Shown here: piece after piece, positions 1 to 64,000 of the stretch
How the letters are laid out: each line of letters begins with the position of its first letter
Numbering within the stretch: position 1 is the stretch's first letter
Source: Crossiella equi
GTDB lineage: Bacteria > Actinomycetota > Actinomycetes > Mycobacteriales > Pseudonocardiaceae
DNA length: 64,000 nt
Reading direction: 5' to 3'
Assembly: GCF_017876755.1 (NCBI RefSeq)
Contig: NZ_JAGIOO010000001.1
Span: forward strand, 1,798,001-1,862,000
The notes under the pieces: model-generated
What the model was told of the DNA's origin: nothing
Databases searched by the model: none
Seen by the model: the letters and a program-made list of their open reading frames with translations, nothing else
Made by a program: the position numbers and the translations under genes

Positions 1-2
1 CC

Positions 3-716
3 GCGGTGGTCGGGCACGTCAACTCGGCGATCTTCTTCTTCCTCATCCTGTACTTCATGACCAAGTACCTGACCGCCCAGGCCGAGTACCTGGACGAGCA
101 GACCGAGGCCAGGCTGCGCGCGGAGACCCGGGAGGCCGCCGAACGCGCCCGCTACGAGACCCGCACCCGGCACTACCGGGCCCTGCACGACAACGCGCTG
201 GCCACGCTCACCGCGATCGCCATGGGCGGCCTGGACCACCGCAGCGAGCAGGTCCGGGCCCGCTGCGCCAAGGACGCGGAGTACGTGCGGCGGCTCATCG
301 TCGCCGACACCACCAACGCCTTCACCGGCCTGGGCGACCGGCTGGCCGAGGTGGTCACCGACGCCGAGGCGCTGGGCCTGCGGGTGCGCTACGTGCCCGA
401 CACCGTGCCCGGCCACCTGCCGCACCACGTGGTGGAGGCGGTCGCCGACGCCAGCCGGGAGGCGCTGAACAACGTGGCCAAGCACGCGGGTGTGCAGCAG
501 GCCTGGCTGACCGTGTCCTGGGTGGAGGACACCCTGGGCGTGCGCGTGGTCGACCGCGGCAAGGGCTTCGACCCGGTGACCACCCCGCGCGGGCAGGGCC
601 TGACGTCCTCGATCAGCGGCCGGATGCGGGAGATCGGCGGCAGCGTGGAGATCGACTCGGTGGCCGGGGAGGGCACCTGCGTCGAGCTGCTCTGGTCCCC
701 CAACGGCGAGGTCTAG
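3..716 (+). CDS. Sensor histidine kinase, C-terminal part (5' end outside window)
   Basis: The reading frame is open to the window edge, so the N-terminal sensor part is missing. What remains is one membrane segment (about residues 7-20), a charged helical linker, a HisKA_3-type phosphoacceptor helix with His-Asp in ALHDNALATL, and an HATPase domain: N-box REALNNVAKHAG, then VVDRGKGFDP and GQGLTSSISGRM. This is the NarL-class kinase layout, which pairs with LuxR-type response regulators. The convergent gene at 713-1309 is such a regulator and its last codons overlap this stop by 4 bp, so they are probable partners in spite of the opposite orientation. The sensed signal cannot be read from this fragment. 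Confidence 0.85.
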   Translation, partial: AVVGHVNSAIFFFLILYFMTKYLTAQAEYLDEQTEARLRAETREAAERARYETRTRHYRALHDNALATLTAIAMGGLDHRSEQVRARCAKDAEYVRRLIVADTTNAFTGLGDRLAEVVTDAEALGLRVRYVPDTVPGHLPHHVVEAVADASREALNNVAKHAGVQQAWLTVSWVEDTLGVRVVDRGKGFDPVTTPRGQGLTSSISGRMREIGGSVEIDSVAGEGTCVELLWSPNGEV

Positions 717-1309
717 GTCGTGCAGCGCCGGTAGCGGTCCCGGATGCCGGTCAGGCAGTCCCGGGCGGCCTCCGGTGAGATGCCGGTGCGGCGGGCCGCG
801 GTGGCCAGGGTCATGCCCGAGCCGTAGGCCGACAGCAGCGCGCGCTCGCGCTCCGACAGCTCCGGCCGGTCGGGGCCGTTGTCGCGCGTCCAAGCCAGTG
901 CGAGCTCCTGGCTGTGCGCGAGGCCGCCGTCCGCGACCGTGCGCACGGCATCCGCCAGAGTGGGCAGATCGCTGTCCTTGGTGAGATATCCCTGCGCGCC
1001 CGCCCGGATCACCGCCACGGCCTGGTCCAGGTGCGGCACCACGCTCACCACGAGCACCCGGCGGCCCGCGCGGACCAGCCGGCGCACGTTCTCCGCCGGG
1101 TCGGAGCGGTCGGCCAGGAGCAGGTCCAGCAGCACCACGTCGGCGGGCTCGGACTCCTCGGACAGCAGGTCGTCGACGGTGTGGGCGGTGCACACCAGAC
1201 GCAGCCCGGGGAAGTCGGCGAGCCACGCCGCGAACCCGTCGAGCAGCATCTGGTCATCGTCGACGACCGACAACGACAACACACCGGCTCCCTGCTGTGC
1301 CAACCCCAT
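713..1309 (-). CDS. LuxR/NarL-type response regulator
   Basis: 198 aa. The receiver domain (about residues 10-125) has the acidic pocket VVDDD, the phospho-acceptor Asp in VVLLDLLL and the conserved Lys in YLTKD. The C-terminal part (about 140-195) has the position of a LuxR/GerE helix-turn-helix (LSERERALLSAYGSGMT), but its recognition region is divergent. It is convergent with the kinase at 3-716. Its upstream region contains a perfect 18-bp palindrome that could be its own target. The target genes are unknown; the downstream-facing PQQ dehydrogenase is a candidate only by position. Confidence 0.8.
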   Translation of the reverse strand: MGLAQQGAGVLSLSVVDDDQMLLDGFAAWLADFPGLRLVCTAHTVDDLLSEESEPADVVLLDLLLADRSDPAENVRRLVRAGRRVLVVSVVPHLDQAVAVIRAGAQGYLTKDSDLPTLADAVRTVADGGLAHSQELALAWTRDNGPDRPELSERERALLSAYGSGMTLATAARRTGISPEAARDCLTGIRDRYRRCTT

Positions 1310-1384
1310 GCCTGCCAGGTATCACGCCTGGACACGGGGGGTCAACGCATTCAACCCGAGGTCACGTTTCCGGTATCCGACTTC

Positions 1385-1402
1385 TGTCCGCCAGGGCGGA
1401 CA
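1385..1402. promoter_or_regulatory. 18-bp perfect palindrome, candidate operator
   Basis: TGTCCGCC-AG-GGCGGACA is a perfect inverted repeat with 8-bp arms. The same half-site TGTCCGCC recurs at 1415-1422, 30 bp further on. It lies in the 283-bp gap between the divergent starts of the response regulator and the sugar dehydrogenase, so it could serve either. Nothing else gene-like is visible in this gap. The regulator is not known. Confidence 0.45.
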
Positions 1403-1592
1403 AACGCGCACTCCTGTCCGCCCGGCCACCATCCGTCCACTGTGGACCCGGCTGTCCCCTGATCCGACGAAAGTCGTGGTCCCGGGCTGCCTTCGCACGT
1501 GGCGGCGGGTACCCGGGCCGGGTGTTTGCTGGGTGGGCCCAATCGTTGGGGAAGTCCTGGTCCGCCGCCATGCGGAAGAGGGAGTTCACATC

Positions 1593-2600
1593 ATGAAGTC
1601 ACGGTTCCGGCTGCTGCTGACCGCCACCGCGGTCGCGGCCCTGCCGCTGGGCACCGCGATCGCCGAACCGGCCGCGGTCCGCGTCGTCGCGCAGAACCTC
1701 GCCTACACCTGGGGCGCGGCGTTCCTGCCGGACGGGTCCGCGCTGGTGACCGAGCGCAACAGCGCCCGGGTGCTGGCCGTCAAGGGCGGCGCGGTGAGCA
1801 CCGCGGCGACCATCCCGGGGGTGCGCCCCGCGGGCGAGGGCGGGCTGCTGGGCATCGCGGTCTCGCCGAAGTACGCCAGCGACGGGCTGGTCTTCGTCTA
1901 CTACACCGCCGCGAGTGACAACCGCATCGCGCGGTTCAAGCTCGGGCAGACCCCCGAGGTGATCGTCAGCGGCATCCCGAAGGCGAACATCCACAACGGC
2001 GGACGTCTGGCCTTCGGGCCGGACGGCCACCTCTACGCGGGCACCGGCGACGCGGCCAACACCGCGAACGCGCAGAACCCGGCCTCGCTGGGCGGCAAGG
2101 TCCTGCGGATGACCCCGGAAGGTCGTCCGGCCCCGAACAACCCGTCCGGCACGCTCGTCTACTCCCTCGGGCACCGCAACGTCCAGGGCCTGACGTGGGA
2201 CTCGACCGGACGGCTCTTCTCCTCCGAGCTCGGCCAGAACCGGCAGGACGAGCTCAACCTCATCACCGCGGGCGGCAACTACGGCTGGCCGACCTGCGAG
2301 GGCAAGTGCGGGGACCCGCGGTTCTCCGACCCGTTGACCACCTGGACCACCGCCGAGGCCTCGCCCAGCGGCATCGCGGCGGTCGGGAACAACCTGTACA
2401 TGGCGGCACTGCGGGGACAGCGCCTGTGGCGCATCCCCATCACCAACTCCGGAGTAGGTACGCCGACCGCGCTGCACCAGGGCACGTACGGCAGGCTCCG
2501 GGACGCGGTGCTGGCACCGGACCGCACGCTGTGGGTGCTGACCTCCAATGGTCCCACCGGTGTCGCGGGCGGTGACAAGGTCCTCAGCATCGACGTCTGA
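1593..2600 (+). CDS. Secreted PQQ-dependent sugar (glucose/sorbosone) dehydrogenase family protein
   Basis: 335 aa. Starts at ATG 1593, preceded by a GAGGGAG ribosome site. Residues 1-24 form a Sec signal peptide ending near TAIAEPA. The rest is the six-bladed propeller of the GSDH/L-sorbosone dehydrogenase family, shown by GGLLGIAVSPKY, the NGGRLAFGPDGHLYAGTGDA block, LGGKVLRM, LGHRNVQGL and AGGNYGWP, the usual sites of PQQ and Ca2+ binding. Family members oxidise aldoses or related sugars outside the membrane with PQQ. No PQQ biosynthesis gene is nearby, so the cofactor would come from elsewhere. The substrate is not predictable. The gene appears monocistronic. Confidence 0.88.
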   Translation: MKSRFRLLLTATAVAALPLGTAIAEPAAVRVVAQNLAYTWGAAFLPDGSALVTERNSARVLAVKGGAVSTAATIPGVRPAGEGGLLGIAVSPKYASDGLVFVYYTAASDNRIARFKLGQTPEVIVSGIPKANIHNGGRLAFGPDGHLYAGTGDAANTANAQNPASLGGKVLRMTPEGRPAPNNPSGTLVYSLGHRNVQGLTWDSTGRLFSSELGQNRQDELNLITAGGNYGWPTCEGKCGDPRFSDPLTTWTTAEASPSGIAAVGNNLYMAALRGQRLWRIPITNSGVGTPTALHQGTYGRLRDAVLAPDRTLWVLTSNGPTGVAGGDKVLSIDV

Positions 2601-2741
2601 GGCGAAGCCACAAATCGCTGAAGATTCGTGGACTTCTTGACCGCCAACAGGGGTTCCGCCAGCTAACGTTGGGGCGCCACACGCCACGTGCAGACCGCCG
2701 CCCTGCGCCAGAAGGAGACCTGAGCCCGTCAAGGAGTACTC

Positions 2742-5489
2742 GTGTTGGTGGAGCGGTCATCCGAGCTGTCCGCACTTCGGGCCACCGTGCACAGCGCACA
2801 GGCCGGGCACGGCAGGGCCGTGCTCATCGAAGGGCCCAGCGGTGCCGGCAAGACGGCGCTGCTGGACGCGGCCGCCGAGTACGCGGTCACGGCGGGCTGC
2901 CACGTCCTGCGCGGCAGCTGCGCCGCGGCCGGGCAGAACACCCCGCTGAGCCTGGCCGTCACCCTGGTCGGTCCCCTGCTGCAGGAGGGGGAGACCGCCC
3001 ACGACCTGTTGACCGGACCGGAAGTGGTGGTGTGGCAACGGTTGTGCCACCTGATGGCCGGTCCGGCCGCGCCCGGCCCGCTGTGCGTCTTCGCCGACGA
3101 CGTGCAGTGGGCCGACGCGGAGTCCATGGACCTGCTCGCGCGCTGCGCCGCGCACACCACCGGGCTGCCGATCGCGGTGATCGCCACCACGCGCGGCGGT
3201 GCCGGGGAACCGCGTGCCCTGCAGGCGGAACAGCTCCTGGCGGCCGCGCGCACGCAGCCGCTGTGCCCGGAACCGCTCAGCGAACGCGGTGTGGCCATGC
3301 TGCTGCGCAACCGCCTGGGCGCCGCACCCGCCGAGGCGTTCACCACCGCCGCGCACCGCCTCACCGGCGGCGAGCCCCAGCTGGTGGTGGCCGTCGCGGA
3401 CGTGCTGCACCGCAGGCTGGTCGAACCCCAGGCCGAGCAGCTGTTCACCCTGCGGTCGGTGGTCGGCCAGTGCCGCACGGCCCTGGCGGTGTCGCGGCTG
3501 CGCGCGGAGTCCGCGCCGGTGCGGCACCTGGCCGAGGTGATCGCGCTGCTCGGCGAGTCCGCCAACCTCGCCGTCGTCGGCGAGCTCATCGGGGTGGACG
3601 ACGACACCGCCGAACGGGCGGCGGCGCGGCTGCGGCAGCTGTCCATCTTCGGCAAGGGCACGCGGCTGTCAGTCAGCGATCCCAAGGTGCGCCAGACCGT
3701 GCTGCGCTGGCTGCCGCAACGCGACCACCACGCGCTGCGCGTGCGGGCGGCGCGGCTGCTGCACGAGCGCGGCGAGTCCGCCGACCTGATCGCCCCGCAC
3801 CTGGTCTCCGCGCAGCCGGAGGGCGACCAACAGGCGGTGGAGGTGCTGCGCGCCGCGGCGGCCAACGCGCTGCGCCGCGGCGACCACGCCACCGCGACCG
3901 GCTTCCTGCGCCGGGCCCTGGCCGAACCGCCCGAGGGCGCGCTGCGCACCACGGTGCTGACCGAGCTGTCCGCGGCCAGGTACCACACCGACCCGGGCGC
4001 GGCCGCCGACAGCCTGCTGGACGCCCTGGCGCTGGCGCCGACCCCGCACGCGCAGGCCGCGCTGCTCACCGACTACCCGCACCCCAGCGTGATCAGCGCG
4101 ACCCCGGCCCTGGTGGGCGTGGTCAAGCGGATCGTGCCGCAGCTGTGGCCCGGCGAGGGCGGCGTGGAGCCCTCACCGCTGCTGACCGCGGCGCGGCTGC
4201 TGGCCCTGGTCCCGGCCACCGACCCGCAGGACGCCGACATCCGCTACCGGTCGGTGCGGCGCAGCGTGCAGCAGCAGTGGAGCAACCTCAAGGCCACCCG
4301 GGTGGGCAGGCAGCTGCTCGCGGTGGAGGCCTACAACCAGGCGATCCGCTGTGCCGGGGACATCGGCCAGATCCGCTCGCTGGCACGGCTGGCGCTGACC
4401 GACGCGCCGGACACCGCCGAGTTCCTCACCTCCCCGCTGCTCTACGGCGGCGCGGCGCTGGCCCTGACCGACGACATCCCGGAGGCACTGGCCACCCTGG
4501 ACAGCCCGATCGCGGACGCCCAGCGCAAGGGCAGCACCGCGCGCCTGGTGACCGGGCTGAGCTACCGGGCGATGATGCTGATCCGGCAGGGCCGCGTGCA
4601 GGACGCGATCGCCGAGGCGCGGATGGCGGCCAAGCTGCTGCGCAAGGTGCCCGAGCACCCGAACCGGGGCGCGGTGGTGATCGCGCTGGGCGGGGCGCTG
4701 CTGGAGAACGGGCGCCCGGACCGCGCGGCCGCGGTGGTCGGCAAGTACGTCGGGGCGCGTTCCTCCAGCTTCCAGGAGTGGGACCAGGTGTTCGCGCTGT
4801 CCGGGCGGATCCGCCTGGTGCAGAAGGACGCGGACGGCGCGCTGAGGGACGCCCTGGACTGCGGCCGCAGGCTGGCCGAGGTCGGCTGGACCTACCCGGG
4901 CTGCGTGCCGTGGCGCTCGGTGGCCGCGATCGCGCACCAGATGCTGGGCCAGGAGAGCAAGGGCTGGCCGCTGGTCGAGGAGGAGCTGGCCCTGGCCCGC
5001 CAGTGGGGTTCGCCGGAACCGCTGGCGGTGTCGCTGTGCACGGCGGCGCGGTTCACCGGCGGCCAGGCCGGGCTGCGGCTGCTGGACGAGGCGGTGACCA
5101 TCATGACCGGCCACACCAGCCGCCTGGAGCTCGCCAGGGCGCTGTTGCAGCGGGGGCTGGCCCAGCACCGGCTGGGCAGGCCGGGCGCGGCGGAGTCGCT
5201 GCGGGAGGCCCTGCGGCTGGGCGAGCGCACCGCGGCGGGCCGGGTGACCGCGCGGGCGCGGGCGCTGCTGCGCCAGTTCGGCTACCGCGCGCAGGACGCG
5301 GGCGGCGAGCTGAGCCGCACCGAGCTGCGGGTGGCGGCGCTGGCGGCGGAGGGGCACACCAACCAGGAGATCGCGGAACGGTTCCACGTCGGGCTGCGCA
5401 CGGTGGAGGTGCACCTGACCCACGCCTACCGCAAGCTCGGCATCCGGGGCCGGGGCCAGCTGGCGGAGGCCCTGGCGAAGGCCAACTGA
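2742..5489 (+). CDS. LAL-family ATP-dependent LuxR transcriptional regulator
   Basis: 915 aa. Starts at GTG 2742 with AAGGAG 5 nt upstream. An AAA-type ATPase module has Walker A GPSGAGKT (about residues 32-39) and Walker B LCVFADDVQWAD (about 112-123). A long helical middle of TPR-like repeats follows, and then a C-terminal LuxR helix-turn-helix (about 855-905, LSRTELRVAALAAEGHTNQE). This is the size and order of MalT/LAL regulators, which bind ATP and an inducer and often control secondary metabolism or sugar use. The gene stands alone between the sugar dehydrogenase and a strong terminator, so its target cannot be inferred from an operon. Confidence 0.9.
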   Translation: MLVERSSELSALRATVHSAQAGHGRAVLIEGPSGAGKTALLDAAAEYAVTAGCHVLRGSCAAAGQNTPLSLAVTLVGPLLQEGETAHDLLTGPEVVVWQRLCHLMAGPAAPGPLCVFADDVQWADAESMDLLARCAAHTTGLPIAVIATTRGGAGEPRALQAEQLLAAARTQPLCPEPLSERGVAMLLRNRLGAAPAEAFTTAAHRLTGGEPQLVVAVADVLHRRLVEPQAEQLFTLRSVVGQCRTALAVSRLRAESAPVRHLAEVIALLGESANLAVVGELIGVDDDTAERAAARLRQLSIFGKGTRLSVSDPKVRQTVLRWLPQRDHHALRVRAARLLHERGESADLIAPHLVSAQPEGDQQAVEVLRAAAANALRRGDHATATGFLRRALAEPPEGALRTTVLTELSAARYHTDPGAAADSLLDALALAPTPHAQAALLTDYPHPSVISATPALVGVVKRIVPQLWPGEGGVEPSPLLTAARLLALVPATDPQDADIRYRSVRRSVQQQWSNLKATRVGRQLLAVEAYNQAIRCAGDIGQIRSLARLALTDAPDTAEFLTSPLLYGGAALALTDDIPEALATLDSPIADAQRKGSTARLVTGLSYRAMMLIRQGRVQDAIAEARMAAKLLRKVPEHPNRGAVVIALGGALLENGRPDRAAAVVGKYVGARSSSFQEWDQVFALSGRIRLVQKDADGALRDALDCGRRLAEVGWTYPGCVPWRSVAAIAHQMLGQESKGWPLVEEELALARQWGSPEPLAVSLCTAARFTGGQAGLRLLDEAVTIMTGHTSRLELARALLQRGLAQHRLGRPGAAESLREALRLGERTAAGRVTARARALLRQFGYRAQDAGGELSRTELRVAALAAEGHTNQEIAERFHVGLRTVEVHLTHAYRKLGIRGRGQLAEALAKAN

Positions 5490-5510
5490 CACAGTGGAGG
5501 CCGACTGACA

Positions 5511-5550
5511 CGCCGATGCCGGGCCCCCGTCGCGGGGCCCGGCATCGGCG
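5511..5550. terminator. Bidirectional hairpin between convergent genes
   Basis: A perfect 17-bp stem (5511-5527 with 5534-5550) with a 6-nt loop CGTCGC, 22 bp after the LAL stop and 15 bp after the stop of the convergent reductase. There is no T-run, which is usual for high-GC actinomycete terminators. Confidence 0.8.
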
Positions 5551-5564
5551 GGGATCCTCGGGCC

Positions 5565-7442
5565 TCAGGCCCTGCGCCTCCTCCCCTGTCTCGAGATCCC
5601 GTTGGTGGGCGCGCGCAGTTCCTCCCACTCGCGCGTGGGCGGCTGGGGAGCCGCGCGCAGCGGGACCGGGAACGGCGGTGGGGTCACGGGACCGGGGACC
5701 AGGCGCTCCCAGCCGACCTGTTCGGTCGCGGCGTCCAGGTCCGGGCCGCGCCGGGGGTTGCCGCGGGGGCTGGCGCTGCGCAGCGGCGGGCCGCCCAGCT
5801 CGGTGGCCGCGTGCAGGCCGCCGTAGTCGGTGGCGACCGGGGCGGGGTACGGGGCGGGCGTGTGCGCGGCGCGGGGCCCGGGGCGGGGTTGGGGCTGGGA
5901 CGGGCTCTCCGCGCGGATCCGCCGGGCCAGCCCGGCGACGGGCACCGGGCCCGGCGTCCGGGCCGCGGGTTCGGCGGCGCGGACGCGGCTGGGGACGGGC
6001 TCCACGACCCGGCCGGGCACCGGCAGGGGGCCGGACGGGTGGTCGACCGAGCGGGTCGGCACCGGCACCGACGGGTGGTCGACGGACCGGTTCGGCCGGG
6101 GCAACGGTCCCGAGGGGTGGTCGACGGACCGGGTGGGCCCGGGGGGCGGTCCGGGCCGCCGCGCGGGTTCCGGGGCGAGCACCTCCACCGAGTCCCGGGC
6201 CACCGAGTCCCGGGTGACCGGCTCCTGCCCGGCCTGCTCCCGCTCCGGCCCGTGCAGGCGGGGCGCGGTCTGCCGGTCCAGCTCGGCCTGCCAGGACAGC
6301 AGCGCCTGCGGGCTGTTGAGCGCGACCAGACCGACCAGCCGCCCGTCCGCGACGAACCCGGTCACGCTCTGGTCCCCGCGCCCGGACGGCAGCAGCTGCA
6401 CGGTGTCCTCGCCGAGGGCCGGGATCCCGGCCCCCTGGATGCGCATGCCGTGCTGCTCCGACCAGAACCGGGGGATCGGCGTGAACGGTTTGGCCGCCGC
6501 GCGTCCGGCCAGCAGGCTCTCCGCGGCGTGCCTGCCCATCTCGATGGCGTTGAGCCAGTGCTCCACGCGCCGGGGTTTGTTGCTGAACCTCAGGTTCGGC
6601 CACTTGGCCACATCGCCCGCCGCGACCACGTCGCCGCGGCCGAGCACGTGGCAGGTGGGTTCGCAGACCACGCCGTCGTCGACGGTCAGGCCGGAGCCGC
6701 GCAGCCAGTTCACCGAGGGCACGCTGCCCGCGCACACCACGACCGCACCGGCCACGATCACCTTGCCGCTGGACAGGTTCATCACCACGCCCTGGTCCTG
6801 CGGGTGCCAGTGCAGCACCTTCTCCCCCAGGGCCAGCTGCACACCGTTGCCCTGGTGCAGCGCGGTGATCCGTTCGGCCAGCTGCGGGCCGACGGCCTTG
6901 CCCAGCAACACCTTCGACCGGCCGACGATGGTCACCTCGCGGCCCAGGTGGTGGGCGGTGCTGGCCAGCTCACAGCCGATGAAGCCCGCGCCCATCACGA
7001 CCAGCGGCCGCCGGGTGCGTTGCAGGTTCGCCCGCAGGGCCAGCGAGTCGTCCACTGTGTACAGGTAGTGCACGCGCGGGTCCTGGATCGGCACGCCGGG
7101 CAGGTGCCGGGGTTCGACGCCGGTGGCGATGACCAGGCCGTCGTAGCGGATCTCCTCGCCGCCCTGCAGGACCACGACCTGGCGGCGGGCGTCCATGCCC
7201 AGCACCGGGGTGCCCAGGCGCCAGGTGGCGTCCAGCTCGGTGTAGCTGGGCAGCACGAGGTCGCTGGGCCGGAGCTTGCCGCACAGCAGCTGCTTGGACA
7301 GGGGTGGCCGGTGGTAGGGCTTGCCGCTCTCCGCGCCGACGATCACGATCTCGTCGTTGAAGCCGAGCTCCCGCAGGCGCTCCGCGGTGCGCAGCCCGGC
7401 GACCCCGCCGCCGACCACCACCACGCGTTCCCGTTTCCTCAC
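5565..7442 (-). CDS. FAD/NAD(P)-dependent ferredoxin reductase with long proline-rich tail
   Basis: 625 aa. The GTG start overlaps the stop of the upstream gene (GTGA), so the two are translationally coupled. The N-terminal FAD site is VVVVGGGVAGLRTAERL, the NAD(P) site is MGAGFIGCELASTAHHLG (about residues 150-170) and the second FAD motif is AAGDVAKWPN. This is the rubredoxin/ferredoxin-NAD(P) reductase type, normally about 400 aa. The last 200 or so residues are an unusual Pro/Arg/Ser-rich, probably disordered extension containing three copies of RSVDHPS(G/V)P. The upstream partner is a membrane protein with its own ferredoxin domain, so this enzyme probably passes electrons from NAD(P)H to that ferredoxin. 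The role of the tail is unknown. Confidence 0.85.
   Translation of the reverse strand: MRKRERVVVVGGGVAGLRTAERLRELGFNDEIVIVGAESGKPYHRPPLSKQLLCGKLRPSDLVLPSYTELDATWRLGTPVLGMDARRQVVVLQGGEEIRYDGLVIATGVEPRHLPGVPIQDPRVHYLYTVDDSLALRANLQRTRRPLVVMGAGFIGCELASTAHHLGREVTIVGRSKVLLGKAVGPQLAERITALHQGNGVQLALGEKVLHWHPQDQGVVMNLSSGKVIVAGAVVVCAGSVPSVNWLRGSGLTVDDGVVCEPTCHVLGRGDVVAAGDVAKWPNLRFSNKPRRVEHWLNAIEMGRHAAESLLAGRAAAKPFTPIPRFWSEQHGMRIQGAGIPALGEDTVQLLPSGRGDQSVTGFVADGRLVGLVALNSPQALLSWQAELDRQTAPRLHGPEREQAGQEPVTRDSVARDSVEVLAPEPARRPGPPPGPTRSVDHPSGPLPRPNRSVDHPSVPVPTRSVDHPSGPLPVPGRVVEPVPSRVRAAEPAARTPGPVPVAGLARRIRAESPSQPQPRPGPRAAHTPAPYPAPVATDYGGLHAATELGGPPLRSASPRGNPRRGPDLDAATEQVGWERLVPGPVTPPPFPVPLRAAPQPPTREWEELRAPTNGISRQGRRRRA
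6037..6138 (-). repeat. Three imperfect repeats coding RSVDHPS in the reductase tail
   Basis: On the plus strand GGGTGGTCGAC occurs at 6037, 6073 and 6115 (spacing 36 and 42 bp). In the reductase frame each copy encodes RSVDHPS followed by a proline run. This is internal duplication within the disordered tail. Confidence 0.75.
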
Positions 7443-8305
7443 TTGACACCACGCTCCTGGACGGTGATCGCGCGCATCGGGCAGCAGCGCGCCGCGGCCT
7501 TGGCCTGGCTGGCGAACTGGGCGTGCGGGCTGGTGTCGTAGCGCAGCCTGCCGTCCTCGACGAGCTGGAACACCTCGGGCGCGGCGGTCTCGCAGATGCC
7601 GTACCGCTGGCAGCGCTCGTTGTCCACGCTGACGCCGACCTTGCCCGCCCTGGGGTTGGGCGCGGCGGTGACCTCGGTGGCGGCCACGACCGGTTCGGCC
7701 GAGACCAGGCCGACCTTGGTGAGCAGGCGCGGGGGCAAAAAGCGCAGCGCGGTCACCGTGGCCACCGGGACGAACAGGGTGATGCCCGCGGTCTGGAACA
7801 GGGCCTCGTTGCCGTTGGAGATCGCGCCGAGCCAGCCGTGGATGAAGGTCAGGCCGACCGCGAGGTAGCCGAGCTGGTGGAAGCGCAGCCAGTGCCGGTA
7901 GACCAGCCAGCGGCGCACCGCGACCGAGATGGCCACCGCGGTCATCAGCTGCAGGCCGATGATCCCGGCGGCGTGCCGGGCGAAGCCGCCGTCGACGAAC
8001 GGGACCATGATCTTGAGCACGGGGAAGTCGACGTCGGTGAGGAAGATGAAGGCGAAGCCGTGCAGCCCGCCGAAGGCGATGGTCATCACCGCGAGCATCA
8101 TGTGCCCGCTGCGCAGCGCCTGGCGGCTGGTGGTGCGGGTGACCCAGCCGGTGGCGGTGAGCACACCCCAGACCAGGGTGAAGCACATCATGGCGTAGGC
8201 CAGCCGGGCGGAGAGCGCCGCGACCTGCCGCACCCCGGTGTCGTGCGGGGAGTTCTGGGCGAGGAGCATCGCTTCCCGGCCGAAGTCGGTGAGGTGGCTC
8301 AACAC
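7439..8305 (-). CDS. Ferric-reductase-like membrane protein fused to a 3Fe-4S/4Fe-4S ferredoxin
   Basis: 288 aa. Starts at GTG 8305 with GGAGG about 6 nt upstream. Residues about 25-200 hold five to six membrane helices with His residues placed to bind two hemes (in RSGHMML, GLHGFAF, ARHAAG, FHQLGY, FIHGWLG), as in the ferric-reductase-like transmembrane domain. Residues about 225-288 are a soluble ferredoxin: CQRYGIC followed by AARCCPMRAI. The third position of the first motif is Tyr rather than Cys, favouring a 3Fe-4S cluster as in P450-associated ferredoxins. A membrane heme-ferredoxin fusion coupled to an NAD(P)H reductase points to electron transfer across or into the membrane. The terminal acceptor is not known. 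Confidence 0.8.
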   Translation of the reverse strand: MLSHLTDFGREAMLLAQNSPHDTGVRQVAALSARLAYAMMCFTLVWGVLTATGWVTRTTSRQALRSGHMMLAVMTIAFGGLHGFAFIFLTDVDFPVLKIMVPFVDGGFARHAAGIIGLQLMTAVAISVAVRRWLVYRHWLRFHQLGYLAVGLTFIHGWLGAISNGNEALFQTAGITLFVPVATVTALRFLPPRLLTKVGLVSAEPVVAATEVTAAPNPRAGKVGVSVDNERCQRYGICETAAPEVFQLVEDGRLRYDTSPHAQFASQAKAAARCCPMRAITVQERGVK

Positions 8306-8373
8306 CGGATGCCTCCAGGGGGATCTCGGGGAGAAAAGGGCAAGGAGAAACCCGGGCGGTGTGGTGGGCGCCC

Positions 8374-8410
8374 CTGCCCGGCCGCGATTGCGGGTGGCAC
8401 GGCCGGGCAG
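8374..8410 (-). terminator. Hairpin after the DUF4142 gene
   Basis: An 11-bp perfect stem CTGCCCGGCCG / CGGCCGGGCAG with a 15-nt loop, in the 166-bp gap between the stop at 8472 and the start at 8305. It suggests that the DUF4142/lipoprotein pair and the reductase pair are separate transcripts. Confidence 0.6.
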
Positions 8411-8471
8411 TCGACAAATCGAATTGTTGGACTAATTCCAGAATTGCCGTCGCGGACCCGGATGCGGGGTT

Positions 8472-9455
8472 TTATCGGGACTGCACGAACCGGACGACGC
8501 CGATGGTGGCCACGGCCAGGCCGGTGCACAGCAGCACGACCAGCAGGATCATCCCGCCGCCCCCGCTGTCGCTGGAGCTCGCGCTGGCGTTGGCCACGTC
8601 CCGCTGCTGCGGGGGCGGCGCGTCCTCCTCGGCGGGCGCCGGGGTGGTCGGCTTGGCGCGCACGGAGGGCTTGGGCTGGGCGGGTGCCCTGGTGGCCGGG
8701 GGCGGGGCGGCACCGGCGCCGGTGGAGGGCGCGGCCGAGGCCGGGGCGGGGTCGGGGGCCAGGGGCAGGTCCTGGAAGGTGACGAGCTTGGTGGACTCGA
8801 GCAGGGTCATGTGCCGCATCACCGCGTTGATGCCCTCCTGGGCGAACTCGCGCACCAGGGTGTTGCGGGTGCCGGAGCGCACGGCCGCGACGACGGTGAA
8901 CACCTTGCCGTGCGCGGCGCGCAGCCGGTCGGCGAAGAGCTGGTCGAACTCGGGTCCGGTGACCGCGCGCAGCTCGGCCATCCAGCCCTGCTGGTCGGCG
9001 TTGGCCTCGGCGGGCAGCTCCACGGCCAGCGTCTCGGCGACCTTCTTCACGCGCGTGTCCAGGACCTCGTGGTCCTTCATGATCAGCCGCCCGACCTCCT
9101 TCACCCGGGGCGCGGCGGCCCTGACCTGGGCCTCGTCCCCCATGGGCATCTCCCACAGCCCGGCCTGGCGGACCTTGACCAGCAGGTCGCGGTCGGCGGG
9201 GCCGAGCGGTCCCCACTCGGTCTGCTCCCAGCCGGGGCCGGAGGTCTCCTCATCGGGCGGGGTCACCGGGAAGGTGGGCGTGGGCGCCTTGGCGGGCGGC
9301 GGGGGCACCACCTTGCTCGCGGGCGGTGGCGGCGCCGCCCCGGTGGGTTCGTCGGCCAGCGCGATCCCGGCCGCGGAGCACGCCAGCGCCGTGGCGGCGA
9401 CGGCGAGCGCGCCCGCGCGCAGGACCCTGGTCCGGACGGGGTTTTCAGTAGCCAC
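8472..9455 (-). CDS. Secreted, membrane-anchored DUF4142 protein
   Basis: 327 aa. Starts at GTG 9455 behind GGAGGGAC, overlapping the upstream lipoprotein gene by 11 bp. It has an N-terminal signal peptide (ending near GIALADEP), a Pro-rich linker, a helical ferritin-like DUF4142 domain (about residues 80-235, with RLIMKDHEVLDTRVK), a second Pro/Ala-rich linker and a C-terminal membrane helix (GGGGMILLVVLLCTGLAVA) with a short basic tail. The domain therefore sits outside the cell, tethered at its C-terminus. DUF4142 has no firm function. The overlap shows joint translation with the lipoprotein. Confidence 0.82.
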   Translation of the reverse strand: MATENPVRTRVLRAGALAVAATALACSAAGIALADEPTGAAPPPPASKVVPPPPAKAPTPTFPVTPPDEETSGPGWEQTEWGPLGPADRDLLVKVRQAGLWEMPMGDEAQVRAAAPRVKEVGRLIMKDHEVLDTRVKKVAETLAVELPAEANADQQGWMAELRAVTGPEFDQLFADRLRAAHGKVFTVVAAVRSGTRNTLVREFAQEGINAVMRHMTLLESTKLVTFQDLPLAPDPAPASAAPSTGAGAAPPPATRAPAQPKPSVRAKPTTPAPAEEDAPPPQQRDVANASASSSDSGGGGMILLVVLLCTGLAVATIGVVRFVQSR

Positions 9456-9978
9456 TTGCGGTCCCTCCGTTCGCCGCCGCCTTCTTGCCCTCGGGTGTGG
9501 CCGCGTACCAGGTGCCGCCCTTGCCGTGCCCCTTGCTCTCCCCGGGCTTGGCGTCCTGGGCGAAGCGGTACAGCGGCCAGCCACCCACGGTGACCTGCAA
9601 CGTCCCGTCCGCGCGGGCCACCGTGCCGACGATCTCCGGCACGATGCCGTCGACCTGGAAGTTGCCGTCGGCGACCACGGGCGGCCACTGCTGGGCACAG
9701 GTGTTGTCGCAGTTGGACTTGGCGGGCTGGGCGGTGTCCTTGTCGAACCGGTAGAGCGTGTACCCCTCGTGGTCGGTGATGACGGAGCCGAGCCCCTGGA
9801 CGTCGCGGGCGTGCATCAAGGACATCTCGTGGCCGGTCTCGAATCGCTGCGCGGCCCCTCGGGAATCGATTCCACCACCGCCCTGCGCGGACGCGCCGCT
9901 GTCGCAGGCGGCGCACGACAAAGCGGCGACGAAGCCGATAACCACCACCCCTGGCACTCTTCTGCCGCTGATTTTCAT
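9445..9978 (-). CDS. Lipoprotein with PF03640-type secreted repeats
   Basis: 177 aa from ATG 9978. This start gives a clean lipoprotein signal, with basic MKISGRR, a hydrophobic stretch and the lipobox CAAC. A start 27 bp further upstream (10005) is possible but has no better ribosome site. The mature part contains two repeats of the family (GYTLYRFDKDT and GWPLYRFAQDA) with the first followed by a Cys pair in SNCDNTCAQQWPP, as in COG4315 proteins. These are exported proteins of unknown function, often encoded near redox genes or ECF sigma factors. It is divergent from the ECF sigma gene across a region carrying a CRP-like palindrome. Confidence 0.82.
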   Translation of the reverse strand: MKISGRRVPGVVVIGFVAALSCAACDSGASAQGGGGIDSRGAAQRFETGHEMSLMHARDVQGLGSVITDHEGYTLYRFDKDTAQPAKSNCDNTCAQQWPPVVADGNFQVDGIVPEIVGTVARADGTLQVTVGGWPLYRFAQDAKPGESKGHGKGGTWYAATPEGKKAAANGGTASGY

Positions 9979-10087
9979 CTCGGTCAACCCTTTCCCTGGG
10001 CACATCAGGCCAACGCCCAGGACTACGGATCTCCCGAGGAGGCGGTTCGAAGCGGCTTGGCGCCCAATTCGAGCATTACCGAAAGAA

Positions 10088-10103
10088 AGTGATCTGGGTC
10101 ACA
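10088..10103. promoter_or_regulatory. CRP/GlxR-like binding site
   Basis: AGTGA-TCTGGG-TCACA fits the CRP-family consensus TGTGA-N6-TCACA at nine of ten positions. It is 24 bp before ATG 10112 and 109 bp before the lipoprotein start, so it could act on either divergent gene. Basis: motif match only. Confidence 0.5.
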
Positions 10104-10111
10104 TACGAGGT

Positions 10112-10711
10112 ATGAAACTACTCTCGGTCATGCCCCGGGCACAGCACGATGACGCCATGTCACAGCATCTTCTCGCCCAACAACGCAGAGCCGTGAGCCC
10201 CGCGCCCCGGGGTGAAGAACTCGTGGAGTGGCTGGAGGTGAACTTCGGGCGCAGACTGCTGCGCTTCACCACCGCCCTCACCGGCGGCGACCGCCAGTGG
10301 GCGGAGGACGTGGTCCAGGAAACCTGGCTGCGGGCCTGGCGCAACGCGGCCAAACTGCGCCCGGAGTCCGACCAGGTCCTCCCGTGGCTGTTCACGGTTG
10401 CCCGCCGCATCGTGGTCGACGGCGTGCGCCAACGCCGGGCCAGGCCAACCGAGGTGGACCTGACCCAACTGGGCGAGGCCGTGGTGCGCGACGAGGCGGA
10501 CCACGTGGTCATCAGCATCACGGTGGCGGAGGCACTGAACCAGCTCAGTGCTGAGCACCGGGAGGCGATCCGGGAGACCTACCTGTTGGACCGCACGGTC
10601 AACGAGGCCGCGAAGGTGCTCGGGATCCCACCGGGGACGGTGAAGTCGCGGGTGTACTACGGGCTGAGGATGTTGAACAACCTGTTGCGGGAGCGCGGAG
10701 TCACCCGGTGA
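10112..10711 (+). CDS. ECF RNA polymerase sigma factor
   Basis: 199 aa from ATG 10112. In-frame ATGs at 10130 and 10157 are alternatives, and none has a strong ribosome site; CGAGG lies very close to the first. Region 2 reads RRLLRFTTALTGG...AEDVVQETWLRAWR and region 4 reads LSAEHREAIRETYLLDRTVNEAAKVLGIPPG, the SigK/SigL-like ECF pattern. No zinc-binding anti-sigma factor gene follows. The divergent lipoprotein and DUF4142 genes are the likely regulon by position, and one of these exported proteins could act in signalling, which is inference. Confidence 0.85.
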   Translation: MKLLSVMPRAQHDDAMSQHLLAQQRRAVSPAPRGEELVEWLEVNFGRRLLRFTTALTGGDRQWAEDVVQETWLRAWRNAAKLRPESDQVLPWLFTVARRIVVDGVRQRRARPTEVDLTQLGEAVVRDEADHVVISITVAEALNQLSAEHREAIRETYLLDRTVNEAAKVLGIPPGTVKSRVYYGLRMLNNLLRERGVTR

Positions 10712-10750
10712 GGCTGCTCGCCCCGAACGGTTTTCGGCCGCGGAGCAGCC
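10712..10750 (+). terminator. Hairpin after the sigma gene
   Basis: GGCTGCTC (10712-10719) pairs with GAGCAGCC (10743-10750), with further pairing CCGAA/TTCGG inside the loop. It starts immediately after the TGA stop. The rest of the gap to 10903 shows nothing recognisable. Confidence 0.55.
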
Positions 10751-10903
10751 GAACAGATGAGAGTGGAGGGATGCGGTGGGGCTGCTCCAGGGACCTGGCG
10801 ATGCCAGACCAGGTCCCCAGAACTCCCCGGCAACCCACTCCACCGGGGTCCTCTCGCCTGCTGCCCAGGCAAACCGGCTCAAGACCCCGGTGGCTGTGTT
10901 GCT

Positions 10904-12339
<1,436 letters not shown>

Positions 12340-12343
<4 letters not shown>

Positions 12344-13164
12344 CCCTTCACGGCGCCCTGCATGATGCCGCCCACGATGTGTCGGGCCAGCACCATGAAC
12401 AGGGCGATGACCGGCAGGACCCCCAGCGTGGCCCCGGTCAGCAGCAGCGAGTAGTCGGTGTAGTAGCCACTGGCCAGGGTGGCCACCGCGACCTGGACCG
12501 TCGGGCTGTCGGTCGGGTCGAGCACCACCAGCGGCCAGAAGAAGTCGTTCCAGGCCGTCATGAACGTGAGCATGCCCAGCACCGCGGCCTGCGGGCGGAT
12601 CGCGGGCAGCGCCACGGTGAAGAACGTGCGCAGCACCGAGCAGCCGTCCACCCGCGCGGCCTCGATCAGCTCGTAGGGCACGGTCTCCTCACAGGCCTGG
12701 CGCATCATGAACACGCCCAGCGCGCCCACCAGCGCGGGCAGGATCACCGCCTGGAGCGTGCCGTACCAGTCCAGCTCGGACATCAGCATGTACAGCGGGA
12801 TCACGCCCAGCTGCGTGGGCACCATCGCGGTGCCGACCACGACCAGGAACAGCGAGTCCCGGCCCCGGAAGCGCAGGCGCGCGAAGGCGAACCCGGCCAG
12901 CGAGGACAGCAACACGTTGGACACCGCGACCGTGCCCGCGATGATCAGCGAGTTCTGGATGGCCAGCCAGAAGTCGACGGTGTCGAAGACCCGCGCGATG
13001 TTGGCCCACAGGTTGCCGCCCGGCAGCAGGGGCGGGGTCGCCTCGCCCAGGGCCGAGTTGTCCCGCGAGGCCACCACGAAGGAGAAGTACAGCGGGAACA
13101 CCGAGGCGAGCAGGACCGCCGAGAGCATCCCGTAGACCAGGAAGCCGGGGCGTCGGTTGAGCAT
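12340..13164 (-). CDS. cebG: Sugar ABC transporter permease (MalG type)
   Basis: 274 aa with six predicted membrane segments and the EAA loop EAARVDGCSVLRTFFTVALP that contacts the ATPase. MalG-type members insert the transported sugar path together with a MalF-type partner, here the gene 4 bp upstream. It ends with GIMQGAVKG, the typical terminus of this family. No ATPase gene is in the operon, so a shared MsiK-like ATPase elsewhere in the genome is expected. Confidence 0.9.
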
Positions 13165-13168
13165 GGCA

Positions 13169-14134
13169 CTACCCCTTGGACGCGATGCGCCGCGTCAGCG
13201 TGAAGTTGAGCAGGGCGAAGACCAGCACGATCAGGAACAGCACCCAGGCGATGGCCGAGGCGTACCCGGCGTCGAAGACCCGGAAGCCCTTCTCGTACAG
13301 GTACATCGTCAGGGTCTGGAACTGCCGGTCGCTGCCGCCGGAGCCGGAGGTGCCCTTCGGGTCGAACAGGGCGGGCTCGGTGAACAGCTGCATGCCGGCG
13401 ATGGTGGAGACCACCACGGTGAACAGGATCGTGGGCCGGATGCTGGGCACGGTGATCGACCAGAACACCCGCCAGCGCGAGGCCCCGTCCACGAACGCCG
13501 CCTCGTACAGCTCGCGCGGCACCGACTGCATGGCCGCCAGGTACAGCAGGGCGTTGTAGCCGGTCCAGCGCCACATCACCATCACGCTGACCGCCAGGTG
13601 CGAGGACCAGGTGTCGGCCTGCCAGTTCACCCGGGGCAGGCCCACCATCTCCAGCAGCCAGTTCACGATGCCGAAGTCGCGGCCGAAGATCTGGGTGAAG
13701 ACCAGCGCGACCGCGACCACCGACACGACGTTGGGCAGCAGCAGGCCCGCCCGCCAGAACGTGCTGCCGCGCACACCACGGTCCAGCAGCGCGGCGATGC
13801 CCAGGGCGGCGAGCAGCTGCGGCACCGTCGAGACGATGAACAGGCTGACCGTGTTGCCCAGCGCGTTGTAGAAGTTCGGGTCACCGAACAGCTCGTAGTA
13901 GTTCGCCAGGCCCACCCAGCCCTGGTTGCCGTCGACCGTCTGCCAGTCGTGCAGCGACACCCAGGCGGTGTACAGCAGCGGGAAGAGCCCGAACGCGCCG
14001 AAGATCAGGAAGAACGGCGTGACGAACAGGTACGGCGTGAGCTTGGTGTCCAGACGGGCCAGCGGCCACCGCCGCTCGCGCGACGGTGGCTGCCGGTCGG
14101 CCTTGGCGGGCCGGTCCGTGACGGGAGCCGCCAT
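13169..14134 (-). CDS. cebF: Sugar ABC transporter permease (MalF type)
   Basis: 321 aa. A polar N-terminus (about 30 residues) is followed by six membrane helices. The EAA-type loop is YEAAFVDGASRWRVFWSITV. It is separated by 4 bp from both the downstream permease and the upstream binding protein. By gene order and the divergent CebR-like regulator, it is the cellobiose importer subunit. Confidence 0.9.
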   Translation of the reverse strand: MAAPVTDRPAKADRQPPSRERRWPLARLDTKLTPYLFVTPFFLIFGAFGLFPLLYTAWVSLHDWQTVDGNQGWVGLANYYELFGDPNFYNALGNTVSLFIVSTVPQLLAALGIAALLDRGVRGSTFWRAGLLLPNVVSVVAVALVFTQIFGRDFGIVNWLLEMVGLPRVNWQADTWSSHLAVSVMVMWRWTGYNALLYLAAMQSVPRELYEAAFVDGASRWRVFWSITVPSIRPTILFTVVVSTIAGMQLFTEPALFDPKGTSGSGGSDRQFQTLTMYLYEKGFRVFDAGYASAIAWVLFLIVLVFALLNFTLTRRIASKG

Positions 14135-14138
14135 GGAA

Positions 14139-15413
14139 CTACTTCACCTCGTTGCGGGACTGGCTGACCGCCTCGTCGAAGGCCACCGCGGGCGAGGACT
14201 TGCCCTGCTCGATGCGGGCCAGCGCGTCGTTGAAGCGCGGGCGGACCTTGGAGTCCTTGGTACCGCGGTAGTTCGGCTGCAGGCCGTCCGCGGAGGCCGC
14301 GTAGATCTGGCCGACCGGGGCGTTGTTGAAGAAGGCGTTGGTCTTGTTCAGGACCTCGGGGTCCTTGTAGACCTCGGGCTGGCTCGGCAGGTTGCCGGTC
14401 TCGGCGAAGATGCGCTTCTGCTGGGCCGGGGCGGTGAGGTACTTGGCGACCTCGTAGGCCTCCTTGGTGTTCTTGCCCTGCTTCGGCACGGTCAGGAACG
14501 ACCCGCCCCAGTTGCCACCGCCACCCGGGATCGCCGCGACGTCCCACTTGCCCGCCGCGCCCTCACCGGAACCGTCCTTGATCTGGGCCAGGGCCCAGGC
14601 CGCGCAGGTCTCGGTGGCGAACTTGCCCTGCTTCAGGCCGACCGTCCACTCCGGGGTGAACGGCTTGGTGCCGCTGGTCTGGCCCTTGGCGCCCAGCTCA
14701 CCGGCCAGCATGAAGGCTTCCTTCACCTTCGGGTTGGTGTCGCCGATGAAACCGTCGTTGGACTTGGCGAAGTAGCCCTCGCCCGCCTGGTTGATCATCG
14801 ACATGTAGATGTTCTCGGCCGAGCCCGCGAACTTGATGTCGGCCTTGCGCTCCTTGAAGCGGTCGGCGACCTTGGCGTAGTCCGCCCAGGTCGGCCACAG
14901 CTTGCTGACTTCCTCGCGGTCGGTCGGCAGCCCGGCCTCGGCGAAGTAGTCCTTGCGGTAGCACATCGCGAGGCTGCCCATGTCGGTGCCCAGGCCCATC
15001 ACGAAGTCATCGCTGTCCACGATGCCCTGCTGCCACTTCCAGGGCACCCACTGGCTCTTCAGGTCCTTGGCGCCCAGCTCGGCCAGGTTGACGAACTTGT
15101 CCTTCGAGGTCCGGAACTGGGGCATCCAGCCCTCCTCGATGGCCACGATGTCCGCCGCGCCGCGACCGCCCGCCAGCTGGGTGGCCAGCTGCTGGTGGTG
15201 GGCGTCGAACTCGAGCTTGCGCGCCTCCAGCTTGATGTTGGGGTGCGCCTTCTCGTAGTCGGCGAACAGCTCTTCGTAGCCGAAGTCGCTGAACGTGGCG
15301 ACCACGATCCTGGTTTTGCCGTCGTCGGCGGCCCCGCCACAGGCAGAGATCCCGGTGGCAAGGACGGCGGCAGCCGCGAGCGCCACCGCCCGGCGCGTCG
15401 CGTGGTTGGTCAT
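14139..15413 (-). CDS. cebE: Cellobiose-type ABC transporter substrate-binding lipoprotein
   Basis: 424 aa from ATG 15413, which has GAGGAGG 5 nt upstream; the longer upstream frame lacks this. The lipoprotein signal has basic TRR, an Ala-rich core and the lipobox ISAC near residue 22. The mature protein is a family-1 solute-binding protein, with TFSDFGYEELFADYEKAHPN at the front and DIVAIEEGWMPQF in the middle, both characteristic of CebE-like proteins. It is anchored outside the membrane and feeds CebF/CebG. It is first in its operon and shares a 275-bp control region with the LacI regulator. Confidence 0.92.
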   Translation of the reverse strand: MTNHATRRAVALAAAAVLATGISACGGAADDGKTRIVVATFSDFGYEELFADYEKAHPNIKLEARKLEFDAHHQQLATQLAGGRGAADIVAIEEGWMPQFRTSKDKFVNLAELGAKDLKSQWVPWKWQQGIVDSDDFVMGLGTDMGSLAMCYRKDYFAEAGLPTDREEVSKLWPTWADYAKVADRFKERKADIKFAGSAENIYMSMINQAGEGYFAKSNDGFIGDTNPKVKEAFMLAGELGAKGQTSGTKPFTPEWTVGLKQGKFATETCAAWALAQIKDGSGEGAAGKWDVAAIPGGGGNWGGSFLTVPKQGKNTKEAYEVAKYLTAPAQQKRIFAETGNLPSQPEVYKDPEVLNKTNAFFNNAPVGQIYAASADGLQPNYRGTKDSKVRPRFNDALARIEQGKSSPAVAFDEAVSQSRNEVK

Positions 15414-15474
15414 GGGTCCTCCTCGACCGCTGTGTCGAGCTCGCTGTCGGCACACCCGCTGTCGGCAACAATGG

Positions 15475-15490
15475 GTGAGAGCGCTCCCAC
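15475..15490. promoter_or_regulatory. CebR-like operator 1
   Basis: GTGAGAGCGCTCCCAC, a 16-bp palindrome with a single mismatched pair. It agrees with the CebR box TGGGAGCGCTCCCA at 13 of 14 positions. It is 62 bp upstream of the cebE-like start, so a bound repressor would block that promoter. Confidence 0.75.
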
Positions 15491-15601
15491 TTTTGAGTGC
15501 CCGGCGTCACATGTCAAGTCACGATTTGCGTGACACCAACCCGCCGGGTTTGTCCGGTTGACCCCCCGAAGGGTTGATCCGGGCGTCCGGGCGGGCAACT
15601 C

Positions 15602-15617
15602 GTGAGAGCGCTTCCTT
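15602..15617. promoter_or_regulatory. CebR-like operator 2
   Basis: GTGAGAGCGCTTCCTT repeats the left half and core of operator 1 (GTGAGAGCGCT) with a weaker right half. It is 72 bp before the regulator gene and suggests autoregulation or looping with operator 1, 127 bp away. Confidence 0.6.
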
Positions 15618-15688
15618 GCAGGTAGTGACCGAGCACCGCACAGTAGAGTTGGCAGTACCCGGTCACGTTCGATGGGGATGGAGCAGGC

Positions 15689-16708
15689 GTGGCAGAACGT
15701 TCCAGACCGACCCTGGAGGATGTCGCGGCACACGCGGGCATCTCCCGGGCCACGGTGTCGCGGGTGGTCAACGGCGCCTCGCGGGTCAGCGCGCGCACCC
15801 GGGAGGCCGTGCAGCGCGCGGTGGCCGAGCTGGGCTACCGCCCGAACCTCGCGGCCCGCTCGCTGGTCACCCGGCGCACCGGCACGCTGGCCGTGGTGCT
15901 GAGCGAGCCGGGCGAAAAACTGTTCGAGGACCCGTTCTTCGCCGCGGTGATCCGCGCCGCGCACCATGAGCTGTCCACTGTGGACGCCCAGATGGCGTTG
16001 CTGATCGCGCGCTCCCCGGAGGAGTCCGAGCGGGTGCTGCGCTTCCTGGCCTCCGGTCACACCGACGGCGCGCTGGTGTTCACCCCGCGCCAGGGCGATC
16101 CCCTGGCCGAGAAGGTGCGCACGCTGGGCATCCCGGTGGTCTTCGGCGGCAGGCCGTGGCGCGGCACCCGGGGCCTGGACGTGGTCACCGTGGACAACGA
16201 GGGCGGCGCGCGGGCGGCCACCGAGCTGCTGCGCTCCCTGGGCCGCCGCCGGGTGGTCACCGTCTCCGGCCCGCTGGACCAGGCCGCGGCGGTGGACCGC
16301 CTGACCGGCTGGCGCCGGGCCCAGGACCTGGACAAGGCCACCGCGGCCCTGCTCTCGGAGTCCGCGGAGTTCAACCTGGAGGGCGGTGAGCGCGCGATGA
16401 CCGAGCTGCTGCGCCGGGTGCCGGACCTGGACGGCGTCTTCGCGGCCAGCGACCTGATGGCCCTGGGCGCGCTGCGGGCGCTGCGCGCGGCCGGACGGCG
16501 GGTACCGGAGGACGTGGCCGTGGTGGGCTTCGACGACCTGCCCGCGGTGGCCCAGCACTCCGATCCGGCGCTGACCACGGTCCGCCAGAACCCGGGCGCG
16601 CAGGTGCGGGCGATGGTGGAGATCCTGCGGGACCGCCTGGGCGGCCGGGAACCGGGGCGGCGCGACCCGATGCTGCCGGTGGAGCTCATCCGCCGGGAGT
16701 CCGCTTAG
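15689..16708 (+). CDS. cebR: LacI-family repressor, CebR-like
   Basis: 339 aa from GTG 15689. The N-terminal LacI helix-turn-helix and hinge are clear (TLEDVAAHAGISRATVSRVV, then RPNLAARSL), followed by a periplasmic-binding-like effector domain (TDGALVFTP, VVTVDNEGGARAATELL, VVGFDDLPAVAQHSDP, LTTVRQ). Members of this type release DNA when cellobiose or related sugars bind. It is divergent from the cebEFG-bglC-like operon, with two matching operators between. The segment STVD contains one of the iterated GTCCACTGTGGAC palindromes (15973-15985). Confidence 0.9.
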   Translation: MAERSRPTLEDVAAHAGISRATVSRVVNGASRVSARTREAVQRAVAELGYRPNLAARSLVTRRTGTLAVVLSEPGEKLFEDPFFAAVIRAAHHELSTVDAQMALLIARSPEESERVLRFLASGHTDGALVFTPRQGDPLAEKVRTLGIPVVFGGRPWRGTRGLDVVTVDNEGGARAATELLRSLGRRRVVTVSGPLDQAAAVDRLTGWRRAQDLDKATAALLSESAEFNLEGGERAMTELLRRVPDLDGVFAASDLMALGALRALRAAGRRVPEDVAVVGFDDLPAVAQHSDPALTTVRQNPGAQVRAMVEILRDRLGGREPGRRDPMLPVELIRRESA

Positions 16709-16719
16709 GACGGACGCGG

Positions 16720-17658
16720 CTAGCGCCACCGCGCCAGCACCGCCCTCGCGAACCCGGGCACCGCCACCGCCAGCCGCCGCGCCGTCGGCACCACGACCCG
16801 GCCTTCCAGCACCCGGTAGTCCGCGGCCTCGATGCCGTCCAGGATGCCCTGGTACAGCCGGAAGGCGGTGGCCACGCACGGCCGGGAAACCGGTGCCAGC
16901 ATGGCGATCCCGGGTTCGGCACGCCGGTAGGTGGCCCGGGTGCGCGAGACGAGGTGGGCCAGCGCGGCACGCACCGCCCGGTCGGTCTGGCCGCGGGCCC
17001 GGCAGGCCGCCAGCCGGGCCCGGTCCACGCCGAAGGCGGCCAGCTCGTCCAGCGGCAGGTACACCCGGCCGCGGTCCAGGTCCTCGCCGACGTCGCGCAG
17101 GAAGTTGGTGAGCTGGAAGGCCTCGCCCAGCGCGGCGGCGTACGGCTCGGCGCTCGCGCGGTCGGTGGTGGTGCCGAGCACGGGCAGCACCTGCAGGCCG
17201 ATCACCTCGGCTGAGCCGCGCACGTACCGGGCCAGCTCGGCGAAGGTCCGGTACTCGGTGACCTCGGTGTCCATCCGCATCGAGGTGAGGAAGTCGGCGA
17301 AGTAGGTGTGGTCGATGTCGTAGCGGGCGACCGTGTCCACCACCGCGGCCAGCACCGGGTGCCTGCTGTGCCCCTCGGCGAACCCCGCGGCCAGGTCCGC
17401 GGCCAGCTCGTCCAGGCGGGCCCGGCGCTGCGCCGGGCCGCGGCCGTCGGCCTGGTCGTCGACGATCTCGTCGGCCCACCGCGCGAAGCCGTACAGCGCG
17501 TGCACCGCGGGCCGCTGGGCGGGCGCGAGCAAACGCGTGGCCAGGAAGTAGGTGCGGCCGTGCCGGGCGTTGAGCTCCCGGCAGCGCCGGTAGGCCGCGC
17601 GCAGGGACGCGTCGCGCACACCGGCGGCGTCGAGCTCGGTCGTCGTCAGCGGGGACAC
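16720..17658 (-). CDS. crtB: Phytoene/squalene synthase family protein, probable phytoene synthase
   Basis: 312 aa from GTG 17658; a start 36 bp further upstream (17694) is also open. Both Asp-rich substrate-Mg2+ motifs of head-to-head prenyl synthases are present: DEIVDD after LYGFARWA (about residues 60-65) and DVGED after [16 protein letters not shown] and the GLQVLPVLG block fit CrtB, which joins two geranylgeranyl diphosphates to phytoene. No crtE, crtI or other carotenoid gene is next to it, so its product and partners are uncertain; a squalene-type HpnC/D role is less likely from the sequence. It is convergent with the LacI gene, with only 11 bp between. Confidence 0.8.
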
Positions 17659-17706
17659 CCCGCAGAGTCTGTCGAACCCGCCCCGACACCGCACGCCGGG
17701 GCCGGG

Positions 17707-19554
17707 TCAGGCGCCGAAGGTGGCCACCGCCCAGCCGGTCAGCTCGGTGCGCGCCCGCGCCAGCAGCGCGGTGTCGGTGCTGGCGGGCGCGACCAGCGCC
17801 ACGTGCAGCGTGCCCGCCGGACCGCCCGGCAGCAGCAGCCGGCGCGCGCCCTGGTGGGTCTCCACGCCCACCCCGGACCCGGCGTAGGCGGGCACCGCGC
17901 CGTACGTGGCCAGGTCGGAGACCAGGGCGGGGCTGCCGAGGTCCTCGGGCAGCTGCACCTCGGTCGGCGCGGCACCGCCGGAGGAGCGCCACACCAGCAC
18001 CGCGTACCGGCGCCCGCCGGTCAGCTGCGCCAGGTTCGGCAGGTCGCCGGGCACCTGCTGCCACTGCTGCACCGCCGAGCCGTCGCGGCTCTGGTCCTCG
18101 AAGCTGAACGCCAGGGTCCGCCCGGCCACCGCGCGCGGGTAGGCGCGGTCGAGCACCCGGCGGTCCAGGCGCGGGACGACCACGCCCGCGTCGTCCACGC
18201 GCACCGGGGAGAAGTCCTCGTCCATCCACGCGTCGGTCTCGGTGAGCACCTTGTCCGGGTTGCCGTTCATCAGCTCGCGGTGCCGCCCGCTGTTGGTGTC
18301 CCACTGCCACTGGGTGGCCGACATCGGCGGCGCGGCGTTGCGGGCCTCGCGCCACCAGTTCCGCCCCGCCACCGCGGAGTCCAGCGACTGGTAGGCGGCC
18401 TTGAGGATGCTCGGGGTCTTGTCGGAGGTGAACCCGGTGATGGGGTGGCCGAACTCGGTCAGGATGGGCGCGGTGCGGTGGTACTGGGCGCGTTCGTGCA
18501 CCGCGCGCACGTCCGCGGTGTACTCGCCGTCACCGGCCTTGCCTGGCTTGAGGATGCCCGAGCGGGCCTTGGCGTCGTAGAAGTGGGCGTTGAAGACGTA
18601 GCGCGGGCCGAGCGGTCCGGTCTCGGTCAGGCCGCCGGGCTCCTGGAACACCGAGGTGTTGATGTTCCAGTACACCAGCGGCTCGGCGAACAGCGGCTTG
18701 TCCGTCCACCCGGTGCGGTCCATCGCCGCGCGGAAGCGCTGGTAGAAGGGCAGGAGGAAGTCCCGTTCCCAGGTCTTGCCGGTCTGGCCCTCGTCGTAGC
18801 GGCCCGCGTAGGGCTCGTTGAGCGGGTTGAAGCCGACCACCTTGCGGAACTGGGCCTCGCCCAGGCCGGTGCGGATGTGCGCCAGCGCGGTCTCGGCCTG
18901 GGCCAGGAAGGCGTCCAGGATCCCGCGCTCACCCGCCTCGGTGCTGATGCGCCGGTTGTGCCAGAAGTCGTGGGTGGCCGAGGTGACCGCCTTGTTGTTC
19001 TTCATGTTCTGGCCCCAGTTGACGCAGGCCTCGCAGTACTCCTTGGGGTAGCCGCCCGCGCGCACCACCCACTCCGGGGCGCCGTCGCCGGTGTACCAGC
19101 TGCCGGGGTTGAACAGGTACCGGGAGTACAGGTCCTGGTGGTAGTCCAGGAACACGTGCAGCCCGGCCGCGGTGAACTCCCGGAGCTGGGCGACGACCTT
19201 GTCGAGGTAGCCCCGGTCGATCTGGCCCGCGCGGGGCTCCACGCGTTCCCAGGTGATCAGGAAGCGCACGGTGTTGGACCCGGTGAGCCCGCGCAGCGCG
19301 GCCGCCGAGCGCGTGGCGTCCGCGGTGGAGGCGAAGGGCAGGCCGCCGTGCTCGGCGAGCTTGGCCGTGCCGGAGACGTTGTAGCCGCGCAGCAGGACCT
19401 CGCGGCCGTGGCCGTCGCGGAAGGCCCGTTCCGCGGAGACGCCGAGCACGTCGGCGCGGGCATCGTCGAACCACCAGCTCGCCGGTGGCGCCGGGGCGGT
19501 GCCCGCCGTCAGCAGAGCGGTCAGGGTCGCTGCAACTCCGGTCCGCCATCCCAT
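17707..19554 (-). CDS. Secreted GH5-family glycoside hydrolase (endoglycoceramidase-like)
   Basis: 615 aa. A short hydrophobic signal sequence (about residues 1-25) is followed by a GH5 (beta/alpha)8 barrel. The acid/base Glu is in VVGFNPLNEPYAGRYD and the nucleophile Glu in APILTEFGHPI; HVFLDYHQDLYSRY and the NAHFYDAK segment match the endoglycoceramidase/GH5_28-29-like branch rather than typical cellulases. A C-terminal beta-rich domain (about 500-615) follows, as in that branch. It probably cleaves a glycan from a lipid or other large aglycone outside the cell, but the substrate is inferred only. The gene is monocistronic. Confidence 0.82.
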   Translation of the reverse strand: MGWRTGVAATLTALLTAGTAPAPPASWWFDDARADVLGVSAERAFRDGHGREVLLRGYNVSGTAKLAEHGGLPFASTADATRSAAALRGLTGSNTVRFLITWERVEPRAGQIDRGYLDKVVAQLREFTAAGLHVFLDYHQDLYSRYLFNPGSWYTGDGAPEWVVRAGGYPKEYCEACVNWGQNMKNNKAVTSATHDFWHNRRISTEAGERGILDAFLAQAETALAHIRTGLGEAQFRKVVGFNPLNEPYAGRYDEGQTGKTWERDFLLPFYQRFRAAMDRTGWTDKPLFAEPLVYWNINTSVFQEPGGLTETGPLGPRYVFNAHFYDAKARSGILKPGKAGDGEYTADVRAVHERAQYHRTAPILTEFGHPITGFTSDKTPSILKAAYQSLDSAVAGRNWWREARNAAPPMSATQWQWDTNSGRHRELMNGNPDKVLTETDAWMDEDFSPVRVDDAGVVVPRLDRRVLDRAYPRAVAGRTLAFSFEDQSRDGSAVQQWQQVPGDLPNLAQLTGGRRYAVLVWRSSGGAAPTEVQLPEDLGSPALVSDLATYGAVPAYAGSGVGVETHQGARRLLLPGGPAGTLHVALVAPASTDTALLARARTELTGWAVATFGA

Positions 19555-19609
19555 GTCACCGACGGTAGGGCGGCCGGTCGCGCGTCGTCACCCGCCGAAT
19601 GAAGGTTTT

Positions 19610-20248
19610 TCACGTTTTCGGCCGTTTCAGGGCTTTCAGCTCGCGGGCCAGATTGGCCTTGGCCGCGGTCTCCCAGCGCTCGCGGGCGGGCCGGGTGCGG
19701 TACAGCGGGCGGCGTGCGGACAGGCCCCGGAGCACCTCGGTGCGGCCGGCGCGGAAGGCCTTGTCCGGCACGTGCGCGTACTCCTCGCGCACGGCGCGCG
19801 CGTAGGCGTCGTAGTCGGCCTCCCCGGCCCCCAGGATCGCCAGGTCGGCGTCCAGCAGCGCCAGGGTGAGCCGGTCCTCCCCCACGTGGCCCTCGGTGGC
19901 CAGCACCAGCCGCGTCGCCCAGGCGCAGCGCATGTCCGAGACCCCGGCCGCGGTCAGGGCGGCGTCCAGCCAGTCCGCGCTGCGCCGTTCGTCCTGGCCG
20001 GGCACGCCGTCGTAGACCACGTCGTGCGCGGCGGCGGCCACCGCGAGCAGCGCCCGGTCCTCTGTGGACAGGCCCAGCCGCTCGGCCAGCCAGGCGGAGT
20101 CGCGCAGCACCGCCTCGATGTGCGCCAGCCCGTGGTAGCGGCGGTGCGGCTGCGCGTACCGGGCCAGCAGGTCGGCCCCGGAGACCCGCGCGGCCTCCTG
20201 CTCGCCGTACAGCTCGGTCACCGCGGCGAGCCACGTCTCCAGGATCAT
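19610..20248 (-). CDS. HD-superfamily metal-dependent hydrolase
   Basis: 212 aa. The metal-binding His and His-Asp pair are in RYHGLAHI (about residues 37-44) and AAAAHDVVYDG (about 71-81), with a later acidic site DADLAILG. This is the COG4339 group of predicted HD phosphohydrolases. The substrate is not known. The ATG is only 7 bp from a 21-bp palindrome shared with the divergent SARP gene. It is separated from the downstream GH5 gene by 55 bp on the same strand, with no coupling. Confidence 0.8.
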   Translation of the reverse strand: MILETWLAAVTELYGEQEAARVSGADLLARYAQPHRRYHGLAHIEAVLRDSAWLAERLGLSTEDRALLAVAAAAHDVVYDGVPGQDERRSADWLDAALTAAGVSDMRCAWATRLVLATEGHVGEDRLTLALLDADLAILGAGEADYDAYARAVREEYAHVPDKAFRAGRTEVLRGLSARRPLYRTRPARERWETAAKANLARELKALKRPKT

Positions 20249-20254
20249 GACCCA

Positions 20255-20275
20255 TTGTGACTGGTCAGGTCACAA
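20255..20275. promoter_or_regulatory. 21-bp palindrome between HD hydrolase and SARP regulator
   Basis: TTGTGAC-N7-GTCACAA, with perfect 7-bp arms. The 9-bp spacing between TGTGA and TCACA excludes a standard CRP site. It directly abuts the hydrolase start codon and lies 89 bp before the SARP start, so it is a good repressor-type operator for the hydrolase. A shorter palindrome TGTGTCACA follows at about 20315. Confidence 0.5.
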
Positions 20276-20363
20276 GATCGGGCGACATTACTCAGCGCCA
20301 CAGCAACTCCCACCTGTGTCACACTCGGTGAAGCTGTCCTTCGACCGCCGAGGGGGAACGCTG

Positions 20364-22514
20364 GTGGACTTCCGGATCCTCGGACCCGTCTCCGTGTGGG
20401 CCGACAACGGCTCGCGGATCGGCGTGGACGACCCGGACCAGCGGCGCCTGCTCGCCATCCTGCTGCTCGCCGACGGCCGCCCCGTGCCCAGGGAACAGGT
20501 CATCGCCGACATGTGGGACGGCGAGCCGCCGCTGCGCCCCGGCCGCACGCTGCGGGCCCGGCTCGACGAGCTCGGCTCGCGGCTGCCCGCCGGGTCGGGC
20601 ACCCAGCTGTGCACCGCGCAGGGCAAGCACCAGCTCCAGGTCGACCTGGAACACCTGGACTGGCACCGCTTCCGCCAGCTGGCCGGACGGGGCCGGGCGG
20701 CCGCGCGCAGCGGCCGGTACCAGGCGTCGGTGGACATCCTCACCGAGGCGCTCACCGAGTGGCGCGGCGACGCCCTGGCCGACGTGGAGGGCGAGTGGGC
20801 CCGCCGCTGCCGGGCGCACCTGGAGCGCCAGCGGCGCAGCGCCCGGCAGTGCCTGGTGGCCGCGCGGCGGGCGTGCACCGGGCGGCAGATCTTCGTACCG
20901 GTGCCCCGGCGCGGTGAGTCCGAGCACGGCCCGGTGCCGATGCAGCTGCCGTTGGGGGACAACGACTTCATCGGCCGCACCGCCGAGCTGGCCGCGCTGG
21001 GCACCGGGGTGTCGGTGCTGCACGGCGCGCCCGGCACCGGCAAGACCGCGCTGGCCCTGGCCTGGGCGCGGCAGGTGGCCGACAAGCACCCGGACGGCGC
21101 GCTGTTCGCCGAGCTGCGCGGGCACGGCGCGGGCGGTCCGGTGCCGCCCGCCGAGGTCCTGGCGGAGTTCCTGGCCGGACTGGACGTGGCCCCGGCGAAG
21201 ATCCCGGCCACGGTCGCCGAGCGCACCGAGCTGTTCCGCACGCTGCTCACCCGGCGGCGCCTGCTGCTGGTGCTCGACGACGCGGCCGACGCGGACCAGG
21301 TCCGCCCGCTGCTGCCCGGCCTGCCCGGGGTCACGGTGGTCATCACCGCCCGGCAGGACCTGGACCTGCCCGGACGCGAGGTGGCGGTGGGCGCGCTGCC
21401 CGCCGCGGACGCCGTGGAGCTGCTGCGCTCGCTGATCGGCCCGGCCCGGGTGGCCAACCAGGCGGGCGCGCTGGCCGACCTGGCCCGCTACTGCGAGTAC
21501 CTGCCGCTGGCGCTGCGGATCGCGGGCCGCCGGGTGGCCGCCCGCCCGCACACCTACCTGTCCGACCTGGTGGGCGAGCTGCGCGAGGAGCGCCAGCGCC
21601 TGGACCGCCTCTCCCCCGCCCCGGACGCGGCGATCCGGGGCGCGTTCCGCTGGTCCTACCGGGCCCTGCCGCTCCCGGCGCAGCGCATGTTCCGGCTGCT
21701 CGGCCTGTACCCGGGCGTGGACGTGGAGGCCCCCACGGCGGCGGCCCTGGCGGGTGCCTCGCCGGAGCAGGCGGCGGCGCTGCTGACGGCGCTGGCGCGG
21801 GCGGACCTGTTGCGGCACAGCCACCGCGGTGCCTTCCAGCCGCACGACCTGCTGCGCGGCTACGCCACCGAACGCGTGCTGCGCGAGGAGGGCGCGACCA
21901 ACCGCCAGGCGGCGCAACGCAGGCTGCTGGACCACTACCGGTCGGCGGGCGCGGACGCCGCGCACGCCTGGTCGGACGCGGAGCTGGTGAACCTGGCGGC
22001 GGTGGCGGCCACCGGCCCGTCCGGCACGGCGGTCGACCTGCTCACCACGGCGGCGGCCATCCACCGCAGCCGGGGCCAGCTGGACCGCACCACCTCGCTC
22101 TACCACCAGGCCCTGCTGCTGGCCGACCACACCGCGGCCCGCCCGATCACCCACCGCCTGGGCGAGAGCTACCTGGCGGCGGGCCGCCTGTGCGCGGCGG
22201 TGCACACCCTGATGGAACAACCGGACCCGGACGCCCTGACCCTGGACCTGCTGGGCAACTGCCTGCAACGCCTGGGCCGCCCGGACGCCGCGGTCCAGCA
22301 CTTCCAGCGGGGCCTGCGCCTGGTCAACGAACCCGCGACCGAGGCCCGGCTGCTGTCCTCCCTGGGCGAGACACTGCGCCGCCTGGGCTGCCTGGCCGAG
22401 GCACAGGCCCACCTCACCCGGGCCCTGGAGCTCAGCCGCCAGATCGCCGCCCACGGCATCACCGCCCACTGCCTGCACAGCCTGAGCCAACTCCCCCAAC
22501 GCCTGGCCCAGTGA
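20364..22514 (+). CDS. AfsR/SARP-family transcriptional regulator (wHTH-BTAD-NB-ARC-TPR)
   Basis: 716 aa from GTG 20364, preceded by GAGGGGG; the upstream open frame has no ribosome site. Order: OmpR-type winged helix (FRILGPVSVWAD to about residue 90), BTAD (about 95-175), NB-ARC ATPase with Walker A GAPGTGKTAL (about 221) and Walker B LLLVLDDAAD (about 302), then TPR repeats (about 560-710). This is the architecture of AfsR, a global activator of secondary metabolism. It is not next to a biosynthetic cluster, but such regulators act at a distance, and the PKS locus at 52 kb carries a pair of sites at the 22-bp spacing favoured by SARPs. That link is speculative. Confidence 0.88.
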   Translation: MDFRILGPVSVWADNGSRIGVDDPDQRRLLAILLLADGRPVPREQVIADMWDGEPPLRPGRTLRARLDELGSRLPAGSGTQLCTAQGKHQLQVDLEHLDWHRFRQLAGRGRAAARSGRYQASVDILTEALTEWRGDALADVEGEWARRCRAHLERQRRSARQCLVAARRACTGRQIFVPVPRRGESEHGPVPMQLPLGDNDFIGRTAELAALGTGVSVLHGAPGTGKTALALAWARQVADKHPDGALFAELRGHGAGGPVPPAEVLAEFLAGLDVAPAKIPATVAERTELFRTLLTRRRLLLVLDDAADADQVRPLLPGLPGVTVVITARQDLDLPGREVAVGALPAADAVELLRSLIGPARVANQAGALADLARYCEYLPLALRIAGRRVAARPHTYLSDLVGELREERQRLDRLSPAPDAAIRGAFRWSYRALPLPAQRMFRLLGLYPGVDVEAPTAAALAGASPEQAAALLTALARADLLRHSHRGAFQPHDLLRGYATERVLREEGATNRQAAQRRLLDHYRSAGADAAHAWSDAELVNLAAVAATGPSGTAVDLLTTAAAIHRSRGQLDRTTSLYHQALLLADHTAARPITHRLGESYLAAGRLCAAVHTLMEQPDPDALTLDLLGNCLQRLGRPDAAVQHFQRGLRLVNEPATEARLLSSLGETLRRLGCLAEAQAHLTRALELSRQIAAHGITAHCLHSLSQLPQRLAQ

Positions 22515-22560
22515 CCAACCCGCCCCGCGCACCCGACCAGCCCGCCGACCCGCCCACCCC

Positions 22561-22648
22561 GTGTTGGCCGATCCCGTACCCCGTGTTGGCCGGTCCCGTA
22601 CATCGTGTTGGCCGATCCCGTCGGCAGTGTTGGCCGGTCCCGTCGGCC
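22561..22648. repeat. Four tandem copies of a 22-bp repeat
   Basis: Units start at 22561, 22583, 22605 and 22627. Each begins with the 17-bp core GTGTTGGCCGRTCCCGT followed by five variable bases. The array lies between the stops of the convergent SARP and HSP18-regulator genes. The same unit occurs at 48256-48390. There are no unique spacers, so it is not a CRISPR array. Confidence 0.9.
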
Positions 22649-22655
22649 TGCCCGG

Positions 22656-23240
22656 TCAGTCCCGCCTGCGGGCCCCTCGGCGCAGCTCCGTCGTGTGCGC
22701 CGAGATCGTGTCCACCCGCTCGGCCAGCTCACCGGTCAGGTGCGGCCCGGCGTCCAGGAGCTCCGGCAGCAGCCGGGCGGTGTCGTTCTCGCCCAGGGCC
22801 GCACCGACCCGGTCCGCGTGCTCCCGCGCGGCCCCGGACAGGCCGTCCTGGCGGCTGACCTGACCGGCCAGGCTGCGCAGTGCCGCGGCGTTGGCCCGGG
22901 CCCAGGCGGTGACCGCGCGGTCGCCCGCCCGGCGGTCGCGTTCGGCCTCGACGCGGGCCTCGCCGGTGGTCTCGCCGCCCGCGGAGGGGCGCAGGCGGAG
23001 GAAGCGGCGTTCGGCGGCCTGCCTGCTGGCCACGCCCAGCGCGGGGGCCAGTGCGGCCCAGCTGGCGCCATCGCCCCGCGCGGCGGTGATCAGCTCCGGT
23101 TCCCAGGTGGCCAGCTCGTCCCGCAGCAGGCGCAGCGCGGTGAGCGCGAGCAGCAGCTGCTCGGTCTTGGCCTGGCCCGCGCGAGCGCCGGTGAGCGCGG
23201 CTCGGACCTGCTCCAGTGCGGATTCCGGCGTCTCGTCCAT
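22656..23240 (-). CDS. HSP18-type transcriptional regulator
   Basis: 194 aa, mostly helical, with a helix-turn-helix-like segment in WAALAPALGVASRQAAERRF (about residues 60-79) and a long charged C-terminal helix region. It matches in size and position the actinomycete proteins encoded beside hsp20 and annotated as HSP18 regulators. It is divergent from the hsp20 gene and two related palindromes lie in the 101-bp gap. Probably a repressor of the small heat-shock gene and of itself. Function is inferred from context. Confidence 0.65.
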   Translation of the reverse strand: MDETPESALEQVRAALTGARAGQAKTEQLLLALTALRLLRDELATWEPELITAARGDGASWAALAPALGVASRQAAERRFLRLRPSAGGETTGEARVEAERDRRAGDRAVTAWARANAAALRSLAGQVSRQDGLSGAAREHADRVGAALGENDTARLLPELLDAGPHLTGELAERVDTISAHTTELRRGARRRD

Positions 23241-23243
23241 GTT

Positions 23244-23286
23244 GTCATCATACCGACGACATCCGACTTGTCATCGTTCCGATGAC
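23244..23286. promoter_or_regulatory. Two related 17-bp operators between regulator and hsp20
   Basis: GTCATCGTTCCGATGAC (23270-23286) is a perfect 7-bp-arm palindrome. GTCATCATACCGACGAC (23244-23260) is the same box with two arm mismatches. Their centres are 26 bp apart. A separate inverted repeat GTTGACA-N8-TGTCAAC (23307-23328) sits just before the hsp20 ribosome site and contains a TTGACA hexamer. Confidence 0.65.
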
Positions 23287-23341
23287 GCGTTACGGTGGTG
23301 GGGCGCGTTGACACCGAGACTTGTCAACAGGAGGTGGATCA

Positions 23342-23743
23342 ATGTTGATGCGCACTGACCTGCTCCGCGACTTCGCCACGGGCACCTGGTCGCGCCCGGC
23401 CGCCATGCCGATGGACGCGGGCCGTGTCGGCGAGGAGTACGTGGTGTCCTTCGACCTGCCCGGGGTGAGCCCGGAGGCCATCGAGCTGAGCGTCGAGCGC
23501 AACGTGCTGACCGTGAAGGCCGAACGCAGGCCCACCGCCGACGTCGAGCTGCAGGTCGCCGAACGCCCCCTGGGTGTCTTCTCCCGCCAGCTGCACCTGG
23601 GCGACGCGCTCGACACCGAGCACATCCGCGCCGACTACGAGGCAGGGGTGCTCACGCTGCGCATCCCGCTCGCCGAGCGCGCCAAACCGCGCCGCATCGA
23701 GGTCCGCGACGTCGAGGCGGGGCGCAAGCAGCTCAGCGCCTGA
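23342..23743 (+). CDS. Small heat-shock protein, Hsp20/alpha-crystallin family
   Basis: 133 aa from ATG 23342, with AGGAGG 7 nt upstream; a second ATG follows at 23348. The alpha-crystallin domain spans about residues 28-120: [32 protein letters not shown], then the [16 protein letters not shown] block, which holds the A-x-x-x-x-G-V-L signature. This is an ATP-independent holdase against protein aggregation in the cytoplasm. Regulated, by inference, by the divergent HSP18-type protein. A strong hairpin follows at 23817-23850. Confidence 0.93.
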
Positions 23744-23816
23744 GTCGCGGCTGGGAACCACCGCCTGGTCACCGAACCGGGCCTTCTCCCCTCACCCCCG
23801 ACGGTTCCCAGCCTCC

Positions 23817-23850
23817 GGGCACGCCCCGGCGCCGAGCCGAGGGCGTGCCC
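23817..23850. terminator. Hairpin between convergent hsp20 and PIG-L genes
   Basis: GGGCACGCCC (23817-23826) pairs perfectly with GGGCGTGCCC (23841-23850). An outer 11-bp pair GGCTGGGAACC / GGTTCCCAGCC (23749-23759 and 23803-23813) precedes it, so two nested structures may serve the two directions. Confidence 0.7.
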
Positions 23851-23919
23851 GCTCCTGACCAACCGGAGGGCGGCGGTGGCTTCGCGTGAGCGAGTCCGGA
23901 GCCACCGCCGATGCCGGAT

Positions 23920-26580
23920 CTACCGCAGCACGACCCGCGAGGCCGAGACGCGCCCGCCGGGCCCCTCGAAGCCGAGCAGCACCTCCGCCGCCCGCCCGGT
24001 CACCGGCACGGCCACCTCGGACCAGCCCGCGCCGACCCGCACCGTCCGCCGCCCGACCACCGCCCCGGCGGCGTCGCGGACGAACACGTGCGCGGTCCCG
24101 GCCGGGCCCAGCACCTTCGCCACGACCTCGCCGTCACCGGCGCGTGCGGACCTCAGCCGGGTGTCCGGCCGGGCCGGGGCGTTGCCGCCCAAGGAGATCC
24201 CGGTGCGCACCGACTGCGCCACGGACTGCGCGCTGTCCACGGAGGACAGTGCGATGAGCGGCAGCTTCGGCGCGGGCGGGTCCACCGGGCGCCCGGACGG
24301 CGGGGTGTAGCCCTCGAACACCGCGCGGCCCCAGCGGTACGGGTCGCCCTGCACCCCACCCCAGGTGGACCAGCCGATGCGGGTCTGGCCGGTCTTGTCC
24401 TGGGTGTCGGAGTCGTAGACGAACAGGTTCAGGCCGACCTTGGCCGGGTCCAGCGCGCCCGGCACCGCGGCCAGGGGCAGGGCCAGCTCGATGGTGTAGC
24501 CGCCCGGCCGGAGGGTGCTGGCGATCTTGAGGCCCGGGATGTCCTGGCCCTGCGCGTTGTCCGCGTCCCGGGTCGCGCACGGCGGGCCCTCGGCGGTGGT
24601 GGGCAGCACGGCCAGCTTCAGCGTGGTCGCGGTGTTCTCCGACTTGCCGCGCGGGTCGATCGCCAGCTCCAGGGCGTCGGTGCGCCAGTGCCGCTTGCAG
24701 TCCGCGGTGGCCAGCTTGGTGCCCTGGACGTCGTCGGTGACCTCCACCAGCGCGTACAGCGTGTCCTCGCGCCAGGCGAGCTTCGCGCTGGCCGAGCAGT
24801 CGGCCGCGCTCGCGCACTCATCGCCCTCCCACTGCGTGGACAGGTCGATCGCCGGGCCCGGGTACTCCCCCGCGCCCGCCTTGCCGTCCACCACCGGCGT
24901 CACACCGGCCTGCCTGACCACGGTGCCGGGCACCAGTTCCAGGGCGGGCGTGGCGCTGGACACCCCGGTCACCGCGAGGGTGTACCGGTAGTCCCCGCCC
25001 TGCTTGCCGGTCTTGAGACTCGTGTCGGTGTTGCTGACGGTCGCGGTCACCGTGGTGCTCCTGCCCGCCGCGAGATCGGTGAACGGCACCGTGGCCGTCG
25101 CGCTGAACCCGCCCGGCGGGGTGATCGCCACGGTGCCCGAGCGGGTGGCGGAACCGTTGTTGCGCACCACGACCGGCAGCTCCCGCGTTCCGCCGGAGGG
25201 CAGCGTGAGCACCGGCGGGACCAGGTCGGCCAGCGCGGGCACCCCGGCACGCGCGGCCCAGTCGCGGAACTCGGCCACCTGCGGCAGCGGCTGCTGCTCA
25301 GCGGTCAGCTCGGGCACCACGGCCACGGTGGTCTCCACGTACCCGGTGCCGTTCCCGGCGCGCACGGTCGCGGGCAGGCGCACCTTGCCGGGCTTGGCGG
25401 AGGCGGGCACGGTCACGGTGAACTCGGCCGTCGCGGACCGTCCCGGCAGCAGCGTGCCGAGCCGTCCGGAGCCGGAGGCGCGCCAGCCCTCGGGCAGCTC
25501 CAGGGACGCGGTCGGGCGCACCAGCGCCTGGTCAGCGGGCGCGGTCACGGTCACCTTCACCGGCACGGAAGCGCCCGCGACCAGGTCGAACCGGTCCGCC
25601 CGGACCTCGGCGCCAGTACCCAGCGGCAGGCCGCCCGGGGTGGGCAGCAGCGCGCCGTGCAGCGGGCCGTCCACACCGTTCGCGCTCGGCGAGAACGGCA
25701 CCCGCGAGGCGATCTGGGTGAACCAGTCGCAGCCGACGAGCCTGGGATCGGTGGGCACGTCCGGGAACCCGGCCCAGCCCTGGCTGATGTACTCCCGCTG
25801 CGCGGACCGCTCCTCCTGCGCCCAGCTGCGACCGGCCACAGTGGATGGTCGGCCGTCCCAGACGCCGTAGACGCGGTCAGTCGGGTTGGCGGGCACGAAC
25901 TTCGCCGCGCAGTCCGGTCCGGTCGGCGTCTGGCCCTTGGCGCCGCCGCCGAGCAGGCGCTTGACCGCCCACGGCTTGAGGCCCTCCTCGCGCAGCTGCT
26001 CGGGGAAGGCCTTCGGGTCGGCGGCCGCGGTGTAGGCCTCCACGGCCAGGCGGGCGGCGTACTGGTGGTTGCCGTGGTTGCCGGGCGTGGGCGCCGGGTC
26101 CATGGTCACCACGACCTCGGGGCGGGTCTGCCGGATCGAGCGCACCAGCTTGCCCAGCACCTGGTCGTGGCCCCAGCCCTGTTCGGTGAGCGGGGCGCTG
26201 ACGGTGTAGTAGAAGTCGGCCTCGTCCAGGTTGAGCACCTCGGTGATGCCCGCCCGCGCGACCGCGCGCCGCTCCTCGGCCTCCCGCAGGCGGCCCAGGT
26301 CCGGGCCCTCCTCGGGTCCGGCCGCGTTGCCGCCGCCCTCGCCGCGGGTGATCGTGACGACCCCGGCGCGGACCTTGTGGTCGGCGTGCCACTGCCCGAA
26401 GGTGGACAGGCTGAACGCCTCGTCGTCGGGGTGCGCGCCGATGAACAGCGCGTCCAGGTCCACCGCGCGCGGCGCCCCGGCGCTCGCCTCGTCCACCGCG
26501 GCGGCGGGGTCTTCCACCAGCACCAGCGCGAGCAGCGCCGCGGCCGCGGGCAGGAGCCCGCTCAGCCAACGTCGGTCCAC
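23920..26580 (-). CDS. Secreted PIG-L family N-acetyl-sugar deacetylase with C-terminal carbohydrate-binding-like domain
   Basis: 886 aa from GTG 26580, with GGAG 5 nt upstream. A signal peptide (about residues 1-27) is followed by the PIG-L domain (about 40-290), with the zinc motif AHPDDE and the second site GNHGNHQYAAR. Next come immunoglobulin/NEW3-like beta domains (about 330-560, LPGRSATAEFTVTVPA), a CBM9-like domain (about 580-760, DGKAGAGEYPG to the ALELAIDP block) and a last beta domain. PIG-L enzymes deacetylate GlcNAc-type substrates; the extra domains and export suggest action on an external glycan. It follows the sugar importer genes on the same strand but is separated from them by a 162-bp palindromic element. 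Confidence 0.85.
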   Translation of the reverse strand: MDRRWLSGLLPAAAALLALVLVEDPAAAVDEASAGAPRAVDLDALFIGAHPDDEAFSLSTFGQWHADHKVRAGVVTITRGEGGGNAAGPEEGPDLGRLREAEERRAVARAGITEVLNLDEADFYYTVSAPLTEQGWGHDQVLGKLVRSIRQTRPEVVVTMDPAPTPGNHGNHQYAARLAVEAYTAAADPKAFPEQLREEGLKPWAVKRLLGGGAKGQTPTGPDCAAKFVPANPTDRVYGVWDGRPSTVAGRSWAQEERSAQREYISQGWAGFPDVPTDPRLVGCDWFTQIASRVPFSPSANGVDGPLHGALLPTPGGLPLGTGAEVRADRFDLVAGASVPVKVTVTAPADQALVRPTASLELPEGWRASGSGRLGTLLPGRSATAEFTVTVPASAKPGKVRLPATVRAGNGTGYVETTVAVVPELTAEQQPLPQVAEFRDWAARAGVPALADLVPPVLTLPSGGTRELPVVVRNNGSATRSGTVAITPPGGFSATATVPFTDLAAGRSTTVTATVSNTDTSLKTGKQGGDYRYTLAVTGVSSATPALELVPGTVVRQAGVTPVVDGKAGAGEYPGPAIDLSTQWEGDECASAADCSASAKLAWREDTLYALVEVTDDVQGTKLATADCKRHWRTDALELAIDPRGKSENTATTLKLAVLPTTAEGPPCATRDADNAQGQDIPGLKIASTLRPGGYTIELALPLAAVPGALDPAKVGLNLFVYDSDTQDKTGQTRIGWSTWGGVQGDPYRWGRAVFEGYTPPSGRPVDPPAPKLPLIALSSVDSAQSVAQSVRTGISLGGNAPARPDTRLRSARAGDGEVVAKVLGPAGTAHVFVRDAAGAVVGRRTVRVGAGWSEVAVPVTGRAAEVLLGFEGPGGRVSASRVVLR

Positions 26581-26589
26581 ACGAACTCC

Positions 26590-26751
26590 AGGCTCTGTCG
26601 GACGGATGTCGTGCGCGGGCTCCGCGGTCCAGGTTGTTCCTGGCAAGGCGCCGCAGGGCCCGCTTACCGGGTGTATGGGGGGTCCTGCGGCAACGCCGCC
26701 AGGGACGACCTGGCCCCGGAGAGCGTGTGCGACATCCGTCCGACAGAGCCT
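26590..26751. repeat. 162-bp near-continuous palindrome (MITE-like or structured RNA)
   Basis: A perfect 22-bp inverted repeat (26590-26611 and 26730-26751, outer end AGGCTCTGTCGGACGG) encloses a second pair (26629-26644 with 26698-26713, 14 of 16 matching) and a third (GCCGCAGG 26650-26657 with CCTGCGGC 26684-26691). The whole intergenic gap between the permease stop and the PIG-L start thus folds on itself. No clear target duplication is visible, so mobility is not shown. Confidence 0.7.
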
Positions 26752-27556
26752 AGCCCTTGACCGCGCCGTCGAGCATGCCGCGGATGAAGTGTCGTTGCAG
26801 GAACAGGTACAGCACGACCACGGGCAGGGCCACCAGCACCGAACCGGCCGCCAGCAGCGGCACGCTCGTGGTCGCCCGGCCCTGGAAGAAGCGCAGCCCC
26901 AGCGGGGCGGTGCGCAGGCCCTCGTCGGTCACCATGACCAGGGCCAGCAGGAACTCGTTCCAGGTCCACATGAACACCAGGACCATCAGCGTGAGCACCG
27001 CGGGCCGTCCCATCGGCAGCAGCACGCGCCACAGGATCTGCCAGTGCCCGGCGCCGTCCAGCCGGGCCGCCTCCACGACGCTGGTGGAGCTGGCCCGGAA
27101 GTAGGCGCGCATCCAGAACGCGCCGAAGGCCACCGACTGCGCCACCTGTGGCAGCACCAGGGCGGCGTAGGTGTCGGTGAGGCCGAGGTCGCGCAGGTCG
27201 AAGTACAGCGGGACCACCACGGCCTGGCTGGGGATCGTGACCCCCAACAGCAGCACGTAGAACAGCAGGTCCGCGCCCCGGAAGCGCATGGTGCCGAAGG
27301 CGTACCCGGCCAGCACGGACAGCAGCGTGGCCAGCCCGACCACCGCGACCGCGACCAGCACGCTGGTGCCGAGGTAGTCGCCGAACCTGCCCTGGGTCCA
27401 CGCGGTGACGAAGTTCTCCGGGTGCCAGCCGCCCTGGCCCGCGGTGTCCGAGCGCAGCGCGGTCAGCAGGATCCAGCCGACCGGGTAGAGCGCGTAGCCC
27501 GCGAAGAGCACCAGCACCAGGTAGGTGCCCGCGCGTTCCCACCGGGACACGGTCAT
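26750..27556 (-). CDS. Sugar ABC transporter permease (MalG type)
   Basis: 268 aa with six membrane segments and the EAA loop EAARLDGAGHWQILWRVLLP; ends RGMLDGAVKG as usual for the family. Its start overlaps the stop of the upstream permease by 4 bp. Its stop TAG lies in the outer arm of the palindromic element. Part of an SBP-permease-permease importer; the ATPase is absent. Confidence 0.9.
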   Translation of the reverse strand: MTVSRWERAGTYLVLVLFAGYALYPVGWILLTALRSDTAGQGGWHPENFVTAWTQGRFGDYLGTSVLVAVAVVGLATLLSVLAGYAFGTMRFRGADLLFYVLLLGVTIPSQAVVVPLYFDLRDLGLTDTYAALVLPQVAQSVAFGAFWMRAYFRASSTSVVEAARLDGAGHWQILWRVLLPMGRPAVLTLMVLVFMWTWNEFLLALVMVTDEGLRTAPLGLRFFQGRATTSVPLLAAGSVLVALPVVVLYLFLQRHFIRGMLDGAVKG

Positions 27557-28419
27557 CGGCGGCCTCCCGCCAGGCGCAGGATCACCAGGCTCAGCGCGAA
27601 CACCAGCGCGGTGAGCGTGATGCCGATGGCCGCGGCCGAGCCGACCTGGCCGGTCTGGAACGCGCGGTGGTAGATCTCGTAGGCGGGCACCGTGGTCGAC
27701 TCGCCCGGACCGCCCAGCGGGGTCATCACGTACACCAGGTCGAAGGTCCGCAGCGAGGCGATCACGGTCAGGGTCAGCGCCACGCCGATGTCCGGGCGCA
27801 GCGCGGGCAGCGTCACCGCCCGGAACTCGCGCAGCACCCCCGCGCCGTCCAGGCGGGCCGCCTCGTACAGGTCGCCGGGGACGCGGCCGATGCCCGCCAG
27901 GAACAGCACCACCGCGAGCCCGGTCTGCACCCAGGTGCCGACCAGGCCGACCGCGAGCAGCGCGGTGCCCTCCTCGCCCAGCCAGTTCGGCGCGGACAGG
28001 CCCAGCGCGCGCAGCGCGGAGTTGAGCGGGCCGTCCGGGGCCAGGATCTGCTGCCAGGCCACCGCGACCACGACCATGGCCACCACCTGCGGCAGGAACA
28101 CCGCGGTGCGGAAGAAGCCCAGCCCGCGCACCCGGCTGCGGTGCAGCGCGGCGGCCAGCACCAGGCCCAGGCAGACCGGGATGACCGCGAAGAACACCAC
28201 CAGCACCACGGCGTGCCCGAAGGCCGCGCGCAGCCCGGTGTCGGCGACCAGGTCGAGGTAGTTGTCAAACCCGGCCCAGCGGCCCAGGGTCAGGCCGTCC
28301 CAGTCGAAGAGTGAGATCCACGCGCTGTGCAGCAGCGGGAACAGCAGGAACGCGGTGTAGACGGCCAGCGCCGGGAGGACGTAGAGGTAGCCGACCCGGC
28401 GCGGCTCACCGGCCGCCAC
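27553..28419 (-). CDS. Sugar ABC transporter permease (MalF type)
   Basis: 288 aa from GTG 28419, overlapping the end of the binding-protein gene by 14 bp. Six membrane helices and the loop YEAARLDGAGVLREFRAVTL. LVYVMTPLGGPGESTTVPAY is the typical MalF-like segment after it. It forms the channel with the next gene. The tight overlaps show a single operon with the binding protein. Confidence 0.9.
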   Translation of the reverse strand: MAAGEPRRVGYLYVLPALAVYTAFLLFPLLHSAWISLFDWDGLTLGRWAGFDNYLDLVADTGLRAAFGHAVVLVVFFAVIPVCLGLVLAAALHRSRVRGLGFFRTAVFLPQVVAMVVVAVAWQQILAPDGPLNSALRALGLSAPNWLGEEGTALLAVGLVGTWVQTGLAVVLFLAGIGRVPGDLYEAARLDGAGVLREFRAVTLPALRPDIGVALTLTVIASLRTFDLVYVMTPLGGPGESTTVPAYEIYHRAFQTGQVGSAAAIGITLTALVFALSLVILRLAGGRR

Positions 28420-29767
28420 GGGCGGCGTCCACGTCGGCCTGGAGCTTGTCCAGCACCTGCTGCGGGCTCAGCCGCTTCGCCAGCAGCTGCTCGACCAGGC
28501 TGGTGACGGTGTCGTAGGCGGTCGGCGTGGCGTAGTCCAGGTAGGGCACCAGGCCGCCGCTCTCCGAGGCGTGCGCCCAGGCGCCGAAGACCTCGGTGCG
28601 CAGCACGGTCGAGGGCCGCTGCCGGGCGGCCTCCACCACCGGCACGTTGGCGTTCTCGGCCATCAGCGCCATGCCCCGCGAGGAGGTCACGAACTCGATG
28701 TAGGCCGCCGCCGCGTCCGGGTGCCTGCTGCGCGCGCTGATCGCGAACGGCACGCTCGTCCCGCCGGTCACCGCGATCTTGCCGTCGTCCGACGGTGGCA
28801 GTGTGAAGCCCACCCGCTCCCCCATCGCCGCCTCCAGATCGGCCATCAGCCAGGTCCCGCTCACCAGGAACACCCCCTTGCCGCCCGCGAAGTCGCGCCA
28901 GGCCGCGTCCGAGCCGAGACCGGCGAAGCCCGGGGTGAGCATCCCCTTGTCGGCCCAGTTCACCAGCGCCTCGGCGGCGGCCCGCGGGTTCGGGTTGGCC
29001 CAGAACACGCCCTGCCTGCCGGTGGCCAGCTTGTAGGCCTCCTCGGTGGGCACGTACCGGTTCAGCGCGAAGCCGAACAGGTGGATGCCGGAGGCCTTCT
29101 CCAGGTTGCCGAACTGCATCGGCACCTCGCCCGCGGCCTTGGCCACGGTCAGCGCGCGGTCGAACTCCGCCCAGGTGCGCGGCGGGGCCAGCTTCAGCCG
29201 GGCCAGTTTCTCCTTGTTGTAGAAGATGCCGACCAGCTCGCCGCCCTGCGGCAGGCCGAACAGCTTGCCCTCGCCGAGCGGGTCGCCGGAGTTGGGGTAG
29301 CGCGCCAGGCGCAGCACGGTGGACGGGAAGCGCTGCGGCCACCGGTAGACCTCGGCATAGCCGTCCAGTGCCTGGAGCAGGCCCGCCTTGACGAAGGCGC
29401 CCATGTCCTGGCGGCCGTTGTTGACCTGCACCACGTCCGGGGCCTGCACGCTGGTCAGGCCCAGCCGCACGGTGTTGCGGAGGTCGTCGAAGGAGCGCGG
29501 CACCCGGTTGACGCGGATGTTGGGGTAGCGCCGCTGGAACTCCTCGTTGAGCGCGGTGATCTGCTTGTCCTGGCCGCCGCGGACCTCCTGGTCCCAGACG
29601 GTCAGCGTCAGCTCGCCCATCTTGGCCGGGTCGGTCTGGATGTCGGAGACCTGCCGGTCCGTGCGCGCCGGTTCGGGCAGGTTGGAGCCGGGCACGCAGG
29701 CGGCCAGGACCGCCACGAGCGCGGCCGCCGCCACGGTCAGCCACCTCCGCGCCCGCCTGCCCGTCAT
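28406..29767 (-). CDS. Sugar ABC transporter substrate-binding lipoprotein
   Basis: 453 aa from ATG 29767 with GAGAGGA upstream. The lipoprotein signal ends with the lipobox LAAC near residue 24. The mature part is a family-1 binding protein (TLTVWDQEVRGGQDKQITAL, PDVVQVNNGRQDMGAFV, GGTSVPFAISARSRHPDAAA). Its ligand cannot be told from sequence; the neighbouring PfkB kinase and divergent GH4 enzyme suggest a glucoside or disaccharide. First gene of the importer; the kinase gene lies 28 bp upstream on the same strand, so it may be co-transcribed. Confidence 0.9.
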   Translation of the reverse strand: MTGRRARRWLTVAAAALVAVLAACVPGSNLPEPARTDRQVSDIQTDPAKMGELTLTVWDQEVRGGQDKQITALNEEFQRRYPNIRVNRVPRSFDDLRNTVRLGLTSVQAPDVVQVNNGRQDMGAFVKAGLLQALDGYAEVYRWPQRFPSTVLRLARYPNSGDPLGEGKLFGLPQGGELVGIFYNKEKLARLKLAPPRTWAEFDRALTVAKAAGEVPMQFGNLEKASGIHLFGFALNRYVPTEEAYKLATGRQGVFWANPNPRAAAEALVNWADKGMLTPGFAGLGSDAAWRDFAGGKGVFLVSGTWLMADLEAAMGERVGFTLPPSDDGKIAVTGGTSVPFAISARSRHPDAAAAYIEFVTSSRGMALMAENANVPVVEAARQRPSTVLRTEVFGAWAHASESGGLVPYLDYATPTAYDTVTSLVEQLLAKRLSPQQVLDKLQADVDAARGGR

Positions 29768-29795
29768 CGTCGTCCTCTCACGCGGTCCTCATCGG

Positions 29796-30881
29796 CTACG
29801 GCCTGCCCCTCAACCCGATCGTGGCACTTGCCCGGCGCACCGTGGCACAGCCATGCGTGGGAAGAAGTTCGTCCAGGAAGTGGTATCCGCGCAGTGACTC
29901 GTCCTCCCGGCGGCCCAGGTGCCGCCACCAGGCGGCGATGTCGCACCAGCCGGGAGCGGACAGCGAGCCGCCGAAGTGCTGCACGGACAGGGCCGCGCAC
30001 AGGTTGGCGAAGCGCACCCGGTCCACCAGCGGCCAGCCCGCGAGGGTGCCGTAGGTGAAGCCCGCGCCGAAGACGTCGCCCGCGCCGGTCGGGTCCATCG
30101 CGGCCACGTTGATGCCGGGCACGTCGGCTTCCTCGCCGGTGGCCGAGTCCAGCGCGTACGCGCCGCCGCCCGCCCTGGTCACCACGACGGTCGGCACGAT
30201 CCCGGCCAGCTGCCGCGCGGCCACGCGCACGTCGTCCTGGCGGGTGTAGCGCAGCGCCTCGACGGTGTTGGGCAGGAAGACGTCGTAGCCGCGCAGCTGT
30301 TCCAGCAGCTCGGGGCGCCACTGGTCGGTGGGGTCCCAGCCGACGTCGGCGAACAGCAGCGCGCCTTGCTCCTTGGCCTTGCGCACCCAGCGGTCGCTCT
30401 CGTGGTCGACGTGCACGAAGCAGGCCCGCACCGGGGGCACGTCCTCCAGCAGCTCGTCCGCGGTGACCGGCGAGGGGTGGCCGTGGGTGACCATGCTGCG
30501 GTCGCGGTTGATGGCCAGGGAGACGGTGACCGGGGAGTGCCAGCCGTAGAAGCGGCGGGAGTGGCTGAGGTCGACGTGCTCCTCGTTGGCCAGGGTCTCC
30601 CAGCAGAAGTCCCCGTACATGTCCTCGCCGAAGGCCGCCGCCAGGGTCGTGCGCAGCTGGAGGCGGGCCAGCGCGACGGCCAGGTTGGCGATGCCGCCGG
30701 GACTGGAGCCCAGGCCGCTGGCCCACACCTCGGTGCCGCTCTCCGGCAGCTGGGGCAGGCCGGTGAAGATGAGGTCGAGGAACACCGGCCCGGACAGCAG
30801 GACGTCGAACCGGGTCGTCGGCCCGGCCGGGGGCACTGCTGGCGGCACTGCTGGTGGCACGGTTGGCGGCTGGTCCGGCAC
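29796..30881 (-). CDS. PfkB-family carbohydrate kinase
   Basis: 361 aa from GTG 30881 with GGAGG 5 nt upstream. The N-terminus carries a short repeated PPAVPPAVPPA leader. The PfkB fold is shown by SSPGGIANLAVALARL near the start and the catalytic signature DPTGAGDVFGAGF (about residue 270), where the Asp is the base. Family members phosphorylate sugars or nucleosides with ATP. Because it precedes the importer and is divergent from a 6-phospho-glycosidase gene, it may phosphorylate the imported sugar so that GH4 can split it, replacing the usual PTS. This is inference. The Cys-rich C-terminal 40 residues are not typical. Confidence 0.83.
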   Translation of the reverse strand: MPDQPPTVPPAVPPAVPPAGPTTRFDVLLSGPVFLDLIFTGLPQLPESGTEVWASGLGSSPGGIANLAVALARLQLRTTLAAAFGEDMYGDFCWETLANEEHVDLSHSRRFYGWHSPVTVSLAINRDRSMVTHGHPSPVTADELLEDVPPVRACFVHVDHESDRWVRKAKEQGALLFADVGWDPTDQWRPELLEQLRGYDVFLPNTVEALRYTRQDDVRVAARQLAGIVPTVVVTRAGGGAYALDSATGEEADVPGINVAAMDPTGAGDVFGAGFTYGTLAGWPLVDRVRFANLCAALSVQHFGGSLSAPGWCDIAAWWRHLGRREDESLRGYHFLDELLPTHGCATVRRASATIGLRGRP

Positions 30882-30930
30882 CTTGTCCTCCCGGTTGCGG
30901 CGATCAGGCGTGGAGTCTCCCCCGAGCGCC

Positions 30931-30941
30931 TGTCCAGGACA
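30931..30941. promoter_or_regulatory. Small palindrome in the kinase/GH4 divergent region
   Basis: TGTCC-A-GGACA, perfect 5-bp arms, midway in the 110-bp gap between the two divergent starts. Candidate operator for a regulator not present in the window. Confidence 0.3.
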
Positions 30942-30991
30942 ACCGCTGGCACGACTGGTGTGTTCCAGAGATGTTGATGTCGGTTCGCGTA

Positions 30992-32314
30992 ATGTCGGTG
31001 CGCGTGAGACTGGTGATCCTCGGCGGCGGCGGTTTCCGCGTTCCCCTGGTGCACGGCCGGTTGCTGGCCGATCCGGACCACCTGGTCGACGAGCTGGTGC
31101 TGCACGATGTGGATCCCGCGCGCCTGGCGGCGATCGAGGCGGTGCTGGACGCGCAGGCCGCGGGCCGGTCCTGGCGCCCGAAGCTGTCCACCCGCACCAG
31201 CCTGGACGACGCGCTGCGCGGCGCGGACGTGGTCTTCTCCGCGATCCGCGTGGGTGGCCTGGCGGGCCGCAGCACCGACGAGCGCAACGCGATCGAGGCC
31301 GGTCTGCTGGGCCAGGAGACGGTCGGCGCGGGCGGCATCGCCTACGCGCTGCGCACCGTCCCGGTGGCGGTGGACGTGGCCGAGCGGGTGGCCCGCTACT
31401 GCCCCGACGCCTGGACCATCAACTTCACCAACCCGGCGGGCACGGTCACCGAGGCCATGTCGGAGGTGCTGGGCGACCGGGTGATCGGCATCTGCGACTC
31501 CCCGATCGGCCTGTGCCGCCGGGTGGCCGGTGCCCTGGACATCCCGGCGGGCCAGGCCTGGTTCGACTACGCGGGCCTGAACCACCTCGGCTGGCTGCGC
31601 GGCGTGCGGGTCAACGGCCGGGACCGCCTGCCGGAGCTGCTGGCCGAGGAGAAGGCCCTGCGCTCCTTCGAGGAGGGCAGGCTCTTCGAGCCGGACTGGC
31701 TGCGCGCCCTGGGCGCGATCCCGAACGAGTACCTGCACTATTACTACTACGCGCGCGAGACCAAGGCCGAGATCGCGGCCAGCGGACAACCCCGGGGCGA
31801 GTTCCTCCGCCGCCAGCAACAGGCCTTCTACGACCGCGCCCAGGCCGACCCGGCGCAGGCCCTGCAGGCCTGGGAGGAGACCCGCGCGGAACGCGAACGC
31901 ACCTACCTGGCCGAAGCCCGCGCGATCGCCGACGCGGGCGACCGCGACACCTGCGACACCGACGGCGGCGGCTACGAACAGGTCGCCCTGGACCTGATGT
32001 CGGCGATCACGGCCAACCGCCCGGCCACCATGATCCTCAACATCCGCAACCGAGGCGCCCTCCCTGGCCTGGACGCGAACGCGGTGGTCGAACTCCCCTG
32101 CCTGGCCGACGGCAACGGCGCCCACCCGATCGCCACCACCCCCCTGGACCCCCCGGCCCTGGCCCTGGTCCAACAGGTCAAGGCGGTGGAGCGCGAAACC
32201 ATCCGAGCGGCCCGCACCGGCAGCCGGGAAGCAGCCCTCCGAGCCCTCGAAGCCCACCCCCTGGTCGACTCCCTCTCGGCGGCCCGCCAGGTCCTGGCCG
32301 CCACCCAGTGGTGA
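30992..32314 (+). CDS. GH4 6-phospho-beta-glucosidase
   Basis: 440 aa from ATG 30992; in-frame starts at 30971 and 31004 are alternatives and none has a clear ribosome site. GH4 enzymes use NAD+ and a divalent metal. The NAD site is VILGGGGFRVPL, the metal-binding Cys is in GICDSPIGLCRR and the His in YAGLNHLGWLRG; the NFTNPAGTVTEAM segment is the family signature and YYYYARETK lies near the active site. The known substrates are 6-phospho-glucosides made by a PTS or by a kinase. No PTS gene is here; the divergent PfkB kinase is the probable partner. A strong hairpin follows. Confidence 0.88.
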   Translation: MSVRVRLVILGGGGFRVPLVHGRLLADPDHLVDELVLHDVDPARLAAIEAVLDAQAAGRSWRPKLSTRTSLDDALRGADVVFSAIRVGGLAGRSTDERNAIEAGLLGQETVGAGGIAYALRTVPVAVDVAERVARYCPDAWTINFTNPAGTVTEAMSEVLGDRVIGICDSPIGLCRRVAGALDIPAGQAWFDYAGLNHLGWLRGVRVNGRDRLPELLAEEKALRSFEEGRLFEPDWLRALGAIPNEYLHYYYYARETKAEIAASGQPRGEFLRRQQQAFYDRAQADPAQALQAWEETRAERERTYLAEARAIADAGDRDTCDTDGGGYEQVALDLMSAITANRPATMILNIRNRGALPGLDANAVVELPCLADGNGAHPIATTPLDPPALALVQQVKAVERETIRAARTGSREAALRALEAHPLVDSLSAARQVLAATQW

Positions 32315-32345
32315 CTGGGCCACCCCAGACCGGAACATGGGCTGA

Positions 32346-32392
32346 ACCCGTTTTCAGGCTCGGCCACACTGAGGTCGAGCCTGAGAACGGGT
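32346..32392 (+). terminator. Strong hairpin after the GH4 gene
   Basis: Arms ACCCGTTTTCAGGCTCG (32346-32362) and CGAGCCTGAGAACGGGT (32376-32392) pair at 16 of 17 positions with a 13-nt loop, 31 nt after the stop codon. Confidence 0.75.
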
Positions 32393-32416
32393 GAGAGCCT
32401 CAGCATCCCGTTCACC

Positions 32417-32623
32417 TCACCCGGAACACCGGATCCCACGGCCTCCGCTGCCCGAGCCCCCGGCCCAGGGTCACCCAGAACACCGAACCGAAGTGCCTGG
32501 GCCACCCGTGGAACGGCCCGCGCCCCAGCTACCGGCCCCGGGGCAGGTCACCCGGAACACTGAATCGCAGGCCCCGCGCAGCACCCCCATCCCGGGCCCG
32601 GTCACCCGAAACACCGAACCGCA
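32417..32623. repeat. Four dispersed copies of a 20-bp intergenic repeat
   Basis: Copies of the core TCACCCGGAACACYGAAYCG begin at 32417, 32471, 32548 and 32602. Spacings of 54, 77 and 54 bp give a 131-bp higher-order period. They fill most of the 537-bp gene-free stretch from 32315 to 32851, whose remaining 230 bp show nothing recognisable. The repeat differs from the 22-bp family at 22.5 and 48.3 kb. Confidence 0.75.
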
Positions 32624-32851
32624 CACCCCACGTGGCCGGAGCCAGGCTCGCCCGGACCTGGTGGGCGAGCCTCCCGAGCGGTCGCGCCCAACGCCGCCCG
32701 CTCCGCCCTCCCGCGTCGAAGCCCCGGCCACAGGCACGAGCCCCCTTCCTGACCGCAGCGCGTGCAGCGTCCCTTCTCCGTTTCCGGGTCGCGGGGTTGG
32801 GCCTGGTGGTTGGCGGTGAGGTGTACCTCTGGCCACCTTCGGCGGGTCCTG

Positions 32852-33517
32852 ATGAACCGGTCAGGGGCGGCGGTCGTTCGACTGGGCATGTCGTTGTTCA
32901 CTGTGGGCGGGGCAGGGCGGAGTCTGCGGGTTCGGGCCGGGGTGGTGGCCACGGACCTGGTCGCGGGGTTGAGGGGGCGCGGGCGGGTGGAGTTGGTCCG
33001 GGAGTTCGCCGAGCCGTTCGCCGGGGAGGTCGTCATGGAGTTGGTGCGGGTGCCTCCGGACGATCGGGAGGGGTTCCTCGCCTGGCTCCGGGATGCCGCC
33101 GGGGTGCGTGGGGACCTCGAACCGGAGGTGTGGGTGGAGCTCGCCGGGTACCTGGGGGTGCTGGCCGGGTGGCACGGGGAGGTCGTGGTCAGCGCGGTGG
33201 AGGTGGTGGCCGGGTACGCCCGGGTCGTGGACCTGGTCGCCGACGGGCTGCTCGCCTTGCTCGGGGCGCCTGAGCAGCTGGCTGTGCTGCGGCGGGAGCC
33301 CGTGGTGCTGGCCGGGTTGGTGCGGGAGGTCCTGCGCGGGGATGGTGAGGCGGCCGGGAATCTCGGGGTGGCCGGGGTCGTCGCGGAGCAGGCCGTGCGG
33401 GCCGTGCTGCGTGTTCCCGTCCACCTCGGCTGTGACGACGAGGAGCTCCGGTGGCGCGCCCGGTCCGGGATCCGGGAGCTGCGCAGTGTGCCCGTGGTGT
33501 TCACCGCGACGGGTTAG
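32852..33517 (+). pseudogene. Cytochrome P450-derived protein without heme-binding loop
   Basis: 221 aa from ATG 32852 (ATG 32888 is an alternative). Several stretches read like fragments of an actinomycete P450: VREFAEPFAGEVVMELVRVP with the following DREGFLAWLRDA (helix region after the substrate loop), then VADGLLALLGAPEQLAVLR with EPVVLAGLVREVLR (I-K helix region) and the C-terminal RWRARSGIRELRSVPVVF. The expected FGxGxHxC heme loop between the last two blocks is missing, and so is the N-terminal third. It is either a decayed P450 or a short P450-like helper protein. It is 9 bp before the oxidoreductase gene, so it is probably transcribed with it. The P450 relation is my reading of the sequence, not a search result. 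Confidence 0.55.
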
Positions 33518-33526
33518 GGTCGCCGG

Positions 33527-34438
33527 GTGCGCAAGATCGTCGTGGTGGGGCTCGGGGACATCGCCCGCAAGGCCTATCTGCCCGTCCTCGCCGCCCGGGC
33601 CGGGCTCGACCTGCACCTGATGGCCCGGGATCCCGGGCGGCTGGCCCAGGTCGCCGAGCAGTACCGGGTGCCCGTCGGCCGGCGGCTGTCCGACTTGGAC
33701 GCCGTGCTCGCCGTCGAGCCGGAGGCCGCGTTCGTGCACGTGGCCACGGCCGCCCACGCCGAGGTGGTGGGCAGGCTGCTGGCCGCTGGGGTGCCCACCT
33801 ATGTGGACAAGCCCCTGGCCGACACGATCGAGGGGGCCCGTGACCTGGTGGCACAGGCCGAGGCCAGCCACGTTCCGCTCATGGTCGGTTTCAACCGGCG
33901 GTACGTCCCGGCCTACCAGCGGGTCCTCGCCCAGCCGCGCGAGGTCGTCCTGTTGCAGAAGAACCAGAACGGCGGGGCGGGGGACATCCGGGAGATCGTC
34001 TACGACGACTTCATCCACGTCGTGGACACCCTCCGGTACCTCGTCCCCGGACCAGCGCGGCACACCCACGTGGCCGGAGCCGTCACCGGTGGCGTCCTGA
34101 CGCACGTGACCCTGACCCTCACCGGTCCCGGCTACACCGCCACCGGGGTCCTGCACCGGGCGGCGGGTGCCAAGCAGGAGCGCCTCGACGTCCTCGGCGG
34201 CGGGCGGACCACGCAGGTCGTCGACCTCGTCCAGGTCACCGAGCACCACGACGGGCAGCAGCGGCTGCTGCCCCAGGACGGCTGGGCGCCCGTGGCCCGG
34301 CAGCGGGGTGTCGAGCAGGTGTGCTCGGTGTTCCTGGACGGCGTGTTCGGGGACGGTGCGCTGCCCGGCCTGCGGGACGCGCTGGCCACGCACGAGCTGT
34401 GCGAACGGGTCGTGCTGGAGCTCGAGCGGCTGGCCTGA
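33527..34438 (+). CDS. Gfo/Idh/MocA-family NAD(P)-dependent oxidoreductase
   Basis: 303 aa from GTG 33527. The N-terminal Rossmann fold is KIVVVGLGDIARKAYLPVL; the family signature DKPLADTIEGA (about residues 94-104, with the catalytic-region Lys) and GFNRRYVPAYQ follow. YDDFIHVVDTLRYL contains the conserved Asp-His of the C-terminal domain. Substrate unknown; these enzymes oxidise sugars, inositols or related compounds, or reduce biliverdin-type substrates. Its TGA stop codon is one copy of the 3-bp target duplication of the IS-like element that follows, so the insertion left the protein intact. Confidence 0.88.
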   Translation: MRKIVVVGLGDIARKAYLPVLAARAGLDLHLMARDPGRLAQVAEQYRVPVGRRLSDLDAVLAVEPEAAFVHVATAAHAEVVGRLLAAGVPTYVDKPLADTIEGARDLVAQAEASHVPLMVGFNRRYVPAYQRVLAQPREVVLLQKNQNGGAGDIREIVYDDFIHVVDTLRYLVPGPARHTHVAGAVTGGVLTHVTLTLTGPGYTATGVLHRAAGAKQERLDVLGGGRTTQVVDLVQVTEHHDGQQRLLPQDGWAPVARQRGVEQVCSVFLDGVFGDGALPGLRDALATHELCERVVLELERLA

Positions 34439-34442
34439 GAAC

Positions 34443-34886
34443 GTGTTTGAGAAGTCCTCGGATCTCGCCCAGCGCGCCTACGTGATCGTCGGCGTCGACG
34501 CCGTAAGGGTGGCCGGGTGCCTCGGCGGCGCCAAGACCACCCTGCTCTCCGCGTACCTGATCACCCCGATCCGGTTCGTCTTCGCCGACGGAGGTTTCGC
34601 CGGCAAACTTGTCGACTGGGCCACCGCGAGTCTGCGCACCACTCTGCACATCGTGCGTAAGCCGGTCGACCAGCGTGGCTTCGCCGTCATCCCACGCCGT
34701 TGGTGCGTCGAACGTAGCCTGGCTTGGCTCACCGCCCACCGCCGCCTGGCCCGCGATTGCGAACGCCACCCCGCCACGTCTGAGGCCATGATCCGCTGGG
34801 CCGCGATCAATACCATGACCAGCCGCATCACCCGAGGCCAGCCGGCCACGCGTCAATCGCGCTGGCACTGGCCCACGGACAAATGA
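34443..34886 (+). pseudogene. Truncated IS5-family DDE transposase
   Basis: The frame opens at GTG 34443 inside the left terminal repeat. The first 35 residues or so do not look like an intact transposase N-terminus; the rest is the C-terminal catalytic part of an IS5 transposase: FVFADGGFAGKLVDW (with the second catalytic Asp), the KPVDQRGFAVIPRRWCVERS segment (with the catalytic Glu), then AWLTAHRRLARDCER. About 150 upstream residues with the DNA-binding part and first Asp are missing, so it is inactive. Confidence 0.85.
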
Positions 34887-34926
34887 GCCCACGTTTCTGC
34901 ACGAGGCACCAGCTTGGTCACACAGG

Positions 34927-35322
34927 ATGCATGCGCCCTGGCAGCAGTTCTATGATCGCCCGGTGCGGTACGAGATGGAGACGTATCAGCCGTATGCGGA
35001 ATCTCGGGTCGTGACGATCGGCGAGTTGCCTGGCCTCTACACCCCCGACCATGAACCTGTGTTCTCGTACGGCAGTGGCGGCGAGGACGCATTGATCGTC
35101 TCCGTGCACGACGAGTTCAGCACCGTCTCGCTGCTGCACGACCACACCTGGTACTGGCTCGAGGAATCACAGAACTCGGACCTTGTTGAGATCCTGCTGT
35201 GCGGCCAGGAGGCGTGGATCCCGGTCGGCGCCATGGTCCGGCACGAGACCGGGCTCGCGGCACTGCTGCTAGCCCACAACGTGCCGCAACTCATGGCCGA
35301 GTTCACGTGGCGCGAGCAATAA
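34927..35322 (+). CDS. Passenger protein of unknown function inside the IS element
   Basis: 131 aa from ATG 34927; a later ATG (34975) is possible. It is an acidic soluble protein without signal peptide, rich in aromatic residues (HDHTWYWLEESQ, QFYDRPVRYEMETYQPY). Its size, acidity and the C-terminal pattern IPVGAMVRHETGLAAL...FTWREQ recall small immunity proteins of polymorphic toxins such as Imm1, but the likeness is weak. Use of TAT, GAA and CTG-poor codons and lower G+C differ from all neighbours and point to recent transfer. No toxin gene is adjacent. It sits between the transposase remnant and the right terminal repeat. Confidence 0.65.
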   Translation: MHAPWQQFYDRPVRYEMETYQPYAESRVVTIGELPGLYTPDHEPVFSYGSGGEDALIVSVHDEFSTVSLLHDHTWYWLEESQNSDLVEILLCGQEAWIPVGAMVRHETGLAALLLAHNVPQLMAEFTWREQ

Positions 35323-35398
35323 CTCCATTTCAACATTTACGGGACTTCTCAAACACGCTCTGAGGCCGGGATCCCGGTGGCTGGCCGCTGGTTCCGGC

Positions 35399-36073
35399 TC
35401 AGCCCAGGGTGGCCGCCAGGGCGCGGAAGCGGGCGGCCGCGTCCGGGTGCAGCGCGGGGCCGTGGCCGAAGCAGGCCCGCGTGAAGTCCAGTGTGGCCAG
35501 GTGACGGGTCGCCGCGACCGCGGCGGCGGGGTCCGCGTTGAACACCCCGACCGACAGCCGCTCGACGTTGGCCACCGCGTCACCGGTGAACAGGGTCCCG
35601 GCCGCGGTCAGCAGGGCGAGGCTGCCCGGTGTGTGGCCGGGTACCGGCAGCACCCTCGTCCCCCCGGCCAAGGGCAGCACCTCCCCACCGGTGAGCCCGG
35701 TGTCCACCCGGCACGGTGGCGCGGGCGGGACCAGGACCGAGGTCTGGCGGTACCGGGCCTCCTCCCAGTCGGCGGTGAACACCGGCGGCGGGGGTGCCTC
35801 GCCACCGATCGCGGCGACATCCGCTTGGTGGGCCAGGACTTCCGCGCCCGACCAGGCGGCCAGCTCGGCCGCGTTGCCCGTGTGGTCGCCGTGGCAGTGG
35901 GTCAGGACGATGCGGCGCAACGGGATCCGGCCCAGCAGGGCGCGGATCGCGTCCGCGTGGCCGTGCGGGCCCGTGTCGACCAGGGTCGCCTCCCGGCCGT
36001 CGGAGAGCAGGTAGGCCTGGCCCACCGGGAAGGTCAGCTGGGTCAGGGTCGGGGTCAGCGCCTCGGTGTGCAC
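35399..36073 (-). CDS. MBL-fold metallo-hydrolase
   Basis: 224 aa from GTG 36073. The dinuclear zinc motif HxHxDH is in LTHCHGDHTG (about residues 58-67), followed by PVPGHTPGSLALL and LFTGDAVA, which give the remaining His and Asp ligands, and CFGHGPAL near the end. Similar proteins include lactonases and glyoxalase-II-like thioesterases. The substrate is not known. Spaced 59 bp from the M55 gene on the same strand. Confidence 0.88.
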   Translation of the reverse strand: MHTEALTPTLTQLTFPVGQAYLLSDGREATLVDTGPHGHADAIRALLGRIPLRRIVLTHCHGDHTGNAAELAAWSGAEVLAHQADVAAIGGEAPPPPVFTADWEEARYRQTSVLVPPAPPCRVDTGLTGGEVLPLAGGTRVLPVPGHTPGSLALLTAAGTLFTGDAVANVERLSVGVFNADPAAAVAATRHLATLDFTRACFGHGPALHPDAAARFRALAATLG

Positions 36074-36132
36074 AGGGGCAGGCTGGCAGGGCCCGGGGGC
36101 CGACGGGGCCCGTTCCGCTGTGGGCGTAGCGG

Positions 36133-36951
36133 TCAGACCCGGCCCAGCAGCGCGATCAGCTGGATCACCCGGTAGGCCTCGGGGAAGTCCTCGGCCAGGT
36201 AGGCCAGGGTGCGTTCGCCCACCAGCTCCATGCCCGGGACCAGCAGGGCGTGTTCGGTCATGGCCGGGTTCAGTACCTCCACCTCCACCTCGACCTCGCC
36301 GGAGAAGCGCAGCGGGCGGACCCGGGTCCGGCGGGCCAGGGCCTGGGGCACGGCCGCGCGGATGCGGGCGCAGGCCTCCTCCGGGTGCAGGTTCTCGGCC
36401 GCGCGCACGCCCAGGGCCCGTTTCACCACGACCGACCAGATGCCCCGCGCCACGCCGGTGGCCTCGGTGGCGACCGTCTCATCGCCCGCCACCAGGACCG
36501 GGACCGCGCCGTGTGCCGCCGCCAGGGCCGCGTTCAGGCCCAGCTCGCCGAGACTGCGGTCGTTGCAGCGGACGTCGGCCACCACCGCGCCGTTGATCGT
36601 GTGTGACAGCACCGAGTGGGCCAGGCCCGCGCGGCCGTGGTAGCCGATGAACAGGACCGCGTCCACGTCCTCGGCGATGCCCGCCATCATGCCGAAGGGC
36701 TTCGGGCGCCCGCGCAACAGCGTCGCCCGGCGGTCCAGGTGCTCCGGCAGCACGTTGCGGAACTGGGCGTGCGCGTCGGAGACCAGGACCTCGGCCGCCG
36801 GGTCGGCGTCGAAGACGCCCCGCACCGCCGCGTTGGCCTCCTCGGTCATCAGGCGGCGGTTGCGCTCGTACTCCCGTTCGCCCGGACGGACGTCCTCGCC
36901 GTCGACGACCCCGGCGACCCCCTCCATGTCCACCGACACGAGCACCCGCAT
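36133..36951 (-). CDS. M55-family D-aminopeptidase (DppA-like)
   Basis: 272 aa. The N-terminal metal site SVDMEGVAG, with VSDAHAQFRN and FIGYHGRAG further on, matches the M55 zinc peptidases typified by Bacillus DppA, which release D-amino acids from D-Ala-containing peptides. HSVLSHTINGAVVADVRCND is the conserved middle. No signal peptide, so cytoplasmic. A role in recycling of peptidoglycan-derived D-peptides is the family expectation. It could be co-transcribed with the metallo-hydrolase. Confidence 0.88.
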   Translation of the reverse strand: MRVLVSVDMEGVAGVVDGEDVRPGEREYERNRRLMTEEANAAVRGVFDADPAAEVLVSDAHAQFRNVLPEHLDRRATLLRGRPKPFGMMAGIAEDVDAVLFIGYHGRAGLAHSVLSHTINGAVVADVRCNDRSLGELGLNAALAAAHGAVPVLVAGDETVATEATGVARGIWSVVVKRALGVRAAENLHPEEACARIRAAVPQALARRTRVRPLRFSGEVEVEVEVLNPAMTEHALLVPGMELVGERTLAYLAEDFPEAYRVIQLIALLGRV

Positions 36952-36989
36952 CGAGCACGCCCCTCACCGAGAACTGGCCTGGAAACACA

Positions 36990-37024
36990 GCTGGCGGTGA
37001 CCCCCACCGGGGATCACCGCCAGC
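36990..37024 (-). terminator. Hairpin after the subtilase gene
   Basis: GCTGGCGGTGA (36990-37000) pairs with TCACCGCCAGC (37014-37024); CCCC/GGGG inside the loop extends the stem. It lies 15 bp past the subtilase stop on the minus strand. Confidence 0.75.
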
Positions 37025-37038
37025 CTTCCAGCTCTAGG

Positions 37039-39090
37039 TTACTTCGTCACGACGAGGGCGTAGTCCGCGTCGGTCTCGGCGGTCTCGGGGTGGCCGTCCG
37101 CGTTGACCGCGTCCGCCACGACCTCGACCTTCCAGGTACCCGCCGCCGCCTTCTCGATGATCACGTTCTCCACGGTGTCCACCTTGCTGGAGGTGCCACC
37201 GGCGACGGAGTAGTTGCCCGCCTTGAGGCCGTTGTTGCCCCAGTAGACGGTGCCGTCCGGCGCGGTGACCTTCAGCGACAGGTCGTTCACGGTGGCCACG
37301 GCCGCGGTCGGCGAACCGGCCGGGTCGGTGTAGGCGAGGGTGGCCTTGAACGGGGTGTTCCCGTCGGTGGTCACGCTGTAGGACTTGGTCTCACCGGTCT
37401 TGACCAGGTCGGTCTCGTTGACCAGCACCGGCAGCTTCCAGCCGCCCGCCTTGGCCTGGTTGTACAGGTTGCCGACGCTGGCGGTGCCCCAGCCCTGGTG
37501 CACGCGGGTGAGGTCGTGCGCCTCACCGGAGAACGCGTACTGGTTGGCGGTGTTGACCAGCAGCGCCTTCACGGTCGCGGCGTGCGGCCGGGAGTCGAAG
37601 ACGTTGCGGGCCTTGCCGGGCGCCCCGTCGAACACGCCGTCCGCCCACATCTGGAACAGCAGACCGGCGTTGCCACAGGTGATCGGGGTCGCGCCGGAGG
37701 TGCCGCCGAAGGAGGGGGTGTAGGAGGTGTCGCTGCTGGAGGACGTGGTGTCGATGCCGTCGTAGTAGTTGGAGATCTCCGGCTTGATCCGGCCGTCCGC
37801 GGCCGGGCCGATGCTCGCGCCGCGGTTCCAGGCGTCATCGGTGCGGGAGAGCGTGTTCTTGTGGTACTGCGCGCCGACCGAGAGCACGTTCTTCGCCCAC
37901 GCCTCCGGGCGCGAGGACCGGGAACCGGCGTTGCTCTGCGACTGGCAGATGAACAGGTCCAGGTCGTAGACGATCTTGTCCATGCCCGCGGAGAGCGTGG
38001 TGTAGGACGTGGTCAGCGGGTTGCCCCAGGAGTTGGTCTGGAACACCGCGCGGTAGCGGCCGTTCGGGTCCACCAGCTCCTTGGAGTGGGCGTACCGGTC
38101 GGCGACCTGGTAACCGGCGTGGATGCCCTGGCCCTCCGGCAGCAGGCCGCGGTGCTTCGCGCTCACACCGGAGGCGAAGATCTGGCCATAGGTGGAGGTG
38201 CCGTGGCCCGGGTCGGTGCCCGCGGCGCCGTGGATGATCGCGGGCTTGCCGCGGAACTCCTGGTGGGTCTGGCGCAGGCCGGAGTCCATGACCTCACCGG
38301 TCACGCCCTGGCCCTTGTAACCCCCTGCGGCCTCGATGACATTCGCGCCGCCGTCCTGGCGGGCGAGGTCCATGTCGGTCTCCGGGGTGCCCGCCGGGTC
38401 GACCGCGAGGACCTGGTCCAGGCGGGCGGCGGCGCGCAGCTGCTGCGGGGTGAGGGTGGCCTCCAGGTGCTGGGTGCTCTGCGACACCAGGTGCACCTGA
38501 CCGCCGGCGCGGGTGATCGCCTCGGCGGCGGCCTTCTGCTCGGCGGCGTTGGCCTCGACCAGGGTCAGCACGTAGCGCTGCCCCGCCTTGGCCTCGGCGG
38601 CGGCCGGGCTGAGCTTGTCGCCGGGCTGGTAGGCGCCGACCCAGCGGACGTAGCCGAGCTGGGCGACGCGGTCGCGGGTGGCCGGGCTCATCCGCACCAC
38701 GTAGGCGTAGTCCGGGATGAACGCGCCGATGCGCGCGCCCAGGCGGGCCAGCTCGCGGCGCTGGGCGTCCAGCGGGGCGGCCTTGAACTGCACGAGGTAC
38801 GCGCCGCCGTTGTCGGCACGCAGGTCCGCGCTCGGGGCGCCGCGGTCGGCCTCACCGGCGACCAGCGGGTCGAAGCTGCGGTTCGCGAGCCGGATCGCGC
38901 GTGCGGCGGGCAGCTCGCGGCTCCAGCTCTTGCCCCCGTCCAGGCTGACGGTGAACTTGTCGGCGCCGACCATGCGGACCTGCTCGGACTCCCCGGCCAA
39001 GCCGGCTCCGCTGGCGTTCATGGCCCCGGCGGTGACCACCAGGGCACTGGCGCTGATCGCGACCAGGAAAACGCGACTCCTTCGCCGCAT
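37039..39090 (-). CDS. Secreted S8 family serine peptidase (subtilisin-like)
   Basis: 683 aa with GGAGG before ATG 39090. A signal peptide (about residues 1-30) is followed by a long propeptide-like region (to about 255). The catalytic triad is Asp in GEVMDSGLRQTH (about 268), His in DPGHGTSTYG (about 294) and Ser in FGGTSGATPITCG (about 465). A C-terminal beta-sandwich of about 120 residues ending DYALVVTK resembles the P/pre-peptidase type domains often found after S8 domains. An exported general protease; the gene has its own terminator and appears monocistronic. Confidence 0.92.
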   Translation of the reverse strand: MRRRSRVFLVAISASALVVTAGAMNASGAGLAGESEQVRMVGADKFTVSLDGGKSWSRELPAARAIRLANRSFDPLVAGEADRGAPSADLRADNGGAYLVQFKAAPLDAQRRELARLGARIGAFIPDYAYVVRMSPATRDRVAQLGYVRWVGAYQPGDKLSPAAAEAKAGQRYVLTLVEANAAEQKAAAEAITRAGGQVHLVSQSTQHLEATLTPQQLRAAARLDQVLAVDPAGTPETDMDLARQDGGANVIEAAGGYKGQGVTGEVMDSGLRQTHQEFRGKPAIIHGAAGTDPGHGTSTYGQIFASGVSAKHRGLLPEGQGIHAGYQVADRYAHSKELVDPNGRYRAVFQTNSWGNPLTTSYTTLSAGMDKIVYDLDLFICQSQSNAGSRSSRPEAWAKNVLSVGAQYHKNTLSRTDDAWNRGASIGPAADGRIKPEISNYYDGIDTTSSSSDTSYTPSFGGTSGATPITCGNAGLLFQMWADGVFDGAPGKARNVFDSRPHAATVKALLVNTANQYAFSGEAHDLTRVHQGWGTASVGNLYNQAKAGGWKLPVLVNETDLVKTGETKSYSVTTDGNTPFKATLAYTDPAGSPTAAVATVNDLSLKVTAPDGTVYWGNNGLKAGNYSVAGGTSSKVDTVENVIIEKAAAGTWKVEVVADAVNADGHPETAETDADYALVVTK

Positions 39091-39263
39091 CGACTACCTC
39101 CACAACGAATGCAGGGGCGTCCCGCACAAAGGTGACCCCCGGGACGTAATCCGGACAGTAACGGGGGTTTACCAATTCATCACCCGACAGAAGTCGGATG
39201 GGCACCCTACGATCGTCGTGTCCAGCTCTACCAGCAGCGATGTCGTGGTCGGCAGGGTACACG

Positions 39264-39320
39264 AAAACGCCGCCGCGACTCCGGGTATCCCAAGGAATAC
39301 GGATCGCGACGGCGTTTTTT
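39264..39320. terminator. Rho-independent terminator with A- and T-runs
   Basis: AAAACGCCGCCGCGA (39264-39278) pairs with TCGCGACGGCGTTTT (39304-39318), one mismatch, and the run continues to TTTTTT at 39320. The inner part TCCGGGTATCC / GGAATACGGA pairs further. With A- and T-runs at the two ends it can act in both directions; the PBP gene reading leftward ends 54 bp before it. The rest of the 283-bp gap to the subtilase start shows no gene. Confidence 0.88.
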
Positions 39321-39373
39321 CCGTTTTCAGTTCACGCTTATAACGTCACCTGGCGACGAAAGCGGCCATTCGG

Positions 39374-41485
39374 TCACTGGTATTGCGAGCCAGCCGGTGG
39401 TAGGGCCTTGGTCTCGGCACCCTGGTGAATGGTCTTCATGGCGTCGAACCAGGTGCGCGCCGGGATCTTGCCACCGAAGATGTTGCCGTTGGAGCACAGG
39501 CGCGGCGGGTCGGTGTCGCAGATCGGCTTGGGGCTGGGGCTGTCCGGGAAGGTCAGCACGGCGCCGGAGAAGTTCGGGGTGGCGCCGACGAAGCCCGCGG
39601 ACTGGTTGTTCTGGGTGGTGCCGGTCTTGCCGATCATCGGCCGGTTCCAGCCCGCGCGCTGCGCGGCGTCCCGGGCGGTGCCGTTGATGACGTCCTGGCT
39701 CAGGCCCTGCGCCAGCGCCCCGGCCAGACCCGCGTCGATGGCCTGCTCGCAGGCCTCCTCCTTGAGGTCGACGGGCTTGCCGTTGCGGTCGGTCATCGTC
39801 TCGATCGGCGTGGGCGGGCACCAGGTGCCGCCACTGGTGATGGTGGCGCCGACGTTTGCCAGCTCCAGCACGCTCACCACGGTCACGCCCAGGGTGAACG
39901 AGCCGACCTTGTTGTCCTTGACCCACTTGTCTTGCGCGATGCGCAGCGAGGCGTCCTTGGCGTCGGGGTTGATGCGCGAGCCGCCGCGGTTGACCGACTT
40001 CATGCTGTCGCGCAGGCCCAGCCGCACCGACATGTCCACCACGGAGTCCAGCCCGGCCTGCTCCTCCAGGATCACGAAGCCGGTGTTGGGCGAGGTGGCC
40101 AGGGCGTGCTGCAGCGTCATCGTGCGGTCCCCGGCGCTGTCGGCGTTCTTCACCGTGTACGCCTTGCCGCCGTTCTTGTAGATCGAGGAGGTGTAGGTCT
40201 GCGGCACGCTCACGTTGCGGTTGACGCCCGTCTTGCCCTCCTCCATCGCCGCGGCCGCGGTGAAGATCTTGAAGATCGACCCGGCGCCGAAGCGGCTGAC
40301 GTTGGCGGGCAGGTTGAACGAGGTCTGGTGCTTGTTCTTGTCCGGACCGAAGTCGCGGTTGCTGCCGAGCGCGCGCACCCGGTGCTTGTCCTTGCCCGGC
40401 TCGACCACGGCCATCGCGTTGGCCACGCCGTCGGTGCTCTTGGGCACCTCTGCCTCGGCGGCGGCCTTCACCGCGTCGTTGGCGCCCGGGTCCAGGGTGG
40501 TCTGGATGGTGTAGCCGCCGCGCTTGAGCTTGTCCTTGTTCAGGCCGAGCTTGGTGAGGTAGTCGATGACGTAGTCGCAGAAGAAGCCGTTGGTCGGTCC
40601 GGAGCTGACGCAGTCGTTCGGCCGGCGCTTGGCCTCGGAGAAGTTGAGCGGCTCCTCCTGGAACTGCTTGTACAGCTGCTGGGCCTGCGCCGGGTCCTTG
40701 GCCAGCGCGCCGGTGTCGGCCATGCGCTTGAGCACGTGGTCGCGGCGCTGCTTGGCCTCGACCGGGTTGTCCGAGCCGAGCCGGGAGGGCTTGTTCACCA
40801 GACCGGCCAGGTAGGCGGCCTCCGGGACGGTGAGGTCCTTGGGCTCCTTGTTGAAGTAGCTGCGGCTGGCGGCCTTGATGCCGTAGATGTTGCCGCCGAA
40901 GGGCACCACGTTCAGGTAGCGGGTGAGGATCTCGTCCTTGCTCAGGCTGCGCTCCAGCTGCAGCGCGATGCGCACCTCGCGCAGCTTGCGCGCCGCGGTG
41001 ACCTCACTGGCCTTCTCGCGCTCGGCGTCGGTCTTGGCCACGACGTAGGCGAGGTAGTTCTTCACGTACTGCTGGGTGATCGAGGAGCCGCCCTCGACCC
41101 GCTGGCCGAGCACGCCCTTGACCACGGCACGCAGCGTGCCCTTCCAGTCGACGCCGTTGTGCTCCTCGAACCGGTGGTCCTCGATGGCGACCATGGCCGC
41201 CTTCATGTTCTGCGAGATACCGGCCGAGTCGACGAGCTCGCGGTCCTGGTCGTACAGGTAGGCGATGGGCTTGCCGGTGCGGTCGGTGATCGTCGTGGTC
41301 AGCGGCGGGTCGGCCTGGGCCAGCTCGGCCGAGAAGGCGTCCACCGTCTCACCGGCCCGGTTGCTGAGCAGCCCGGCGCCCCCCACGACGGGGAAGGCGA
41401 TGGCGGCGACCACCAGACCGGCCACCACGCACAGCCCCAAGAGTTTCAGTATCCCCGTCGCACGTGCGACCGCCACGGTCCGCAC
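39374..41485 (-). CDS. Class A penicillin-binding protein (transglycosylase/transpeptidase)
   Basis: 703 aa from GTG 41485 with GGAAGGG 5 nt upstream; the longer open frame upstream lacks a ribosome site. One membrane anchor (about residues 8-35) is followed by the GT51 domain (EDHRFEEHNGVDWKG with the catalytic Glu, GGSSITQQYVKN, RKLREVRIALQLE) and a transpeptidase domain with GAGSIFKIF (SxxK, about residue 400), TSPNTGF (SxN) and GKTGTT (KTG). It polymerises lipid II and cross-links peptidoglycan outside the membrane. The length and single TM fit bifunctional actinomycete PBPs. A good terminator follows. Confidence 0.93.
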   Translation of the reverse strand: MRTVAVARATGILKLLGLCVVAGLVVAAIAFPVVGGAGLLSNRAGETVDAFSAELAQADPPLTTTITDRTGKPIAYLYDQDRELVDSAGISQNMKAAMVAIEDHRFEEHNGVDWKGTLRAVVKGVLGQRVEGGSSITQQYVKNYLAYVVAKTDAEREKASEVTAARKLREVRIALQLERSLSKDEILTRYLNVVPFGGNIYGIKAASRSYFNKEPKDLTVPEAAYLAGLVNKPSRLGSDNPVEAKQRRDHVLKRMADTGALAKDPAQAQQLYKQFQEEPLNFSEAKRRPNDCVSSGPTNGFFCDYVIDYLTKLGLNKDKLKRGGYTIQTTLDPGANDAVKAAAEAEVPKSTDGVANAMAVVEPGKDKHRVRALGSNRDFGPDKNKHQTSFNLPANVSRFGAGSIFKIFTAAAAMEEGKTGVNRNVSVPQTYTSSIYKNGGKAYTVKNADSAGDRTMTLQHALATSPNTGFVILEEQAGLDSVVDMSVRLGLRDSMKSVNRGGSRINPDAKDASLRIAQDKWVKDNKVGSFTLGVTVVSVLELANVGATITSGGTWCPPTPIETMTDRNGKPVDLKEEACEQAIDAGLAGALAQGLSQDVINGTARDAAQRAGWNRPMIGKTGTTQNNQSAGFVGATPNFSGAVLTFPDSPSPKPICDTDPPRLCSNGNIFGGKIPARTWFDAMKTIHQGAETKALPPAGSQYQ

Positions 41486-41693
41486 ACCCCTTCCAGCCCT
41501 ACTGCTCACCCGTTCAGTGCACTGTCTACCCCTATGGGCGCACGAGCCCGCAGGCAGGTTGCACATGAGTTCGAATCACTTCACACCGATCCCACGCCGA
41601 AATCGCCCGGTTCGGTTCACCCATGCGAAAACATCGGGTATCTGTCATCCGATCAGCCCACGTCACAGCGGGTTTCCCCTACTTTCGACCGTC

Positions 41694-41721
41694 TTGACCG
41701 GGATACCTCCGAGGATAGAGT
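41694..41721 (+). promoter_or_regulatory. Candidate promoter for the GH105 pair
   Basis: TTGACC (41694-41699) and TAGAGT (41716-41721) with a 16-bp spacer resemble -35 and -10 boxes. Start codon 41885 would give a leader of about 155 nt. Confidence 0.4.
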
Positions 41722-41759
41722 GTGTCCGCCACCACACCGCTCCGAACCGCCATTCGGAT

Positions 41760-41773
41760 GGAAAGCGTTTTCC
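41760..41773. promoter_or_regulatory. LacI-type operator upstream of GH105 genes
   Basis: GGAAAGCGTTTTCC, a 14-bp palindrome (GGAAA-N-CG-N-TTTCC) with the central CG typical of LacI/GalR-family sites. It lies about 39 bp after the candidate -10 box, where a repressor would block transcription. No LacI gene is adjacent. Confidence 0.5.
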
Positions 41774-41884
41774 GATCTGCGAACGCCGAGGAGCGACCAT
41801 GGTGCCGAGACGGCGGCGGGCCGTGCCCGCGCGCGTGCTGAGCGTGACCGTCTCCGGCCCCCTCCCCGTGACCGAGAGGAACCC

Positions 41885-43054
41885 ATGTCCACCCGCACCA
41901 CTCGCGCCGCCAGGCGACTGGTCACCGTCGCACTGGCCGCGGCACTGCTCGCGGGCACCCCGGCCGCGGCGGCCGCCCCGGAGCAGTCCACTGTGGACTG
42001 GACTAGGGCCGTGGTCGACTCGACCATGGCCCGCTTCCCCACCCCCGCCTCCTTCGGCGACTGGAGCCACCAGCGCGGGCTGTTCCTGTACGGCGTCTTC
42101 CAGCTGTACCGGCGGACCGGCGAGCGCAAGTACCTGGACTACGTGCGCGGCTGGGCCGACCTCACCGTGGACGCGCAGGGCCGCCTGAACACCCCGCTGG
42201 TGCAGCAGAACCCGATGATGCCGGGCAGCCTGCTGATCGCGCTGCACGCCGAGACCGGCGACGCCCGCTACCGCAAGGCCGCGGACGTGATCCGGGCGCG
42301 CATCGCCGAGTACCCGCGCACCAGCGACGGCGGCATGTGGTACTCCAGCCTCACCCCGGGCGAGCTGTGGGCGGACAGCGTGTACATGGCGCAGCCGTTC
42401 CTGGCCCGCTACGGCAAGGCCTACGACGACGGCGCCTACGCCTACCCCGAGGCCGCGCGCAACCTGCTGGTCACCTACCGGCACCTGGTGGCGCCCAACG
42501 GGTTGCTCTTCCACGCCTACGACGAGAACGGCGACGCGGAGTGGAAGCCGGACCCGGTCACGCGCCGCTCCTCGGTGCACTGGGTGCGCACGATCGGCTG
42601 GCACGCCATGGCGCTGGTGGACGTGCTGGAGGTGCTGCCCCGCGAGCACCCCGACCGGCCCGCGCTGCTGGCCAACCTAGGCTCGCTGGTGCGCGCCTTC
42701 GCCCGCTACCAGGAGCCGCGCACCGGCCGCTGGTACCAGGTGGTGGACCGCGGCGACGACCCGGACAACTGGACCGAGACCTCCGGCTCGGCCATGTACG
42801 CCTACACGATCGCCAAGGCCGTGCGGCTGGGCCTGGTCTCCCGCGCCTACGAGGGCGTGGCGCGCAAGGCGCACCGGGGCGTGCTGGCCAAGGTGGTGAC
42901 CGGCGCGGACGGGCTGACCAACGTGCTGGACACCTCCGAGGGCACCCACCCCAGCGACTACCAGACCTACCTGTCCCGCCGCCGGGTGGTCAACGACCTG
43001 CACGGACTCGCCGCGTTCGTGGTCATGAACGAACAGTTCGCCCAACGGAGGTAG
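41885..43054 (+). CDS. Secreted GH105-family unsaturated glycuronyl hydrolase
   Basis: 389 aa. Signal peptide to about residue 31 (AAAAAPEQ). The (alpha/alpha)6 barrel of GH105/GH88 is shown by RGLFLYGVFQLYRRTGERKY, SDGGMWYSSL, the ELWADSVYMAQPFLARYG block with the catalytic Asp, and RTIGWHAMALVDVLE. Family members hydrolyse the unsaturated uronic acid left by polysaccharide lyases acting on pectin, rhamnogalacturonan or glycosaminoglycans. Here the enzyme is exported, which is less common. It is followed after 8 bp by a paralogue. Confidence 0.87.
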   Translation: MSTRTTRAARRLVTVALAAALLAGTPAAAAAPEQSTVDWTRAVVDSTMARFPTPASFGDWSHQRGLFLYGVFQLYRRTGERKYLDYVRGWADLTVDAQGRLNTPLVQQNPMMPGSLLIALHAETGDARYRKAADVIRARIAEYPRTSDGGMWYSSLTPGELWADSVYMAQPFLARYGKAYDDGAYAYPEAARNLLVTYRHLVAPNGLLFHAYDENGDAEWKPDPVTRRSSVHWVRTIGWHAMALVDVLEVLPREHPDRPALLANLGSLVRAFARYQEPRTGRWYQVVDRGDDPDNWTETSGSAMYAYTIAKAVRLGLVSRAYEGVARKAHRGVLAKVVTGADGLTNVLDTSEGTHPSDYQTYLSRRRVVNDLHGLAAFVVMNEQFAQRR

Positions 43055-43062
43055 GAGGAGAG

Positions 43063-44235
43063 TTGTCCCTTTCCCGGCTGTTCCGGGTGGCCACCGCCGT
43101 GGCCACCTCGGCGGCGCTGCTGTTGACCGCGCCCGCACCCGCCGGTGCGGCGCCCACCGGTATGGCAGCCCCGGTCGACACCGCGAAGGCGGTGGTGGAC
43201 TCCACCCTGGCCCGCAACCCCGACCCGGCCACGCTCGGCGGCTGGGGCTACACGCGCGGGCTGTTCCTGTACGCGGTGTTCAAGGTCTACCAGCGCCTCA
43301 AGGACCCGAGGTACCTCGACTACGTCAGGCGCTGGGCCGACCTGCACGTGGACGCCACCGGGCACGTCAAGCACAGCTTCAACAACCTGGACGCGATGCA
43401 GCCGGGCAACGTGCTCATCCTGCTGCACAAGGAAACCGGCGATCCCCGGTACAAGGCCGCGGCCGACCAGATCCGCGCGCGTTTCACCACCTACCCGCGC
43501 ACCGCGGACGGCGGGATGTGGCACGCCACCACCAAGACCAACGAGCTGTGGGCGGACGGGGTGTTCATGGCGCAGCCGTTCCTGCTGCGCTACGGGCTGG
43601 CCTACGGCGACGCCGAGTACGCGGTCGAGGAGGTCACCCGCAACCTGGCGACCTACTTCCACCGCCTCAAGGCCGACAACGGGCTGATGTGGCACGCCTA
43701 CGACGCCGACCGGGACGCGCCGTGGAACCCGAAGCCGAACCCGGCCACCGGCACCTCGGGCTTCTTCTGGGCCCGGGCCTTCGGCTGGTCGGCGATCACC
43801 TACATCGAGGTCCTGGACATGCTGCCCCAGGACTCGCCGAAGCGGGCGGCCGTCATCGGCTACGTCAACCACTTGGCGCGCGGCCTGGCCCGGTACCAGG
43901 ACCGTCAGACCGGGCGGTGGTTCCAGGTCGTGGACCGGGGCGGTGACCCGGACAACTGGACGGAGACCTCGGCCTCGGCGATGTACACGCTGATGCTGCA
44001 CGCGGGCGTCCAGCGCGGCCACCTGCCGCGGCACTACCAGCAGGCCGCGGACCGGGGACGGCGCGGGGTGCTGGCGAAGGTGCGCGTGGGCGCGGACGGG
44101 CTGACCGACGTGCTGGACATCTCCGAGGGCACGAACGTCGGTGACCTGAACTACTACTACGGGCGCCGCCGGGTCACCAACGACCTGCACGGGCTGGGCG
44201 CGTTCCTGCTGATGGCGGAGGAACTGCGCCGCTGA
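43063..44235 (+). CDS. Secreted GH105-family unsaturated glycuronyl hydrolase, paralogue
   Basis: 390 aa from a TTG start at 43063, chosen because of AGGAGGAG directly upstream. Signal peptide to about residue 30. Collinear with the preceding protein: TRGLFLYAVFKVYQRLKDPR, TADGGMWHAT, NELWADGVFMAQPFLLRYG with the catalytic Asp, and WARAFGWSAITYIEVLD, which is closer to the canonical WARGNGW block than its neighbour. The two are an old tandem duplication. No lyase or uronate importer is nearby. A perfect hairpin follows the stop. Confidence 0.87.
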   Translation: MSLSRLFRVATAVATSAALLLTAPAPAGAAPTGMAAPVDTAKAVVDSTLARNPDPATLGGWGYTRGLFLYAVFKVYQRLKDPRYLDYVRRWADLHVDATGHVKHSFNNLDAMQPGNVLILLHKETGDPRYKAAADQIRARFTTYPRTADGGMWHATTKTNELWADGVFMAQPFLLRYGLAYGDAEYAVEEVTRNLATYFHRLKADNGLMWHAYDADRDAPWNPKPNPATGTSGFFWARAFGWSAITYIEVLDMLPQDSPKRAAVIGYVNHLARGLARYQDRQTGRWFQVVDRGGDPDNWTETSASAMYTLMLHAGVQRGHLPRHYQQAADRGRRGVLAKVRVGADGLTDVLDISEGTNVGDLNYYYGRRRVTNDLHGLGAFLLMAEELRR

Positions 44236-44240
44236 GACGG

Positions 44241-44274
44241 AACCGGCTGGCACGGGAGTCCGTGCCAGCCGGTT
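44241..44274. terminator. Hairpin between convergent GH105 and idi genes
   Basis: AACCGGCTGGCACGG (44241-44255) pairs perfectly with CCGTGCCAGCCGGTT (44260-44274) around a GAGT tetraloop. Located 5 bp after one stop and 13 bp before the other. Confidence 0.85.
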
Positions 44275-44287
44275 CGCGGGTCCTGGT

Positions 44288-44833
44288 TCAGCGGGTGGCG
44301 CGGGCGGCCTCGATCAGCTCGACCACACCCGGCACCCAGGGCGCGTACCGCTCGGGGTGCGCGGCGTGGTCGGTGACCAGCTCGGTGTAGGGCACCCACT
44401 GGAGCTGTTCGATCTCCTCGGCCTCAGGCCGGGCGGTGCGGTCGGCGTCGGCAGCGGTGCGCCCGATGAGCACGTGGTCGAACTCGTGCTCGGCGGCACC
44501 GTGCCCGTCCAGGGCCTGGTAGGTGAAGGTACCGACCTCGCGCAGCTCGTCGATGCGCAGGTGCAGCTCCTCCTCCACCCGCTTGATGGCCGACAGGGCG
44601 ATGTCCTCACCGGCCAGGGGGTGCGAGCAGCAGGTGTTGGCCCACAGTCCGGGGAACCGGTTCTTGGTGAAGGCCCGCTGCTGGAGCAGCACGCGGTCGT
44701 CACCGTCGAACAGCATCACCGAGAACGCCCGGTGCAGCCGTCCGGGCGGCGTGTGCGCCTCCTCGACCGAGGTCTCCCCGATCGTGGTCCCATCGGGATC
44801 GACGAGCTCGACGATCCTCCGCTGGACAGCCAT
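44288..44833 (-). CDS. idi: Isopentenyl-diphosphate delta-isomerase, type 1
   Basis: 181 aa from ATG 44833 with AAGGGGA upstream. A Nudix-fold type I Idi: HRAFSVMLFD, the active-site Cys in WANTCCSHPLAGE (about residue 69), the Nudix-like AIKRVEEELHLRI, and EHEFDHVLIG with the metal/proton-donor Glu. It interconverts IPP and DMAPP in the cytoplasm. It stands alone; it could serve the phytoene synthase at 16.7 kb but nothing in the sequence links them. The 206-bp gap upstream shows nothing recognisable. Confidence 0.93.
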   Translation of the reverse strand: MAVQRRIVELVDPDGTTIGETSVEEAHTPPGRLHRAFSVMLFDGDDRVLLQQRAFTKNRFPGLWANTCCSHPLAGEDIALSAIKRVEEELHLRIDELREVGTFTYQALDGHGAAEHEFDHVLIGRTAADADRTARPEAEEIEQLQWVPYTELVTDHAAHPERYAPWVPGVVELIEAARATR

Positions 44834-45039
44834 CCAGTTCCCCTTTTCGCTTGTGGCGCCCTCGTTCAGGGAGCCACCGTAATCAGCGGCCCGGTCGGGG
44901 TCCATGGACCGGCAGAGTGGACCCGCACGGCCACCACGGTACTTCTTCCGGCGGCATCTCCACTGAGGACAGTGCTCCTGGTAACTCTCCGCACCACATC
45001 CCCGACACGGTGGTATGGGCAAGGACCTGGCCTGGGCGC

Positions 45040-45996
45040 TCAGCGGTACAGACTGACCGCCGCCCGCAACGACTCCGCCACCGCCGCCCGCAGCTCCGGC
45101 GGCGACAGCACCTCCAGCTCCGGCCCGTACCGCAGGAAGTCCGCCCGCGCGATCTCCAGCGTCTCGATCGGCACCTCCACCTCCCGCCACCCGTCCGCCC
45201 CGGGCGCCACCGCCCGAACCGCCTCCGCGACAACGGGCCCGGAGGTGAAGGCGGCCCAGGCGGCGGCCGGGGACATGCGGATCCGGGCGGTCCCCTTGTA
45301 GATGTGGGACTCGAACTCGGTGGACCACTCGCGCCAGTACGCGGCCAGGTCGAAGTCGGCGGGCCGCCGGAACGGTGCCGGATCCAGGGTGACCGAGGTG
45401 ATGCGGTTGGCGCGGTAGGTGCGGATCCGGTCCGCCTCCGCGACCAGGTACCACGTACCGGCCTTGAGGACGATGCCCAGCGGGTTGACGGAGGTGGTCT
45501 TGGCCGGGCGCTGGTAGCGGCCGTAGGTGATGGTCGCCGGGCGGGTCTCCCAGACCGCCGTGGCCAGGGTGGCCAGGTGGGGCGGGCGGTCGGTGTCGGT
45601 GAACCAGCCCGGGGCGTCCAGGTGGAAGCGGCCCGAGACGTGGTGGGTGCCCTCGCGGAGGGACTGCGGCAGGGCCGCGTCGAGTTTCAGGCGCGCCGCG
45701 GCCAGGACCGTGCCCAGGCCCAGTTCGGCGGCCTGGTCCGGCAGGCCCGCCAGGGCAAGGGCGCCCGCCTCGGTGCTGGTCAGACCGGTGAGGCGGGTGC
45801 GGTAGCCGTCCAGGAGCTGGTAGCCGCCCGCCGGGCCCCGGTCGGCGTAGACCGGGACGCCCGCGCTGCTCAGGGACTCCACGTCGCGGTAGACCGTGCG
45901 GACCGAGACCTCCAGCTCCTGGGCCAGCTCGTGCGCGGTCAGCCGCCCCCTGGTCTGCAGGAGGAGCAGCAACGAGAGCAGCCTGGCCGCGCGCAC
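45040..45996 (-). CDS. YafY-type HTH/WYL-domain transcriptional regulator
   Basis: 318 aa from GTG 45996. N-terminal winged helix (AARLLSLLLLLQTRGRLTAHE and the following VRTVYRDVESLSSAGVPVY), a WYL domain (about residues 140-215, with GTWYLVAEADRIRTYRANRI) and a WCX-type C-terminus. These proteins sense small ligands and commonly repress a divergent gene. The divergent PNPOx-like gene starts 61 bp away and a 25-bp interrupted palindrome lies between. Confidence 0.87.
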   Translation of the reverse strand: MRAARLLSLLLLLQTRGRLTAHELAQELEVSVRTVYRDVESLSSAGVPVYADRGPAGGYQLLDGYRTRLTGLTSTEAGALALAGLPDQAAELGLGTVLAAARLKLDAALPQSLREGTHHVSGRFHLDAPGWFTDTDRPPHLATLATAVWETRPATITYGRYQRPAKTTSVNPLGIVLKAGTWYLVAEADRIRTYRANRITSVTLDPAPFRRPADFDLAAYWREWSTEFESHIYKGTARIRMSPAAAWAAFTSGPVVAEAVRAVAPGADGWREVEVPIETLEIARADFLRYGPELEVLSPPELRAAVAESLRAAVSLYR

Positions 45997-46014
45997 ACCG
46001 CCATTCTGCGCCAC

Positions 46015-46039
46015 GTACCTGACATCGGCTGACAGGTAC
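46015..46039. promoter_or_regulatory. Interrupted palindrome in the WYL/PNPOx divergent region
   Basis: GTACCTG-N11-CAGGTAC, perfect 7-bp arms, centred 30 bp from each start codon. The position fits a shared operator for the WYL regulator. CTGACA appears twice inside. Confidence 0.5.
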
Positions 46040-46057
46040 AGCGCGCACGCTCGGGGC

Positions 46058-46555
46058 ATGCGATGGCAAGAGTTCGAGAAGGCGGCACCGGAGCTGGCGG
46101 CGATCGCGCGGGAGCGGTTCGGCACCGAGCAGCTGCTGCTCCTGGGCACCCTGCGCGTGGACGGGACGCCGCGGATCAGTGCGGTGGAGTGCGACTTCAC
46201 CGACGAGGACCTGTGCGTGGGCATGATGACGCCCTCCACCAAGGCCAGCGACCTGCTGCGCGATCCCCGGATGACCGCGCACACCCTGCCGCCCGGCAAG
46301 GAGAACCCCCTCGGCGACCTCAAGCTGTACGGACACGGCGTGGAGATCACCGACCGGGCGGCCAAGGCGCACTACGAGGACTTCGTCCACGCCCGGCTCG
46401 ACTGGCGCCCGCCCGAGCCTTACCACTGCTTCGCCCTGGACATCACCTCCGCCGGGTTCGTGAAGTTCGAGGACGACGGGCGGCGGTGGCTGTCCTGGCG
46501 GGAAGGCCAGGACGTGCGGGAGCGGTTCCGGGCCAACCCGCCGACCTGGGAGTAG
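46058..46555 (+). CDS. Pyridoxamine 5'-phosphate oxidase-like (FMN-binding split barrel) protein
   Basis: 165 aa from ATG 46058. The split-barrel core is [40 protein letters not shown] and the [14 protein letters not shown] strand, as in the PNPOx-like/F420- or FMN-dependent family. Likely binds a flavin; the reaction is unknown. Probably regulated by the divergent WYL protein. The ilvD gene begins 11 bp after its stop, so the two may share a transcript. Confidence 0.82.
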
Positions 46556-46566
46556 CGTCGCGGGGC

Positions 46567-48255
46567 ATGGCCGATATGAAGCCCCGCAGCCGGGACGTCA
46601 CCGATGGACTGGAACGGGCCGCCGCGCGGGGCATGCTGCGCGCGGTCGGCCTGTCCGACGGCGACTGGGAGAAGCCACAGATCGGGGTGGCCTCCTCCTG
46701 GAACGAGATCACCCCGTGCAACCTGTCCCTGGACCGCCTCGCCAGCGCGGTCAAGGAAGGCGTGCACGCGGCGGAGGGCTTCCCGCTCCAGTTCGGCACC
46801 ATCTCGGTCTCCGACGGCATCTCCATGGGCCACGAGGGCATGCACTACTCGCTGGTCTCCCGCGAGGTCATCGCCGACTCGGTGGAGACCGTGATGGGCG
46901 CCGAACGCCTGGACGGGTCCGTGCTGCTCGCCGGGTGCGACAAGTCCCTGCCCGGCATGCTCATGGCCGCCGCCCGCCTGGACCTGGCCTCGGTGTTCCT
47001 CTACGCGGGCTCGATCATGCCCGGCAAGGCCACCCTGTCCGACGGCACCGAACGCGAGGTCACCCTCATCGACGCCTTCGAGGCGGTCGGGGCGTGCGCG
47101 CGCGGGCTGATGAGCCGCGAGGACGTGGACGCCATCGAACGCGCGGTCTGCCCGACCGAGGGCGCCTGCGGCGGCATGTACACCGCCAACACCATGGCCT
47201 CCGCCGCCGAGGCCCTCGGCATGTCGCTGCCCGGTTCGGCCGCGCCGCCCGCGGTGGACCGGCGCCGCGACGGCTACGCCCGCCGCTCCGGCGAGGCCGT
47301 GGTGGAGCTGCTGCGCCAGGGCATCACCGCCCGCGACATCCTCACCAAGCCCGCCTTCGAGAACGCCATCGCCGTGGTCATGGCGCTGGGCGGTTCCACC
47401 AACGCCGTCCTGCACCTGCTGGCCATCGCGCACGAGGCCGAGGTCGAGCTGTCCCTGGCCGACTTCTCCCGCATCGGCGCCTCCGTCCCGCACCTGGGCG
47501 ACCTGAAACCGTTCGGGCGGCACGTGATGACCGACGTGGACCGCATCGGCGGCATCCCGGTCGTGCTCAAGCTGCTGCTGGACGCCGGGCTGCTGCACGG
47601 GGACGCGCTCACCGTCACCGGGCGCACCATGGCGGAGAACCTGGCCGGGCTCAACGCCCCCGCCCCGGACGGCGCGGTGATCCGGGCGCTGTCCGACCCG
47701 ATCCACCCCACCGGCGGCATCACCGTGCTGCGCGGCTCGCTGGCACCGGAGGGCGCGGTGGTGAAGTCGGCGGGCTTCGACGCCACCGTGTTCGAGGGCA
47801 CCGCACGGGTCTTCGAGGGCGAGCGCGCGGCCATGGACGCCCTGGAGGACGGCACGATCACCGCGGGCGACGTGGTGGTGATCCGCTACGAGGGCCCCAA
47901 GGGCGGTCCGGGCATGCGGGAGATGCTGGCCATCACCGGCGCGATCAAGGGCGCGGGCCTGGGCAAGGACGTGCTGCTGCTCACCGACGGCCGCTTCTCC
48001 GGCGGTACCACCGGGCTGTGCGTGGGGCACGTGGCGCCGGAGGCGGTGGACGGCGGGCCGGTGGCGTTCGTGCGCGACGGCGACCACATCCGCCTGGACG
48101 TCGCCGAGGGCAGCCTGCACCTGCTGGTGGACGAGGCGGAGCTGGCCGCCCGCCGCGAGGGCTGGACGCCGAGGCGGCACCGGTTCGAGCGCGGTGTGCT
48201 GGCCAAGTACGCGAAGCTGGTCGGCTCGGCGAGCACCGGCGCGGTCTGCGGCTGA
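46567..48255 (+). CDS. ilvD: Dihydroxy-acid dehydratase
   Basis: 562 aa, full length. It converts 2,3-dihydroxy-3-methyl(valerate/butanoate) to the 2-keto acids of isoleucine and valine synthesis. Fe-S ligands are Cys in [13 protein letters not shown] and in [30 protein letters not shown] and [17 protein letters not shown] are the active-site blocks. The product is cytoplasmic. It lies outside any ilvBNC cluster. Immediately after its stop comes the 22-bp repeat array. Confidence 0.94.
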
Positions 48256-48390
48256 CCAGACCGAAACCGGCCAACACGAGGTACGAGGACGGCCAACACG
48301 GGGTACGAGACCGGCAAACACGGCGCCACCTCGGTGCTCTGGCCTCGTGTTGGCCGGTCCCGTACCTCGTGTTGGCCGGTCCGGGTGGGC
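48256..48390. repeat. Second array of the 22-bp repeat, in inverted arrangement
   Basis: Three units read on the minus strand (ending at 48277, 48299 and 48321; core CGGCCAACAC) and, after a 25-bp spacer, two units read on the plus strand (48347 and 48369; core GTGTTGGCCGGTCC). The two halves can pair into one large stem. Same unit as at 22561-22648. It lies between ilvD and the kinase gene. Confidence 0.9.
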
Positions 48391-48426
48391 GGGGTGGTGG
48401 GGCGGCACCTGCCTACGATCTGGGGC

Positions 48427-49962
48427 ATGGTGAGCAGGTCCTGGCGGTTCTGGGTGCGCGAGACGCTGATCTGGGCGGTGTGCCTGGGCAGCGTGTCGGT
48501 GATCGGCTTCGGGCAGAACTGGCTGCTGCTGGTCTTCGGCGTCCTGGTCATGGTCGGCTGCCTGCTGGGCCGCCGCCGCTACCCGGTGTGGACCCAGGTG
48601 GCCGGCGGGCTGACCCTCGGCGTCACCTCGGTCTTCATCTCCTACGGCGCGGGCAAGCGCATCGCCTCGCTGCCGGTCCTGCTCGCGGCCACCACCGCGC
48701 ACATGGTGCTCGGGGCGCTGATGGCGCTGCTGTCCGAGGGCGGGCAGCTGAGCACGATGACCCCGCTGGTGTTCATGTCCGGGTTCATGCTGTGGGCGGT
48801 GGCCCTGCCCGCCATGCTCGGCCGCGGCACCGCCCGCCGCAACGCCCTGGTCGACGCCCTGCGGGAACGCGCCCGGCACCTGGAGGAGCAGCGCCGCCTG
48901 CTCATGGCCGAGGCCCGGCTGCGGGAACGCGCGCGCATCGCGGTGGACATGCACGACAGCCTCGGCCACCACCTCACCCTGATGGCCATGCAGGCCGGGG
49001 GCCTCAAGGTCACCAGCCCCGCGGGCTCGCCCCAGGCCGAGGCCGCCGGACTGCTGCACCAGACCGCGCGCACCGCGATGACCGAGCTGCGCGAGATCAT
49101 CGGCGTGCTCAAGCAGGACGGCACCCCCGCCGACGTCACCGCGCTGGTGGAGGCGGCGCGGGCCAGCGGCGCCGACGTCGCGCACCGCACCGAGGGTGAG
49201 CAGGTCCCCCTGCCCGCCCCGGCCGCGCACGCCGTGCACCGCGTGGTCCAGGAAGGACTCACCAACGCACTGCGGCACGCGCCCGGCAGCCAGATCGGGG
49301 TGACCCTGCGGTACGAACCCGACCTGGTGGTGGCCGAGGTGGTCAACGGCCCCGCGACCAGCTCGCCGCGCCGGGGCGAGGGCAGCGGCACGGGCCTGGC
49401 CGGGCTGCGCGACCGCGTGCGCGAGGCGGGCGGGCACCTGCACGGCGGCCCCACCCCGGACGGCGGCCACCGGCTGGCGGCGATGCTGCCGGTGACCGCG
49501 GCCGCCCCGCCGGTGGAGGACCTGGACGCGCTCACCCCGGTCAGCGAGGGGGAGCACCCCCTGGCCCGCACGAGCGTGCAGACCCTGACCAGCACCCTGC
49601 GGCACCGCCCGGTCCACCTGTGGCTGGCCTCAGCGGGTGTGGTCCTGGTCAGCCTGGTGGTGATCATCGGCGGAGTGCTGTGGATCGTGCCGCGCGTGGG
49701 CGTGATGGCCACCGAGGTCCAGTACAACGAGGCCCGGATCGGCGAGGCCGAGGACGTGGCCCTGGTCGGCCTGGTCGGTCAGGACGAGGCGATCGAACGC
49801 AAGCTCGCCGAGGAGACCGGCGGCGCGCCCGAGGGGCAGCGCTGCCGGTACTTCTACAGCTCCGACGACGACTACGCGGCGGTGGTGACGGCGTTCCGCT
49901 TCTGCTTCACCGACGGCCGGTTGCGGGACAAGCAGCGGTTCTCCGTCGCCAGCCCGTACTAG
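48427..49962 (+). CDS. Sensor histidine kinase, orphan, with extra C-terminal membrane helix
   Basis: 511 aa. Four to five N-terminal membrane helices (about residues 12-135), a coiled linker, a HisKA_3 helix with the phospho-His in VDMHDSLGHHLTL (about 176), and an HATPase domain (EGLTNALRHAPG, GTGLAGLRDRV). Unlike the usual NarL-class kinase, it continues for about 125 residues with a further membrane helix (LASAGVVLVSLVVIIGGVLW) and a C-terminal, probably external, domain with two Cys (CRYFY, FRFCF). No response regulator gene is adjacent. Confidence 0.87.
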   Translation: MVSRSWRFWVRETLIWAVCLGSVSVIGFGQNWLLLVFGVLVMVGCLLGRRRYPVWTQVAGGLTLGVTSVFISYGAGKRIASLPVLLAATTAHMVLGALMALLSEGGQLSTMTPLVFMSGFMLWAVALPAMLGRGTARRNALVDALRERARHLEEQRRLLMAEARLRERARIAVDMHDSLGHHLTLMAMQAGGLKVTSPAGSPQAEAAGLLHQTARTAMTELREIIGVLKQDGTPADVTALVEAARASGADVAHRTEGEQVPLPAPAAHAVHRVVQEGLTNALRHAPGSQIGVTLRYEPDLVVAEVVNGPATSSPRRGEGSGTGLAGLRDRVREAGGHLHGGPTPDGGHRLAAMLPVTAAAPPVEDLDALTPVSEGEHPLARTSVQTLTSTLRHRPVHLWLASAGVVLVSLVVIIGGVLWIVPRVGVMATEVQYNEARIGEAEDVALVGLVGQDEAIERKLAEETGGAPEGQRCRYFYSSDDDYAAVVTAFRFCFTDGRLRDKQRFSVASPY

Positions 49963-49968
49963 GCCGGG

Positions 49969-51348
49969 TCAGCCGAGGTCGTTGACGGCCTCGGAGATGG
50001 CCCGGTGGAAGGTCGGGTAGGCGCCGATGAACTGGCGCAACACCGACAGCGGGATCCGCGCGTGCACGGCCATGGCCAGCGCGCCCAGGATCTCGCCACC
50101 GGCCGGGCCCATCGCGGTCGCACCGACCAGGACCTCGGCGTCAGCGTCCAGGACCAGCTTGACCAGGCCGCGGTTGCCGACCTTGTGCACGAAGCCGCGC
50201 GAGGAGTTCTCCAACCGGGTCAGGCCGGTGCGGATGTTCAGCCCGGCCTCCCGGGCCTGCTTCTCGGTCAGCCCGACCGAGCCCAGCTCCGGGTTGGTGA
50301 AGGTGACGCGCGGGATCGCGTGGTACTGGGCGGCCGGGCCGTCCTGGCCCAGCAGCTCCCGGATCACGATGTCGCCCTGGTACATGGACATGTGGGTGAA
50401 CTGGCCGTGGCCCACCGCGTCGCCGACCGCCCAGACGCCGTCGGTGACCTTGAGGCGGTCGTCGGTGGGCAGCGCCCGGGCCGCCTCGTCCACTCCCAGC
50501 ACCCCCACGCCCAGCTCGGCCAGGTTCGCGCGGCGGCCGGTGGCCACCAGCAGGTGGGTGCCGGTGACCGTCTCGCCGTCGGACAGACGCACCTGGAACT
50601 CGCCGTCCTCGTGGGCCACCGCGTCCGCGCTCACGCCTGTGCGCACCGCGATGCCCTCGTCGGCGAAGATCTCGGTCAGCAGGGCCGCGGCCTCCGGCTC
50701 GTCCAGGCCCGCGATGTGCGGCTGGTGCTCGACCACCGTCACGTCGGCGCCGAAGCGGGCGAAGACCTGCGCGAACTCCAGGCCGATCGCGCCGCCGCCC
50801 AGCACCACCAGGGTGTCCGGCACGACCTCGGTGGCCACCGCCTCGCGGTTGGTCCAGTACGGCGTGCCCGCCAGGCCCTGGATCGGCGGGACCGCGGGCT
50901 CGGTGCCCGGGTTGAGCACGATGCCCTTCTCCGCCCGCACCTCGCGCTCGCGGCCGTCCTCGTCGGTCACCGTGACCACACCCGGCGCGGTGATGCGGCC
51001 GGTGCCGCGCAGGAAGCCCGCGCCCGCGTCGACCAGGCGGCGGACCGCGACCGTGTCGTCCCAGTTGTCGGTGGCCTCCCGGCGGATCCGCTCGGCCACC
51101 GCCGAGAAGTCCGGCAGCACCGTGGCCGTGCCCGCCAGCTCCGGCACCCGCCGGGCCTCGGCCACCACCTCGGCCGCGCGCACCATCATCTTGGTCGGGA
51201 TGCAGCCGTAGTACGGGCACTCCCCGCCCACCAGCCTGCGCTCCACGCCCAGTACGCTCAGCCCCGCCTTGGCCAGGCCGGTCGCGACGTGCTCGCCACC
51301 GGGGCCCAGACCGATCACCACGACGTCGACGACTTCCTGGCCGGACAT
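49969..51348 (-). CDS. Pyridine nucleotide-disulfide oxidoreductase (Lpd/MerA-like)
   Basis: 459 aa. FAD site VVVIGLGPGGEHVATGLA, redox-active disulfide C44-x4-C49 in GGECPYYGCIPTK, NAD(P) site LGGGAIGLEFAQVFARFG and the second FAD motif WAVGDAVGHG, all in the order of dihydrolipoamide dehydrogenase. The dimer-interface His-Pro-Thr near the C-terminus is replaced (IGAYPTFHRAISE), so a standard lipoamide reaction is doubtful; reductases of other disulfides or quinones are more likely. Convergent with the kinase gene, 6 bp apart. Confidence 0.85.
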   Translation of the reverse strand: MSGQEVVDVVVIGLGPGGEHVATGLAKAGLSVLGVERRLVGGECPYYGCIPTKMMVRAAEVVAEARRVPELAGTATVLPDFSAVAERIRREATDNWDDTVAVRRLVDAGAGFLRGTGRITAPGVVTVTDEDGREREVRAEKGIVLNPGTEPAVPPIQGLAGTPYWTNREAVATEVVPDTLVVLGGGAIGLEFAQVFARFGADVTVVEHQPHIAGLDEPEAAALLTEIFADEGIAVRTGVSADAVAHEDGEFQVRLSDGETVTGTHLLVATGRRANLAELGVGVLGVDEAARALPTDDRLKVTDGVWAVGDAVGHGQFTHMSMYQGDIVIRELLGQDGPAAQYHAIPRVTFTNPELGSVGLTEKQAREAGLNIRTGLTRLENSSRGFVHKVGNRGLVKLVLDADAEVLVGATAMGPAGGEILGALAMAVHARIPLSVLRQFIGAYPTFHRAISEAVNDLG

Positions 51349-52035
51349 GGCGCTCCTCCTGTTGATGGGCGTGTGCCATCTGGCAAGTTACCTGTCAGTG
51401 TTAACTCGCGATTACGCCGGGGCGCGCTGACAAGAGGGACGGGCACGCGTCCGCCACCCCGCGTCCGGGCCCCGCAAGGGGGGCCGACGGGGCCGGTGAG
51501 CGGGTGCTACCCAGGTAGCCGGGCCACTGAACCGAGTCAGACAGATGTCCGTACACCCCATTGGGATACCCGCAAACAACTGGACTTGATTTCGGCACGT
51601 TTAACTGGCGCGCACCCGTTCGAATGGCACGCGGAATCTACCCCGCCTCTCGCGAAAACTCCGGCTAACGCGCCCGAAGATCACCCGGCAGTTTTTTCGA
51701 TGTGCCCTTGCCCGCCCGGGCCAAGATCACCCCGGCGCCACCCCGGCGGGTGAGCATGATCGCCGAGCGCGAGCGCCCGCCCGGAGGTGCCCACCCGAGG
51801 GCGGTAACAAACCCGCACGTTGAGGCGATTACGAGGGCATGCAGGACACGTATCCGGCAGGTGAACGCCCGGCCCCGCCACGGGGCCCCGGCGGGCGACC
51901 GGTCCACAGTGGACACTGAGCGTGACCCGGCGAGCAGGGGTTTTGCCCAGTCGAGTGACTCCAGGCAGCGAGGATTCCTGCCGAATTGCTTGAGAAGCCC
52001 CTCGACCCGATGGCGCATGTGGGAGCAGCCAATGC

Positions 52036-52072
52036 TTGAGGGCCGCTCAATTTTTGCTTGAGGGCGGCTCAA
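52036..52072. promoter_or_regulatory. Two 15-bp palindromes exactly 22 bp apart upstream of the PKS genes
   Basis: TTGAG-GGCCG-CTCAA (52036-52050) and TTGAG-GGCGG-CTCAA (52058-52072); GCTTGAG is directly repeated at 22-bp spacing, i.e. two helical turns, which is also a spacing used by SARP activators. A weaker third copy (GCTTGAG, then CCCCTCGA) is near 51990. They sit 16 bp upstream of the candidate -35 box. Confidence 0.65.
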
Positions 52073-52088
52073 GACCGTATTTCAACCG

Positions 52089-52118
52089 TTGATGAATTAC
52101 ATCCTGTCCCGCTAGCTT
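52089..52118 (+). promoter_or_regulatory. Candidate promoter of the PKS operon
   Basis: TTGATG (52089-52094) and TAGCTT (52113-52118) with an 18-bp spacer, about 77 bp before the start codon. A weak match to -35/-10 boxes, as expected for an activated promoter. Confidence 0.35.
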
Positions 52119-52195
52119 CCGGTTTCGATTCAGCCAATCGGGTCACCAGCTGGATCCTGCCCGCTCACAGGTTGTGATGATTCGACGGAGGCTCC

Positions 52196-55100
52196 ATGAC
52201 CGCGCAGTCGGACCGGCGTGCGCTCGTCCTCGGGGTAACCCCCTTCGGCGAGGCCAACGCCCGTCTCGTCGCCGCGGTCCGCCACGCAGGCGGACTCGGA
52301 GTTCTCGACCTCGGCACCGGCGCCCGGTCGACCAGGGAAGCACTTGACCTCGCCCAGCGCTGGGCGTCCGGACCATTCGGGGTGCGCGTGCCGGCCGGCT
52401 GCGCGCTGACCCCCGCCGACCTCCCCGCCGCGGTTGACACGGTCGTGCTCGCCGCGGACAGCTCTTGGCAACTCGCTGACATCGCCGACCGCTTCCAGGT
52501 CCTGGTGGAGATCACCTCGGTGGCCGCCGCCCAGGCCGCGGCCCAGGCCGGTGCGGCCGGGCTGATCGCCCGCGGCAACGAGGCGGGCGGGCTCGTCGGC
52601 GAGCTGTCCTCCTTCGTGCTCCTGCAGAAGCTGATGGCCACGCCGGGCCTGGACCTGCCGGTATGGGTCGCGGGCGGTATCGGCGTGCACACCGCGGCCG
52701 CCGCGGTCCTCGGCGGGGCCGCCGGTGTCGTGCTGGACACCCAGCTCGCACTGTTGGAGGAGTCCGAGCTGCCCGAGGCCACCGCGGCACTGCTGCGCAC
52801 GCTGGACGGCTCGGAGAACGCGATCGTCGACGGCCGCCGGGTGCTCACCCGCAAGGGCCGGAACCCGGTCCCGCCGCTGGAGCTCGGCCAGGACGCCTTC
52901 CTCGCCGCCCGGTTCGCCGAGAAATACCGGACCACCGGTCGAGTGATCCGCGCTATCACCGATGCGGTGACAACCGCGCTCACGCAGCGCGACCTCACCG
53001 ACGTCCTCAAGCCCGGCTCGAACTTCGCCACCGCGGTCGGCGTGCCGCTGCCGGTCGCACAGGGCCCGATGACCCGCGTGTCCGACCAGGCCGCCTTCGC
53101 CGCCGAGGTCGCCACCGGCGGCGGCCTGCCGTTCATCGCCCTGGCCCTGGCGGCCAAGGAGCAGACCCGGCGCATGATGACCGAGACCGCCGCCGCCCTG
53201 GGCGAGCGCCCGTGGGGCGTGGGCGTGCTCGGGTTCGCGCCGGAGGATGTGCGCGCCGCGCAGCTGGAGGTCATCCGCGAGCTGCGCCCGACCCACGCCA
53301 TCATCGCGGGCGGCCGCCCCTCGCAGGCCGCCGCGCTGGAGGAGGTCGGCATCACGACCTTCCTGCACGTGCCCTCCCCCGGCCTGCTCAAGCAGTTCGT
53401 CGAGGCGGGCGCGCGCCGGTTCATCTTCGAGGGCAGCGAGTGCGGCGGCCACGTCGGTCCGCGCGCCAGCTTCGCCCTCTGGGAAGCGCAGATCTCGGTC
53501 CTGCTGGACCACCTCGGCAACAAGAGCGGGGCCGACTTCCAGGTCATCTTCGCGGGTGGTGTGCACGACGGGCGCTCCTCGGCCATGGTCGCCGCGATGG
53601 CCGCCCCGCTGGCCGCCAAGGGCGTCGGCATCGGCGTGCTCATGGGCACCGCCTACCTGTTCACCCAGGAGGCCGTCTCCGCGGGCGCCGTGCAGCCGCT
53701 GTTCCAGCAGCAGGTCCTCGCCGCCGAGGGCACCGAGCTGCTGGAGACCGCACCCGGCCACGCCACGCGCTGTGTGACCAGCCCGTTCGCCCGGAACTTC
53801 CAGGAGATCAAGGCCGAGCTGACGGCCAAGGGCGTGCCGGACCGCGAGATCTGGGAGCACCTGGAGAGCCTCAACGTCGGCCGTCTGCGCATCGCCTCCA
53901 AGGGCGTCAAGCGCGAGGGCGACCAGCTCCTCGGCGCCGACGAGGCCGAGCAGCTCGCCGACGGCCTGTTCATGGCCGGACAGGTCGCCGTGCTGCGCGA
54001 CGCCGTCACCACCGTCGCCGACCTGCACGAGTCCGTCACCGGCGGCGCCGCCGTGTACCTGACCGACCGCCGCGAGCAGCTGGCCGGGCGCTTCGGGCTC
54101 ACCGCGCCCGCGCGCACCGAACCGGTCGCGCCGCCGCCGCTGGACGTGGCCATCGTCGGCATGGCCTGCATGTTCCCCGACGCCCCCGACCTGGCCACGT
54201 TCTGGGCCAACATCGTGGCGGGCAGGGACTCGGTCACCGAGGTGCCCGCCGAGCGCTGGGACGCCGAGACCTACTACTCCCCGGACGCCACCGGCAAGAA
54301 CATCAACGACCGCACCCCCTCGCGCTGGGGCGGGTTCCTGCCGCGCATCCCGTTCGACCCGCTCAGCTACGGCATCCCGCCCGCCTCGCTGGCCAGCATC
54401 GAGCCCGTGCAGCTGCTGGCCCTGGAAGCGGCCCGGCAGGCCCTGCGCGATGCCGGGTACGACGGCGACCGCGAGTTCGACCGGGCCCGCGCCTCCGTGG
54501 TCTTCGGCGCCGAGGCGGGCAGCGACCTGTCCAACGCCACCACCCTGCGCGCGGTGCTCCCGGCCTACCTGGCCAACCTGCCGCGGGAGCTGCTGGACCA
54601 GCTGCCGCCGCTGACCGAGGACTCCTTCCCCGGCATGCTGGCCAACGTCATCTCCGGCCGCATCGCCAACCGCCTCGACCTCGGTGGTGCCAACTTCACC
54701 GTCGACGCCGCCTGCGCCTCCTCCCTGGCCGCCCTGGACGTGGCGTGCAAGGAGCTGGTCAACGGCACCAGCGACCTCGTGCTCTGCGGCGGTGCCGACC
54801 TGCACAACGGCATCAACGACTACCTGCTCTTCGCCTCGGTGCACGCCCTGTCGGCCACCGGCCGCAGCCGCACCTTCGACTCCACCGCCGACGGCATCGC
54901 CCTCGGCGAGGGTGTCGCCTGTGTCGCGCTCAAGCGCCTGGCCGACGCCCAGCGCGACGGCGACAAGATCTACGCGGTGGTCAAGGGCCTCGGCTCGGCC
55001 TCCGACGGCAAGTCCCTGGGCCTGACCGCGCCCCGTCCGGAGGGCCAGCGCGCCGCCCTGGACCGCGCCTACGCCAACGCCCGCATCTCCCCGGCCGAGG

Positions 55101-58100
55101 TCGGCCTGGTGGAGGCACACGGCACCGGCACCGTCGTCGGCGACCGCACCGAGCTCACCACGCTCACCAAGATGTTCGTCGAGGCCGGGGCCCAGCCCGG
55201 CACCTGCGCCATCGGCTCGGTGAAGTCCCAGATCGGCCACACCAAGTGCGCCGCCGGTCTGGCCGGTCTGATCAAGGCCGCGATGGCTTTGCACACCGGG
55301 GTCAAGCCGCCCACGCTGCACGTCGAGGCGCCGAACGCGGCCTGGGAGAAGGACTCCAGCCCGTTCGTTTTCCACGCCGCGGCCCGGCCGTGGGCCGCCG
55401 AGCCGAGCCAGCGCGTGGCCGGGGTCTCCGCCTTCGGCTTCGGCGGCACCAACTTCCACACCGTGCTCGCCGCCGTCGAGGCCCCCGCGCCCCGGCACAG
55501 CGTCGCGGCCTGGCCCGCGGAGCTGTTCACCTTCCGCGGCGCCGACCTGCGCGGGGCCACCAAGTCCATCCAGCAGCTGCTGGAGCTGGCCGCCGCCAAC
55601 GACACCGGCGGCCGTCCGTACCGGCTGCGCGACCTGGCCCGCACCACCGCCCGCAAGGCCGACGCCCGCACCGAGCCGGTGCAGGTGGCCATCGTCGCGG
55701 ACAGCCTGGACGGCCTCGTCGACCGCCTGCGCCGCGCCGTGGCCGGGGAGCACGACCCCGCCGGGGGTGTGTACCTGGCGGGCCACGACTCCCTCGGCGG
55801 CGAGACCGGCAAGCTCGCCCTGCTCTTCCCGGGCCAGGGCAGCCAGCGCACCGGCATGCTCGCCGAGCTGTTCGTGGCCTTCCCCGAGGTCCAGCACCTG
55901 CTCCAGCGCGGCGCCAAGTGGGCCGACCTGCTGTTCCCGCCCGCCGCCTTCGACACCGCGGTGGCCAAGGACAACGAGGCCCGCCTGCGCGACACCCGCG
56001 TGGCCCAGCCCGCGCTCGGCATCGCCGGACTGGCCGTGCACCAGCTGCTCGACCGGCTCGGCGTGCGCGCCGACCTCCTCGCGGGGCACAGCTACGGCGA
56101 GCTCGTCGCGCTGGCCGCGGCCGGGGCCCTGGACGCGGGCACGCTGCTGGAGATCTCCGAGCAGCGCGCGCTGTCCATCCTGGCCGCCGCCGACGCCGCC
56201 GGAGGCGACCCCGGCACCATGGCCGCGGTGTCCGGGCAGGCCGAGCGGATCACCGAGGTGCTGGCCGAGGCGGGCCTGGCCGGTGAGGTCGTGCTGGCCA
56301 ACCACAACTCGCCCAAGCAGGTCGTCATCTCCGGTTCCACCGACGGCATCGCCAAGGCGGTGCCCGCGCTCAAGGCGGCCGGGCTCAGCGCCAAGCCGAT
56401 CCCGGTGGCCTGCGCCTTCCACAGCCCGATCGTGGCCGCGGGCGGCGACCGGTTCGCCGAGGTGCTGGCCGCGGTGGACGTGCACGCGCCGGAGATCCCG
56501 GTCTACGCCAACCGCACCGCCGCCCGCTACGGCACCGACGTGCGGGCCGAGCTGGCCGCGCAGATCGGCTCCCCGGTGCGCTTCGTCGAGCAGGTCGAGG
56601 CCATGTACGCCGACGGCGCCCGCGTCTTCGTCGAGGCCGGGCCCGGCAAGGTGCTCTCCGGCCTGGTCAAGGCCATCCTCGGGGATCGGCCACACGTCAC
56701 GGTCACCGTCGAGCCCAGCGCGGACAGCGGGCTGCGCGGTTTCCTCGGCGCCCTGGCCACCCTCGCCGTGACCGGCGTGCCGATCTCCACCGGCTGGCTG
56801 TTCGCGGGCCGCGACACCCGCGAGGCCACCACCACCCTGCCCAAGCGCGCGGGCTGGACCATCGACGGCCACGTCGTGCGCACCGCCGACGGCGCCTACC
56901 TCACCGGCGGCCTCGCCCCCGCCCGCCGCGTCCACCTGGAGACGACCACCATGAGCAGCCCTCAGCAGCAGCCCGCCGGGCAGCACGACGCCCTGGTCGC
57001 GGAGTTCCTGCGCACCAGCCGGGAGATCCTGGCCGCCCAGCGGGACGTCATGCTCAGCTACTTCGGCACCCAGCCGGGGGTGGCGGCGCCGCAGGTCGTC
57101 CAGTACGCCCCGGCGCCGCAGGCGATCCCGGCCGTGGTCACCGCCCCGGCCCCCGTGGTCACCGCTCCGGCCCCGGCCCCGGTCGCGGCCCCCGCGCCCG
57201 CCCCGGCTCCGTCCACTGTGGACGTCCTGGGCACCGTGCTCAGCATCATCAGCGAGCGCACCGGCTACCCGATCGACATGATCGAGCCCGACCTGGACCT
57301 GGAAGCCGACCTGTCCATCGACTCCATCAAGCGCACCGAGATCGCCGGAGAGCTGGCCACCAAGCTCGGCGGCGGGCTGGACGCGGCCAGCCTGGGCGAC
57401 GCCGAGCTGGAGGAGCTGGCCAAGGCCCGCACCGCCGCCGCGATCTCCGCCTGGCTGGGCGCCAAGGTCGGCTCCTCACCCGCCGCCGCCCCCGTGGCGG
57501 CCCCGGTCACGGCCAGCGGCCCCAGCGAGGCGGAGCTGCTCACCACGGTGCTGACCATCATCAGCGACCGGACCGGCTACCCGATCGACATGATCGAGCC
57601 CGACCTGGACCTGGAAGCCGACCTGTCCATCGACTCCATCAAGCGCACCGAGATCGCCGGGGAGCTGGCGACCTCGCTGGGCGGGGCCCTGGACGCGGCC
57701 AGCCTGGGCGACGCCGAGCTGGAAGAGCTGGCCAAGGCCCGCACCGCGGCCACCATCGCCAGCTGGCTCGCCGCGAAGTCGGGGGCGGCCCCCACCCTGG
57801 CCACCGCCGCCGCCCCGGCCCTCGCCGCCGCCCCGGTCGCGGTCCCCGTGGCCGCCCCGGCCGTCGAGGCCCCGCTGACCCAGTCCGCGCAGACCGGCTT
57901 CGGCATCGCGCCCAAGCGGTTCGTGCTGACCCCGGTCGACGTCTCGGCCGCCGCGTCGGCCAGCCCGAGCACCCTGGCGGGCACCCGGTTCGTCCTCTTC
58001 GGCTCCACCGGCGCCTCGGAACTGTCCGAGCTGCTACTGGCCAACGGCGCCCAGGCCCGCACCGAGGCCCTGGCCCGGCCGCTGACCGAGGCCGACGGCC

Positions 58101-59344
58101 AGGTCGACGGCGTGGTCTTCCTCGACGCCCTCGGCGACGGTGACCTGCCGGTGCTGCCCGAGACCTTCCCGGCCTTCCAGTCCGCGCTGGTGCGGGGCGT
58201 CCGGTGGCTGCTCGCCGCCGCGCCCAGCCAGCTCGGCCGGGCCGCCGGTCTGCGCGGCCTGTTCCGCACCATCGGCCGCGAGTACCCCGACACCCACGCC
58301 AGCCTGGTCGAGACCGGCGGCACCCCCGCCGCCGACCTGCTGGCCGAGCTGCTCGCCACCGACCGGCACCCCGTGGTGCTGCGCCGCGACGGCGGCCGGC
58401 ACGCCCTGGACATGGTGCCCACCCCGCTCGGCGCGCTCGGCCTGGGCGCGGGCCCGGCCGGGGACGGCTCCACCGAGGCGAACGCCATCGGCCTGGACCG
58501 CGACTCGGTGGTCCTGCTCGTCGGCGGCGCCCGCGGCATCACCGCCCAGTTCGCCGCCACCCTGGCCGGGGCCAGCGGCTGCCGGATCGAGCTGGTCGGC
58601 CGCACCGCCGTGGCCACCGAGGAGGAGGATCCGGCGCTGGCCGGGGCCAAGGACAAGACCGCGCTGCGCGCCGCGCTGATCGCGGCGGGCCTGCGCAACC
58701 CGGCCGAGATCGAGCGCACCGCCAGCCGCCTGCTGGCCCAGCGCGAGGTCCGCGCCACCCTGGACGAGCTCGAAGGCCTCGGCAGCCAGGCCCGCTACCA
58801 CTCGGTGGACGTCCGCGACCACGACGCCCTGCGCGGCCTGGTCAAGGAGATCCACGCCGAGCACGGCCGCATCGACGGTGTGGTCTACGCGGCGGGCGTG
58901 ATCGAGGACAAGCTGCTGGCGGAGAAGGACCTCGAGTCCTTCCGCCGGGTCTTCGGCACCAAGGTCGACGGCGCCCGCGCCCTGCTGGAGGCCGTGTCCG
59001 ACCTCGGCGAGACCGGCCCGCGCTTCGCGGTGCTCTTCGGCAGCATCGCCGCCGCCCTGGGCAACCGCGGCCAGGTCGACTACGCCGCCGCCAACGACGC
59101 CCTGGAGTCCCTGGGCATCAGCTGGTCGGAGCAGACCGGCGGCCGCGGCCTGACCGTCCACTGGGGACCGTGGGCCCCCTCGGCCAAGCACGGCGGCATG
59201 GTCACGCCCGAGCTGATGCAGTCCTACACCCGCCGCGGCATCGAGCTGATCGACCCCGAGGAAGGCACCCTGGCCCTGCTCCGCGAGCTGGCCTGGGGCG
59301 GGGACGCGGTCCGGTCGGTCGTCTACTCCGCATCGGGCTGGTGA
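52196..59344 (+). CDS. Iterative PKS/PUFA-like synthase A: ER(PfaD-like)-KS-AT-ACP-ACP-KR
   Basis: 2382 aa; ACGGAGG 5 nt before ATG. Residues 1-640 are nitronate-monooxygenase/PfaD-type FMN barrel sequence: a divergent first half (WVAGGIGVHTAAAAVLGG), then a full one (GVPLPVAQGPMTRVSDQ, FIFEGSECGGHVGPR, VIFAGGVHDGRSS). KS (about 649-1091): active Cys840 in VDAACASSLAA, His in EAHGTGT and IGHTKCAAG. AT (about 1207-1530): LLFPGQGSQ and Ser1299 in GHSYGEL. After an Ala/Pro linker come two nearly identical ACPs with phosphopantetheine sites Ser1710 and Ser1814 in DLSIDSIKRTEI, 104 residues apart. KR (about 2100-2300): LVGGARGITAQFA and VLFGSIAAALGNRGQVDYA. The domains and DSIKR-type ACPs place it with PUFA/secondary-lipid synthases. 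It probably extends and ketoreduces an acyl chain iteratively and may reduce it with the fused ER. Confidence 0.9.
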   Translation: MTAQSDRRALVLGVTPFGEANARLVAAVRHAGGLGVLDLGTGARSTREALDLAQRWASGPFGVRVPAGCALTPADLPAAVDTVVLAADSSWQLADIADRFQVLVEITSVAAAQAAAQAGAAGLIARGNEAGGLVGELSSFVLLQKLMATPGLDLPVWVAGGIGVHTAAAAVLGGAAGVVLDTQLALLEESELPEATAALLRTLDGSENAIVDGRRVLTRKGRNPVPPLELGQDAFLAARFAEKYRTTGRVIRAITDAVTTALTQRDLTDVLKPGSNFATAVGVPLPVAQGPMTRVSDQAAFAAEVATGGGLPFIALALAAKEQTRRMMTETAAALGERPWGVGVLGFAPEDVRAAQLEVIRELRPTHAIIAGGRPSQAAALEEVGITTFLHVPSPGLLKQFVEAGARRFIFEGSECGGHVGPRASFALWEAQISVLLDHLGNKSGADFQVIFAGGVHDGRSSAMVAAMAAPLAAKGVGIGVLMGTAYLFTQEAVSAGAVQPLFQQQVLAAEGTELLETAPGHATRCVTSPFARNFQEIKAELTAKGVPDREIWEHLESLNVGRLRIASKGVKREGDQLLGADEAEQLADGLFMAGQVAVLRDAVTTVADLHESVTGGAAVYLTDRREQLAGRFGLTAPARTEPVAPPPLDVAIVGMACMFPDAPDLATFWANIVAGRDSVTEVPAERWDAETYYSPDATGKNINDRTPSRWGGFLPRIPFDPLSYGIPPASLASIEPVQLLALEAARQALRDAGYDGDREFDRARASVVFGAEAGSDLSNATTLRAVLPAYLANLPRELLDQLPPLTEDSFPGMLANVISGRIANRLDLGGANFTVDAACASSLAALDVACKELVNGTSDLVLCGGADLHNGINDYLLFASVHALSATGRSRTFDSTADGIALGEGVACVALKRLADAQRDGDKIYAVVKGLGSASDGKSLGLTAPRPEGQRAALDRAYANARISPAEVGLVEAHGTGTVVGDRTELTTLTKMFVEAGAQPGTCAIGSVKSQIGHTKCAAGLAGLIKAAMALHTGVKPPTLHVEAPNAAWEKDSSPFVFHAAARPWAAEPSQRVAGVSAFGFGGTNFHTVLAAVEAPAPRHSVAAWPAELFTFRGADLRGATKSIQQLLELAAANDTGGRPYRLRDLARTTARKADARTEPVQVAIVADSLDGLVDRLRRAVAGEHDPAGGVYLAGHDSLGGETGKLALLFPGQGSQRTGMLAELFVAFPEVQHLLQRGAKWADLLFPPAAFDTAVAKDNEARLRDTRVAQPALGIAGLAVHQLLDRLGVRADLLAGHSYGELVALAAAGALDAGTLLEISEQRALSILAAADAAGGDPGTMAAVSGQAERITEVLAEAGLAGEVVLANHNSPKQVVISGSTDGIAKAVPALKAAGLSAKPIPVACAFHSPIVAAGGDRFAEVLAAVDVHAPEIPVYANRTAARYGTDVRAELAAQIGSPVRFVEQVEAMYADGARVFVEAGPGKVLSGLVKAILGDRPHVTVTVEPSADSGLRGFLGALATLAVTGVPISTGWLFAGRDTREATTTLPKRAGWTIDGHVVRTADGAYLTGGLAPARRVHLETTTMSSPQQQPAGQHDALVAEFLRTSREILAAQRDVMLSYFGTQPGVAAPQVVQYAPAPQAIPAVVTAPAPVVTAPAPAPVAAPAPAPAPSTVDVLGTVLSIISERTGYPIDMIEPDLDLEADLSIDSIKRTEIAGELATKLGGGLDAASLGDAELEELAKARTAAAISAWLGAKVGSSPAAAPVAAPVTASGPSEAELLTTVLTIISDRTGYPIDMIEPDLDLEADLSIDSIKRTEIAGELATSLGGALDAASLGDAELEELAKARTAATIASWLAAKSGAAPTLATAAAPALAAAPVAVPVAAPAVEAPLTQSAQTGFGIAPKRFVLTPVDVSAAASASPSTLAGTRFVLFGSTGASELSELLLANGAQARTEALARPLTEADGQVDGVVFLDALGDGDLPVLPETFPAFQSALVRGVRWLLAAAPSQLGRAAGLRGLFRTIGREYPDTHASLVETGGTPAADLLAELLATDRHPVVLRRDGGRHALDMVPTPLGALGLGAGPAGDGSTEANAIGLDRDSVVLLVGGARGITAQFAATLAGASGCRIELVGRTAVATEEEDPALAGAKDKTALRAALIAAGLRNPAEIERTASRLLAQREVRATLDELEGLGSQARYHSVDVRDHDALRGLVKEIHAEHGRIDGVVYAAGVIEDKLLAEKDLESFRRVFGTKVDGARALLEAVSDLGETGPRFAVLFGSIAAALGNRGQVDYAAANDALESLGISWSEQTGGRGLTVHWGPWAPSAKHGGMVTPELMQSYTRRGIELIDPEEGTLALLRELAWGGDAVRSVVYSASGW

Positions 59345-62300
59345 GCATGATCCAGTCAACTCCGGTCGCCATCGTCGGGATGGCCGTGCTGCTCCCCGGC
59401 GCTGGCGACCTGGAGTCCTACTGGCACAACCTGGTCAACGGGGTCGACTCGATCACCGATGTCCCGGCAGACCGGTGGGACCCCGACTTCTACCACCCCG
59501 GCTCGGCCGAGGGCCCGGCCCAGGCGGACCAGGTCTACTGCCGCCGCGGCGGGTTCGTGGACGCCTCGTTCGACCCGGTGGGCTTCGGTGTCATGCCGAA
59601 CTCGGTCGCCGGGACCGAACCGGACCAGCTGATCGCCCTGCGCGTGGCGGCCGCGGCCATCCACGACGCGGGCGGCGCCGAGCACCTGCCCGCCCGCGAC
59701 CGCGTCGGCGTGGTGCTGGGCCGCGGCGGCTACCTCACCCCCGGCCTGGTGCGGCTGGACCAGCGGGTGCGCACCGCGCACCAGCTCACCCGCACCCTCG
59801 GCGACCTGCTCCCCGAGCTGGGCGCCGAGCAGCTGGCCAAGGTCCGGCAGGCCTTCACCGACCAGCTCGGCCCCAACGCCCCGGAGAACGCGATCGGGCT
59901 GGTGCCGAACCTGGCCGCCTCCCGCATCGCCAACCGCCTGGACCTGCGCGGCCCCGCCTACACCGTGGACGCCGCGTGCGCCTCCTCGCTGGTCGCGGTC
60001 GACCAGGCGGTCACCGAGCTGGCCGCGGGCCGCTGCGACGTGATGCTCGCCGGTGGGGTGCACCACTGCCACGACGTCACCTTCTGGAGCGTGTTCTCCC
60101 AGCTCCGCGCCCTGTCCAAGGACCAGCAGATCCGGCCCTTCGACCGGCGCGCGGACGGCATCCTCATCGGCGAGGGCACCGGCGTCGTGGTGCTCAAGCG
60201 CCTGGCGGACGCCCAGCGCGACGGCGACCGGGTGTACGCGGTCATCCGCGGCACCGGCGTGGCCTCCGACGGCCGCAGCGCCAGCCTGTTCAACCCCGAG
60301 CCGGACGGCCAGGTCCTCGCCGTCCAGCGCGCCTGGGCGGCCGCCGGGCTCGACCCAGCCGCCCCCGGCTCGGTCGGCCTGCTGGAGGCCCACGGCACCG
60401 CGACGCAGGCGGGCGACACCGCCGAGCTGTCCACCATCTCGCGGGTCTTCGGCACCGACGGCCCGAGCGCGGTGATCGGCTCGGTCAAGTCGATGATCGG
60501 CCACACCATGCCCGCCGCGGGCGTGGCCAGCCTGGTCAAGGCCGCCCTGGCCCTGCACCGGCAGGTGCTGCTGCCCACGCTGCACTGCGAGCAGCCGCAC
60601 GCCGCCCTGGCGCAGACCCGGTTCCGGCCCATCGACTCCGCGCAGCCGTGGGAGCTGGCGCAGGGCCAGGAGGTGCGCCGCGCCGCGGTCAACGCCTTCG
60701 GCTTCGGCGGCATCAACGCCCACGTCGTGCTGGAGGAGGCCCCCAGCGCCCCGCGGCGGCCCGTGGTCCAGGTCAGCGAGCCGGAGAAGGTGCTGACGCT
60801 GTCCGCGCCGACCCCGGAGCGGCTGGCCGAGCTGCTGGACCGGCCGGACACCGAGATCGAGTCGACCGAATCCACTGTGGACGGTGTCCGGCTCGGGCTC
60901 GTCGCGCCCACGGCCAAGCGCCTGGGCATCGCGCGCAAGGTCGTGGCCAAGAACGTGGCCTGGCGCGGCCGCAACGACGTCTGGTACTCCCCCGCGCCGA
61001 TGCTGCGCGAGGGCGGCTCGGTCGCCTTCGTCTTCCCCGGACTGGAAGCCGAGTTCGAGCCCCGCGTGGACGACGTGGCCGCCCACTTCGGCCTGTCCGT
61101 GCCCGGCCTTTCCACCGGCAACATCGGCTCGCACGGCAAGGGCGTCGTCGGCGTCGGCCGGTTGCTGGACACCGTGCTGCGGCAGCTGGGCGTCCAGCCC
61201 GACCACATCGCCGGGCACAGCGTCGGCGAGTGGACCGCGATGATCACCAGCGGCATCTACGACCAGGCCCAGGTGGACGCGTTCCTCACCGACTTCGACC
61301 CCGACTCGCTGCGCGTGCCGGGTGTGGTCTTCGCCGCCTTCGGCTGCGGCGCGGACCGGGTCACCGAGGTCATGGCGGGCCGTCCGGGCGTGGTCCTGTC
61401 CCACGACAACGCGCCCAACCAGTCCATCGTCTGCGGCCTGGAACCCGTGGTCGACGCGCTGGTGCTGGAACTGCGCGCGAAGAACGTGCTCGGCCAGGTG
61501 CTGCCGTTCCGCTCCGGCTTCCACACCCCGATGCTCGCGCCCTACCTGGACCCGATCCGCGAGGCCGCGCAGAACTTCCGCCTGCACCAGCCCGCGGTCC
61601 CGATGTGGTCGGCCACCACCGCCTCCCCGTACCCGGCCGCCGAGCAGGAGGTGCGCGAGCTGTTCGTGCGCCACCTCCTCGAACCGGTGCGGTTCCGGCC
61701 GCTCGTGCGGAACATGCACGCCGCGGGGGTCCGGGCGTTCGTGCAGGTCGGCACCGGCGCGCTGGGCACCCTGATCAGCGACTCGCTCGCCGGGCAGGAC
61801 CACCTGGCCATCTCGGCCAACTCGCCGAAGCAGAGCGGCATGGCCCAGTTGCGGCGCGTGCTCACCGCCCTGTGGGCCGAGGGCGCGCCCACCCACCCCG
61901 ACCGCCTCAACCCGGCCGCGACCAGGCAGTCGGCGAAGCCCAAGGTCAGGGCCGGAAAAGAGCTGCCGCTGGACCTCTCGGCGCGCACGATCCGCCTGGC
62001 CGAGGACGTCTCGGGTGCTATCAAGGCTTCGATAAACGCAGCTGTCCCCCAGGCCCAGTCGACCAAGCTGGGAAGCCCGCAGGTGAGCGGGCTCGGCGAC
62101 GCCTTCGCCGAGCTGAACCGGCTCGCCGCGCGGTTCCCGCTTGCCGCTGAGCTTGGAGGACTCTTGAAGGACACCGCCGACACCGCAGCCACGGTTCTCG
62201 GGGCGGCCGGAAACGGCACCCTCACCACCGCCCCCGCGCCCGCCCCGGCGGGACCGCTGAGCACCGTGCTGCGGATGTCCACCGAGACCATGCCGTACCT

Positions 62301-63651
62301 GCGGGACCACTGCTTCTACCGCACCCCGTCGGACTGGCCGGATGACACCGACCGCTTCCCGGTGGTGCCCGCGACCACGATGATCACGCACATGGTGGAG
62401 GCCGCCGAACAGGCCGCCCCCGGTCAGCGCGCGATCGCCGTGCACAACGTGAAGCTGCTCCGCTGGCTCGTGGTCGCCCCGCCGGTCGACGTCGAGGTCA
62501 CCGTGACCCCGCTGGCCCCCAACCGGGTCAAGGTCACCCTCGGCCAGAACGCCGAGTCCGAGGTCGAGCTCGCCCCGGCCTACCCCACCGACACCCCGCC
62601 GGTGTGGACCTTCACCGACGCCGAGCAGGCACCGCGCATCACCGCCAAGCAGCTCTACGACGAGCGGTTCATGTTCCACGGCCCGCTCTACCAGGGCGTC
62701 ACCGCGCTCGACGCGATCGGCGAGAAGCACATCCGGGGTGTGATCACCATCCCCGGCGGGCCCGGCGCGCTGCTGGACAACGTCGGCCAGGTCTTCGGCT
62801 ACTGGATCATGGAGAACGAGACCGAGAAGCGCGTGGTCTTCCCCGTCTCCATGGACCGCATCCGCTTCTTCGGCGCCGAGCCCGAGGCCGGTACCCCGCT
62901 GGAGTGCCTGGTCCGCATCACGCAGCTGACCGACCAGTTCTTCGCCGGTGAGATGCAGCTGGTGCACGAGGGCCGCGTGTGGTGCGAGATCGACGCGTGG
63001 ACCGACCGCCGCTTCGCCAGCAACGAGAACACCAAGATGATGGAGCGCTTCCCCGAGCACAACCGGCTCTCCGAGCGGCGGGACGCGGGCTTCTTCGTGG
63101 TGTGGGAGCGCTGGCCGGACGTCGCCTCCCGCGACCTGATGATGCGCAACTACCTCAACGCGGCCGAGCGCGCCGTCTACGACACCACCTCCCCGCGCAC
63201 GCGGCGGCAGTGGCTGCTCGGCCGGATGGCCGTCAAGGACGCGGTGCGCCAGCACCTCTGGGACGACGGGGCGGGCCCCATGTTCCCGGTGGAGCTGACC
63301 GTGACCGGTGAGGCGGAGGTGACCGGCCGCAACCCGCTGCCGCCGCTGACCGTCTCCACCGCGCAGGAAGGCCGGGTCGGCGTCGCGATCACCCGCGGCG
63401 GCGAGCGCCCGGTGGGCATCGACGTGCGCAAGGTCGAGGAGGCCGCGGGCACCACGGCCTTCACCGCGGCCCTGGCCGCCGCCGCCCGCGCGCACGGTGG
63501 CGAGCCCGAGCAGTACGAGGTGGTCGGCGCGGAGGGCGAAGTGCTCACCGTGCGCGGGGCCACCGGCAGCACCCCGGTGACGTGGACCGTCATCACCGAC
63601 CCTGACGGTGAGATCGCAGGCGAGTACGTCGTCGCCTGGACCAACGAATGA
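59341..63651 (+). CDS. Iterative PKS/PUFA-like synthase B: KS-AT-DH-PPTase-like
   Basis: 1436 aa. GTG 59341 overlaps the stop of gene A by 4 bp, so translation is coupled; ATG 59347 is an alternative. KS (about residues 5-470): Cys213 in VDAACASSLVA, EAHGTATQAGD, MIGHTMPAAG. AT (about 560-860): AFVFPGLEAEF and Ser627 in GHSVGEW. A linker of about 100 residues holds no ACP motif. DH hot-dog domain (about 975-1220): His990 in YLRDHCFYRTP, then MFHGPLYQGV. The C-terminus (about 1270-1436) resembles the phosphopantetheinyl transferase of enediyne and PUFA synthases: RQWLLGRMAVKDAVRQHL and RPVGIDVRKVEE, but the usual SxSH motif reads VSTAQEG. B must use the ACPs of A or of the next gene. Confidence 0.88.
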   Translation: MSMIQSTPVAIVGMAVLLPGAGDLESYWHNLVNGVDSITDVPADRWDPDFYHPGSAEGPAQADQVYCRRGGFVDASFDPVGFGVMPNSVAGTEPDQLIALRVAAAAIHDAGGAEHLPARDRVGVVLGRGGYLTPGLVRLDQRVRTAHQLTRTLGDLLPELGAEQLAKVRQAFTDQLGPNAPENAIGLVPNLAASRIANRLDLRGPAYTVDAACASSLVAVDQAVTELAAGRCDVMLAGGVHHCHDVTFWSVFSQLRALSKDQQIRPFDRRADGILIGEGTGVVVLKRLADAQRDGDRVYAVIRGTGVASDGRSASLFNPEPDGQVLAVQRAWAAAGLDPAAPGSVGLLEAHGTATQAGDTAELSTISRVFGTDGPSAVIGSVKSMIGHTMPAAGVASLVKAALALHRQVLLPTLHCEQPHAALAQTRFRPIDSAQPWELAQGQEVRRAAVNAFGFGGINAHVVLEEAPSAPRRPVVQVSEPEKVLTLSAPTPERLAELLDRPDTEIESTESTVDGVRLGLVAPTAKRLGIARKVVAKNVAWRGRNDVWYSPAPMLREGGSVAFVFPGLEAEFEPRVDDVAAHFGLSVPGLSTGNIGSHGKGVVGVGRLLDTVLRQLGVQPDHIAGHSVGEWTAMITSGIYDQAQVDAFLTDFDPDSLRVPGVVFAAFGCGADRVTEVMAGRPGVVLSHDNAPNQSIVCGLEPVVDALVLELRAKNVLGQVLPFRSGFHTPMLAPYLDPIREAAQNFRLHQPAVPMWSATTASPYPAAEQEVRELFVRHLLEPVRFRPLVRNMHAAGVRAFVQVGTGALGTLISDSLAGQDHLAISANSPKQSGMAQLRRVLTALWAEGAPTHPDRLNPAATRQSAKPKVRAGKELPLDLSARTIRLAEDVSGAIKASINAAVPQAQSTKLGSPQVSGLGDAFAELNRLAARFPLAAELGGLLKDTADTAATVLGAAGNGTLTTAPAPAPAGPLSTVLRMSTETMPYLRDHCFYRTPSDWPDDTDRFPVVPATTMITHMVEAAEQAAPGQRAIAVHNVKLLRWLVVAPPVDVEVTVTPLAPNRVKVTLGQNAESEVELAPAYPTDTPPVWTFTDAEQAPRITAKQLYDERFMFHGPLYQGVTALDAIGEKHIRGVITIPGGPGALLDNVGQVFGYWIMENETEKRVVFPVSMDRIRFFGAEPEAGTPLECLVRITQLTDQFFAGEMQLVHEGRVWCEIDAWTDRRFASNENTKMMERFPEHNRLSERRDAGFFVVWERWPDVASRDLMMRNYLNAAERAVYDTTSPRTRRQWLLGRMAVKDAVRQHLWDDGAGPMFPVELTVTGEAEVTGRNPLPPLTVSTAQEGRVGVAITRGGERPVGIDVRKVEEAAGTTAFTAALAAAARAHGGEPEQYEVVGAEGEVLTVRGATGSTPVTWTVITDPDGEIAGEYVVAWTNE

Positions 63652-63662
63652 GGAGAATCTAG

Positions 63663-63998
63663 ATGGAGCTCGCGGAAGCGCCCCTGACGCTGGTCCGGAC
63701 CTCCCCGGAGGCCGTGCTGTCCGACCTCACCGTCATGCTGCACAAGGTCCTGGGCGAGTACGGCATGTCCACCGAGGGAGATGACGCAGTCGAGGTCACC
63801 ATGGACTCGACCTTCCACGACGACCTGGAGCTGGAGAGCATCGACCTGGTGGCGCTGGCCGGTCAGCTGGAGGAGCGGTACGGCTCGCGCGTCAACTTCG
63901 CCGAGTTCATCGCCGACCTGGAGCTCGACCAGATCATCGCGCTCACCGTCGGCCAGCTCGTCGACTACGTCGTGTCCGCTCTCGACGGGGAGAACTGA
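63663..63998 (+). CDS. Acyl carrier protein
   Basis: 111 aa. AGGAG overlaps the end of the PKS B gene and precedes ATG 63663, so it is in the same operon. A single PP-binding domain; the phosphopantetheine Ser is in DDLELESIDLVALAGQLEE (about residue 60). It has about 25 extra N-terminal residues compared with a minimal ACP. It may be a loading, shuttle or release carrier for the two PKS proteins. The operon continues past the window. Confidence 0.9.
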   Translation: MELAEAPLTLVRTSPEAVLSDLTVMLHKVLGEYGMSTEGDDAVEVTMDSTFHDDLELESIDLVALAGQLEERYGSRVNFAEFIADLELDQIIALTVGQLVDYVVSALDGEN

Positions 63999-64000
63999 GT

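Follow-up and report, generated by a model that had tools for sequence, protein, structure and literature searches.

A candidate Type M lipid synthase operon with a predicted tandem-barrel enoyl reductase region and a putative sugar-capping gene in Crossiella equi

The host genome of Crossiella equi (GCF_017876755.1) is a single contig of 9.44 Mb, and the window, i.e., the whole 64,000-nt stretch of DNA that was analyzed, corresponds to its bases 1798001-1862000. Two large proteins, here termed A and B, are encoded one after the other at its downstream end and are followed by a free ACP (Table 1), whose serine is kept in 34/34 relatives. The domain order that a first-pass annotation had read in A, ER(PfaD-like)-KS-AT-ACP-ACP-KR, is borne out by Pfam, which recognizes NMO (two stretches), KS, AT, PP-binding (two stretches) and KR. 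For B, Pfam returns KS, AT and PKS_DH_N, the last one slightly under its cut-off (E=6e-6, 26.5 bits vs. 27). The coupling of the two genes, noticed in the same annotation, is seen as adjacency or as a stop/start overlap at 59341-59347: an alternative GTG start of B at 59341 would yield a protein of 1436 aa, its GTGA overlapping the stop codon of A. Between 52196 and 67831, six genes run in the same direction with intergenic gaps or overlaps of 11 bases or less (starts partly from the gene caller), and A, B, the ACP, an alpha/beta hydrolase, a glycosyltransferase and a methyltransferase therefore most likely form one operon. A flavoprotein disulfide reductase (lipoamide dehydrogenase/MerA-like; 49969-51348, - strand) lies divergent from A, and all four loci of the genus with which the window was compared have it there too. 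Past the window, two further methyltransferases, both from the family to which that of the operon belongs, are found on the + strand (70863-72683 and 72744-73736), and four to five such matches stand in a row after the glycosyltransferase at three other loci (L196, L200, L204).

Table 1. Genes and predicted domains of the locus, in window positions
Feature	Position	Strand	Details and basis
Protein A (pseudo-ER, ER, KS, AT, ACP, ACP, KR)	52196..59344	+	ATG to TGA, one open frame, 2382 aa
Degenerate N-terminal TIM barrel of A, FabK/NMO-like	52217..52960	+	Residues about 8-255; profile and sequence matches
PfaD-like enoyl reductase of A	53018..54055	+	Residues about 275-620, SECGGHVGPR, His419; NMO and FabK families
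KS of A	54137..55471	+	Cys840/His975/His1015; all three in 86/86 complete A proteins
AT of A	55808..56695	+	GHSYGE and AFH motifs; Ser and His 86/86
Two tandem ACP domains of A	57209..57745	+	Ser1710, Ser1814; Pfam, alignment
KR region of A	57908..59341	+	PF08659 at residues 2105-2327
Protein B (KS, AT, DH, eroded PPTase)	59347..63651	+	ATG, 1434 aa
KS of B	59356..60756	+	Cys/His/His present; kept 61/61 where the domain exists
AT of B	61024..61806	+	GHSVGE; Ser and His 65/65 complete B proteins
PKS-type dehydratase (DH) of B	62269..63051	+	His988 and Asp1144; both 65/65
Eroded PPTase domain of B	63064..63648	+	Conserved YVVAWT end; alignment with relatives
Free ACP	63663..63998	+	111 aa, Ser59; PP-binding E=1.4e-6
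Alpha/beta hydrolase	64000-64803	+	Beyond window edge; start from gene caller
Macrolide-family glycosyltransferase	64800-65981	+	NCBIfam MGT E=3e-51, 175 bits vs. cut-off 260; start from gene caller
Methyltransferase	65978-67831	+	617 aa; beyond window edge; start from gene caller

Residue conservation was counted on complete proteins. The A set was reduced from 101 to 86 by dropping sequences that were cut by the locus end, shorter than 1900 aa or broken (L090, L114, L115), and the B set from 87 to 65 by dropping 17 that were cut by the locus end together with the broken L077, L090, L114, L115 and L127; both sets include the window protein, and L059 and L042, being the same stretch, are counted twice. 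Within A, the AT is presumably of the malonyl type, as judged by a motif rule, and the Tyr, Asn and Ser of the KR are each present in 82/86 proteins, the rest showing mostly gaps. The number of ACP domains varies across the family, with mostly one or two. As the tested residues of ER, KR and DH are kept, the partly reduced chain that had been proposed as the product is plausible.

The N-terminal reductase region of A is more complex than the single ER domain first described. While the PfaD-like ER itself was recovered, with a histidine at the His419 position in 86/86 complete A proteins, a degenerate FabK-like barrel precedes it. This first barrel matches FabK 7l00 at E=5.7e-13 (phmmer against structure sequences) and aligns with the ER half with an hhalign score of 70 (E=2e-9), as against 16 for a reversed profile and a maximum of 23 among 20 shuffled ones. 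In the window protein its catalytic His is replaced by Leu133 and GGIG is retained. The same pattern extends through the complete A proteins, in which the site matching the catalytic His of the ER holds His in 2/86, another residue in 82/86 and a gap in 2/86, and in which the three checked glycines of GGIG are kept in 84 to 86 of 86. By these profile matches, the “ER” of A is predicted to consist of two tandem TIM barrels, a FabK-like one without the catalytic His and then the PfaD-like ER. The near absence of the His indicates that its loss is old and that the barrel has been retained. In the available part of PMC13311796, PfaD and FabK dimers are structurally resolved, and two thraustochytrid ER domains (ERb/ERc) are described as forming a heterodimer, one of them being unstable alone. 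By analogy, the dead first barrel is probably an in-chain dimer partner of the live ER. In both cases a single system contains two ER domains of the TIM-barrel type; in the thraustochytrid case, as far as that part of the source goes, these belong to two proteins and both carry the catalytic His, whereas in the window they form one chain and the first is without it.

Protein B combines well-kept catalytic domains with two parts that have been lost repeatedly. Its KS is missing from 7/84 tree rows, in 4 separate changes, which indicates that this domain is dispensable. The C-terminal tail, first annotated as PPTase-like, aligns with the Sfp-type PPTases of its relatives, and PF01648 matches all six of the relatives' KEA-bearing tails that were tested (E 2e-19 to 4e-13); on this alignment, the tail of B is assigned to PPTase descent. 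That part of the initial reading stands, but the window's tail gives no ACPS/PF01648 match in Pfam, is not recognized as a PPTase against PDB sequences either, carries no KEA motif and reads GIDVR in place of the relatives' GID-hydrophobic-E; the Asp and a GRxAxKDAVR stretch are retained. The PPTase activity of this copy has thus probably been lost. Erosion was scored by the presence of the KEA motif alone across the 65 complete B proteins, of which 44 keep it and 21, the window's included, have lost it; the losers include all six rows of the window's genus and the three named Kutzneria. An initial count of 28/65 eroded tails was dropped because the pattern was too strict for the second motif, which is altered in some of the 44 KEA-bearing tails (e.g., GIALE, GIDII). 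On the tree of A, KEA loss requires 7 changes, at least 5 of which are forced by well-supported branches. A YVVAWT-like C-terminal end is kept in 17/21 KEA-less and 43/44 KEA-bearing tails. At the P1b' motif, which the available part of PMC3098273 gives as hShxH rather than FNxSH for Type M PPTases, 53/65 B proteins hold the His, typically as VSLAH, and the window copy has Gln. An eroded domain in B implies that the ACPs would be armed by a PPTase encoded elsewhere, and two PF01648 genes are found elsewhere in the window's genome. Both the PPTase motif and the KS of B have been lost repeatedly, which marks them as dispensable parts of the machinery.

The architecture is widely shared. The order barrel-ER-KS-AT was found in 80/80 named loci, which is more than chance; these are the best 80 of at least 570 confirmed stretches, where one stretch does not equal one separate locus and PfaD-like kin may be among them. 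On this basis, the class is common in actinomycetes. The closest named relative among the matches listed is Crossiella sp. S99.2, with 87% identity over the ER region, and four searched genomes belong to the window's genus. The ER region was matched in 19/60 relatives and in 8/246 genomes sampled from the phylum as a whole (both counts include the genome of the window), and those 8 phylum matches span both barrels in frames of at least 2387 codons. Two rearranged loci argue for A and B working together in a single complex: in L185, both lie in a single 3,365-codon open frame without the KS of B, and in the divergent relative L188 (3915-15640) the DH is placed in A's frame after the KR, the second protein being KS-AT-ACP.

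Among described systems, the closest fit is with the Type M synthases. In the available part of Shulse & Allen 2011 (PMC3098273), Type M is listed for Actinosynnema mirum, three Frankia, Renibacterium salmoninarum and Streptomyces avermitilis, and its product is given as uncharacterized. According to the accessible sections of PMC13291983, two Flavobacteriales have pfaDA and pfaBC fusions with a PPTase domain, an arrangement that closely resembles the R. salmoninarum cluster. The locus shares with Type M, as described there, the actinobacterial host, the pfaD homologue fused to pfaA (in A) and, by descent, the pfaBC homologue with a PPTase domain (in B), except that the window copy has lost the PPTase motifs and is catalytically eroded. 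It is also orthologous to a locus (L055) in a genome taken for A. mirum (G024; contig 8,248,144 bp), where L055 is the only strong PfaA-like locus among 18 scored of 134 first-look candidates. Owing to this match in the text and to the sole strong locus of the presumed A. mirum, the locus is filed under Type M, a fit that draws on text descriptions and one presumed A. mirum genome. The distinct class initially proposed is consequently given up in favor of an ordinary member of a known, uncharacterized class; the initial picture of a split, iterative synthase of the PUFA-like kind, with a PfaD-like ER at the N-terminus of A and a PPTase-descended domain at the C-terminus of B, nevertheless holds. 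The notable features are the tandem pseudo-ER and a swap of head-group genes. The covered parts of PMC3098273 and PMC13291983 mention neither the tandem barrel nor the conserved head-group genes. In the parts of the open-access literature that were covered, no mention was found of the tandem barrel, the head-group swap or the PPTase losses, and no product for any Type M member.

The hydrolase follows the synthase in 55/56 loci (window included), the exception (L057) being broken off inside A; it also matches the Thioesterase family (9e-7), and its catalytic Ser and His are kept in 31/32 and 32/32 relatives, respectively. At the guessed site of the catalytic acid conservation is absent, with Asp in 8/32. 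Head-group genes were counted on the same strand and within 7 kb of the hydrolase at 55 loci, again including the window: a glycosyltransferase is found in 49, a sulfotransferase (PF13469, 9e-16 in L140) in five, both in none and neither in one (L188). On the KS tree, this swap requires one change over 55 rows (51 and 4). The methyltransferase is near 26/55 loci, always together with the glycosyltransferase and at 0/5 sulfotransferase loci, and maps to 26/51 rows with 8 changes. A search for the glycosyltransferase in 20 named genomes gave 15 close matches (E 4e-110 or better) within about 1.2 kb of the locus end, the contig being confirmed by overlapping sequence in 12 and by coordinates alone in L103, L089 and L124. 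The remaining five genomes, all Micromonosporaceae, gave distant glycosyltransferase matches only, and in four of them a sulfotransferase was seen. An MsbA-type exporter is near 6/55 loci, at 350 bits or more. The sulfotransferase loci also contain a family of about 560 aa (L139 2996-4690, L140 4533-6107, L142 3302-4987, and L048), for which the single member scanned, that of L140, gave no Pfam or NCBIfam match.

The relationship to PUFA synthases was addressed with a KS tree of 64 rows, built by a quick search with SH-aLRT support only and carrying a long-branch warning among the outgroups. Its PfaA-like rows were drawn from 11 of 30 loci plus five others, giving 16 rows of which 12 are distinct; seven of ten modular loci (same genome) were taken, and L192, in which A is cut, was left out. 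The 20 A-type KS, window included, form one group (support 93) that is sister (85) to the PfaA-like rows, and the 18 B-type KS form a clade of their own (99), apart from two PfaC-like, seven modular and one PKSE-like KS. With the canonical PfaABCDE system the locus hence shares this sister relationship, a PfaD-like ER and tandem ACPs; unlike that system, it has the ER fused to A, no CLF was seen, and the KS of B is not grouped with the two PfaC-like KS. One could accordingly regard the locus as a PUFA synthase for membrane phospholipids next to which the sugar gene is a mere neighbor, and the position of A's KS, as well as the 938.9 bits that A scores with the PfaA model, speak for this. That score is nevertheless under the cut-off of 1010.1, and the KS-CLF and the two FabA-like dehydratases of PfaC were not seen in B, where Pfam gives one KS, the AT and one PKS-type DH. 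Moreover, a glycosyltransferase or a sulfotransferase stands at 54/55 loci, which is too regular for a chance neighbor, and the phospholipid reading is thus considered unlikely.

In enediyne PKSEs, a DH and then a PPTase form the C-terminus of the chain. B ends in the same way, and it had been suggested that B looks like an enediyne/PUFA-type enzyme that has lost ACP-KR. If B derived from a PKSE, the product would be the core of a polyene or polyyne. A PKSE-like synthase of 1934 aa is in fact encoded in the genome taken for A. mirum (L253, 4684-10488, - strand); it adjoins a 4HBT_2 thioesterase and a flavin reductase and perhaps belongs to an enediyne cluster. Nevertheless, an enediyne origin of B is supported neither by the KS tree, in which the B clade excludes the PKSE-like row and the KS of A goes with PfaA-like sequences (weak evidence as regards PKSE, since this is a single reference on a long branch), nor by the profiles of the B domains, with no match of B_DH to the PKSE-like protein at E 1e-4 and 17 bits only for B_PPT. 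Besides, PKSEs are single chains with a gene cassette of their own, whereas the locus has, by Pfam, two chains and an ER in place of KS-AT-ACP-KR-DH-PPTase in one chain. Reading downstream gave the hydrolase, the glycosyltransferase and the methyltransferase, and among the ten neighbors scanned in the immediate surroundings there is no enediyne-type gene, including a hotdog (4HBT) thioesterase. An ER fused to A would also be at odds with a polyene core, and we regard an enediyne-like polyene synthase as improbable. It might also be argued that the cluster is decaying and no longer works, since its first barrel is dead and its PPTase motif is gone, as it is from 20 others of the 65 complete B proteins. 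This is highly improbable: the other tested catalytic residues are kept, both A and B are uninterrupted frames in four more genomes of the genus, and the barrel has outlasted an old loss of its His.

The reading that we consider fairly probable is that of a Type M secondary lipid synthase in which A and B act as one complex and the chain is released, capped with a sugar and probably methylated. With catalytic functions assigned from motifs, the AT of A would load malonyl units, its KS would condense them iteratively on the ACPs of A, and the KR would reduce the ketone. The DH of B would then remove water, and the PfaD-like ER of A, probably paired with the dead N-terminal barrel as one half of a FabK/PfaD-type dimer, would reduce the double bond in every round or in only some of them. 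The finished chain, with at least one hydroxyl, would exit via the AT of B, the free ACP and/or the downstream alpha/beta hydrolase, whereupon the glycosyltransferase would add a sugar to a hydroxyl and the methyltransferase would probably methylate the product. In this scheme, we infer the chain length, the number of reductions, the release route, the sugar and the methylation site, as well as the barrel pairing and the PPTase loss. The product would most likely be a long-chain lipid that is hydroxylated, bears a sugar and is probably methylated as well. The need of a lipid with a free hydroxyl would account for one chain-building machine with exchangeable polar caps, although the macrolide-type glycosyltransferase could act on another substrate. 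The conserved hydrolase and the swap between glycosyltransferase and sulfotransferase lead to a testable prediction, namely that a sugar or a sulfate forms the head of a lipid alcohol or of a hydroxy acid.

Compared by description only, heterocyst glycolipid synthase (hgl, Type F) is likewise PUFA-like and makes a chain that ends up in a glycolipid, and the available part of PMC3098273 describes it as encoded by separate genes and without DH/I domains. Tentatively, Type M might be a system, widespread among actinomycetes, that makes capped lipids of the envelope, an actinobacterial counterpart of heterocyst glycolipid synthesis. One acyl machine would be combined with exchangeable enzymes for the head group (sugar, methylated or not, or sulfate), and its ER would work as a pseudo-heterodimer whose dead and live barrels lie in the same chain; the Frankia with two copies would then offer candidates for unidentified vesicle-envelope genes. 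Five Frankia vesicle-envelope mutants have been described, among which no mutation of the hopanoid operon was found and one carries a mutation in NAD+ synthase, the genes of the others being unidentified (PMC12501873). In the available part of PMC8951365, no member was matched and two entries named pks were left unplaced, and the link to Frankia vesicle envelopes is put forward as a conjecture. Two copies of the operon per genome were observed in two genomes taken for Frankia, in Streptomyces olivoreticuli and in two genomes of the window's family (locus pairs L191/L192, L202/L203, L106/L153, L043/L045 and L046/L050).
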